DNA of 33,758 bases, taken from positions 1 through 33,758 of IMG/VR virus record IMGVR_UViG_3300045253_000076, one strand, 5' to 3'. How positions within the stretch are numbered: position 1 is the stretch's first letter; every line of letters begins with the position of its first letter. Shown piece after piece: positions 1 through 33,758 of this stretch. The notes under the pieces were generated by a model, which saw only the letters and a list, made by a program, of their open reading frames with translations, was not told the origin of the DNA and searched no databases. Made by a program: the position numbers and the translations under genes. This DNA is from a virus.

Positions 1-137
1 AGTTCAAGGCGGACGACCTCACATGGTGTTCACGGTGCGAAATCGACCATGTACCAGGGCGAATCTATGACCACCTCCCCGAGACATTACCGAGCCAAGA
101 CGGAACCGAAGGGCAGAAAGGACCGTCTGTCAAATGA
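1..137 (+). CDS. 3' end of a hypothetical gene, cut by the window edge
   Basis: An open frame runs in from the left edge (first whole codon at base 3) and stops at TGA 135-137. Its stop overlaps the next start as ATGA, the coupling style used throughout this region. The visible 44 residues contain a W-C-S-R-C-E segment, a CxxC pair that could be half of a zinc site, and a tail with L-P-E-T-L-P. The same L-P-E-T-L-P tail ends the gene at 460-702, so the two share a related C-terminus. Function unknown. Confidence 0.6.
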   Translation, partial: FKADDLTWCSRCEIDHVPGRIYDHLPETLPSQDGTEGQKGPSVK

Positions 138-463
138 TTAACCCTCAGTCAGCACAGAGCAAAGAACACCCTTGGTTTGACTCCTTAGAGCGCGATGTCA
201 CAGTGACGCTAGCAGATGCTTTTGCCAAGGCTGGTTTCAAGGAAATGCCAGTTAGTATAGCCGTTGCAATGCTGGACTGCACCAAAGCTCTTGTAGCCAA
301 GTCCTACCGTGAGGGGCAGGAACAGGGAGCCAAACAACACTTCGAGGCGTGGTGGACGGATTATTGCCGTAATGAGGCCCACAACATGAACTGGACTCCC
401 GTAGCTGAATACTTCACCGCCCTACAACCCCAACCGAACCAAACAGGAGATACCACGGAATGA
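134..463 (+). CDS. hypothetical protein, 109 aa
   Basis: Starts at ATG 134 inside the stop of the upstream gene (ATGA) and ends in the same way at the next gene (460). The protein is soluble and acidic, has no signal peptide or membrane segment, and is Trp/His-rich in its second half. I recognise no family. An AAAGGA lies about 12 bases before the start, but coupling to the upstream gene is the stronger argument for this start. It belongs to a row of small early or accessory genes. Confidence 0.7.
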   Translation: MINPQSAQSKEHPWFDSLERDVTVTLADAFAKAGFKEMPVSIAVAMLDCTKALVAKSYREGQEQGAKQHFEAWWTDYCRNEAHNMNWTPVAEYFTALQPQPNQTGDTTE

Positions 464-702
464 GTAGACACTGGCAAGAGATACTGCATGAACTGCACGA
501 TGAAACCCACCGTGACGGCTACTACTGTCGCGCCAACATGCTAGAGAGCATTGTCGATGAGCTGATAGCGGAAATGGAATACGCCAAAGTCGTAGGGCCA
601 ATTGGCAAATACCAGGGCGTATCCCAGAAGGGCGTATCCCAGATGGGACCGGTTTTCTGCAAGCTCCCAGAGACATTACCAGGAGATACAGATGGAAAAT
701 AA
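460..702 (+). CDS. hypothetical protein, 80 aa
   Basis: ATG 460 overlaps the previous TGA (ATGA). The first 45 residues are a charged helical segment (H-E-L-H-D-E-T, then I-V-D-E-L-I-A-E-M-E). A short internal duplication follows (G-V-S-Q-K-G-V-S-Q-M), encoded by a 12-base direct repeat near 615-642. The C-terminal L-P-E-T-L-P matches the tail of the partial gene at the left edge, and both are preceded by TACCAGGGCG. This suggests duplication of a C-terminal cassette. Function unknown. Confidence 0.65.
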   Translation: MSRHWQEILHELHDETHRDGYYCRANMLESIVDELIAEMEYAKVVGPIGKYQGVSQKGVSQMGPVFCKLPETLPGDTDGK

Positions 703-937
703 CGTAGTCACCCTCGACACCGCCAAGAAGCTCAAGGCGGCAGGGTTTCCGCAAAATACGGCTTATGGGTTTTACTATCGTGTCGCACGCTATGGCGACC
801 CAGGTATTTTTGTTCTGAGTGACATGTGGCGGTTCGACGACAAAGAGACTGCCGCCGCCCCCACAGCTCAGGCGGGGTTTGGTAAGATGAGGGTAATGCG
901 GTCAAGTCTAGTCCAGTTGTTTGAAAGGAGAATAGTT
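692..937 (+). pseudogene. truncated paralogue of the 119-aa gene at 12849-13208
   Basis: The frame from ATG 692 starts with M-E-N-N-V-V-T-L-D-T-A-K-K-L and later has A-A-P-T-A-Q. The intact gene on the other strand at 12849-13208 starts M-E-N-N-V-V-T-L-E-T-A-K-K-L and also has A-A-P-T-A-Q, followed by about 70 more residues. Here homology stops after that motif. The frame then runs without a stop into the next gene, which has its own strong ribosome site. I read it as a remnant produced by recombination at the shared CCCCCACAGCTCAG. A working 208-residue fusion (692-1318) cannot be excluded. Confidence 0.5.
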
Positions 938-1318
938 ATGTCTAAAGTCAAGTTAATCGTGTGCGAGGGGTACGGCAATCAGGGCCTTCCCCGTGTTGAT
1001 GGGACTGCGAAGGTGATCGACCTCAAGTTAGAGGTTCCGGATACTCACGATATTATGGGTGTCATCCGGACAGAGTTTGACGAAGAAGCGGACGGTAGCC
1101 GCCGGGATAGTGATGCTGTTGACCCTGTAATCCGTTACGAGCGCATTAACGACCTGGTGGGTAAGCTGCTTACTATCACAGACGCGGCAGCGCGGGATTC
1201 TGAGCAACGTAAGGCTCTAAAGGATCTCGTCACGCAGTCTTGTTGGGGTTGGTACAGCGGTCAGCAAGCCGAGCTGACGACACCATGGCGTAAGGATAAA
1301 GGCATCAGCGTACAGTAA
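938..1318 (+). CDS. hypothetical protein, 126 aa
   Basis: The start is set at ATG 938 because GAAAGGAG lies seven bases upstream, the clearest Shine-Dalgarno of this cluster; the frame is open further upstream only through the truncated paralogue. The protein has a beta-rich N-terminus (K-V-K-L-I-V-C-E-G-Y-G), an acidic middle (E-E-A-D-G-S-R-R-D) and a helical C-terminal half. No family recognised. It is the last + gene before a convergent - strand gene, and no terminator is evident in the 38-base gap. Confidence 0.65.
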   Translation: MSKVKLIVCEGYGNQGLPRVDGTAKVIDLKLEVPDTHDIMGVIRTEFDEEADGSRRDSDAVDPVIRYERINDLVGKLLTITDAAARDSEQRKALKDLVTQSCWGWYSGQQAELTTPWRKDKGISVQ

Positions 1319-1356
1319 ATAACCCGCTTGACCGCAGGAAGCAATTATTCACAGGT

Positions 1357-1731
1357 TTACGGCAGAGAGCGGTTCTGAACCTTACGGAGCCGCTTCGCAC
1401 GCTCTTTTGCCGTCTGCTCCCCGATGTCTTTAACGGCTTGCCGGGCTCGTTTTATTTGGTCCCGTGCCTCTACTACCTTTGGGTCATCATCTGTGAGCCC
1501 ATGGAGACACGTCGGGTAATCGCTTTGGCCAGCGTATGCCCAGCATCCCTCCTGCGGGTCGTTAACGCAGATAGGAGCACTTGTCAGGATGTTCTGTAGG
1601 GTGCTCAAGTTATGGATATTCTGTGATTTCAGGACCTCGCGCAGAGCGCCGCAGTTGATACACCCTCCTCCTGTCCTCAGGTCCTGATACTCATTCGATA
1701 GCGACAGGTCGGGTTTCTTGAACCATGCCAT
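1357..1731 (-). CDS. hypothetical cysteine-rich protein, 124 aa
   Basis: ATG 1731 lies one base after the stop of the upstream - strand gene, so translation is probably coupled; longer frames would run back into that gene. The protein has a C-x-x-C (G-C-I-N-C-G) near residue 30 and three further cysteines spaced over about 18 residues, a plausible metal-binding arrangement. The C-terminal third is a strongly basic helix rich in K and R. No family recognised. Second gene of a short pair with 1733-2026. Confidence 0.6.
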   Translation of the reverse strand: MAWFKKPDLSLSNEYQDLRTGGGCINCGALREVLKSQNIHNLSTLQNILTSAPICVNDPQEGCWAYAGQSDYPTCLHGLTDDDPKVVEARDQIKRARQAVKDIGEQTAKERAKRLRKVQNRSLP

Positions 1732-1732
1732 T

Positions 1733-2026
1733 TTAGTTGTCCGGTAGTTCATCCCCCTGGTCGGTGACATGCGCGATGGCCTCCAGCAGGGCATCCGTGC
1801 GGTCATCGCCCATACCGGTCCAGGTGAGCTTGTCATCTACTATCAGCTCGTACTCGCGAACCGTCCCGTCGATGGGCTCCGACTCGTTGACGGTGAAGCT
1901 CTGGGCTACTTCAAACCCCATGCTCGTGAGCTTGGGAGTGTCCGTGCGCGTCACTACGGCCGCACCGTAGGCACTGCCAACCCCGGCCGCGACACCGGCC
2001 CCTACTATTACGTCTGCCATGTGCAT
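1733..2026 (-). CDS. hypothetical protein with hydrophobic Gly/Ala-rich N-terminus, 97 aa
   Basis: Starts at ATG 2026 or 2020; AGAAAG precedes the first. Residues 4-25 are Gly/Ala/Val-rich (V-I-V-G-A-G-V-A-A-G-V-G) and could form a glycine-zipper-like membrane segment or a weak export signal. The rest is an acidic alpha/beta stretch that resembles the small dsRBD-like proteins of phages (E-Y-E-L-I-V-D-D..DALLEAIAHV), but this is a guess. The 3' end touches the next gene. Confidence 0.55.
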   Translation of the reverse strand: MHMADVIVGAGVAAGVGSAYGAAVVTRTDTPKLTSMGFEVAQSFTVNESEPIDGTVREYELIVDDKLTWTGMGDDRTDALLEAIAHVTDQGDELPDN

Positions 2027-2329
2027 GATCTTTCTGCTAGCGGTCTGACCTGGGCTTTTGAAATCACACCGTTGAGATTATGCCCAGCTAGTGCCAGTCT
2101 ACCGGCGGATCGCCGGGGATGCTTAGACCCTCACGTGCCGATGCAACGCCAAAGCCACCCCAAACCACCAGACTTGAGCCAAACATACTCAAGTCTGAGT
2201 CGAATATGCTTCACAAAAAGGGCAGCCCCGCTCTTGTGTTGTCAACTTACGGTGTGGGTGCCTGTCTCTTGCACCCGTAACGTTAGAGGCGTGAGGTTAA
2301 CTAACAACCTCTATGGGGTGAATGTTCCG
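2027..2329. repeat. non-coding 300 bp with four perfect inverted repeats
   Basis: No credible gene. Four exact inverted repeats are present: CCGGCG/CGCCGG at 2102-2116 (3-base loop), GACTTGAG/CTCAAGTC at 2171-2195 (9-base loop), GGGTGC/GCACCC at 2256-2276 (9-base loop) and GAGGTT/AACCTC at 2293-2311 (7-base loop). The last two lie just past the RNA ligase stop and could end its - strand transcript, although neither has a clear T-tract. The other two lie upstream of the next - strand gene and could be operators or leader structures. Confidence 0.5.
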
Positions 2330-2959
2330 TTAGCGAAAGTCAACAGCTTTGATCTTCGTAACGATGCGATCCCCTCTACGGCTCCGTAACTCCACAGTGG
2401 GCCGAGCAACGATGCCCTCAGCCTCGAAGTCCCCCCACTCAGACTTGAGGCCGTCCTGGACGAGCTGGATTGCTTGGCCCAGAGTTCCGTGCCCCACGAC
2501 GGGGACGACATCAAGCGCTAACTTCGTCGCTACGTCTTCGACGTTGTGGCGCTCTAGCCACATATCGCTCACTAGGACATCGAAGAGTACAAAGTCTTGG
2601 AAGTCCTTATACTTCCCCCCACTCTGGATTTTCGCGCCGTATCCCTCACCAAAGAGGACAACCCCCCCATCAGGGAAGACATCACGCAAACGAACCTTCG
2701 CAGGTGTTGAGTAGAATAGGTCGTTGAGGCGGTTAATAATGCCATTCGGAATCTGGGCATTATCAGTACGACCGCCAAATGTTACCTCCTTGCCGTCCCA
2801 ATAGATGCGAATGTTAGTGCCGTCTACTTTTTCGGTGAAGACCCAATCATTGTCCTTGAGATACTCTAACTCCGGAATCGCCCAATGGCCGATAACGATT
2901 TTCTTATCACCTTCCATGTTTCGTTTGAACATGGTATTGATTTTGTGGTACTCATGCAT
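2330..2959 (-). CDS. RNA ligase, T4 Rnl2-like (RNA_ligase/DRB0094 family)
   Basis: A 209-residue nucleotidyltransferase. The lysine nucleotidylation motif K-V-D-G-T-N-I-R sits at 44-51 (Lys44 predicted to take AMP). Motif III/IIIa-like F-G-E-G-Y-G and F-V-L-F-D-V follow, then motif IV E-G-I-V-A-R-P and motif V V-T-K-I-K at the C-terminus. The size matches an adenylyltransferase core without the C-terminal domain of T4 Rnl2. Phage RNA ligases of this group seal nicked RNA, for example tRNA cut by host defence nucleases. ATG 2959 is preceded by AGGA at about 10 bases. It is transcribed away from the ATPase gene to its right. Confidence 0.88.
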   Translation of the reverse strand: MHEYHKINTMFKRNMEGDKKIVIGHWAIPELEYLKDNDWVFTEKVDGTNIRIYWDGKEVTFGGRTDNAQIPNGIINRLNDLFYSTPAKVRLRDVFPDGGVVLFGEGYGAKIQSGGKYKDFQDFVLFDVLVSDMWLERHNVEDVATKLALDVVPVVGHGTLGQAIQLVQDGLKSEWGDFEAEGIVARPTVELRSRRGDRIVTKIKAVDFR

Positions 2960-3246
2960 TGCTTTGCTGTCCTGCTTAAATTGCTTTAGTTATACCACAT
3001 TCGATATAGTGCCTGGTAGAACCCCCAACGCTGTCCTGCTGCGGGGGTTCAACCGTGGGTGCTTACCTCGTGGCTTGCCGATGCGTCCAACGACCCAAGC
3101 ACCCCCGGCCCGCGCCCGGGTTCAGGGCCGCTACCTGCGGGTATGCTGGCAGGGCTGACACATCAGACTTCGGAGCAGGGTTGGCTACCCGCTTTACGCT
3201 CCGGGGGTCAGCACTCGCATCTTTGTTTTCCAGAGATGGAAGCGAG
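2960..3246. other. divergent intergenic region with a long GC hairpin
   Basis: Lies between the RNA ligase (-) and the ATPase (+). It holds an exact inverted repeat GAACCCCC/GGGGGTTC at 3019-3050 with a 16-base loop. On the - strand a TATAAC box is visible within TGGTATAACT near 2993-3002, a possible -10 for the ligase. The ATPase frame is open back to 3055, but that part is unlike the family, is GC-rich and has no ribosome site; I treat it as leader. Confidence 0.4.
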
Positions 3247-4824
3247 ATGCAGCATCACACCGAGTTCGTCACTGACGAGCTCAAGAAGCTAATCGGATGG
3301 GGAATTCATCCCAGACGGGTAGCTGTAATGCCCTACCTAAGAAAGCTGGTCGGTGTCGGAGCCCAGGGGTCCACACTCCGTAAGCGCTACATGCTAGGAG
3401 TGTCGGACAGAATTAGAAGGAGAGCCGGGACGTTTGGCTACCCCGTGTTCCTCAACGCTAAAGAGTTCTCGGCCCTCATGGGATGGGAGCTAGACGGTCT
3501 CTCCGGGGCCAGGGCTAGGAAGCTGCCTGTGGATAACATGATCGACACCGAGGGGATTGTGATCGGTTCCAGTAACCATCACCATTCTAGAGGCCGACTG
3601 CTAGCCATCCCTCCGGCTTCGCTCCTGATGCATACCTGGGTACTAGGCCCCTCAGGCGTCGGTAAGAGTACCGTCCTGCACAACATGGCCGTTCAGATCA
3701 TGGAGCAGGGCATGGGCCTAGTGCTTATTGAGCCGAAGGGTGATCTGGCGAAAGACGTACTTTATAGCGTCCCACGGAGTCGCGTCGAGGATGTAATATG
3801 GTTCGACCCAGCGGATACTCTTTACCCTATAGGGCTCAACGTCCTCGCGGGTCACGACGTAGAACGTATTACTGGTCACATAGTAGGTATGTTTCAGAAC
3901 ATTTACTCCGATAGTTGGGGTTCTAGACTAGAACGTATCATGAAGTTTGCCGTTAAAACAGCGGCCATGAACGGGCTTACTCTCTATGATGTGCGCCACC
4001 TCCTAATGAACCCAGACTTTCGGGCTCAGGAAGTGGCGAAGCTCCGCCGTGTAGATCAAGAGCTATGGATGGAATGGCGGTGGCTGGACTCCATCACCGA
4101 CACCGCTGTGGATTCGGTTATCAACAAGCTGGACAACTTCCTTGGCTCTCGGACGCTGCGCAACATCGTCGGCCAGAAGTCGGGCCTGTCTATGAGTGAC
4201 GTTGTGGAAGGCCGAAAGATTCTACTTGTACCCTTGCCTTCGGCTTTGATCGGTCAAACGAATACTTCCGCACTCGGCTCGCTGGTACGAGAACTCCTGT
4301 GGGATGAGATACGTCGTCGGCCCTCGGGACATCGTGAACCCATAATTCTGATGATGGATGAGTTTCAAAACTACGCGGATCTAAATACAACTCGGAGTGA
4401 CCCATTTGCAGAAGCTCGCTCATATGGCCTTGGCCTCGTTATTGCTAATCAGCATACTGCACAACTGCCTAACGCGGTACTGTCCTCGGTCTCCAACAAC
4501 ACGGCTTCAAAGATTGTCTTTGGCCTGGAACCGGAAGACGCTAGGAAGCTTAAAGACAGCTTCATGCCACTCTCACCGGATGACTTGAACACCCTGCCGC
4601 GCTACGGTGTGGCGGCCAGGCTCATGACCTCGACTGGCAAGGCTCCTGTAACAACCGCTACCACGGCTCCAGCTCCCATGCCTACCGGGGCCGGACATGC
4701 CGCCCTGGAAGCCTCCAGGAGCCGCTACGGCCGTCCGGTAGCCGAGGTGCAGCAAGAGATGGCCGACCGCCACAGGGTGGCCCAGGAGGACCGCAAGCGG
4801 CCTAGCGTGGGGCGAGAAGTTTAG
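3247..4824 (+). CDS. VirD4/TraG-like (FtsK/HerA-type) DNA-translocating ATPase
   Basis: A 525-residue RecA-fold ATPase. Walker A G-P-S-G-V-G-K-S-T is at 134-142, Walker B I-L-M-M-D-E-F at 367-373, and a conserved A-N-Q-H motif at about 400-403 is typical of TraD/VirD4 coupling proteins and conjugation-type HerA relatives. E-P-K-G-D-L after the P-loop region is also typical of this group. No transmembrane segment is seen, unlike classic VirD4. The C-terminal 60 residues are low-complexity, Ala/Pro-rich and charged. ATG 3247 follows GGAAG at 4-5 bases. Its last 23 bases overlap a convergent gene. Likely roles are coupling of DNA to a transfer channel or another DNA-moving step. Confidence 0.8.
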   Translation: MQHHTEFVTDELKKLIGWGIHPRRVAVMPYLRKLVGVGAQGSTLRKRYMLGVSDRIRRRAGTFGYPVFLNAKEFSALMGWELDGLSGARARKLPVDNMIDTEGIVIGSSNHHHSRGRLLAIPPASLLMHTWVLGPSGVGKSTVLHNMAVQIMEQGMGLVLIEPKGDLAKDVLYSVPRSRVEDVIWFDPADTLYPIGLNVLAGHDVERITGHIVGMFQNIYSDSWGSRLERIMKFAVKTAAMNGLTLYDVRHLLMNPDFRAQEVAKLRRVDQELWMEWRWLDSITDTAVDSVINKLDNFLGSRTLRNIVGQKSGLSMSDVVEGRKILLVPLPSALIGQTNTSALGSLVRELLWDEIRRRPSGHREPIILMMDEFQNYADLNTTRSDPFAEARSYGLGLVIANQHTAQLPNAVLSSVSNNTASKIVFGLEPEDARKLKDSFMPLSPDDLNTLPRYGVAARLMTSTGKAPVTTATTAPAPMPTGAGHAALEASRSRYGRPVAEVQQEMADRHRVAQEDRKRPSVGREV

Positions 4825-5017
4825 ATGTCATCCGCTCGACAGTCTCTCTAAGCGCCGCGATGGTGATCAAATCGTCAAGGTCAACCGCGCACCAGTTGGC
4901 GAAGTCGGTGTAGGCCACAAGTAAACTGCGGCCAGCGTAGGGGGTTGTCTTCACTTCCCAGCTAATACGAGCGTCGGCCCCAGCACTAGCTAATGTGATC
5001 TTGTCTTCGATTGTCAC
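4802..5017 (-). CDS. hypothetical protein, 71 aa, GTG start
   Basis: The frame is open to a TTG at 5041, but a perfect AAGGAGG (5022-5028) stands four bases before GTG 5017, which fixes the start. The product is a small soluble protein with a central beta-rich part (I-S-W-E-V-K-T, L-L-V-A-Y-T-D) and a C-terminal helix (A-A-L-R-E-T-V-E-R-M). It follows the transglycosylase frame by 14 bases and probably shares its transcript. The 3' end overlaps the convergent ATPase by 23 bases. No family recognised. Confidence 0.65.
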   Translation of the reverse strand: MTIEDKITLASAGADARISWEVKTTPYAGRSLLVAYTDFANWCAVDLDDLITIAALRETVERMTSKLLAPR

Positions 5018-5031
5018 GGTGCCCTCCTTAA

Positions 5032-5492
5032 TTACCACCAATTCCCCACGTCCCGCCCATTAATCGGCACTCTCGCTAACCAATGGGCCTTGGCCTTCTC
5101 CCACGTCCCGTACCGCTTCTCCATGTAGCCCGTGAAGAACTGGTCTTCGCACTCATAGTCGCTCAGCTCACAGGGCATCTTAGAGCACGGTAGGGCCTGG
5201 CCTAATCCACAGGCACCGATGCTATTCACAGCTGTGGGGCGGTTGCCGGACTCATGCATGTAGATAAACATCTTGGCTTCTTCGGGCGTCTCAGTTGGTA
5301 CGGGAATTGGTGAGGGACTGAGACTTACTTTTTTGGGCTAGGTGCGCTCTGGTGGGCAACTATGTGTACCGAGTCAGCGTGTACGAACTGCGTACCAGCG
5401 TAGAACATGGCGGCTGAGTACATCGCCAGTAGGGTGAGAATGACGTACGCCTTTAAGGCGTAATCCTTGGTTGCCTGTTTGTTGATCTTCAT
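5032..5492 (-). CDS. membrane-anchored lytic transglycosylase made by -1 frameshifting (153 aa)
   Basis: The product of frame 0 from ATG 5492 to the slip site, then the -1 frame to TAA 5032. The C-terminal frame encodes a compact lysozyme-like SLT domain: Y-M-H-E-S-G-N with the likely catalytic Glu (residue 81 of the fusion), A-V-N-S-I-G-A-C-G-L-G-Q-A-L-P, then Y-M-E-K-R-Y-G-T-W and a terminal W-W. Alone, the second frame (minimal ORF 5032-5271) has no export signal and no good ribosome site; frame 0 supplies exactly one membrane segment and a linker. The -1 frame is open through a Pro/Ser linker directly from the slip site. Peptidoglycan cleavage outside the membrane is expected, for lysis, entry or a VirB1-like transfer role. 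The domain call is strong; the frameshift is inferred. Confidence 0.7.
5288..5334 (-). promoter_or_regulatory. candidate -1 ribosomal frameshift signal
   Basis: Read on the - strand, the heptamer A AAA AAG (5334-5328) is in the correct X-XXY-YYZ phase of frame 0. It is followed at once by the TAA stop (5327-5325), then by a perfect 8-bp stem GTCTCAGT/ACTGAGAC (5324-5317 with 5295-5288, 21-base loop). The spacer from heptamer to stem is only three bases, short of the usual 5-8, so the lower pairs may need to open. The -1 frame continues straight into the SLT domain. Confidence 0.65.
5325..5492 (-). CDS. frame-0 membrane-anchor protein, 55 aa
   Basis: ATG 5492 has AAGGAA eight bases upstream and a promoter just beyond it. 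The peptide starts with a Lys-rich stretch, then has one hydrophobic span (about residues 15-32, A-Y-V-I-L-T-L-L-A-M-Y) and A-x-A-like residues, consistent with a signal anchor. It ends ...S-P-K-K at TAA 5325-5327, immediately after the AAAAAAG heptamer. It may be made alone as well as fused to the transglycosylase, a ratio that could limit enzyme dose. Confidence 0.6.
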   Translation of the reverse strand: MKINKQATKDYALKAYVILTLLAMYSAAMFYAGTQFVHADSVHIVAHQSAPSPKK

Positions 5493-5532
5493 GGGGACAG
5501 TTCCTTGTTTAAATTGTCCCCTTACCGCATTC

Positions 5533-5561
5533 AACATATATCAAACGGCTTATGCTGTCAA
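5533..5561 (-). promoter_or_regulatory. sigma70-type promoter for the transglycosylase unit
   Basis: On the - strand, TTGACA (5561-5556), a 17-base spacer and TATGTT (5538-5533) give a start near 5526 and a leader of about 35 bases to ATG 5492. A perfect DnaA-box sequence lies next to the -35 element (5564-5572), the same arrangement as at the promoter near 10020. Confidence 0.6.
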
Positions 5562-5563
5562 TA

Positions 5564-5572
5564 TGTGGATAA
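5564..5572 (-). promoter_or_regulatory. perfect DnaA-box sequence (TTATCCACA)
   Basis: TTATCCACA on the - strand, inside the 17-base block AGTTATCCACATATTGAC shared exactly with 10027-10044. It directly abuts the -35 element of the promoter at 5533-5561. Confidence 0.45.
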
Positions 5573-5591
5573 CTACCAAACCCCTAAAGTC

Positions 5592-5631
5592 AAGCCAAAT
5601 CTCTCTTACGTTTATGACTTATTATTGGCTT
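5592..5631. repeat. inverted repeat upstream of lsr2
   Basis: AAGCCAA (5592-5598) and TTGGCTT (5625-5631) form an exact 7-bp inverted repeat with a 26-base centre, between the divergent transglycosylase unit and the Lsr2 gene. A dyad operator is possible; as an RNA hairpin it would lie in the lsr2 leader. Confidence 0.35.
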
Positions 5632-5662
5632 AGCCATCCCCGAGAGCTTTAGGAGGCTCCAA

Positions 5663-5977
5663 ATGGCAACTCGTACGGTTACCCTCGACGATCTCACCGG
5701 AGATGAGGGTGCACAGACAGTCCGGTTCGGTCTGGGAGACTTGCAGTGGGACATCGACTTGACCCCTGACAGCCTCTCCAAGCTGGCGAAGCTGATCGAG
5801 CCCTACACCTCTAAGGCCAGGGAGGTGACCAAGAAGGCGGCGGCCAATGGCGGCGAGCTGGCGGCCATACGCGAGTGGGCGGCGGCTCAGGACCCACCCA
5901 TCGAGGTGGCGAGCAAAGGAAGAATCTCACAGGACGTGGTAGATAAGTACCACGCGGCTCACGCCGACCCTTCCTGA
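5663..5977 (+). CDS. lsr2: Lsr2-like nucleoid-associated DNA-bridging protein
   Basis: 104 residues with the complete Lsr2 layout. The N-terminal dimerisation part (T-V-T-L-D-D-L-T-G-D-E, then V-R-F-G-L-G-D-L-Q-W-D-I-D-L) spans about 1-50. A short Ala/Gly/Lys linker follows, then the C-terminal DNA-binding helices with I-R-E-W-A at 69-73 and S-K-G-R-I-S at 84-89. The canonical AT-minor-groove motif R-G-R is K-G-R here. AGGAGG is seven bases before ATG 5663. Lsr2 bridges and silences AT-rich DNA in Actinobacteria, and actinophages also carry it. A phage copy may tune host silencing or cover incoming DNA. It stands alone, divergent from the transglycosylase unit. Confidence 0.88.
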   Translation: MATRTVTLDDLTGDEGAQTVRFGLGDLQWDIDLTPDSLSKLAKLIEPYTSKAREVTKKAAANGGELAAIREWAAAQDPPIEVASKGRISQDVVDKYHAAHADPS

Positions 5978-5994
5978 CCGTCCCATCCTCTACC

Positions 5995-6027
5995 TAGACC
6001 CCCATGCCAGCCAGGTGTGGGGGTCTA
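5995..6027. terminator. bidirectional terminator-like hairpin
   Basis: An exact 10-bp inverted repeat TAGACCCCCA/TGGGGGTCTA with a 13-base loop sits between the convergent lsr2 gene and the end of the 13-gene - strand operon. It covers the TAG stop of the last operon gene. T-tracts are poor on both sides, so termination may be partial. Confidence 0.6.
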
Positions 6028-6393
6028 ATCCCGTTTGTCGGTATTGTCGGCTGGCTTGGCAGACTTGGCATCGGCCTCCACATCAATCACAGCGTCACTT
6101 ACAGCCTCGTGTGCTTTCCAGATAGCTTGTCTAAGGGTCATTGCCCCGCCGTCGCGGTGGTAGTGGTGAGTCCCTGCACCAAAGGGGTTGTCTGGCGTTA
6201 CGGGTGAACTCTCGGACAAAATCTCGTACCACCAAAACGTCAGTGGCTCTTTCCAGGTGCGCCCACTCGCCCACGGCCAAAACTTGCACCAGCCCTTACG
6301 AGTGAAGCCGTACCAGATGAGTAACGGGGTTGCTGGCATTAGCTCGGCGTAGATTACCTCGCCCTGCTTAGTTTTTTCGTGTCCAATGTTCAT
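6025..6393 (-). CDS. hypothetical protein, 122 aa, Trp-rich
   Basis: Last gene of the long - strand operon; ATG 6393 overlaps the upstream stop (ATGA). The middle is very rich in aromatic residues (L-L-I-W-Y-G-F-T, W-C-K-F-W-P-W, F-W-W-Y-E-I-L), and the C-terminal 40 residues are acidic and Ala/Lys-rich. No transmembrane helix is convincing. No family recognised. Confidence 0.65.
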   Translation of the reverse strand: MNIGHEKTKQGEVIYAELMPATPLLIWYGFTRKGWCKFWPWASGRTWKEPLTFWWYEILSESSPVTPDNPFGAGTHHYHRDGGAMTLRQAIWKAHEAVSDAVIDVEADAKSAKPADNTDKRD

Positions 6394-6716
6394 TCTGCTT
6401 CTCCCTTATTGTCGGTGAGGGCGGCGACCACATCTTGCATGTCCTGAATGTAGTCCACCTTCTCGTCTCGGTTCTCGATGAAGAACCTTGCGTCCTTGAG
6501 CCTGGCCTCCACCACCCTCTCGTTTGCCATCTGAGAGGCGGCAGCCAAGGCTATGTCGTAACCAGCGTTGTACAGCGCTGCGCCACGGTCTATCAGCTCT
6601 TTTTCGTGGGCGGCGAGTATGGCGGCTATGGCTTGTTCTTCGCCCATGCTAGTCATGCCTAACTGTTGGCGTACCGTCTGCTCAAAGCTTGTGGATGTAG
6701 GGTCAGGGATGGTCAT
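6390..6716 (-). CDS. hypothetical helical protein, 108 aa, related to the 210-aa operon member
   Basis: ATG 6716 overlaps the stop of the previous gene by ATGA. Residues 26-38 (G-E-E-Q-A-I-A-A-I-L-A-A-H) match the segment N-E-D-Q-A-I-T-A-I-L-A-L-I of the gene at 6939-7571, so the two look like paralogues or share a helical module. The rest is charged and helical (A-R-L-K-D-A-R-F-F-I-E). Function unknown; its place in the Rad52 operon suggests an early role. Confidence 0.65.
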   Translation of the reverse strand: MTIPDPTSTSFEQTVRQQLGMTSMGEEQAIAAILAAHEKELIDRGAALYNAGYDIALAAASQMANERVVEARLKDARFFIENRDEKVDYIQDMQDVVAALTDNKGEAE

Positions 6717-6946
6717 GGGAGCCTCCTAGGGCGTGGCTCAGAGTGCGCCTTACCCTGGTACTTGTTGGCTTTACCTGGGCGTTTCTCTAGGGTGTAAGCC
6801 CAGGTTTCTACTAAGGGCTGGATAGCCTCGGCGCAAATGTAGGCGGCTTCGGCAACCGTTTCCATATCCCAATCGTTAGAATGTTTCTTCATGAGGGCCT
6901 CTCTGAATAGCTCCACGAGGTCTGAATCAAATGTTGGTTTACTCAT
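6713..6946 (-). CDS. hypothetical protein, 77 aa
   Basis: ATG 6946 lies inside the 3' end of the upstream gene (8-base overlap), with GGAG seven bases before it. The product is a small helical protein (V-E-L-F-R-E-A-L-M-K-K) with a basic tail (K-A-N-K-Y-Q-G-K..P-R-P-R-R-L-P). Its stop overlaps the next start. No family recognised. Confidence 0.6.
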   Translation of the reverse strand: MSKPTFDSDLVELFREALMKKHSNDWDMETVAEAAYICAEAIQPLVETWAYTLEKRPGKANKYQGKAHSEPRPRRLP

Positions 6947-7571
6947 GGTCGGCTCCTAGGCGTTGGCGTTGCTCGGCTCTCAGTTGATTGCGCATAATCT
7001 CTTTCTCGCTTCTCCCCACCGCGTCGCCCCATGATTCACCGTCTAGTTTGTATGACCGTACTGGTTCGTCCTCTCCGATTATCCCTAGTATCAGCTCACG
7101 GATACGCGGCGCTAGTAGTTCGGCTAGGGCGTTGGCGTACCTCATAGACTTAGCCCGATACTCGCTCTGCTCATCAAAGGCGTAGTCGAGTATGCCACGT
7201 TCTAGTATCTCCATCAGCTCATCGTCTACGTTACCTGGTATACTGGTGGTGCTAGACCCGGTTGGCTCCGAAACGTCCTTACTGGCGTTATTGGGCTTGG
7301 GCTGGGTAGAGGCTAGGCGGTCAATTGACTCCATGTACACAATGGGTTGCCACTCGCCGTCTATCTTTTCTACAAGCCTGCAGCGCTTCACGTCTGCTAG
7401 TAGTGATGCTCGCGCCTCTTGCTTTGCCTGTTCGATGAGAGCGAGGATAGCGGTAATGGCCTGGTCTTCGTTGGCTACAAGATGGCGGTATTCAGCATAG
7501 CCTGAGTTGGCGGTATACGTTCGTAGTATCTGCCGTAGCTCGCTCTGTTGGGATAATTTATCGGACTTCAT
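6939..7571 (-). CDS. hypothetical helical protein, 210 aa
   Basis: ATG 7571 overlaps the upstream stop (ATGA). The N-terminal 65 residues are helical with N-E-D-Q-A-I-T-A-I-L-A-L-I, shared with the 108-aa gene downstream. A Ser/Thr/Pro-rich linker follows (about 90-115), then a second helical domain (E-L-M-E-I-L-E-R-G-I-L-D-Y-A-F, A-L-A-E-L-L-A-P-R-I-R-E-L-I). No catalytic motif seen. The two-domain layout with a flexible linker could suit a scaffold or regulator, but that is only a description. Confidence 0.65.
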   Translation of the reverse strand: MKSDKLSQQSELRQILRTYTANSGYAEYRHLVANEDQAITAILALIEQAKQEARASLLADVKRCRLVEKIDGEWQPIVYMESIDRLASTQPKPNNASKDVSEPTGSSTTSIPGNVDDELMEILERGILDYAFDEQSEYRAKSMRYANALAELLAPRIRELILGIIGEDEPVRSYKLDGESWGDAVGRSEKEIMRNQLRAEQRQRLGADHE

Positions 7572-7873
7572 GACAACCCCTCGGGTGGAGTGGCTGGGCG
7601 TAGAGTGAATCCTCCGGCTAGGGTCTGGGCGTGTACGTGCCCCTCGTACCGCGCCAGTAGGTCATCTATGCGTATCTCTAACCGAGCGATGTGGTTGGCC
7701 TGTTCGTTGGTGCGGTCTATAGCAGAATCGAGGGCTTGGGCTAGCTGGTCAATATAGCTATCGGCAGAGAGAAGCCCTCTGTACGGTACTCGTTTTAGTG
7801 GGTCGCTCATCGGTAAGAGCCTTCCTTTGTTTACAATCGTCTGCTGGGTGTAGACCTCATCTGTGTAGGTCAT
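7568..7873 (-). CDS. hypothetical coiled-coil protein, 101 aa
   Basis: ATG 7873 overlaps the upstream TGA (ATGA). A second possible start, ATG 7810, has AAAGGAAGG 8-9 bases upstream and would give 80 residues; either is possible. The centre (L-A-Q-A-L-D-S-A-I-D-R-T-N through L-E-I-R-I-D-D-L-L-A-R-Y) has heptad spacing and is probably a coiled coil. The stop overlaps the next start. Function unknown. Confidence 0.6.
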   Translation of the reverse strand: MTYTDEVYTQQTIVNKGRLLPMSDPLKRVPYRGLLSADSYIDQLAQALDSAIDRTNEQANHIARLEIRIDDLLARYEGHVHAQTLAGGFTLRPATPPEGLS

Positions 7874-8211
7874 TGCTGCCCCCGTAAGTGAGCGATACGC
7901 TCAGCAATTCTCTCGGCCCACGTCTTCGAGGGCTGGGGTTGCATCCGCCAAGGGTGGTTCTCTGAGGGCTTGGGTTGACGGGGCTGCTTGTCCTTACCCC
8001 TGCGGCCAGTTGCGCCACCCTTGGCTCCAGCTCTCTGGGCATGGGTTAAGCCATCTGCGCCTACTCTCTTATCTGCGAAGCCTCCACCTCGACTGATCTT
8101 GCCACCTTTGCGGCCCACGTTACTGAAGAAGTCTTCTCCGTATCGTTCCTTGTTTGTTGCGGCGGCCTTCAATCCACCTTCTCTGTTTCCGTAGTAGTAA
8201 CGGGTTCTCAC
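7870..8211 (-). CDS. small basic protein with KGG-type repeats, 113 aa
   Basis: The GTG 8211 start has GGAGG within the end of the upstream gene, at about eight bases. The N-terminal half has repeated Gly-Gly/Lys motifs (G-G-L-K-A-A-A-T-N-K-E-R-Y-G, G-R-K-G-G-K-I-S, R-A-G-A-K-G-G), the pattern seen in many small basic phage proteins and loosely like the stress-linked KGG family. The tail is a short helix (W-A-E-R-I-A-E-R-I-A-H-L). The strong positive charge suggests nucleic-acid contact; this is inference. Confidence 0.65.
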   Translation of the reverse strand: MRTRYYYGNREGGLKAAATNKERYGEDFFSNVGRKGGKISRGGGFADKRVGADGLTHAQRAGAKGGATGRRGKDKQPRQPKPSENHPWRMQPQPSKTWAERIAERIAHLRGQQ

Positions 8212-8213
8212 CT

Positions 8214-8414
8214 CTATTCCTCCTCTTTAGCTACAAATACCAGGTCATTAAGCAGCGTTAGACTTTCACTATTCCACTCGATGTAGGCGTCTGGGTTCTC
8301 ACGGGCGGACTTGGCCTGGTCGTAGTCAAACCCGAGAGTGTCCCTGTAGTGGTCGAGCACGTACCCGATTACTGCCTTGTTGACCTCCTGGATGTCGATC
8401 AATAACTTTGCCAT
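8214..8414 (-). CDS. hypothetical protein, 66 aa
   Basis: ATG 8414 overlaps the TAA of the 40-residue gene upstream (TAATG). The product is a small acidic helical protein (L-L-I-D-I-Q-E-V-N-K-A-V-I-G-Y-V) ending in V-A-K-E-E-E. The codons for that tail also form the ribosome site of the next gene. No family recognised. Confidence 0.6.
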   Translation of the reverse strand: MAKLLIDIQEVNKAVIGYVLDHYRDTLGFDYDQAKSARENPDAYIEWNSESLTLLNDLVFVAKEEE

Positions 8415-8536
8415 TACTTTTCCTCTTTCTTAGCAGCTTGTAATATTCGTTTGTGCTTGTTGGTCCAGTGCGCCCATGGGCTGGTCTTGATCTGCTCGGC
8501 GCACTCGGGGCAGAATATTTTGATCGTGGCTTTCAC
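8414..8536 (-). CDS. zinc-ribbon-like micro-protein, 40 aa
   Basis: The GTG 8536 start overlaps the TGA of the winged-helix gene (GTGA), and the TAA stop overlaps the next ATG (TAATG), so it is locked into the operon on both sides. Residues 8-12 are F-C-P-E-C, one C-x-x-C pair, followed by T-S-P-W-A-H-W-T-N-K-H, where two histidines could complete a metal site. The tail is basic then Lys/Glu-rich. Tight coupling argues for a real gene despite its size. Confidence 0.7.
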   Translation of the reverse strand: MKATIKIFCPECAEQIKTSPWAHWTNKHKRILQAAKKEEK

Positions 8537-8799
8537 TTGATTCTCCAGTAGATGACAGTCTTGTTGGTCGGCTCCCACTTGGCCTTAAAAGCTTCTGTGA
8601 CGACGCCTTTGGCCACCAGTTCGTTTGTACGAGGCGTGATGCTGTTAATGGGCACCTGTAGGGCAATGGCAATCTGAGCGTTGCACACAACCCCGTAGCG
8701 GCTGATGAGGTCGTAAACCTGTGTCTGCCTAGCGGTGAGGTCGGTGAGGCTCTGAAAGGCCCAGATACTTGTTTGGCGAGTGTTGTGCTGCGTCTTCAT
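8533..8799 (-). CDS. winged-helix DNA-binding protein, 88 aa
   Basis: ATG 8799 overlaps the Rad52 stop (ATGA). The sequence reads as a single winged helix-turn-helix: L-T-A-R-Q-T-Q-V-Y-D-L-I helix, V-C-N-A-Q-I-A-I-A-L helix, I-N-S-I-T-P-R-T-N-E-L recognition helix, then a wing and terminal strand V-I-Y-W-R-I-K. This is the pattern of small phage MarR-like regulators that sit beside recombination genes. The target is unknown; control of its own operon is possible. Confidence 0.75.
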   Translation of the reverse strand: MKTQHNTRQTSIWAFQSLTDLTARQTQVYDLISRYGVVCNAQIAIALQVPINSITPRTNELVAKGVVTEAFKAKWEPTNKTVIYWRIK

Positions 8800-9554
8800 C
8801 CCAGGTACTCGCGGGACTCGCTCAGGGGGCCTAAAGCTTCGATTAGCTCCTGTACCTCGGACTCTGAGGTGGGGGCATCTGTGCCGATGACCATCTGTAC
8901 AAAGTTGGTTGCACTTGCGCCCGTGTAGCCCGAGTCACGCATGAGGGTCTTGAGCCGGTCCATGCTGGCGGGTTTGATTAGCCCTGGCTTGGGCTCAGCT
9001 GACTTCTCAGGGGCCTGAGTTTTCTCCGGCGCGGGCATTGCCCATGCGGGGAGGTCCGGGATAGCCCAATAGCCCGTCCAAAGCGTTTGGTGAGTCTTCG
9101 GGTCTTTCACGTTTAAGTATTCGGTGAACTTGCCAACCTTCTTATCCGAAGTCTCGACGAACGTACTCTCGAGGTTGTAGAGGTAGCGCCCAATGCCCCA
9201 TTGAACGGCGGCCCGCTTCATGGCTCCTGATAGCCCACCCTTAACGGCCTCGACTTGGGTGTTCTCGGCTCCGTCAAACTTAGTGACCCACTCCCTACTG
9301 GTAAGCGGGGCTTCGACATTAACTCGGATGCTGATACCGCAGAGCACCCCATCGTCAGGGGCTTTAGAATATTCGTTCTTCCAGTTCTCGGCTCCTACTA
9401 CTTCATCTAAGCGGCTTTGGATAGCTCGGTTGGTGACGTAGGCCAGGGCCATGGCCCAACCTTTGCCGTTCTTGACGCCCGACTGCTGGATGCGCCATTC
9501 AATATCTGAGGCCGGGAACGGCTCTCTTAGTTTGTCAAAATCATTCGTTGCCAT
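8796..9554 (-). CDS. Rad52/Rad22-family single-strand annealing protein
   Basis: 252 residues. The N-terminal core (about 8-130) carries the Rad52-type pattern: F-P-A-S-D-I-E-W-R-I-Q-Q, A-L-A-Y-V-T-N-R-A-I near the ring-forming helix, and V-K-G-G-L-S-G-A-M-K-R-A-A-V-Q-W-G-I-G-R-Y-L. A Pro/Lys-rich linker follows (about 175-195), then a C-terminal helical tail. Such proteins coat and anneal single strands during phage recombination or replication. ATG 9554 follows GGAGT at seven bases and lies within the end of the upstream gene. No exonuclease partner is visible in the window. Confidence 0.85.
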   Translation of the reverse strand: MATNDFDKLREPFPASDIEWRIQQSGVKNGKGWAMALAYVTNRAIQSRLDEVVGAENWKNEYSKAPDDGVLCGISIRVNVEAPLTSREWVTKFDGAENTQVEAVKGGLSGAMKRAAVQWGIGRYLYNLESTFVETSDKKVGKFTEYLNVKDPKTHQTLWTGYWAIPDLPAWAMPAPEKTQAPEKSAEPKPGLIKPASMDRLKTLMRDSGYTGASATNFVQMVIGTDAPTSESEVQELIEALGPLSESREYLG

Positions 9555-9744
9555 TCATGTACTCCGGGCGGACCTTGCCGCCGTTAATCAATATCTGTGA
9601 GGCCATGTGTGTACGGCTACGCTCTCTCAGCCTCAAATCGTTTGATGTAAGCTCCCGTGATCCCGGGCGTTGCTGCATCTCGTAGATTTCAGTGATGATC
9701 TCATCGATACGGGCCTGGTCGCGCTTAGCGTTGGGGTTTACCAT
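9541..9744 (-). CDS. hypothetical protein, 67 aa
   Basis: AGGAGG six bases before ATG 9744 sets the start. The first 20 bases overlap the end of the 43-residue gene upstream. The product is a charged helical protein (R-I-D-E-I-I-T-E-I-Y-E-M-Q-Q-R) with several arginines (R-L-R-E-R-S-R-T-H) and no cysteines. Its last 14 bases overlap the Rad52 start, so the two are likely co-translated. No family recognised. Confidence 0.65.
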   Translation of the reverse strand: MVNPNAKRDQARIDEIITEIYEMQQRPGSRELTSNDLRLRERSRTHMASQILINGGKVRPEYMNGNE

Positions 9745-9856
9745 TCCTAGCCTCCTCAAACAAGATATTCAACACACCGACATACGTGGACCTGTCGATA
9801 GCACCCATGCCGTAGTGGAGCTTGAGCATTTGGACGCGGTTCCAGAGATTATTCAT
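9725..9856 (-). CDS. hypothetical micro-protein, 43 aa
   Basis: ATG 9856 follows the TAA of the membrane peptide gene by two bases, and the frame stays open to TAA 9725, overlapping the next gene by 20 bases. The peptide starts M-N-N-L-W-N-R-V-Q-M-L and ends N-G-K-P-Q-R; it is amphipathic and basic. Codon use and tight packing fit a real operon member. Function unknown. Confidence 0.55.
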   Translation of the reverse strand: MNNLWNRVQMLKLHYGMGAIDRSTYVGVLNILFEEARNGKPQR

Positions 9857-9858
9857 AG

Positions 9859-9975
9859 TTACACCAACCACAGAGCTAGCAGGATGAGACCGAAGAAGAA
9901 TCCGGCAATCACGAGCAGGCCGATTAACTCAGACTTGGCTTTGCGGTACGAGGGACTGTTGATAAATTTGTTCAC
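9859..9975 (-). CDS. single-pass membrane micro-protein, 38 aa, GTG start
   Basis: First gene of the long - strand operon. A basic N-terminus of about 15 residues (S-Y-R-K-A-K-S) is followed by one strong transmembrane helix (L-I-G-L-L-V-I-A-G-F-F-F-G-L-I-L-L-A-L-W-L-V) that reaches the C-terminus. The leader AATAAATAAGGCGAAGTC just before GTG 9975 closely matches the leader of the gene at 13389-13676, so the ribosome site appears real. A tail-anchored regulator or membrane-remodelling peptide is possible. Confidence 0.65.
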   Translation of the reverse strand: MNKFINSPSYRKAKSELIGLLVIAGFFFGLILLALWLV

Positions 9976-10003
9976 TTGACTTCGCCTTATTTATTGTATT
10001 TCC

Positions 10004-10032
10004 AGTATGAGTTACCATAAGCCGTAAGTCAA
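10004..10032 (-). promoter_or_regulatory. promoter of the 13-gene - strand operon
   Basis: On the - strand: TTGACT (10032-10027), a 17-base spacer and CATACT (10009-10004). The predicted start is near 9997 with a short leader to GTG 9975. The block just upstream (AGTTATCCACATA) repeats that at 5564-5574, so the two promoters probably answer to the same factor. Confidence 0.55.
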
Positions 10033-10034
10033 TA

Positions 10035-10043
10035 TGTGGATAA
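10035..10043 (-). promoter_or_regulatory. perfect DnaA-box sequence, overlapping an IS target duplication
   Basis: TTATCCACA on the - strand, next to the operon's -35 element. Its distal part overlaps the 8-bp target duplication of the IS1595-like element (10039-10046), so the element landed within this upstream block. Confidence 0.45.
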
Positions 10044-10046
10044 CTT
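10039..10046. repeat. left target-site duplication of the IS element
   Basis: GATAACTT, identical to 11582-11589. Joining the flanks across one copy restores a continuous sequence reading ATGTGGATAACTTTCCAG. Confidence 0.85.
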
Positions 10047-10112
10047 GATACCTATCCCCTAACGACAAACTTTGATAGTGGTATAATGCTTTCATGAACA
10101 AGAAATCCTTTC

Positions 10113-10988
10113 TCACGCTCTTGCGGCGTGTAATATCGTATCGAGTAAAACCGCAAATCGTTCCCTGTCGCTGTGCCGATTGTTGTAGTGAAATGCAAAA
10201 GCATTCAGGTAAGACTGTAGGTGCTTCTTAGATACCACCTTGTGAGTGCCGGTAATGGAACGCTTGAGGTGTGACCAGAAGCCCTCAATGGTGTTGGTGT
10301 AAATATCGCCCCGCACATACTCGCCCTCGCTGTGGTTGACCACGAAACGGTTATAGCCAACGGCGACTTTGTTGCAGCGGTTCGAGCTGTCCGTCATGAG
10401 TCGAGTGTCTTTAGGCTCGACAGTGGCAACCAGGAAACTACCATGAGTAGTCGCCGTGCTGTCTGGCACTACGAATACCCGAACCTCACCTTGGCGTTTA
10501 ACCGCACCCATCAACACGGCTTTATCAGCTATGGCTTCGCTCAAGTTCTCGTTATAGGCTCCGGCTCGCTTGCGACCACCTAAGTAAGCAGCGTCCATTT
10601 CAACGTCACCTTGCAATTTGTCATTGGGTTGCTCTAGGGCTTTGCGAATGAGGTTGAGCATACGCCACGCGGTCTTGTAGGTTACTTCAAGCTCTCGCTC
10701 CATATACTTAGCCGATATGCCGGACTTCGCGTTAGAGAACGCGAGAATGGCCTTAAACCACAACGTGAGAGGGGTTTCGGATTTGTGGAATATCGTATTG
10801 GCTGTTGGGGCAATCTGGAACCGGCACTTGGAGCAGTAAAATTGCCGCCGCCCCTTGACCATCGAGTAAGTGCCGCCACACGAACACTCACGGCTATGTT
10901 GAGCGTCAAATAGAAACTCAAGCACGGCCTCATCGGTGGGGAAGTCGCGGGCCAGTGAACCCATGCCGTAACGATGTTCGCGGGTCAT
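10113..10988 (-). CDS. IS1595-family transposase (ISXO2-like DDE domain)
   Basis: 291 residues from ATG 10988, which overlaps the passenger stop (ATGA). The N-terminal zinc ribbon has C-S-C at 35-37 and C-S-K-C at 52-55. A helix-turn-helix-like region follows (I-S-A-K-Y-M-E-R-E-L-E-V-T-Y-K-T-A-W-R-M at about 91-110). The ISXO2 catalytic core has M-D-A-A-Y-L-G-G-R-K (Asp132), L-M-T-D-S (Asp200) and N-T-I-E-G-F-W-S-H-L-K-R (Glu235). The first motif usually reads D-E-x-Y-x-G-G; Ala replaces that Glu, but the triad itself is present. No frameshift or internal stop is seen. Confidence 0.92.
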   Translation of the reverse strand: MTREHRYGMGSLARDFPTDEAVLEFLFDAQHSRECSCGGTYSMVKGRRQFYCSKCRFQIAPTANTIFHKSETPLTLWFKAILAFSNAKSGISAKYMERELEVTYKTAWRMLNLIRKALEQPNDKLQGDVEMDAAYLGGRKRAGAYNENLSEAIADKAVLMGAVKRQGEVRVFVVPDSTATTHGSFLVATVEPKDTRLMTDSSNRCNKVAVGYNRFVVNHSEGEYVRGDIYTNTIEGFWSHLKRSITGTHKVVSKKHLQSYLNAFAFHYNNRHSDRERFAVLLDTILHAARA

Positions 10989-11509
10989 CGGCTGACCTCG
11001 CGGATAGCCCGTAGTCCGGCAAAGCTCTTGGGGCCGCAATACTCAACGTAATCGAGCATGGTCTTACCCTTGTTGGCAAAAAACGCATTGGGGTGAGGTT
11101 GCTTGGCGAGTAGAGGCTTAACGCGGTCATATTCGGCCTCAGCTTCGACTTGAGCCTTGGCTTCGGCGGCTTCACGCTCTACCCTAGCTTGCTCACGCGC
11201 AGGTGCGTCAGCTTCCCATGCTTCAATCTCTTTAATGCGGCGTAGCTCGCGGCGGCGTTGACTCATTTTGGCCTTAACTACATCAATCAGACCCTTGTCG
11301 CCTAGTTTCTCGACGCACGTTGAGCCGATGACAAAGCTTTTGTGGTCGGAGCTTTCGCACTTGAAGATGATTGTGATGTAAGTGCCGCAGTGGTCGCAGA
11401 CTAAGCCCGGCTTGGGGTTCATCTCTGTGGGTTCACCAGCTTCTAGAACAGCTACCAAACGGTAAGGTGCTTTGCCTAGGTCGGTGAAGATGTGTTGCTT
11501 GGTTTCCAT
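10985..11509 (-). CDS. zinc-motif passenger protein carried by the IS element, 174 aa
   Basis: It lies inside the terminal repeats, upstream of and coupled to the transposase, so it is part of the mobile element. The N-terminal domain (about 1-75) has V-C-D-H-C-G at 37-42 and later F-K-C and G-S-T-C-V-E, four cysteines that could bind one zinc; this pattern is common in small phage and plasmid proteins of unknown role. A long charged coiled coil (about 80-130) is followed by a C-terminal segment (L-D-Y-V-E-Y-C-G-P-K-S-F-A-G-L). It may assist transposition or be cargo. An ATGCCTT/AAGGCAT dyad lies at the start (11517-11543). Confidence 0.75.
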   Translation of the reverse strand: METKQHIFTDLGKAPYRLVAVLEAGEPTEMNPKPGLVCDHCGTYITIIFKCESSDHKSFVIGSTCVEKLGDKGLIDVVKAKMSQRRRELRRIKEIEAWEADAPAREQARVEREAAEAKAQVEAEAEYDRVKPLLAKQPHPNAFFANKGKTMLDYVEYCGPKSFAGLRAIREVSR

Positions 11510-11541
11510 TTCTTATATGCCTTGATTAGGTTATATAAGGC

Positions 11542-11569
11542 ATTATACGCCGATAAAGTTTGTTGTCAA
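11542..11569 (-). promoter_or_regulatory. promoter inside the right terminal repeat of the IS
   Basis: On the - strand: TTGACA (11569-11564), a 16-base spacer and a perfect TATAAT (11547-11542), driving the passenger and transposase genes. The left repeat retains the -10 block but has TAACGA in place of TTGACA. Confidence 0.65.
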
Positions 11570-11581
11570 GGGATAGGCATC

Positions 11582-11589
11582 GATAACTT
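11582..11589. repeat. right target-site duplication of the IS element
   Basis: GATAACTT, the second exact copy, immediately outside the right inverted repeat. Confidence 0.85.
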
Positions 11590-11599
11590 TCCAGTATGT

Positions 11600-12191
11600 T
11601 AATATGCCCCTATCAAGTAACCCGTAGCATTCATGTGACTTCGCCGTCTCGCTACGGGCCTTGTGTTTGTTGTTGTAAGAATCGTTTAGACATAGCTTCG
11701 CACCGAACCGTAAAGCCTACGGCCGGAAGTTGATGGGAATTGGGGATATGAGCGGCCAGAACCTTGCTTGGGTCTTTGTCGTGTCCCATTGCTCTCTGGC
11801 TGAGGCTTTACACGGTAGGGCTGTAACCTACGCCGTTATGCGCTTGTGTTCATAGTTTAGAAGCAGGCCCGCCAGCACTTTGCCGTCCTAGGAAGGGCAT
11901 TGTGCTGGGACTTCGCGCTGTCAGGGCTCTTAGTCAGCTTGCATGGCTATTGTTTTAGCTGGCCCATCTGGGGTATCTCCCATTTTCAGGTTGCCGTACC
12001 TAACCATTGCAACGGTGTCACGGTCCTGCCATGCTGGCGAGTCTACTTCTAATGCTATGAATGTACGCTATCTCGGTCGGTGCCGGTTCCGTTTACTGGT
12101 GGAAGGACCTGACAACAAAAGGACAGGCTTGGTGTTGCCTGACTCTCATGTTATTGTGAGGGAAAGGCGCACCCGATATGCGTCTTTTTTA
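11600..12191 (+). ncRNA. candidate large structured non-coding RNA
   Basis: About 590 bases with no convincing gene but many complementary segments. They include an 8-bp stem CCCGTAGC/GCTACGGG (11621-11658) and a long-range helix ACCGTAAAGCC (11707-11717) with GGCTTTACACGGT (11804-11816; 11 pairs, two bulged bases). GGCCG/CGGCC (11721-11757) crosses ATGGGA/TCCCAT (11733-11789), a possible pseudoknot. A long hairpin CCAGCAC-TT-TGCC...GGCA-TT-GTGCTGG lies at 11872-11908, and CAGGC/GCCTG at 12124-12141. It ends at a + strand terminator, which sets the strand. Size and phage context recall the GOLLD and ROOL RNA classes, but I cannot assign it to either. Confidence 0.5.
12166..12190 (+). terminator. 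rho-independent terminator at the end of the structured region
   Basis: GGCGCA/TGCGTC stem (12166-12171 with 12179-12184, one G-T pair, 7-base loop) followed directly by six T. It works only in the + direction and closes the structured RNA region. Confidence 0.65.
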
Positions 12192-12555
12192 GTTGTAATT
12201 CCAGTTTATTCCCCTTACGTCTAGCAGGCAAGTTGGACTTATACACAGTGAAGCCCGTAGACGCTGAGCGTATATTACCCGTACCTCACATTACTGAGGT
12301 GAGACCCGCTGCCGGTCTGTTAATCGTTAAGTTCCCGCACACTCCTCCCTGGAACGCGGGAGCTTTTAGTTGACAACACTGCTTACAAGATGTTTAGTTA
12401 AGGCAATTACGCTTGTAATCGTACCTATGCGCACCAGAACAGGACTTGCGGACTATGCAGTCCTACAATTGAATACCGCGTCCAGCATCGCGGACCAACA
12501 CCAAAAAGGACACACCCCTCAATGTGTCCTTTCTCTGTTCCCGCCCGCCCAGCCC
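12192..12555 (+). other. second hairpin-rich non-coding stretch
   Basis: No gene is supported. It contains hairpins ACCTCA/TGAGGT (12281-12298), TCCCGC/GCGGGA (12333-12361) followed by GCTTTTAG (a weak terminator), ATTAC/GTAAT near 12400-12420, GGACT/AGTCC near 12445-12467, and a TTGACA at 12372. GCCCGTAG at 12253-12260 could also pair with CTACGGGC at 11652-11659, so the structured RNA may extend past the first terminator. Confidence 0.35.
12508..12529. terminator. bidirectional rho-independent terminator
   Basis: Perfect 7-bp stem GGACACA/TGTGTCC with an 8-base loop, TTTCT on the + side and TTTTTGG on the - side. It closes the four-gene - strand operon starting at 13676 and can also stop + transcripts from the structured RNA region. 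Confidence 0.8.
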
Positions 12556-12852
12556 CTACGCTATCTTGGAATCTTGGTTAGGTTTGGTAGAGGTTGGGTC
12601 AGACCCTGGGGCCTCTACCCAATCAATTTCGTAGGCGTATGTGCCTGGCTGATGCACAGAAAACCACTGCCCGTTATCTGGTACGGCCTCATTAGGCGCG
12701 AGCTTTCTTAGCGTGGGGACTGGTATCGCTCCAGCCGCCTGGTCTACGGCCACCTCTAGCTGTTTCGTGGCACTGCGCTTATTGGCCTCTGCGAGCTTGT
12801 GGAGCTTGGCTAGGTACTCGGTTGTTATGCGGGTATGGGTGTAGTCTGTCAT
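12556..12852 (-). CDS. hypothetical protein with possible ribbon-helix-helix N-terminus, 98 aa
   Basis: ATG 12852 overlaps the upstream stop (ATGA). The first 45 residues (T-R-I-T-T-E-Y-L-A-K-L-H-K-L-A-E-A-N-K-R-S, then K-Q-L-E-V-A-V-D-Q-A) have a short strand and two helices in the order of Arc-like ribbon-helix-helix proteins. The second half is an unrelated Pro-rich part with W-F-S-V-H-Q-P-G-T-Y-A-Y-E-I-D-W. If it binds DNA, the 19-bp palindrome at this operon's promoter is an obvious target to consider. Last gene before the terminator. Confidence 0.6.
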   Translation of the reverse strand: MTDYTHTRITTEYLAKLHKLAEANKRSATKQLEVAVDQAAGAIPVPTLRKLAPNEAVPDNGQWFSVHQPGTYAYEIDWVEAPGSDPTSTKPNQDSKIA

Positions 12853-13208
12853 TTCACCTCCTGTAGCTTCAGCCAGAGCAGGGCTAGAGCTTCGGCCATG
12901 GTGGGGGCTTCTAGCGGGTTAAAAGAGAGTGGACTTCGGCACCATGCCGTATAACGCCCTCGCCAGTGCCTTACTTCTACCTCGTCCAACTGGTCGGCTA
13001 TCTCCTGAGCTGTGGGGGCGGCAACCCAATCTGTGCCCGGCTCTCCTAAGTCTCGATAATCGCCGGTATCGACAGCGGCTACGGGTTTGCCTTGCCATAG
13101 CCACGGTTGGCCATCACGAAGGTCGCTCCACATAAAAGTAGTCCGCGACAGAAACCCCGCTGCATTGAGCTTCTTGGCGGTTTCGAGGGTGACTACGTTA
13201 TTTTCCAT
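12849..13208 (-). CDS. hypothetical protein, 119 aa, intact paralogue of the remnant at 692-937
   Basis: Starts M-E-N-N-V-V-T-L-E-T-A-K-K-L at ATG 13208, within the end of the upstream gene. It has a Trp-rich middle (F-M-W-S-D-L-R, Q-P-W-L-W-Q-G-K-P-V-A), then A-A-P-T-A-Q-E-I-A-D-Q-L and a final segment ending L-W-L-K-L-Q-E-V. This resembles small proteins common in uncultured phages and plasmids that end with an A-P-T-x-A-E-A-L module, but no function is known to me. A truncated relative lies at the left end of the window. Confidence 0.65.
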   Translation of the reverse strand: MENNVVTLETAKKLNAAGFLSRTTFMWSDLRDGQPWLWQGKPVAAVDTGDYRDLGEPGTDWVAAPTAQEIADQLDEVEVRHWRGRYTAWCRSPLSFNPLEAPTMAEALALLWLKLQEVK

Positions 13209-13389
13209 GTTGGGCGGTGGTTAGGTCGTGTAGGCGTTGCTCACCGTACTTGGTGATAGCGTTTCGAAGTGTGCCCCTCGCGTCATACTTACGGGCGAAG
13301 TTTGTGTTAGTGAGTCGCTTGCCATTTACAGTAGGGAAGAATAATACTCGTGTGCCCTTAATCTTGCGCTCAATCCTGTAGTCGTTCAT
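13198..13389 (-). CDS. small basic protein, 63 aa, possibly DNA-binding
   Basis: ATG 13389 overlaps the upstream TAA by one base (TAATG). The beta-rich start (Y-R-I-E-R-K-I-K-G-T-R-V-L-F-F-P-T-V-N-G-K-R-L) recalls the three-stranded N-terminal arm of phage integrases or AP2-like domains, followed by a basic helix (A-R-G-T-L-R-N-A-I-T-K-Y-G). It is far too short for a recombinase. Nucleic-acid binding is an inference from charge and layout. Confidence 0.6.
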   Translation of the reverse strand: MNDYRIERKIKGTRVLFFPTVNGKRLTNTNFARKYDARGTLRNAITKYGEQRLHDLTTAQHGK

Positions 13390-13676
13390 TAGCGCACCAT
13401 CCAGGTTGACACCATGTGGTTGAGGTACTTGAGGATTGCGCCGTTGCTGCTCTGTGCCACGTTGTTGCTCAAGAAGCTGTAGTCGTTAACTTCGCTGGTC
13501 TCTAAGCGCTCGCGCCATTGCTCAAGGGTCTTTTCGGTGTGGTCGTAGTAGTCACAACCGCGACTGTCCATGATCTCGGTAGCTATTGCTAATCCGCTCT
13601 TGTCGCAGTCGTCGCACTTCTCAGCGTACTCGTCGTAGTTTAAGTGCTTGCAGTTGGTTGTTGCTGTGTTGTTCAT
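13389..13676 (-). CDS. cysteine-containing hypothetical protein, 95 aa
   Basis: First gene of a four-gene - strand operon. ATG 13676 follows the leader AATAAACAAGGCGAAGTC, nearly the same as that before the gene at 9859-9975. Its N-terminal 45 residues have C-K-H-L, then C-D-D-C, then R-G-C, so a zinc site is possible. The C-terminal half is helical (E-Q-W-R-E-R-L-E-T). No family recognised. Confidence 0.6.
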   Translation of the reverse strand: MNNTATTNCKHLNYDEYAEKCDDCDKSGLAIATEIMDSRGCDYYDHTEKTLEQWRERLETSEVNDYSFLSNNVAQSSNGAILKYLNHMVSTWMVR

Positions 13677-13706
13677 TTGGACTTCGCCTTGTTTATTACA
13701 CTCTCA

Positions 13707-13725
13707 TGTTAACACAGTGGTAACA
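13707..13725. promoter_or_regulatory. 19-bp palindromic operator candidate at the four-gene operon promoter
   Basis: TGTTAACACAGTGGTAACA has matching arms TGTTA-x-CAC and GTG-x-TAACA. On the - strand it overlaps TTACCA (-35-like), which stands 17 bases from TGTAAT (-10-like), just before the operon start at 13676. Binding here would block transcription. Confidence 0.5.
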
Positions 13726-13742
13726 TAATGGTAGGGTTTTAT

Positions 13743-14405
13743 TTATGCACAGAGTTTCTCGATAGCATCACTGAACAAATAGCACACAAACAGACTGGGT
13801 ATTTCCTGCCGCTTAATGACCGACTGGATGAACCGTTGCCTATCCGCGTCATGGCAGACCCATACCACCAGCGGGAAGGTTGGTTCATCCCACTGATTAA
13901 ACGCTCGCACGTAGCGCCGCATCTTGGTCGATAGCTGAGACTTGTACTCCGATCCATGATCTACTTCCCCAAACGTCTGATAAACGCCTGAAGCAGTCTT
14001 CAGCCTTACAAAGAAGTCGGGCTTCAGCTCCATGTGACCTACACTGATGTGACACCAGGGCTCACCATCGAAGGCTAGAACCTCAGCATCGGACTCAAAC
14101 AAGCGAACATGAATCTCTGTGATGTCGAGAGTGTGGAAGTTCGGCCCACGAGTCTTGGACGTAGGCAGTTGGTAGATGTACTCACCCGAGCCACCACCGT
14201 AGCCGCCACGAGCCCGCGTGAGACGGCTCAGGAGGCCCAACTCGACCAGACGGGCCAAGGTCCGGTGACAGCGCACCACGCGGCCCCTGGGCGTCCCGTC
14301 CACGAAGTGCAGCCGGAGGAGCTGGGAGGCGGTGACCTGGCGATAGCGGGTGACCGTGGACAGAACAGCGGAGGCCCGAGGGGAGAGTCTGAGAGGATGA
14401 GTCAT
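13743..14405 (-). CDS. replication-relaxation family protein (plasmid/ICE-type)
   Basis: 220 residues from ATG 14405 (a TTG at 14441 would add 12). The N-terminal winged helix (about 6-65: S-P-R-A-S-A-V-L-S-T-V, V-T-A-S-Q-L-L-R-L-H-F, R-T-L-A-R-L-V-E-L-G-L-L) is followed by a Gly-rich wing. A C-terminal domain carries L-K-P-D-F-F-V-R-L, then F-G-E-V-D-H-G-S-E and K-M-R-R-Y-V-R-A-F, resembling a PD-(D/E)xK nuclease core. Replication-relaxation proteins are typical of actinobacterial plasmids and integrative elements and are often found with TraG-like ATPases, one of which is present at 3247-4824. No ribosome site is obvious at the start. Confidence 0.75.
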   Translation of the reverse strand: MTHPLRLSPRASAVLSTVTRYRQVTASQLLRLHFVDGTPRGRVVRCHRTLARLVELGLLSRLTRARGGYGGGSGEYIYQLPTSKTRGPNFHTLDITEIHVRLFESDAEVLAFDGEPWCHISVGHMELKPDFFVRLKTASGVYQTFGEVDHGSEYKSQLSTKMRRYVRAFNQWDEPTFPLVVWVCHDADRQRFIQSVIKRQEIPSLFVCYLFSDAIEKLCA

Positions 14406-14468
14406 ATCAGCACAAGCCCGCCAGCCCGCGCCGGCACCCAACTACCAGGTCAAACGAGCCCACCAGGG

Positions 14469-14509
14469 GTTGACCGACGTCAACACCCAAAGCAACCGCG
14501 ACGTCAACA
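14469..14509. repeat. palindrome plus 11-bp direct repeat upstream of the replication-relaxation gene
   Basis: GTTGAC-CGAC-GTCAAC (14469-14484) is a 6-bp inverted repeat. CGACGTCAACA occurs at 14475-14485 and again at 14499-14509, exactly 24 bp apart. The cluster lies in the 260-bp gap between the replication-relaxation gene and terS and is a natural place for an operator or a nick/origin site. A further ATGGT-A-ACCAT dyad lies at 14548-14558, and a TATAAT at 14573-14578. Confidence 0.4.
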
Positions 14510-14649
14510 GGTAGATACATACCAACACTGTATCTCAATAAGTCAAGATGGTAACCATTAGCATCACTCATTTATAATGGTACGCATACGGGTGAACGGG
14601 GGATAAGAGGTAAGTTCAACTCTGCCGAAGGCGATGGTCTTTGGTCTTT

Positions 14650-14658
14650 TGTTATAGT
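14650..14658 (+). promoter_or_regulatory. extended -10 promoter, predicted leaderless terS transcript
   Basis: TG-T-TATAGT ends seven bases before ATG 14665, so the predicted transcript starts at or next to the A of the start codon. No usable ribosome site fits between them: AGAGG lies one base from ATG. Confidence 0.4.
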
Positions 14659-14664
14659 AGAGGC

Positions 14665-15060
14665 ATGAAGACCCAAACGAAGCTCACTAGAAAGCAACAA
14701 GCGTTCGTACAGCACTTACTAGATAATCCCAAGGATAGCGGTACTAAGGCAGTACTAGCCACCTACAACACTAAAAGTGAGAATACTGCCGCCGTCCAGG
14801 CTCATGACAACCTAAGTAATCCCAAGATCCTTGCAATCCTTGGTAACGCAGCAGAAGCCGCTCAGAACCGTATAGTTGAGCTCATGCACCAGGATAAGGA
14901 TAAGCGACTGAGCTTCGATGCATCACGAGACGTGCTGGATAGAACGTTCGGCAAGGCCACACAACGCATTGAGAGCACGTCAACCAGCGTCGGTATCACT
15001 ATTGACTTAACCGGTATGTCATTAGATAACCATGATAATAATGGTACTGATGTGGTGTAA
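14665..15060 (+). CDS. terminase small subunit (TerS-like)
   Basis: 131 residues from ATG 14665 (a TTG at 14641 would add eight). The N-terminal region L-T-R-K-Q-Q-A-F-V-Q-H-L-L, then A-V-L-A-T-Y-N-T-K-S and A-H-D-N-L-S-N-P-K-I-L, is the helix-turn-helix pattern of small terminases (KxxxFVxxYL...A..AGY....A...LL.....V). Helical oligomerisation segments follow, then an acidic Asn/Asp-rich tail. It would recognise phage DNA for packaging and activate TerL. First gene of the rightward virion module. Confidence 0.75.
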   Translation: MKTQTKLTRKQQAFVQHLLDNPKDSGTKAVLATYNTKSENTAAVQAHDNLSNPKILAILGNAAEAAQNRIVELMHQDKDKRLSFDASRDVLDRTFGKATQRIESTSTSVGITIDLTGMSLDNHDNNGTDVV

Positions 15061-15106
15061 TGGCTTAGCATAGGCATTCAGTGGGTCGCCTAATGAACAT
15101 TGTACG

Positions 15107-15131
15107 ACATGGGTGTGTAGGTAGCCCATGT
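15107..15131 (+). repeat. hairpin after terS
   Basis: Perfect 7-bp stem ACATGGG/CCCATGT with an 11-base loop, followed by CCTCC/GGAGG at 15134-15154. No T-tract follows, so this is more likely a structured intergenic RNA than a strong terminator. The 400-bp gap between terS and the next + gene also carries two copies of GTTGATACCAGC (15363-15374 and 15432-15443) and a TTGACA at 15343-15348. Confidence 0.4.
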
Positions 15132-15144
15132 ATGCCTCCCACAG

Positions 15145-15378
15145 TCAAGGAGGGGGACCATCACCCACCACACACACCAGCGATTGACACCCACCCCGGT
15201 CGATCTTGGGCTTGGAAGCTACTCCGTACTTCTCTGTATATATGAGATTAGCGTAGCGTCTAGCCATCTGGGTGATCTCCCATCCTGGACAAAAGCTCAA
15301 GCATGTTCCACACTGACAGCAACACAAAGCTCTCAAAACCAAATTGACAACATAATCGTGCGTTGATACCAGCTGCAA
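15145..15378 (-). CDS. doubtful cysteine-rich ORF, 77 aa
   Basis: An open - strand frame with a TTG start and no ribosome site. The peptide has C-C-C-Q-C-G-T-C and later F-C-P-G-W-E-I-T-Q-M-A-R-R-Y-A-N-L-I-Y, a composition that looks protein-like. It stands alone, against the late genes, and could be a decayed fragment. Kept only because the 400-bp gap holds nothing else. Confidence 0.22.
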   Translation of the reverse strand: MQLVSTHDYVVNLVLRALCCCQCGTCLSFCPGWEITQMARRYANLIYTEKYGVASKPKIDRGGCQSLVCVVGDGPPP

Positions 15379-15460
15379 GGCCGTGGCCGTTTGGGAGTAC
15401 TCGGTCGGATTGCCCTAACAATTCCTTTGCAGTTGATACCAGCGCACACGAGGGAAACCC

Positions 15461-16249
15461 ATGCCGTTCTCAGACGAACAGAAAAAAGCTGCCTCCGATA
15501 GAATGAAGGCTTATCACGCTGCTAAAAAGGAAGCTCACCCCGAACCAGCCCCCCTGGGCACTTCCCAGAGTTCCTCTCCAGACTACGGGGATTTACTGGC
15601 GCTAGTAAAAGAACTCAAGACCGAGATCGACACCTTAAAAGCCGCCCCCCTTGCCCCCAAAGAAGCCCCTCTACCCCCCCAGCAGCAGACGCCTCAGGTC
15701 AACCGACAGGGTGGGCTCACAGGGACCTTCGAGAAGTACGTCCTTGATCCCAACTACTACTCCGACCCCACCCCCCGCTTAGCGGAACACCCGAAGCTTC
15801 AACGCTTCGCCTTCCCCATCAACTATGAGCTGGAATGGAAGGTGACTGACACATTCTACGAGACCGTAGATGGAGTGAGGACCAGGGAACCCCGCTTCAC
15901 GGTTGAGTTGAACCGCGTCATGTTGGATGAGGAATCCGGCGAGGACACCGGTGGTCGCTACACCATCCGGTCGTTTGTCTTCCATGAGGACCCTCAGGCC
16001 GCCCTCGTCGTCGCCCGGGAACAAGGGGTGGATGTCTCTAGTATGGGGGAGCGAGAGTTCCTGGATGAAATGAGATATTTGCGAGTGCTGTCCTGGTTAT
16101 TGGAAGCCTTCTACCCTCCGAAACGAGATGCTGAGAAGAAGAATAAAAAGGAGATGGCGATTAACGGCAAGATCGTGCAGTACTTCGAGGTGTCTTCTCC
16201 TAACGGTTCGGCCATTCCGTTCAAGGACCTGGACGGCTCCAAGGTCTAA
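15461..16249 (+). CDS. hypothetical protein between the terminase genes, 262 aa
   Basis: ATG 15461 follows GAGGG at about six bases. The first 25 residues (S-D-E-Q-K-K-A-A-S-D-R-M-K-A-Y) are a basic helix that resembles the start of the HNH protein at 22872 (T-P-E-Q-K-R-I-A-A-D-K-M-R-A-Y). A Pro/Gln-rich linker (about 65-90) leads to an alpha/beta domain of about 170 residues. The position suggests a packaging or head-completion role. The stop overlaps the next start (TAATG). Family not recognised. Confidence 0.7.
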   Translation: MPFSDEQKKAASDRMKAYHAAKKEAHPEPAPLGTSQSSSPDYGDLLALVKELKTEIDTLKAAPLAPKEAPLPPQQQTPQVNRQGGLTGTFEKYVLDPNYYSDPTPRLAEHPKLQRFAFPINYELEWKVTDTFYETVDGVRTREPRFTVELNRVMLDEESGEDTGGRYTIRSFVFHEDPQAALVVAREQGVDVSSMGEREFLDEMRYLRVLSWLLEAFYPPKRDAEKKNKKEMAINGKIVQYFEVSSPNGSAIPFKDLDGSKV

Positions 16250-16410
16250 TGGCCAAGTTCACTCACAAGATGTTGCATATCACCATCGATTCTGCCAATG
16301 CGTGGGCCATGCTGACTGCGGCGATGGATGAGGGCTGGGAGATTAAGTGGAGCGACTACGCTAACAAGCAGTGGCACTTCCTGTTGATGCATGATGCCAG
16401 TAACCTATAA
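16249..16410 (+). CDS. small protein overlapping the start of terL, 53 aa
   Basis: ATG 16249 shares a base with the upstream TAA, and the frame stays open to TAA 16408-16410, 20 bases into the terminase gene. The peptide reads like a small beta-alpha-beta protein (H-K-M-L-H-I-T-I-D, A-W-A-M-L-T-A-A-M-D-E-G-W-E-I-K-W, K-Q-W-H-F-L-L-M). This is the pattern of a compact domain, not random translation. It probably couples translation to TerL, which lacks its own clear ribosome site. Confidence 0.65.
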   Translation: MAKFTHKMLHITIDSANAWAMLTAAMDEGWEIKWSDYANKQWHFLLMHDASNL

Positions 16411-17749
16411 ACCTCACCGGAAGCAGATAGCTGCCCATCTAGCCGTCCTCACCCAGGGCTATAAGCGCGGCGTTCTGTTGATGGGGCGGCAGTCCGGTAA
16501 GACGTATTTTGCTACTCAGCACTCGTGGCTGGCGGCCACGATCTCTCAGGGCCGGTATTTCGTGGTCTTTAAGACCTACAAGCAAGCTCACGAGGTGGTT
16601 TGGCGGCAGTACGTACCCCTCATCCCCAAAGAACTGATCTACAAGAAGAATGAGCAGGATCTGATTATTGAACTGCACTACGTCAACGGCCCCGTTATTC
16701 TGCCCGATGGTACCAGAATCGAGGTTGAACACGACCAGTCCAAGCCCCGGTCCACGATTCAGCTCTTAGGAAGTGACCAGGCTGATTCTCACCGTGGGTT
16801 CAAGGGTAACGGCATGATCTTTGACGAGTACGCCGACCAAGACCCCAACAACTGGGATGCGGTTTACAAGCACTTCTTCACCACCACCAACGGTTGGGCC
16901 ATCTTCATGGGTACCCCGAGGGGTTACAACCACTTCTACGATCTGATCCAGTTCGCCCAGGAGGATGACCGCTGGTTCTTCATCAAGGCGACTTGGCGGG
17001 ATTCCCCCTACGTGTCTAAGGAGTTCATCGCCGAAGAACGCAAGGAAGCCGAGAAGACTGGCAAGCTTAGTACCTTCCTGCAAGAAGTTGAGCTTGAATT
17101 TAGGGCGGTTCAGGGGGCGGTTTACCCGCAGTTCGACCGCGATATTCACGTAGTCAAACCGAGCGAGGTTCCCTCGTTAAAGGACCTGACCATCTATGCG
17201 GGAATCGACTTCGGCTACCACACCACCGCCTGTCTTTTCGTCGGCATTGACCATGACCAGAACTGGTGGGTGTTCGATGAGGTTTATGGCCGGGAAGAAA
17301 TCCTCCAAGATTTGATGCCCCGTATCTGGGAGAAGTTAGGAGATCAGCGGATGGTCTTAATGGTGGGGGATTCCCAGGCCAAAGACGCGATTGAGACCAT
17401 GGTGGTGAAGGGTTTTCCGATTGTCCCCGTGGTAAAGCGGTCCGACTCCATCATCCACGGTATCGATCTTTTAAGAGGGATGCTACGCCCCCGGATTCAG
17501 TTGATTGGCGATCCTAAGCCGACCCTGTTCTTCAGTTCGGTGTGTAAGAACGTCATCCAAGAGATGGAAGCCTACAAGTACCCCGAGGACAAGCCCGAGC
17601 GCAACCCCTCGGAACTGCCCCAGAAGGAAGATGACCACGGACCCGATGCACTGAGATACTTGAAACTCCACCTGAAATATGGTCTCGAGAAGGATGACAA
17701 CCTACCTAAGTCTTCGATGGTGAAACAACTGAACGAATATGGGTTATAG
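16391..17749 (+). CDS. terL: terminase large subunit (TerL)
   Basis: 452 residues. The N-terminal ATPase has Walker A G-R-Q-S-G-K-T at 32-38 and Walker B M-I-F-D-E at 142-146 (Glu146 likely catalytic), with the coupling motif F-M-G-T-P near 172-176. The C-terminal RNase H-like nuclease has G-I-D-F-G at 271-275 (Asp273), V-G-D-S at 325-328 (Asp327) and D-D-H-G-P-D-A-L-R-Y at 414-423 (Asp419). It cuts and pumps phage DNA into the head through the portal. Two ATG codons stand in tandem at 16391 and 16394; the first is taken. Confidence 0.95.
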   Translation: MMPVTYKPHRKQIAAHLAVLTQGYKRGVLLMGRQSGKTYFATQHSWLAATISQGRYFVVFKTYKQAHEVVWRQYVPLIPKELIYKKNEQDLIIELHYVNGPVILPDGTRIEVEHDQSKPRSTIQLLGSDQADSHRGFKGNGMIFDEYADQDPNNWDAVYKHFFTTTNGWAIFMGTPRGYNHFYDLIQFAQEDDRWFFIKATWRDSPYVSKEFIAEERKEAEKTGKLSTFLQEVELEFRAVQGAVYPQFDRDIHVVKPSEVPSLKDLTIYAGIDFGYHTTACLFVGIDHDQNWWVFDEVYGREEILQDLMPRIWEKLGDQRMVLMVGDSQAKDAIETMVVKGFPIVPVVKRSDSIIHGIDLLRGMLRPRIQLIGDPKPTLFFSSVCKNVIQEMEAYKYPEDKPERNPSELPQKEDDHGPDALRYLKLHLKYGLEKDDNLPKSSMVKQLNEYGL

Positions 17750-17775
17750 TTAGCTCAACAAGGAAACACCCAAAA

Positions 17776-19962
17776 ATGGCCACAAAAGCCCCCGAAATGG
17801 AAACAAAAGCTCCCGATTCTCAAGTAAAGTCGCAGTTCGAGGTCCCTTTTAAGAGCGACTACGTGTCAGATTGGGACGTTCACCGCAAGTTTATCCAGAC
17901 CCTCGACCCCCTAGAAGCCATGTTAATCGGCCAAGTCTACGATTCGGTGTCGGGTTCCATCGATGGAGCCAAGATCACTGACTCCTACACGGCCACGCTG
18001 GCGATTGAACGAGCAGCTCGGGTTATGGGCAAGCTACCCACGGGCGTAACCGAGGCCACTAAGGCCGATCAGGGCAAGGCCGCCTTCATGGACATCCTCC
18101 GGCAGAAGTGGATTTACCCCAACGCCAACTCGCAACTCCCCTTTGAGCAGAAGATGGAACTGGTCCAGCTCTACTCCGATGTCTACGGGTATATGCCAGT
18201 CTTCCGCGACTGGAACGTGGCTCCCAACGGCTATATCGGGCCGGACTGCTGGTTGTGGAACCCTCGAAACCTGGTCTTCCAGCAAGGCAAGACGTTCTTC
18301 AACGATATGGAGTACGTCACCGCTCTAACGTGGGTGAGTAAGAAGTTCATCGAGGACCTGATTGAAGACCAGACCGAGGGTGACGATGGCGACGAGAACA
18401 AGGAGAACAAGGAGAACGTGGGGGGCTGGGACCTGGCTGCCTTACAGGAACTTCTCAGTGTGGCCGACCACCCCACCGGCCCCGATGGTGAGAAGGACAC
18501 CCAAGTAGCTCGTAGCCGTACCCCCATGGGCGTGAAGAAGGGTATTTGTCTGGCTACCAGATACGAGGCCGGAGAGGACGGCCACTGGGTCACCTTTGCC
18601 CCCGACCACGGCTACTGCCAGGTGCGCGACATTGAGAACCCCCATAAAAACGGCAAGATTCCCTTCCGGATTAAATACTCTCAGGAACTTTTCGATTCCG
18701 TCTATGGGCTGGGAGACTTTGCTCGCTCCAAACCCCTCCAGTTTGCGGCTGACGGGTTGACCAACTTCTACTTTAAGGGCATTAAGATGAACTTGATTCC
18801 CCCGATAGTGGTCAACGCCAACGGCGTCTTAAAACACACCATCGACTACCGCGAGGGGTCGGTGATGATGGAAACCATCCCCAACTCGGTTAGGCGACTA
18901 GAGACTTCATCGGCTGGACTCGCTACCTACCAGGCGGCCAAGACCGCTCTGACGGGCTCTCTGTTGTCCTTATGGGGGTCACAGAACGCCGCCGCCCCGT
19001 CTTCGGAAACGCTTAACCCCTCTCAGGGCAAGACCCCGGCGGCTATATCGCTTTACTCCGATAAGGAAGCCGACCGCGACGGCAGGGCTCGAAAGCGGAT
19101 GGAGAACCTGATTCAGGAGTTGACCAACGACTTCTATGAACTGATCGTCAATATTGGCACCGAGACCATCCCGATTGACCTGTTCGCGGCCGACCTCCAA
19201 CAGATCGAGGACGCTGGGTTTACCGATGTCGGGCAACTATTTAAGGGCTTCAAGCCCAACGCCACCTTTACCGGGGGACAACTGGAGATTAACCCCGAGA
19301 CTCTAAGGGACATCGAGTTCACCTTCCGTATCGAGTGGGGCTCCACGGCGGTCATTAATAAACAACAACAACTCCAGCAGCTACAGGACATGTGGGGCGA
19401 CCTGGCTAAGTTTGCCAACCTTTTCCAGGAAGACCCCTCGATTCAGATCAACTTCGCTCCCATGCTCAAGATGCGCGGTGAACTGGCCGATGTCCCCGGG
19501 GCGGATAAGTTCGTCACCATCAAGACCCCGGCTCAGGTCCAGATGGAGCAGCAGCAGGCTCAACAGGTCCAGAACATGAAGAACCCGGTCATGATGCCCA
19601 ACGGCACCGTCCGTGAGTTCATCGACCTAGCCAAGATTTACACCGCTCCGACCACACCCGATGATGTGAAGAACGAAATCCTGGTGATGATCGGCCTCCA
19701 ACCGAGTAAGATGCCCAGCCCCTCAGCGACGACTCAGGCCGCTCAACACTCTCAGATCGTCAACGATGCGGCCTCTACCGACCTAGCCCAGAAGCAACAC
19801 CAGCTGGAGGTTCACAAGCACCTCCTAGCCGTAGCCCAGGGAGCCGACCAGGCCGCTCAAGCCAACCAACCCGAAGCCGCTCCGGAGGCTCAGTTCTCAG
19901 GGGGAGGAGCCTACAACGACCCAGTAGTAGCCGGAGCGGCTGACCATATTAGTAAATTGTAA
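17776..19962 (+). CDS. portal protein
   Basis: 728 residues, directly after TerL and before scaffold and capsid genes, the canonical slot of the portal. AAGGAAA precedes ATG 17776. The N-terminal half has a predicted wing and clip region with W-N-P-R-N-L-V-F-Q-Q and an acidic insert near 195-215 (E-G-D-D-G-D-E-N-K-E-N). The middle has helical stem-like segments, and the C-terminus is Gln/Ala-rich and probably disordered. The length suggests a large portal of the P22 or similar short-tailed type rather than the 400-500 residues of HK97 portals. Assignment rests on context and overall pattern. Confidence 0.82.
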   Translation: MATKAPEMETKAPDSQVKSQFEVPFKSDYVSDWDVHRKFIQTLDPLEAMLIGQVYDSVSGSIDGAKITDSYTATLAIERAARVMGKLPTGVTEATKADQGKAAFMDILRQKWIYPNANSQLPFEQKMELVQLYSDVYGYMPVFRDWNVAPNGYIGPDCWLWNPRNLVFQQGKTFFNDMEYVTALTWVSKKFIEDLIEDQTEGDDGDENKENKENVGGWDLAALQELLSVADHPTGPDGEKDTQVARSRTPMGVKKGICLATRYEAGEDGHWVTFAPDHGYCQVRDIENPHKNGKIPFRIKYSQELFDSVYGLGDFARSKPLQFAADGLTNFYFKGIKMNLIPPIVVNANGVLKHTIDYREGSVMMETIPNSVRRLETSSAGLATYQAAKTALTGSLLSLWGSQNAAAPSSETLNPSQGKTPAAISLYSDKEADRDGRARKRMENLIQELTNDFYELIVNIGTETIPIDLFAADLQQIEDAGFTDVGQLFKGFKPNATFTGGQLEINPETLRDIEFTFRIEWGSTAVINKQQQLQQLQDMWGDLAKFANLFQEDPSIQINFAPMLKMRGELADVPGADKFVTIKTPAQVQMEQQQAQQVQNMKNPVMMPNGTVREFIDLAKIYTAPTTPDDVKNEILVMIGLQPSKMPSPSATTQAAQHSQIVNDAASTDLAQKQHQLEVHKHLLAVAQGADQAAQANQPEAAPEAQFSGGGAYNDPVVAGAADHISKL

Positions 19963-19971
19963 GGAGACTAG

Positions 19972-20310
19972 ATGGGACCAACCAACGGGATAATTGGAGA
20001 TGCCGAGTACGGGACTGAACTACCAGTAATGGAGTTGCCCGAGCAGGACTTGACCGAGGAGAAGAACGCCGCCAAGTTCTCCCGCACTAAGGAGTTCGCC
20101 AAACTCAAGGGCAAAGTCACGGCCCGGATTGCCTACTACCAACAGTGTCTGCCCGATGGTCGATCGATGCTAGAAAAGGACTACAACTTCGAGCAGCTCG
20201 GTATGAACTGGGCCGTAGCTAACGCCGTTATCGCGGAACTTGTCAACCTTATCTCTGAGTACGAGACAGCTAACGAGGTCGTTAAAGCCGATGCCCAAAG
20301 ACGAGCTTAA
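19972..20310 (+). CDS. hypothetical virion-module protein, 112 aa
   Basis: AAGGAGA lies four bases before ATG 19972, nine bases after the portal stop. The protein is helical and charged: L-P-E-Q-D-L-T-E-E-K, then F-A-K-L-K-G-K-V-T-A-R-I-A-Y-Y-Q-Q, then an Ala/Val-rich helix. It may be a head-assembly factor by position. No family recognised. Confidence 0.7.
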   Translation: MGPTNGIIGDAEYGTELPVMELPEQDLTEEKNAAKFSRTKEFAKLKGKVTARIAYYQQCLPDGRSMLEKDYNFEQLGMNWAVANAVIAELVNLISEYETANEVVKADAQRRA

Positions 20311-20527
20311 TTACGAAGAACTAGGCATCGCCCCGCCTACCAGCGTGGCTCACGGGGAGGACGTACGGGACCGGCTCGAGAAGCTGACTCCCAAGAATTG
20401 GCGCATGGAAGGCAACCAATTAATCGCTGATACCGCCATGGGCGAGTTGGTGCAGTTTGTCTCGACCGATTACATACTTCTCGGAACAGATGAGGCCGGG
20501 TTGCCAATACTTAAGAAGATTGTATAG
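20291..20527 (+). CDS. hypothetical protein, 78 aa
   Basis: ATG 20291 lies within the last 20 bases of the upstream gene; an earlier in-frame start at 20240 would overlap it by 71 bases and has no ribosome site. The acidic helical start (P-K-D-E-L-N-Y-E-E-L-G-I) is followed by a beta-rich end (L-V-Q-F-V-S-T-D-Y-I-L-L-G-T-D). No family recognised. Confidence 0.6.
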   Translation: MPKDELNYEELGIAPPTSVAHGEDVRDRLEKLTPKNWRMEGNQLIADTAMGELVQFVSTDYILLGTDEAGLPILKKIV

Positions 20528-20616
20528 TTGAACTAAGCGCCGCCCGAAGCTTTACGTGGGCAGGAAACCAATAATGATGCCTCCCGGTCAAAATCGCGGG
20601 AAGAAAGAAGGATAGA

Positions 20617-21357
20617 ATGGCCGATCCAGAAATTACTGAAGAAGTAACGGAGGAGACGCCAGCCGAATCCACCGAAGAACAGGTTGAAACTCCCGAAGAA
20701 GTTGAGGAGCCTGAGCAAGAAGAAGTCGAGACCGAGGAGGAGCCTGAAGCTCCCCAAATGTCTAGGCGTAAGGAACTCAGAATCCAGAGCCTTCTCAGCA
20801 AATTGACGGGCGATTCTCCGAGTCGGACCGCTCCCGCCGCCACTAGTGGCCTTAAGTACGCGGAAGCCCTAGAAGCCGACCCCGAGACCGTCAAGGCGTT
20901 AGAAGCCGACCGACAGACGTATGGCGACCAAGCGTACCAACGCGGCGTTTCCCAGGCTGACGGTATCCTTTTCCGCACTCGCCTTGAGATAGATACCCCA
21001 CGGGTAGAAGCAAAATACCCTCAATTTGACAAGAGTTCGCCTCAGTTCAACCCGGTATCGACCGACGCGATCAACCGGATGTACCTTTCCACCGTGGGCT
21101 TTGACGAGAATACCGGAACCGTCAAGAGCTCCAGTGTCCGTTACTCGGATTACGTTGACTCCATCATGGAGTTGGCCGACGAGATGGCGGGTGAGAAGGT
21201 AGTAAAGAGCCAGAAGAACATTGCTAAGCAGGCTGCCGCCACTGGGCTTAGACCCGGAGGCTCGACCCCCAAGCGCATGAACCTCCACCAGGCTCCCCAG
21301 AACATGTCCGACGAGGAACTAGACGCGGCAATCGCTCTAGGAATCCCCAAGAAGTAA
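20617..21357 (+). CDS. scaffolding-like protein
   Basis: 246 residues immediately before the capsid gene. The first 48 residues are extremely acidic (about two thirds Glu with Pro and Thr). A basic patch follows (S-R-R-K-E-L-R-I-Q-S-L-L), then a helical central region and a basic, Gln-rich C-terminal end with N-M-S-D-E-E-L-D. This charge pattern is typical of phage scaffolding proteins, which bind the capsid through the C-terminus and leave before DNA filling. AAGG is about six bases before ATG 20617. Confidence 0.72.
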   Translation: MADPEITEEVTEETPAESTEEQVETPEEVEEPEQEEVETEEEPEAPQMSRRKELRIQSLLSKLTGDSPSRTAPAATSGLKYAEALEADPETVKALEADRQTYGDQAYQRGVSQADGILFRTRLEIDTPRVEAKYPQFDKSSPQFNPVSTDAINRMYLSTVGFDENTGTVKSSSVRYSDYVDSIMELADEMAGEKVVKSQKNIAKQAAATGLRPGGSTPKRMNLHQAPQNMSDEELDAAIALGIPKK

Positions 21358-21389
21358 GCATTTAACAAAATAAACAAAGGGAAAAGTCA

Positions 21390-22256
21390 ATGGCAACGCC
21401 AACGACCAACTCAAACGTCACACGTACAATCTCTCAGACAGCGCAGTATGTACAAGAGAAGTGGACGCGCGAAATCCAGCAACCGTTTGACAAAGAACTC
21501 CAGATGGCACACCTCGTCCAGGACCGCTCCGGTCTTGTAGCTGACGGTGGAGACATCCTCAACATCCCGTTCGCCATTCAAGTAGACGCCCGCGCCAAAT
21601 CTGGCGGTACGGCGATCACTTACGATGTGCCAAACGGTGCACCCATTACCCTCAACATTGACAAGCACTACTACGTAGGTGTCTTGATTGAGGACATTGC
21701 CAAGATTCAAGCTAGTTACGACCTCCGCTCTGCCTTCCAGCAGCGCATGGCTGAAGGTTTGGCCCGCCAAGTAGACACCGACCTCCACGCTCTCTATGCC
21801 TCCACGGGTACAGACGTATCTGCCGGTGCTTCCGTAGACGACGCTGACATCCTGTCAGTGGTTTACACCTTCGACACTAACAACGTGCCTCAGAGCCTCC
21901 GCCGTGGTGTCGTCGGTCACAACTCCAAGACTGACATGCTCGGCATCAACAAGTACGTGGCTTACGACCAGACCGGCAAGACCGGCGTAGCAGTGAGTGC
22001 TTCCGGTGAAGCCCTCATCGGCTCCGTCTATGGCATGGACCTCTACCACTCGGGTAACGTCCCCACCTCGACCACTGGCCGCAACCTGTTCTTCCACAAG
22101 AACGCTATCTCTCTAGCGCAGCAAAAGGCTCCGACCTTCGAGATGGAATACTCGGTGGACTACATCGGTTGGAAGACCGTCCTGCACACCATTTACGGTG
22201 TCGGCGTAGAGCGTTCAACCGCGCTCATCGGCCTAACCCGCACCACCGCTCCCTAG
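21390..22256 (+). CDS. major capsid protein
   Basis: 288 residues with AGGGAA before ATG 21390. The N-terminal arm (T-I-S-Q-T-A-Q-Y-V-Q-E-K-W) leads into a domain with D-I-L-N-I-P-F, I-T-L-N-I-D-K-H-Y-Y-V-G-V-L-I-E-D, then A-F-Q-Q-R-M-A-E-G-L-A-R-Q-V-D-T-D-L (spine helix) and a beta-rich A-domain. This order is seen in HK97-fold coat proteins of many uncultured short-tailed phages (gp10/P22 coat-like groups). The place after the scaffold gene and the well-formed ribosome site support high expression. Confidence 0.85.
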   Translation: MATPTTNSNVTRTISQTAQYVQEKWTREIQQPFDKELQMAHLVQDRSGLVADGGDILNIPFAIQVDARAKSGGTAITYDVPNGAPITLNIDKHYYVGVLIEDIAKIQASYDLRSAFQQRMAEGLARQVDTDLHALYASTGTDVSAGASVDDADILSVVYTFDTNNVPQSLRRGVVGHNSKTDMLGINKYVAYDQTGKTGVAVSASGEALIGSVYGMDLYHSGNVPTSTTGRNLFFHKNAISLAQQKAPTFEMEYSVDYIGWKTVLHTIYGVGVERSTALIGLTRTTAP

Positions 22257-22264
22257 GTCTAACT

Positions 22265-22282
22265 GGCGGGGGCAACCCCGCC
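22265..22282 (+). promoter_or_regulatory. GNRA-capped hairpin after the capsid gene
   Basis: GGCGGGG-GCAA-CCCCGCC, a perfect 7-bp GC stem with a GCAA tetraloop, nine bases past the capsid stop. No T-tract follows, so it more likely shields the capsid mRNA 3' end or gives partial termination or processing than full termination. Confidence 0.6.
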
Positions 22283-22319
22283 TCCTAGCCCTCCATATTA
22301 AACTGAAAGGAAAACACAA

Positions 22320-22853
22320 ATGGCTTTCGCACAAGCACAGCAGTACATCGTTGATGGTACTGACAACAACGTGTTCGTTGCTTCCAACCAGGCGGGTCAA
22401 GCGCTGTCTACTGCTCTGTCTACGACTCAGACGGGCTTCACGCTCACCAATCCGGTCGGTTCGGGCAAGAACCTAGTCCTGCTCCAGGCGGTCATCGCAT
22501 TGACCACCGCCCCGGCTGGTATCTCCAGCCTCGTTTGGGCAGCTAACACTAACCCGCTAGCGGTAGCGGTCACCCAGACCACCCCGCTCACGACCCGTTG
22601 CGCCATCTTAGGCAACTCCAGCGCCTCTACCGGCCTAGCTGCTTCAGCGGTAACGCTGCCCGCCGCTCCGGTTGTGGTCCGTTCCGTCGGTGGTGGCCCC
22701 GTGGCTACCGGTTCGGTGACTTCTACCCCGATCATCGACAACATCAACGGCGCTCTGGTTCTCCAGCCTGGCACCGCTATCTCCCTGAGTGCTCTGACCA
22801 CGGCCATCTCGGCCATCTGCTCAGTCACTTGGCGGGAAGTGAATGCATTTTGA
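22320..22853 (+). CDS. probable capsid decoration or minor structural protein, 177 aa
   Basis: AAGGA sits before ATG 22320. The composition is Thr/Ser/Ala/Val-rich with almost no charge (T-T-Q-T-G-F-T-L-T-N-P-V, V-T-L-P-A-A-P-V-V-V-R-S-V), typical of beta-sandwich virion proteins. The place just after the capsid gene suits a decoration protein. A C-terminal strand ends W-R-E-V-N. The last codons overlap the -35 box of a downstream promoter. Confidence 0.6.
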   Translation: MAFAQAQQYIVDGTDNNVFVASNQAGQALSTALSTTQTGFTLTNPVGSGKNLVLLQAVIALTTAPAGISSLVWAANTNPLAVAVTQTTPLTTRCAILGNSSASTGLAASAVTLPAAPVVVRSVGGGPVATGSVTSTPIIDNINGALVLQPGTAISLSALTTAISAICSVTWREVNAF

Positions 22854-22878
22854 CAAACACTAGATAAGATGTTATAAA
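22850..22878 (+). promoter_or_regulatory. consensus-like sigma70 promoter with operator dyad
   Basis: TTGACA (22850-22855), exactly 17 bases, TATAAA (22873-22878). The -35 box covers the TGA stop of the upstream structural gene, and the -10 box covers the stop codon of the opposite-strand HNH gene. GATAAGAT/ATCTTATC (22863-22870 and 22879-22886) is a perfect dyad centred on the -10, a likely operator. Confidence 0.7.
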
Positions 22879-23432
22879 ATCTTATCGTGTTTGCTCAGAT
22901 TGCAGAACGGGTGAGCAAGTTGCAAATTGCTGGCCTCATGGAGTCCCCCTTTAGCGAGGGGGATTTTATGATCTACATGGAACTTGCCTTCTATCGGTAA
23001 TTCGCAGATACCGCAGAGGCGCGTATACCAGTTGCAAATCTCCTCTTTAGCTATCCTTACCCCCGTTATCTGCTTCTCTCTAACCCGTTGCGCCATTGCC
23101 CGTTCGACTCGGAGTTTCTCTTGTGACCGCCGTCTTTGGGCGGTAACCTTATCAGGGTTAGCCAGCCGCCACGCGACTAGGGCCAGGCTATTTTCTTCTG
23201 GGTGTGCCGCCCTCCACTCTCGCCGTCTCGTTGCAAAAGCCACGTTCAATCGCTCACGGTTCTTTTCTCGGTATACACGATCACGTTCACGCTTCGCCTC
23301 TGGATCGGCTAACTCCTGCGCCCTGCTTCGAGCGATAACAGCCGCCCTATACTCGGGATGAGTACGGTAGTAGGCTCGCATCTTGTCAGCGGCGATTCTC
23401 TTTTGTTCTGGGGTAGAATTGACTAAGGCCAT
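22872..23432 (-). CDS. HNH homing-type endonuclease
   Basis: 186 residues from ATG 23432 (GGAG eight bases upstream); the frame is open to another ATG at 23471. A long basic helical N-terminal part (P-E-Q-K-R-I-A-A-D-K-M-R-A-Y, E-K-N-R-E-R-L-N, R-R-E-W-R-A-A-H) probably contacts DNA. The C-terminal 50 residues are a zinc-type HNH domain: L-C-G-I-C-E-L-P-I, F-H-V-D-H-K-I-P-L-A-K-G-G, N-L-Q-L-A-H-P-F-C-N. Reverse orientation inside the late genes is typical of free-standing homing nucleases. A TATAAT lies on the - strand at 23475-23470. Confidence 0.87.
   Translation of the reverse strand: MALVNSTPEQKRIAADKMRAYYRTHPEYRAAVIARSRAQELADPEAKRERDRVYREKNRERLNVAFATRRREWRAAHPEENSLALVAWRLANPDKVTAQRRRSQEKLRVERAMAQRVREKQITGVRIAKEEICNWYTRLCGICELPIEGKFHVDHKIPLAKGGLHEASNLQLAHPFCNLSKHDKIL
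22885..22968 (+). ncRNA. predicted short RNA antisense to the HNH gene 3' end
   Basis: Runs from the start predicted by the TTGACA-N17-TATAAA promoter to a terminator-like hairpin TCCCCC/GGGGGA (22944-22963, 8-base loop) followed by TTTTA. The 5' part folds as TTGCTCA/TGAGCAA (22890-22918 region). About 84 nt, fully complementary to the end of the HNH coding sequence. It could repress the nuclease, act in trans, or simply be a late promoter leader with partial termination before the gene at 23575. Confidence 0.45.
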
Positions 23433-23574
23433 GTGGGTACGCTCCATGTGGCTTATTTTTATTGCTTCCATTATAGTAAAACCAGCTCGCAGAGAAAAGC
23501 TCCCGGCCGGGTGCCCGAGTATCACATAGAGCGGAGACCTTGCAACCTTCGCAAAAACGAAAAGAGAAAATCAT

Positions 23575-24564
23575 ATGCCATCACGTGCAGAATTAAACCT
23601 CCGGGCCTTCGCCGTCGGCTTAGACCCCGCCACTGTCGTCAACGACTCCAAGCTAGAACAGCGCGTTTTGTTCCTCGAAAAGAACAGTTACGCCGTGACC
23701 GGGACTAAGCCCACCACCACCCTGACGCAATCAGGGGCAGCGGGCGATACCGAGACCTTTACCATCGGTTCGATGGTCTACACTATGAAGACCGCCCTCA
23801 CGGGCGTCTTGGCAAATGCTACGCTAACCGTCTCGGGTACGCCCAGCGACGGGGACGAGGTACGCATAGGTGGATACGTCTACGTCTTCAAGACCACTCT
23901 TGACACCGGCGCTACCTTAACTGCCTTCCTAGGAGGCAACTCCACCCGTTTCCAGGTGTTGATTAATGGCTCGGCCGCTAACGCGATCACCAACCTGAAG
24001 GCAGCTATCAACGCCACTGGAACCCCGGGAACCGACTACTCCGCCGCCATTACCGCCGCCGCACAGTACTTCTCGGGTGGTACAGCAACATCTTCGACTC
24101 TGGTTGTACAGGGAGTCGTGGCTGGCACTCCGGCCTACGTGGGTTACGAGATCGCTACTACTAAAGTTGGTTCCAACCTGTCCTGGAGCGCCGCCGCTCT
24201 GAACGGTGGAGTTAACCCAGTAGCCAATCAAATCCTCATCGGCGCAGCCGCTACCAACTCTCTCGATAACATCAAAGACGCCATCAACGGAACGGTAGTG
24301 TCTGGCTCTAGGGACGTCACGGTGTCTTCTAACACCCCCCGCCACCCCTACGTAACGGCTGGAACCAAGACGGCCTCCACGCTGGTGATTGCCTCCACCG
24401 ACACCAACACTGTCGGAGCCCTGGCTACTACTGAGACCCTCGCCAACGGTGCCTTTACTGGTTCGACCCTGGCCTCCGGTGTCCTTGGTGCCATCGTCAT
24501 CGCCGGAGCCACTACGGCCGACTCGGTAGCTCAGGTGTCGGGTGACAAGAACACGGCCCTCTAA
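23575..24564 (+). CDS. repeat-containing structural protein, 329 aa
   Basis: Thr/Ala/Gly-rich with almost no Lys or Cys. Three related segments alternate: G-D-T-E-T-F-T-I-G-S-M-V-Y-T-M-K-T-A-L, then G-D-E-V-R-I-G-G-Y-V-Y-V-F-K-T-T-L with N-A-I-T-N-L-K-A-A-I-N-A-T, then N-S-L-D-N-I-K-D-A-I-N-G-T with a H-P-Y-V-T-A-G turn. Such repeats occur in phage virion surface or neck/tail proteins. A-rich AAAAGAGAAAA stands before ATG 23575. It probably assembles on the outside of the particle. Confidence 0.65.
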   Translation: MPSRAELNLRAFAVGLDPATVVNDSKLEQRVLFLEKNSYAVTGTKPTTTLTQSGAAGDTETFTIGSMVYTMKTALTGVLANATLTVSGTPSDGDEVRIGGYVYVFKTTLDTGATLTAFLGGNSTRFQVLINGSAANAITNLKAAINATGTPGTDYSAAITAAAQYFSGGTATSSTLVVQGVVAGTPAYVGYEIATTKVGSNLSWSAAALNGGVNPVANQILIGAAATNSLDNIKDAINGTVVSGSRDVTVSSNTPRHPYVTAGTKTASTLVIASTDTNTVGALATTETLANGAFTGSTLASGVLGAIVIAGATTADSVAQVSGDKNTAL

Positions 24565-24585
24565 TAGGTAAGAAAGGATAAAACA

Positions 24586-24777
24586 ATGAAGTCAACTCAC
24601 AAGGGTCTCCCCACTGGCCCATTGGCAGCCGGACGCAACTCTAGCGCGGGCCAAGGTTCAACGGCTCCCCTGTCTAACTCCGGTGGTAACCACGGTGCCG
24701 GTGCCAGCGTAGACACCGACCACGGTACATGCGGTTTCTGCGGCAACAGAATTAGCGGTGGAGCGCATAGCTGCTAA
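24586..24777 (+). CDS. Gly/Ser-rich small protein with C-terminal cysteine cluster, 63 aa
   Basis: AAAGG precedes ATG 24586. The first 45 residues are low-complexity Gly/Ser/Asn (A-A-G-R-N-S-S-A-G-Q-G-S). The end carries C-G-F-C-G-N-R-I-S-G-G-A-H-S-C, where three Cys and a His could bind one metal. The stop overlaps the next ATG (TAATG). Role unknown. Confidence 0.65.
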   Translation: MKSTHKGLPTGPLAAGRNSSAGQGSTAPLSNSGGNHGAGASVDTDHGTCGFCGNRISGGAHSC

Positions 24778-25073
24778 TGTTTGAGCAGGAAGTAGCCACC
24801 AAAGACGGCCAGGTGCGGATGATCCGAGCCCGCACCTTAGATGCTCTGAATGAGGCGGTGCAGGCGGCTCAGAACGATGTCCAGGCTGTCAGCCCCGACA
24901 TCTCGGGCGACCCCGCAGAACCTGTCGTAGAGGCAGAAGCCCCCAAGCCCAAGAAACCACGGGCGAAGAAGGTTCAGGTCGTAGAGGCAGAAGCCCAACG
25001 GGAGGCCGACGACTCGATGGAAAAGGCTACAGAGGTAGCCGAGGCCCTAGCAGAAACCGCTAAAGCCGAATAG
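24777..25073 (+). CDS. hypothetical Ala/Glu/Lys-rich protein, 98 aa
   Basis: Starts at ATG 24777, overlapping the previous stop by one base. A short beta start (Q-E-V-A-T-K-D-G-Q-V-R-M-I-R-A-R) is followed by a helix, a basic hinge (P-K-P-K-K-P-R-A-K-K) and an acidic helical tail. A rho-independent terminator follows about 15 bases later, so it ends this transcript segment. Confidence 0.6.
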   Translation: MFEQEVATKDGQVRMIRARTLDALNEAVQAAQNDVQAVSPDISGDPAEPVVEAEAPKPKKPRAKKVQVVEAEAQREADDSMEKATEVAEALAETAKAE

Positions 25074-25087
25074 TTCGCACAGAATGA

Positions 25088-25106
25088 GACCCTCCGGGGT
25101 CTTTTT
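25088..25106 (+). terminator. rho-independent terminator before the groES gene
   Basis: GACCC-TCCG-GGGTC stem (25088-25101) with five T (25102-25106). It separates the capsid-structural segment from the co-chaperonin and fibre segment. Confidence 0.85.
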
Positions 25107-25142
25107 CTGTGTTAAAATCCTCTTAAGGTTAAGGACAATTGA

Positions 25143-25403
25143 ATGAAACAGCGCGTCTTACGTGATTTAGTATTGATCGCCGCCGATGAGTCGAAGAAAC
25201 AGACCGACTCCGGCTTGTTAATCCATGAGGAGTGGCAGACCCTCCCGCCGTGGGGAACCGTCTTAGCAGTTGGCCCCGAGGTCACTGAAGTCAAAGAGGG
25301 TGACCGAGTACTGTTTGAACGCTACGGTTCGATCATCCTAGACAAGACCAGTAACGAGCGCATGTGCAGAGAGAATCAGATCATGGCGGTGGAAATTGGC
25401 TAA
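25143..25403 (+). CDS. GroES/Cpn10-like co-chaperonin
   Basis: 86 residues with AAGGA before ATG 25143. The order matches Cpn10: V-L-R-D-L-V-L-I-A, then the mobile-loop region K-K-Q-T-D-S-G-L-L-I (about 18-27; G-L-L-I replaces the usual G-I-V-L), then G-T-V-L-A-V-G-P, K-E-G-D-R-V-L-F-E-R-Y-G and the final strand I-M-A-V-E-I. T4 gp31 and similar phage proteins cap host GroEL so that the capsid protein can fold. No GroEL gene is in the window, so the host chaperonin is probably the partner. Confidence 0.87.
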   Translation: MKQRVLRDLVLIAADESKKQTDSGLLIHEEWQTLPPWGTVLAVGPEVTEVKEGDRVLFERYGSIILDKTSNERMCRENQIMAVEIG

Positions 25404-25662
25404 GATTCGCACTGCCACCGACCTCAAGCGTGGTGACCTTATAGCCAAGGATATGGGCGTAATGAGGGAGCAGGACTCGGCCAAGGTCGAGCACAAGTCC
25501 ACCAAGGGTTTCTTACGGGATTACTCGCTCCAACATCGGGTGGAGATTGACTGGGATTTGAACGTCGAGGCCGAGCGCGACCGCATCTTCAAGCTCAAAG
25601 TGGACGATTACGAGGTCTTACTAGACGCCGAACAAGTGCTGAGGTATCTCAGGTGGCTATAG
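25396..25662 (+). CDS. hypothetical protein, 88 aa, TTG start
   Basis: The TTG 25396 start overlaps the groES stop; GGTGGAA precedes it. The protein is charged alpha/beta: D-L-K-R-G-D-L-I-A-K-D, then V-E-I-D-W-D-L-N-V-E-A-E, then a C-terminal helix V-L-R-Y-L-R-W-L. The end overlaps the next GTG. No family recognised. Confidence 0.6.
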   Translation: MAKIRTATDLKRGDLIAKDMGVMREQDSAKVEHKSTKGFLRDYSLQHRVEIDWDLNVEAERDRIFKLKVDDYEVLLDAEQVLRYLRWL

Positions 25663-26456
25663 ACAAGATCGACTACAGCCAAGTTGATCCTGCCCTAATC
25701 GAGAGGGTTATGGGTTGGGAGGCCAACAAGCCTGAGAACAAGCAGCTCGCCGCCCTGGGCGATCTCCAGGGCGTACTGGAACATCTAGTCATCACCCTGG
25801 AGCAGGGGCAGACCGCGACCGAGGGCGACGTGAAGCAGCTGGGGGCTCTCCTGACTGACATCCGCACCTCCCTGGCCTCGCTGGACCGCAAGGAAGCCCC
25901 TGACAGCCCCGACTACGCCTCGCCGGTAGTTAGAGCCGTCAAGAGCCTAGAGACCGCCCTAACGGCCGCTCTGAACGCCGTGGAGGTCAAACCCACCATC
26001 AACGTTGAGGTCCCGAAGATCGACGCTCCCCAAGTAAACGTTGCCCCTCCTAGCGTTGACCTGAAGGGCGTTGAGGCCGTCCTACGCGACGAGCTGCCCC
26101 AGGCCTTCCAGGCGGCCATAGCAGCCATCCCCGAGGCTCCTGAGACCGACCTCGGCCCCCTGGTGGCCCAACTCCAGGCGATGAGCGAGCAACTGGCCTC
26201 GATTGAAACCGCTACTAGGTTGAAGCCTCAGGCTCCGACCACGCTTAAGGTGACCAACCCGGACGGTTCCCTAGCCGGTCAGCCCTTCATTGACTGGCAA
26301 TGGGATTCCGTGGCGCTCACTCAGACCACACTTACCGATGTGTACACCTTTTACCTTGGCGATACCGTAGTGCCAGCTAACCGCCGTAAGACCGTCACTA
26401 TCACCTACACCGACTCCGGGAAATTGACCATAGCGACTGTCGGCAAGGTTCAATAG
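25653..26456 (+). CDS. virion-module protein with coiled-coil and beta C-terminus, 267 aa
   Basis: GTG 25653 overlaps the previous gene. The N-terminal two thirds is helical (A-L-G-D-L-Q-G-V-L-E-H-L, L-L-T-D-I-R-T-S-L-A-S-L) with a Pro/Val-rich repeat stretch near 110-135 (I-N-V-E-V-P-K-I-D-A-P-Q-V-N-V). The last 70 residues are beta-rich (D-V-Y-T-F-Y-L-G-D-T, T-V-T-I-T-Y-T-D-S-G-K). This layout fits a tail-fibre base or virion attachment protein. The stop overlaps the next GTG. Confidence 0.6.
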   Translation: MAIDKIDYSQVDPALIERVMGWEANKPENKQLAALGDLQGVLEHLVITLEQGQTATEGDVKQLGALLTDIRTSLASLDRKEAPDSPDYASPVVRAVKSLETALTAALNAVEVKPTINVEVPKIDAPQVNVAPPSVDLKGVEAVLRDELPQAFQAAIAAIPEAPETDLGPLVAQLQAMSEQLASIETATRLKPQAPTTLKVTNPDGSLAGQPFIDWQWDSVALTQTTLTDVYTFYLGDTVVPANRRKTVTITYTDSGKLTIATVGKVQ

Positions 26457-27169
26457 TGCCAAGGCTCGTCTTTAACCCCCTGACCGGCAACTTCGATGAA
26501 GTCTCCGCCGCCGCCGACTTCATCGGTACGTTTGTGAGGATTACGGGCGATACGATGACGGGCAACCTTGTCGTACCTAGGCTATTTGTGGACGATGTGG
26601 CAAACGGGGTAATCGGCCAGATCAACATCAAGGGTGCCCTGGTCGGGTCGCAATACTCCAACTTTACCCTCTCGGATAACCTAGGCGGCTTCCCCAGCGG
26701 CCACGAGTGGGACTTCTCCCACCGTTCCGATCACAGTTTTCTCATCTACAACTACAACGGCTCTGGCTTTACCTTTGTGCTACAAGGCTTCGAGAACGGC
26801 GACATTCTTTTCCCTAGCGGGACGGTGACGGCCAATACGATTCTGCCGGGCGGTGACTGGACGTATAATCTTGGCTCAGGTAGCTTGTATTATTCTGACC
26901 TCTACGTCCACGGGGTTCACATAGATTCTGGATCTTCAATCGCCACGGGCGGTACGGGCGAGATGGACTTTTCGGCTACTACACTAGGATTTTTCGGCAC
27001 GAGCATTATTCTTGGGGGCATCCCCAAATTCTCCGGAACCAATACCACGGGGGCGGGGAGTGCGGCACTTGGTGCAAACAGCCCGGCCACCACTAACACC
27101 GCCCCGTATACCTGGATTCAAGTCAAAGCCGCAGACGGCTCAACCGCCTACATACCAGCCTGGAAATAA
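26456..27169 (+). CDS. tail fibre/receptor-binding-like protein, 237 aa
   Basis: The GTG 26456 start shares a base with the upstream TAG. Near residue 30, T-G-D-T-M-T-G-N-L is a motif common at the start of phage tail-fibre shafts. The middle is Gly/Asn/Ser-rich beta structure. The end (T-W-I-Q-V-K-A-A-D-G-S-T-A-Y-I-P-A-W) is the type of C-terminal strand seen in phage fibre and spike proteins. It is a good candidate for the host-contact protein. Confidence 0.72.
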   Translation: MPRLVFNPLTGNFDEVSAAADFIGTFVRITGDTMTGNLVVPRLFVDDVANGVIGQINIKGALVGSQYSNFTLSDNLGGFPSGHEWDFSHRSDHSFLIYNYNGSGFTFVLQGFENGDILFPSGTVTANTILPGGDWTYNLGSGSLYYSDLYVHGVHIDSGSSIATGGTGEMDFSATTLGFFGTSIILGGIPKFSGTNTTGAGSAALGANSPATTNTAPYTWIQVKAADGSTAYIPAWK

Positions 27170-27183
27170 TAAGGACAATCAAA

Positions 27184-27459
27184 ATGGACCAACAGTTACG
27201 AGAACAAGCATTAATCCAGTGGATAACGGAGTTGGTCATGTCCCGCGAGCCGCAACAGCTCAAGATAGCCGCCCTGCTCACCGCCATAGACGTCAACCTA
27301 GACGCTGAACTTGCCCCCTACATCCAAGGCAAACTAGAGGAGCAGCAAGCCGCCCTACAAGCCTCACTCGATGCCCTCGCCCCCCAGGTCACCGCCGCCG
27401 AAGCCGCCACCACTGCCGTACTAAGTAAAGGAGCCTCCAATGCAACCCCAGCAAATTAA
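27184..27459 (+). CDS. coiled-coil protein, 91 aa
   Basis: AAGGA stands before ATG 27184. Almost entirely helical with heptad-like spacing (E-E-Q-Q-A-A-L-Q-A-S-L-D-A-L), Gln/Ala/Leu-rich, no cysteine. The stop overlaps the next gene by 20 bases. It may be a small virion component or chaperone for the fibre protein. Confidence 0.6.
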   Translation: MDQQLREQALIQWITELVMSREPQQLKIAALLTAIDVNLDAELAPYIQGKLEEQQAALQASLDALAPQVTAAEAATTAVLSKGASNATPAN

Positions 27460-27628
27460 GCTAGACGAAATCACCGACATCAAAGAACTGAAAGCCCTCG
27501 CATTCGATGCCATGCAGATCATTGAGATGCAGCGCAGCAACTTACAGGCGATTCGGGGACGGATGCAAGAGGTAGCGCAGGAGGTGGATAAAGAGCCAGA
27601 GCCGAAGAAGGAAGAAACAGCCGAATAG
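27440..27628 (+). CDS. small helical protein with acidic tail, 62 aa
   Basis: AAAGGAG is five bases before ATG 27440. A helix (I-K-E-L-K-A-L-A-F-D-A-M-Q-I-I-E) is followed by a second (R-G-R-M-Q-E-V-A-Q-E) and a Lys/Glu/Pro tail. No family recognised. A TTGACA follows the stop at 27631-27636, 17 bases from a weak CACACT, and may be a promoter for the membrane pair downstream. Confidence 0.6.
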   Translation: MQPQQIKLDEITDIKELKALAFDAMQIIEMQRSNLQAIRGRMQEVAQEVDKEPEPKKEETAE

Positions 27629-27677
27629 GCTTGACAAATCCCTTTAGGAAGCGCACACTCCAGCCAATAACAAAAGC

Positions 27678-27694
27678 CGCCCGTAGGAGGGGCG
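27678..27694 (+). promoter_or_regulatory. hairpin masking a ribosome site
   Basis: CGCCC-GTAGGAG-GGGCG: a perfect 5-bp GC stem whose loop and 3' arm contain the AGGAGG ribosome site of the membrane peptide at 27700. Folding would delay translation of this putative lysis gene. Confidence 0.55.
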
Positions 27695-27699
27695 ACCTT

Positions 27700-27801
27700 A
27701 TGAAAATTATACCTCAATCAGGTTCAATCCGTATATCAACAGCCATCGCCGGAGCGGCGATTATGACGGGGCTCGTGTTCGTCGCGCTGCTACTGAAATG
27801 A
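27700..27801 (+). CDS. single-pass membrane micro-protein, 33 aa (holin or lysis candidate)
   Basis: ATG 27700 with AGGAGG nine bases upstream. A short basic N-terminus (M-K-I-I-P-Q-S-G-S-I-R) is followed by one hydrophobic helix (I-A-G-A-A-I-M-T-G-L-V-F-V-A-L-L-L) and a final Lys. The stop overlaps the next start (ATGA). A coupled pair of tiny membrane proteins in a late operon is typical of phage lysis genes; no endolysin lies beside them, and the only lysozyme-like domain is at 5032-5492. Confidence 0.65.
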   Translation: MKIIPQSGSIRISTAIAGAAIMTGLVFVALLLK

Positions 27802-27953
27802 GAGAGCTACTAAAGAACATATGGGGTGGGGTAGTGCTCACGGTCATCATCATAGTAGTGTTTTGGGGGGGCATCGAGTTGCATACTCACCTGCAAATCA
27901 ATTGGGTCAGCCAGACCAACTACGATGGCACCCCCTCTAATTACGGCCCCTAA
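27798..27953 (+). CDS. single-pass membrane micro-protein, 51 aa (holin or spanin-like candidate)
   Basis: ATG 27798 overlaps the previous TGA. The short charged start (M-R-E-L-L-K-N-I-W) is followed by one strong transmembrane helix (V-V-L-T-V-I-I-I-V-V-F-W) and about 25 polar residues outside (T-H-L-Q-I-N-W-V-S-Q-T-N-Y). The last four bases overlap the end of a convergent gene. Partner of the 33-residue peptide. Confidence 0.65.
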   Translation: MRELLKNIWGGVVLTVIIIVVFWGGIELHTHLQINWVSQTNYDGTPSNYGP

Positions 27954-28201
27954 GATTTCTTGTGCATGAGCGTGTTGAAGTAGGCAGCCGGTTTACGGCC
28001 GTACTTGAATGAGAGTTCGACGGCCTTATCAATTTCGAACTCGGTGCGGGTACGTGCCACTAAGAGGTAAAACCCCTTACCTTGCGGGTCGTTGAACGTA
28101 GTCTCTAACCTAGAAGCAATCGATTCGATCGATCGATTGTTAACTTTGTTAACCTTTATCGATTCGAATCGATTAGGAGCGAAGTCTGTTTTTTCGAACA
28201 C
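27950..28201 (-). CDS. hypothetical protein, 83 aa, with a palindrome-dense coding region
   Basis: The GTG 28201 start has AAAGG eight bases upstream. It is one of only two convincing - strand genes within the late region. The N-terminal 30 residues are encoded by a 57-bp cluster of palindromes, giving an Asn/Arg/Ser/Ile-rich sequence (N-R-F-E-S-I-K-V-N-K-V-N-N-R-S). The C-terminal part is alpha/beta (F-Y-L-L-V-A-R-T-R-T-E-F-E-I-D-K-A-V-E-L) and looks like a folded domain. No family recognised. The protein may bind the palindromes within its own gene. Confidence 0.55.
   Translation of the reverse strand: MFEKTDFAPNRFESIKVNKVNNRSIESIASRLETTFNDPQGKGFYLLVARTRTEFEIDKAVELSFKYGRKPAAYFNTLMHKKS
28118..28174. 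repeat. 57-bp palindrome cluster (ATCGAT/GTTAAC blocks)
   Basis: A near-symmetric array: AATCGATTCGATCGATCGATT, then GTTAAC-TTT-GTTAAC, then ATCGATTCGAATCGAT (a perfect 16-bp palindrome). The left and right outer 10 bases are exact inverted copies (AATCGATTCG and CGAATCGATT), giving a large imperfect palindrome around the GTTAAC pair. It lies inside a coding region. Confidence 0.75.
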
Positions 28202-28221
28202 TGGGTTGACCTTTCTGGCAC

Positions 28222-28285
28222 AACCCCTATACTTGGATTAGGCATCGACGAACAAGCCTCCATCTAATCCGTGGGGGTTTTTCTA
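28222..28285 (+). terminator. large two-part hairpin with T-tract
   Basis: Outer stem AACCCC (28222-28227) with GGGGTT (28274-28279), inner stem GGATTAG (28235-28241) with CTAATCC (28264-28270), then TTTCT. It works in the + direction and may close the fibre and lysis transcript. TTGACC (28206-28211), 16 bases, TATACT (28228-28233) overlaps its 5' arm, so a very short RNA could also start here. Confidence 0.6.
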
Positions 28286-28374
28286 TTGCCAAAATTACTT
28301 TTTGTTAAGGTGTTCGCTCGCTAGCAGAGCTGGCTTCCGAAGTGCATCGACGAAAGTTATTAACATGCTAACGT

Positions 28375-28383
28375 TTATCCACA
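28375..28383 (+). promoter_or_regulatory. perfect DnaA-box sequence upstream of the internal-protein promoter
   Basis: TTATCCACA on the + strand, 19 bases before the TTGACA at 28403. Third copy of this motif near a promoter in the window. Confidence 0.4.
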
Positions 28384-28402
28384 TCTTATGCAAGGGCCTC
28401 TA

Positions 28403-28432
28403 TTGACAAACCTAAATTTGGGGTACTATTAG
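28403..28432 (+). promoter_or_regulatory. promoter for the internal virion protein genes
   Basis: TTGACA (28403-28408), 17 bases, CTATTA (28426-28431), or 18 bases and TATTAG. The leader of about 30 bases contains AAAGGGAAA ahead of ATG 28468. This starts a new transcript after the hairpin terminator upstream. Confidence 0.6.
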
Positions 28433-28467
28433 GGTAATCCGAAACAATACAAAAAAAGGGAAATAGA

Positions 28468-29568
28468 ATGGGTCCTCAGCCTACAGCTCCGTCCGGTAGC
28501 GTTTCCGGCGCTGGCGGGTACAGTTATGCCCCTAACGGCTCAGGTGGCGTTAATTACTTTAAGAGCGGTACCCCAGTTACTCGTGAGGTGTTCGCGGCCG
28601 GTACCGGCGCTAATGTCGGCGACTACGAGAAAATGGCGCTCCAGCAGTTTAACGCCAATACCCCGTCTATTCAGGGGTCGGCCGACCCCAGCGGCAGGGT
28701 CTTAGACGCTAGTACATCCACCGCAACCGCTGGCGGCGCTGGTGGTACACCCGCTTCTGGTTCCGGTGCTTACGGTCCCGCCGCGCTCTTAAACGACTTC
28801 AACATTCAAAAGCAAGGGGCACTCAATACAGCCGGGGCAGCCACGACCGCCGGGGGCTCACAACTCGGCTCCTCGATTCAAGACCTCATCGACAGTCTTA
28901 AGGGGGGGCAACGCAATATCGATGCTGAGTCGGTTAACAATGATCTAGCCAAAACCCAAGGCCACCAGAGCATCCTCGACATGGTAGGCAACGGCATTCG
29001 CTCCGGTGGGGTGATGCTAGCTAACAAGAACGCTGGCAACTCCAGCGCCGCTCAGGCTCTCGCCAATGCCTACGGGTTACTTGGCCGCCAGCAGGAGTCT
29101 AAAGTTGGCAACCAATTTGAGCAGGGCCAAAACAAGATTGCCGCCGACCAGTTCAACCAGGACCAGCAGGCCGCCCAGGGCTCCCGCCACATCCAGGAGA
29201 ACAAGACTGGCATTATCAACAACATCGTCTCCACCGCTCAGAACTCACTCACGATGCTCAACTCAGCTATGGCGGGGGCCAACCTCCCTGATCGCATCGA
29301 CATTCAAAAAGAGATCGACACGGTTAAAGCCAACGCTATGCAGCAGCTCCAGCAGTACGATTCCATGCTGTCTCAGGGCGTGGGTGGAGTCCAGGCAATG
29401 AATCCCAACGACGCCCAGGCTAAGGCTGCAAGCTTGGCCGCCGCCGGTACCGCTGCTCCCGATCAGTTCAACTACACGACGGATGCTCCACTCACCGAGC
29501 AGAACACGGGTCCGTTCGCTTCCGCTCTGCCTTTGTTTACTCTGGGTAACAAGAAGACAAACGCCTAG
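28468..29568 (+). CDS. probable internal virion protein, 366 aa
   Basis: AAAGGGAAA precedes ATG 28468. The N-terminal 110 residues are Gly/Ser/Ala-rich and disordered. The middle (about 110-320) is long helices rich in Gln/Asn/Ala (Q-G-A-L-N-T-A-G-A-A-T-T-A-G, F-N-Q-D-Q-Q-A-A-Q-G). There are no cysteines or transmembrane segments. This composition, followed by a giant protein, matches the internal core/ejection protein pairs of short-tailed phages. Not a clear family match. Confidence 0.6.
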   Translation: MGPQPTAPSGSVSGAGGYSYAPNGSGGVNYFKSGTPVTREVFAAGTGANVGDYEKMALQQFNANTPSIQGSADPSGRVLDASTSTATAGGAGGTPASGSGAYGPAALLNDFNIQKQGALNTAGAATTAGGSQLGSSIQDLIDSLKGGQRNIDAESVNNDLAKTQGHQSILDMVGNGIRSGGVMLANKNAGNSSAAQALANAYGLLGRQQESKVGNQFEQGQNKIAADQFNQDQQAAQGSRHIQENKTGIINNIVSTAQNSLTMLNSAMAGANLPDRIDIQKEIDTVKANAMQQLQQYDSMLSQGVGGVQAMNPNDAQAKAASLAAAGTAAPDQFNYTTDAPLTEQNTGPFASALPLFTLGNKKTNA

Positions 29569-29577
29569 GAGGGTCAA

Positions 29578-32500
29578 ATGGGCCTAAACCTCGGCTTTAT
29601 AGGTAAGAAACTCGACCAGTACGGCGGCGATATTGGCAACTTCTTTGGTGGAGTTGGCAATGCAGCGGCTCAGGACGTGGGCAATGCAGCTGGAGCTGTC
29701 TACAAGAACGTTATAAATCCCACTGCTCAAGCGGTTGGGAGCTGGGGGCAGAACAACGCCCCAGTACTGTCTCAGGCCTTCCACTTGGCTCAAGACACTA
29801 CCAACCCCATGACTGGCGTAACGGACCCGAGCCGGGCGGCCTTAGGGGTTGGTAAAATCGGCTACCAGAACTCGCCGATTGGACTCGCACAGCAGGCAGC
29901 GGGTGATACGGCCGCTTCTATTACGGGTAAACCTCAGGTTTCGTTCCTAGAGAATCACGCCCCAGTTCAAAACGCAGCCCCGGTCTTCGGCAACAAGCTC
30001 CTTGGCCAGGGCCTTGCCGCCGCCAGCATCCCCATGAACCTACTTGGGGCAGCGGGGGAATTTGGTGGTATGCATGGCTCCTCTGAGGCTCCAGCAGCGG
30101 GGCCAGTTACTGCCCCCATCAAACCTCCGGTTACCCTCAGATCGGCCTTAGCCGATCAATCCGGGTACATCGGCCAGCCCAGAGTAAATGGCAAGTTCGG
30201 GGAGGGACTTCAGACTTCGCCCGTGGTTAATGTCAATGACCCGCAATCCGTCTTTAACCGAGTGGTAGACATCAAGCAGGAACTTGGGGGGAACCCCTCT
30301 ACTGGTAGCCATGGCTTAGAGGCTGCCTACAAGGTGGAGAAACAACTAGCCGACAACCCCAGTCTCTCCAAGCATGAGCAGATGCAGCGTAACGCCGCCC
30401 TTGAGAACTCGCCTATGGTGGCGCATATGCGCGACCTTTACCAGCAACAGGCCGAGCTACAACCCCACTTTGACCGGCACTTCCCCTCTACCGGCAAGCC
30501 GACATTGGCTCAAAAGCTCACGGCTCCGCTCAAGAACCAGGGCGGGTTCCTGTCGCTCAGCCCTGACGAACAGGCTATGGGTAAGGCCCTCGGCATGACT
30601 GACAAGGAGACCATGGCGGCCAAGGCCGGAACTGCCAACGTTGAACCGACCGCCCCGCTCAAGGCCAAAGTGACTCACGCCCAGGAGGTGAAGGCCGCCG
30701 ACCAGACGGCTGTTCAAAACGAGATCAACCGCCGCGCCACGGGCGAGAACAATCCCATGAAGGTGAGTATCCCCAAGGTGGAGGCGGGCGACTACGCCAA
30801 GGCTCGCTCTAACGCCCAGCTCGCCTCCAACCCCATCGATGTTGCCGCTGGTCTAGCTCACGATGCCGTGAGACGCCTCAACCCCGAGGACAAGCCCAAC
30901 TTCTTCCGAGCGATCGAAGACCCCGCCCTGGTGGCTAAGGCCAAGGACCCCGCCAAGATGCAAGCCGCCATAGATGCCTGGAAGCAGCTCTCAGACCGAG
31001 GCCACGCCACTGACCGCGCCCTAGGCGGCTCAACCCCTTACCGGCAGACCTACGCCCTCCACGACTGGGACTTGAACCCCGAGCAGATAAGTTCTACGGG
31101 TGGGGTAGCTGACCCCAACACCTTCCAGGGGGTCAACGACATGGCCCGGATTCATCCCACCATCGCTCACGGTGAAGCGGCTGGGCTAAAACTCAAGGGC
31201 CGCAACCCCGAAGAAGCGGTCTTAGAGTACGGCAAGAGCGTAGCCGGGGCTTTGAAGCGACAGGCCCTCATCAAGGGCATTACCGAGGCCGACGCAGGAG
31301 CTGAGAAGACCAATCGTTCCTTCGACCTGCGTAACGGCAAGACCCTCCCCGTATCTGAACAGGGCCTAAAAGAACTCCGCTCGATGGAAACACCCCCGCA
31401 GATGGGTAAACCTCGTACGATCTATAAGACCAGTAACAAATTTCTAAAGCAGTCGCTCTTGAGCATTAGTCAATTCCACCCTCTCAACATCAGCGTGGCA
31501 AAGGCTGGCCCTTCACTAGCGGGAGCTGGGCATCCGATCATGGCCGCCAAGGGAGTCGCCAATACCTTCTTCGCTATCTCCAAGGACTACTCCACCAAAC
31601 TTCAAACCGCTGCTCTCAAGGATGGGACGGTCGAAGCCGGAGCCCGGATTGGTACGCCCATCAAGTTCGGCTCGGACTACGCCTCTGAGGGGAAGTTAAA
31701 CCTCGGCAAGAACGGTATCGGCGAGCGCACTATCTTTGAACAGCAGATGCCCGCCATGCATATCCAGATGGTTAAGGGCGTGATGGAAGATCTCAAGAAC
31801 AAGGGAATCTCTCTCGACAGTCCCGAGGCTAGGCAAGCCGGAACGCGTATCAACGAGATAATGGGCTTCGTTAACAGTGAGGTGAGAGGGCTTGACCCGA
31901 GGGTACAGCGCGGGTTATCGGATGTATTGCTGGCTCCGCAGTTCACGAGAGCCAAGTGGGCTACCCTTAAAGGCTCACTGACCGAGAAGGGTGTAGCCGG
32001 TAAGTATGCCCGTTCGGCTGTAGTGGGCAACACTGCCGCCCTACTCGGTGTTCAGATCGCACTAGGAGCGTTGTTCGGCCAGAAGCAGGACAACTGGCGG
32101 GACACTCTGATCCGGGCGCTAATACATCCTTCGGTCCCTACAGATTTATCTGACGGCAAGGGAGGTGTGCAGGAGTTCGGGCTCCCCCAAAGCTACATCT
32201 CAGAGGCCGCCGCCCTCGGTGTGAACCTGACTCGGGGAGAAGATGGCCGACTAGGCGCAGAGGTAAAGCCTGGCAACATTCCCGGCAACATCGCCGCTTA
32301 CGGGCGTAACCGCCTGGCAGTTCTGCCTTCGGACGCACTCAAGGTAGCCACCAACACCGACTACTCGAACAAACCGTTGTACAACCCTACATCTCCAACA
32401 AAGGACCAGGCTGAGCAGGTCGCCACTACACTTATTTCCGGCTCGCTTCCGATTGGCGCTCAGGGTTTGGCCCAAGCAGGGGTAGTTAAAAGCCATCTAC

Positions 32501-33702
32501 CTCAAGCTTCTCAGCAGATTCTCAATGCCAACAACTCGGGGTCGATGAACCCTATACTGAAGTCTGCCCTCGGAGCTGTAGGCTTATCCGCGCGGACAGA
32601 CAAGACGGTTGGCCCAGCTCTCGCCACTCAGCAGTACTTCGACGCTCGCAACCAGGCGGTATCCGGACTGAACGCTAACGACCAGGCGGCCTTCAACACT
32701 ATCCACCCGGCTTCTAAGAACCCCGTCACCGGTCAATACCAGGTCCAACCGACCGTCTGGGACACTCAAACCCGAGCGAGCGTCTATCTGTCTCACCCCA
32801 ACGTCCTCGCGGCGGATAACAAACTCAACCAGCAGCTCGCTAAGAACGGCCAACCCATTGACCCGTTCTTCCAGGCCTCCCCCCAGCAGCAACAAAAGTT
32901 CCTCACCTACTCGACCCTCAACCAGCAGGACCCGCAAAAGACCCAGATGGTAACGCAGAACCCGTGGATTACTGCCCTCCAGAACCAGCGCTCGAAGTTC
33001 TTTGCCTCGCTTCCGGCGGGCGATCCTAACAAGCCCAAAGATCCCGTGGCTTACCCAACGGCTCCCGCTCCGGTGGTGGCGTTGCAAAACCAATACTTCA
33101 AGTTGACCGACCCCACCCAAAAGGCGTTATTCATCAGGAGCAACCCCGCTCTCGCCGCCCAGTTCGCCGCCGAAGACAACTACAACCGCACCGTTCGGGG
33201 GGTAAAGAACCTTCCGCAGTACGACCAGTACCCCACGGCCTCACCTCAGGTTCAAGCCAACCTAGATGCCAAGAACTACAAAGACCCCGCTACGGCTCAA
33301 TACCTCCAGGACACCGCCCTCTACGGGCTAGAGAAGTCGGCCGGACAAGCCGCCTTCCAGGGCCAGGGCTTCGACCAGGCCGGGTTAAAGGACATCTACA
33401 ACGTCGGCAACTACGACATCTCCAAGCAGAAGATGACCGATGGCACGAACCAGTTTGCTCTCGCTGGAACACCCGGCTACGCCGCTGGAGCGACGGCTTA
33501 CGGGGCTAAGTCATCTGGGGGTAGTTCGGGTAAGGCCAGCGCTCGTTTCGCCAAAAGCACGATTAGCCGGGCCGGTAAGAATGTCGGCAAGGGTGGCCGT
33601 AAGGGGATTGGCAAGGTGTCATTCAAGAAAAGCGGCGGGGCCAAGGTCGCCCGAGGCGGTAGTGGCAAGCCTAAAGTTAGCCTGAAGTCCTCGCTGGTGT
33701 AA
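29578..33702 (+). CDS. giant internal/ejection-type virion protein, 1374 aa
   Basis: AGGAGG is five bases before ATG 29578. Ala/Gly/Gln/Asn-rich throughout. The N-terminal 60 residues have repeated G-x-V-G-N-A-A-x-x-V-G-N-A-A-G patterns. Middle helical segments include S-Q-F-H-P-L-N-I-S-V (about 640) and a hydrophobic stretch V-V-G-N-T-A-A-L-L-G-V-Q-I-A-L-G-A-L-F near 830. The last 70 residues are a strongly basic Gly/Lys/Ser tail (G-K-G-G-R-K-G-I-G-K, K-K-S-G-G-A-K) like a nucleic-acid-binding tail. It is probably packaged in the capsid and released with the DNA, as the large core proteins of T7- and N4-like phages are. No catalytic motif seen. Confidence 0.65.
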   Translation: MGLNLGFIGKKLDQYGGDIGNFFGGVGNAAAQDVGNAAGAVYKNVINPTAQAVGSWGQNNAPVLSQAFHLAQDTTNPMTGVTDPSRAALGVGKIGYQNSPIGLAQQAAGDTAASITGKPQVSFLENHAPVQNAAPVFGNKLLGQGLAAASIPMNLLGAAGEFGGMHGSSEAPAAGPVTAPIKPPVTLRSALADQSGYIGQPRVNGKFGEGLQTSPVVNVNDPQSVFNRVVDIKQELGGNPSTGSHGLEAAYKVEKQLADNPSLSKHEQMQRNAALENSPMVAHMRDLYQQQAELQPHFDRHFPSTGKPTLAQKLTAPLKNQGGFLSLSPDEQAMGKALGMTDKETMAAKAGTANVEPTAPLKAKVTHAQEVKAADQTAVQNEINRRATGENNPMKVSIPKVEAGDYAKARSNAQLASNPIDVAAGLAHDAVRRLNPEDKPNFFRAIEDPALVAKAKDPAKMQAAIDAWKQLSDRGHATDRALGGSTPYRQTYALHDWDLNPEQISSTGGVADPNTFQGVNDMARIHPTIAHGEAAGLKLKGRNPEEAVLEYGKSVAGALKRQALIKGITEADAGAEKTNRSFDLRNGKTLPVSEQGLKELRSMETPPQMGKPRTIYKTSNKFLKQSLLSISQFHPLNISVAKAGPSLAGAGHPIMAAKGVANTFFAISKDYSTKLQTAALKDGTVEAGARIGTPIKFGSDYASEGKLNLGKNGIGERTIFEQQMPAMHIQMVKGVMEDLKNKGISLDSPEARQAGTRINEIMGFVNSEVRGLDPRVQRGLSDVLLAPQFTRAKWATLKGSLTEKGVAGKYARSAVVGNTAALLGVQIALGALFGQKQDNWRDTLIRALIHPSVPTDLSDGKGGVQEFGLPQSYISEAAALGVNLTRGEDGRLGAEVKPGNIPGNIAAYGRNRLAVLPSDALKVATNTDYSNKPLYNPTSPTKDQAEQVATTLISGSLPIGAQGLAQAGVVKSHLPQASQQILNANNSGSMNPILKSALGAVGLSARTDKTVGPALATQQYFDARNQAVSGLNANDQAAFNTIHPASKNPVTGQYQVQPTVWDTQTRASVYLSHPNVLAADNKLNQQLAKNGQPIDPFFQASPQQQQKFLTYSTLNQQDPQKTQMVTQNPWITALQNQRSKFFASLPAGDPNKPKDPVAYPTAPAPVVALQNQYFKLTDPTQKALFIRSNPALAAQFAAEDNYNRTVRGVKNLPQYDQYPTASPQVQANLDAKNYKDPATAQYLQDTALYGLEKSAGQAAFQGQGFDQAGLKDIYNVGNYDISKQKMTDGTNQFALAGTPGYAAGATAYGAKSSGGSSGKASARFAKSTISRAGKNVGKGGRKGIGKVSFKKSGGAKVARGGSGKPKVSLKSSLV

Positions 33703-33726
33703 TATGAAGGAAATGGAAACACAAAC

Positions 33727-33758
33727 ATGACAACACCTACATTTGACAACGTGTTCCA
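33727..33758 (+). CDS. start of the next virion-module gene, cut by the window edge
   Basis: ATG 33727 opens a frame (M-T-T-P-T-F-D-N-V-F) that runs off the right end; GGAAA lies about eight bases upstream. A nine-codon frame at 33704-33730 in the same gap is probably not a gene. Identity unknown. Confidence 0.5.
   Translation, partial: MTTPTFDNVF

Follow-up and report, generated by a model that had tools for sequence, protein, structure and literature searches.

Our comparison of related loci suggests, with a probability that we put at about 0.88, that programmed −1 frameshifting in a phage gene yields a membrane-anchored lytic transglycosylase; that the shift occurs in vivo, and how efficiently, is inferred. 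The gene lies in a complete IMG/VR virus record of 33.8 kb, represented by a single contig, the whole of which was analysed and is hereafter called the window. In the mechanism that we propose, the majority of ribosomes would synthesize a short single-helix membrane protein and then stop. A minority would slip back one base at slippery codons just 5′ of the stop codon, aided by an RNA structure situated 5–11 nt downstream, which is in most members an H-type pseudoknot and in the window a simple 8-bp stem, and these ribosomes would go on to produce a membrane-anchored lytic transglycosylase, which is very probably the phage endolysin.

The window gene comprises the following features:

5325–5492, minus strand: 0-frame ORF for a 55-aa single-helix signal-anchor protein (from sequence and translation).
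5328–5337, minus strand: putative slip site CCCAAAAAAG, with the overlapping in-phase heptamers C_CCA_AAA and A_AAA_AAG (from sequence, and from the tetramer in relatives).
5288–5324, minus strand: putative stimulator stem GTCTCAGT/ACTGAGAC, with arms at 5324–5317 and 5295–5288 (from RNA folding).
5032–5328, minus strand: −1 frame, encoding a Pro/Ser linker and a lytic-transglycosylase-like domain (from profile matches and AlphaFold2).
5328–5272, minus strand: Pro/Ser linker of the −1 frame.
5271–5035, minus strand: lytic-transglycosylase-like domain, with its stop codon at 5034–5032.
5032–5492, minus strand: predicted frameshift product of 153 aa, with anchor, linker and transglycosylase.

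The anchor frame starts at the ATG at 5492, with AAGGA a short distance 5′ of it, and specifies a protein with N-terminal positive charges, one hydrophobic stretch and a Ser/Pro tail; its 3′ end (5339–5325) reads AGC CCA AAA AAG TAA, the stop codon occupying 5327–5325. An anchor ORF is found in the same position in 29 other two-frame loci. The original prediction, made from the letters of the window alone, had described a 55-residue anchor frame ending in TAA after an in-phase A_AAA_AAG, a perfect 8-bp stem three bases past this heptamer, an open −1 frame giving a 153-residue fusion with the junction P-K-K-V-S-L, and an enzyme frame without a good ribosome site of its own. This observation is correct in every detail: the heptamer lies at 5334–5328, the stem is present, no stop codon interrupts the −1 frame from the junction down to 5032, and recomputation returned the same fusion (55 + 98 = 153 aa) and junction. 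Likewise, the earliest ATG in the enzyme frame, at 5271, falls within the domain and has no Shine-Dalgarno sequence. What had been missed is that a second in-phase heptamer, C_CCA_AAA at 5337–5331, overlaps A_AAA_AAG.

The enzyme matched the NCBIfam model AggPromo_Cterm (NF052397) with an E value of 1.4e-16 and 60.7 bits, for a cut-off of 40, and the transglycosylase family PHROG 12661 at 3.8e-5. The Pfam SLT model (PF01464) gave 14.6 bits, under its cut-off of 21.3; on domains as short as these the model matches weakly or not at all, and it was NCBIfam that identified them. An AlphaFold2 model derived from 30 relatives reached a pLDDT of 90.8, and nearly all of the structural neighbours listed for it were lytic transglycosylases or resuscitation-promoting factors (Rpf), the best E value being only 0.59. 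A sequence search of the PDB produced no match. The Glu in the catalytic position (ES motif, after helix 1) is invariant in 30 sequences, and the membrane segment is N-terminal on the enzyme, being supplied by the anchor frame in the predicted fusion and lying in frame in the single-frame relatives.

Scans of viral and genome collections, together with genome surveys, provided more than 100 distinct copies of the enzyme. They were sorted by a rule that ignored slip sites and RNA, namely whether the enzyme frame had its own membrane segment or was overlapped by a membrane ORF in another frame. Inspection by hand gave 30 two-frame loci, among them L043, which is nearly identical to L042; L043 is left out of the test set (n = 29), and the later addition of L218 brings the total to 30 loci without L043. 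The 29 tested loci form 28 clusters at 60% slip-region identity and, with L218 taken as a further one, there are 29 lineages. In all 30 loci and 29 lineages (slip regions less than 60% identical) the enzyme is in the −1 frame, and never in +1. The −1 frame between slip site and domain contains 0 stop codons in 1176 codons, versus 58.6 expected. Single-frame homologues carrying an anchor plus the same domain, whose existence had been predicted, were indeed found in these scans; they consist of an anchor, a linker or coil, and then the enzyme, all in one frame, and thus have the anchor-linker-enzyme order that had been proposed as that of a secreted transglycosylase.

The slip site was taken to be an in-phase A_AAA or U_UUW that falls within the overlap, at most 12 codons from the 0-frame stop. 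Such a slippery tetramer (A_AAA, U_UUU or U_UUA) occurs in 29/29 members of the test set, for a chance expectation of 4.6/29 on average and 13 at most (5000 trials). Shuffling the codons within each member gave a mean of 13.8 and a maximum of 23 (5000 shuffles), and with a single representative per cluster the tetramer was present in 28/28, versus a shuffle maximum of 22 (20000 shuffles). The commonest form is NNA_AAA, with TTA, TCA, GTA, CCA or CTA preceding AAA, and TCT_TTA, T_TTT_TTA and T_TTA_AAC make up a minority; AAAA is in phase 27 times, versus 10 and 4 times in the other two phases. Comparison of the slip site across relatives bears out a conserved in-phase tetramer but not conservation of the A_AAA_AAG heptamer itself, in whose place most members have NNA_AAA or U_UUW. 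In Escherichia coli, the A_AAA tetramer is weak even with a pseudoknot and Y_YYA_AAR heptamers are shift-prone (PMC4066793), from which we infer that most members would be expected to shift at a low level and the window at a higher one.

The window stem is a perfect 8-bp helix with a 21-nt loop, and begins 3 nt past AAG and 6 nt past CCCAAAA. Its folding energy is −11.1 kcal/mol (z −1.9), and 9 of 200 shuffled sequences fold equally well; on its own, the stem is only moderately unusual. No convincing second stem that would make a pseudoknot was found in the window, even in a relaxed hunt by eye. By itself the window is suggestive only, and it is the comparison with its relatives that appears to carry the case beyond chance. 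A scan with our own script, which uses simplified energies, fixed geometry limits and a score threshold of at or below −16, located an H-type pseudoknot 5–11 nt 3′ of the slip site in 24 of the 29 test members, whereas each of the 26 other offsets (−150 to +240) gave only 0–5 of 29; relative to dinucleotide shuffles, the Fisher p value was 4e-26. The pseudoknot is also present in L218, which was found once the rule was set and displays the full signal. Spacers measure 5–11 nt, mostly 6 or 7, with 4–9 bp in stem 1 (mostly 6–7), 4–7 bp in stem 2, and 2–7, 1–5 and 8–15 nt in loops 1, 2 and 3, respectively.

The stems of these pseudoknots covary, since 22 of them show 21 distinct sequences in stem 1 and 19 in stem 2; when arms are combined between members, just 44–45% of positions pair, full pairing of a member's own arms being given by construction. 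The 0-frame stop codon lies within stem 1 in 17 of the 22. Other members depart from this pattern: the pseudoknot is replaced by a long simple stem in the window and in L113, which share C_CCA_AAA, the structures in L070 and L045 are hairpin-like by eye, L004 has a weak stem only, and L008 no convincing structure. The stem predicted as stimulator can thus be retained for the window but not, as a plain stem, for the family, where an H-type pseudoknot would be the usual stimulator. Stimulators in E. coli generally begin 5–8 nt downstream (PMC4066793), and the spacer of 5–7 nt in most members is compatible with this range. No known frameshift element from Rfam was matched, and an upstream Shine-Dalgarno stimulator of the dnaX type was rejected, with Shine-Dalgarno-like sequences in 2 of 29 members only. 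Overall, the comparison shows that the −1 phase, the slip site, the RNA structure and the open −1 frame are all conserved; the −1 frameshift first read from a single contig is thereby supported by a common direction, slip sites in 29/29 and, mostly, a covarying pseudoknot.

Against this reading, there are no translation data, the window copy lacks a pseudoknot and has a stem of z −1.9, most relatives rely on the weak A_AAA tetramer, L004 and L008 have little or no convincing structure, and the pseudoknots come from a scan with simplified energies. Additionally, the A6 run of the window is known from a single contig, and sequencing error is possible in principle. For the window alone, a sequencing error or a real indel in this run could have split a one-frame gene, or the gene could be decaying: the homopolymer sits exactly at the junction, one more A would join the frames, and single-frame relatives exist, several of which, including L007 and L018, are near the window in the tree, without resolved support. 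However, about 29 other lineages, from different samples, have their frames broken by −1 in the same way, at runs of only A4 or T4, and the window has two in-phase heptamers plus a stem at the right distance, both frames being otherwise intact and the enzyme residues conserved; an artefact of the A6 homopolymer is therefore unlikely. Slippage of the RNA polymerase on the A-run, with the fusion being translated from part of a mixed mRNA population, seems to us hardly credible. It could apply to the window (A6) and L012 (A7), but most members have only AAAA or TTTT/TTTA, runs that are too short for transcriptional slippage, and it predicts neither a codon-phase rule (27 vs 10 and 4) nor a pseudoknot.

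We also give little credence to the synthesis of two separate proteins, in which the enzyme would be an unanchored cytoplasmic endolysin translated by termination-reinitiation at the anchor stop, from a normal or a non-standard (AUA) start codon. Such coupling requires neither an in-phase tetramer nor a pseudoknot 5–11 nt behind it, and both are conserved, while the single-frame relatives are anchored fusions. Besides, 11 members (the window, L002, L012, L015, L038, L048, L049, L054, L067, L176 and L179) contain no ATG, GTG or TTG between slip site and domain, and at the stop the −1 frame reads GTA or CTA in the window, L003, L012 and L002. Coupling does find some support in L005, where stop and start truly overlap (ATGA) in the same relative frame, in the fact that an ATGA overlap is in itself a −1 arrangement, and in the AAAATAR junctions of L008, L010 and L015, which place AUA in the −1 frame. 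Programmed −1 frameshifting remains our preferred explanation for the two-frame loci.

Among single-frame viral relatives, 18 of 33 have a two-helix holin-like ORF no more than 450 nt upstream, usually under 100, versus none of the 29 two-frame members (Fisher p 6e-7, uncorrected for relatedness). Unannotated ORFs of this type, encoding 56–105 aa, lie upstream of the enzyme gene, and mostly immediately 5′ of the anchored enzyme, in L011, L030, L037, L040, L047, L051, L058-L060, L063, L064, L068, L072 and L180-L182; a PHROG scan of four of them retrieved no match. The anchor itself matched no holin family in Pfam (window) or PHROG (window and L012 anchors) and, with one predicted helix, the anchor-only product does not meet the holin criterion of a family match or at least two helices. 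A transfer enzyme had also been contemplated, but a conjugation enzyme fits the context less well than an endolysin encoded by a phage lysis gene; the gene order suggests a lysis cassette, of which the enzyme is likely to be the endolysin, both this role and a holin-like short product being inferences. Because the two-helix gene is frequent upstream of single-frame enzymes and absent from two-frame loci, the latter probably supply a membrane protein together with endolysin in small amounts, and we hypothesize that the anchor-only product does the job of the missing neighbour. It is possible, although we propose it only tentatively, that one gene constitutes the whole lysis pair, with an abundant 0-frame holin or pinholin and a rare −1 signal-anchor endolysin sharing the same membrane segment. 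If this were true, the RNA structure would determine both the timing of lysis and the proportion of holin to endolysin, and a single gene would stand in for the two-gene cassette found in single-frame relatives.

A single origin of the two-frame state was discarded, as the tree requires at least six well-supported changes, a count inflated by one or two by the wrong labelling of L043 as single-frame. These changes suggest either recombination or repeated gain and loss, which could not be resolved. Four single-frame loci (L007:2698, L009:2647, L018:2668 and L209, the last in reverse and starting at about 1009) lack any ATG, GTG or TTG before the membrane segment, and have instead a GGAG followed 6–8 nt on by ATT (coordinates are approximate), with ATT TTA TCA CG common to three of them. 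This suggests a rare AUU start codon as another way of keeping the enzyme scarce. At L005:2840, the start codon of a related enzyme overlaps the stop codon of a membrane ORF (ATGA), an arrangement that is coupled and not frameshifted.

Actinobacteria are carriers of the two-frame gene, with one copy (L017) in the chromosome of Arthrobacter sp. Hiyo8 and another (L113) in a different Micrococcaceae genome. In a survey of about 1,090 genomes of Saccharimonadia, Micrococcaceae and Actinomycetes, no other two-frame copy appeared among the top-scoring loci inspected, and the other loci examined were single-frame. Relatives of the window terminase, 42% identical to it, occur in two genomes that are binned with a Saccharibacteria MAG at class level, and one of the two shares its contig with a related single-frame enzyme; Saccharibacteria are the probable hosts of the window's group. 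A plasmid search gave no match. The Hiyo8 chromosome also contains a remnant of the C-terminus of a second related enzyme (L214, 65691-65810). Elsewhere in the window, 3055-4824 (plus strand) encodes a Type IV coupling-protein-like (TrwB/TraG) ATPase of phrog_5156, of unknown function, in what is a tailed-phage genome, and 10113-11039 (minus strand) an IS1595-family transposase, probably from an inserted element. The products of 602-1318 (plus strand) and 12849-13208 (minus strand) share the stretch MENNVVTL(D/E)TAKKL(K/N)AAGF and are apparent paralogues, far apart and on opposite strands.

Frameshifting would here determine how much of a cell-wall-cutting enzyme is made in a wide group of uncultured phages, some 30 of which appear to produce it only when a ribosome slips. 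In these loci, annotation pipelines would report an isolated membrane ORF and either a truncated lysin or none. For work on bacterial frameshift stimulators, the covarying pseudoknots already form a comparative set, and how phages fix the holin-to-endolysin ratio becomes directly testable through comparison with the single-frame relatives.

The known cases of frameshifting in tailed phages come mainly from tail-assembly and capsid genes, and SAR endolysins, such as P1 Lyz and that of phage 21, have pinholin or holin partners. As in SAR endolysins, an N-terminal membrane anchor precedes a peptidoglycan-cutting domain in the family, and as in SAR/holin pairs the single-frame relatives often follow a two-helix holin-like ORF; unlike SAR endolysins, the two-frame members have anchor and enzyme in different frames, no adjacent upstream two-helix ORF, and an AggPromo_Cterm transglycosylase as enzyme. 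PRFect lists lysins among known frameshift genes, apparently citing a phage lysin split over two overlapping frames, which, as far as the title of that paper tells, resembles the family. The lysis gene of MS2, which overlaps the coat gene, is similar in that, according to a reference cited by PRFect, expression of the lysis protein is tied to translation of the upstream frame, and differs in that this protein is not fused to the upstream product. Our literature search, in which the split-lysin paper was represented by its title alone, found no description of a frameshifted transglycosylase or of a pseudoknot-driven phage lysin. With the bacterial −1 frameshifting of IS3/IS1 transposons, dnaX and phage tail-assembly genes (PMC4066793, PMC5009743), the family has in common an in-phase tetramer or heptamer, a stimulatory stem or pseudoknot 5-8 nt downstream, and a short 0-frame product together with a longer fusion. 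Unlike in these systems, the family product is a phage membrane-anchored peptidoglycan enzyme and the signal is mostly NNA_AAA plus a compact H-type knot, with stem 1 usually holding the 0-frame stop; unlike dnaX, an upstream Shine-Dalgarno-like sequence is seen in only 2/29 members. The kind of mechanism is thus known; what appears to be new is the use made of it here, how widely it occurs, and the compact knot.
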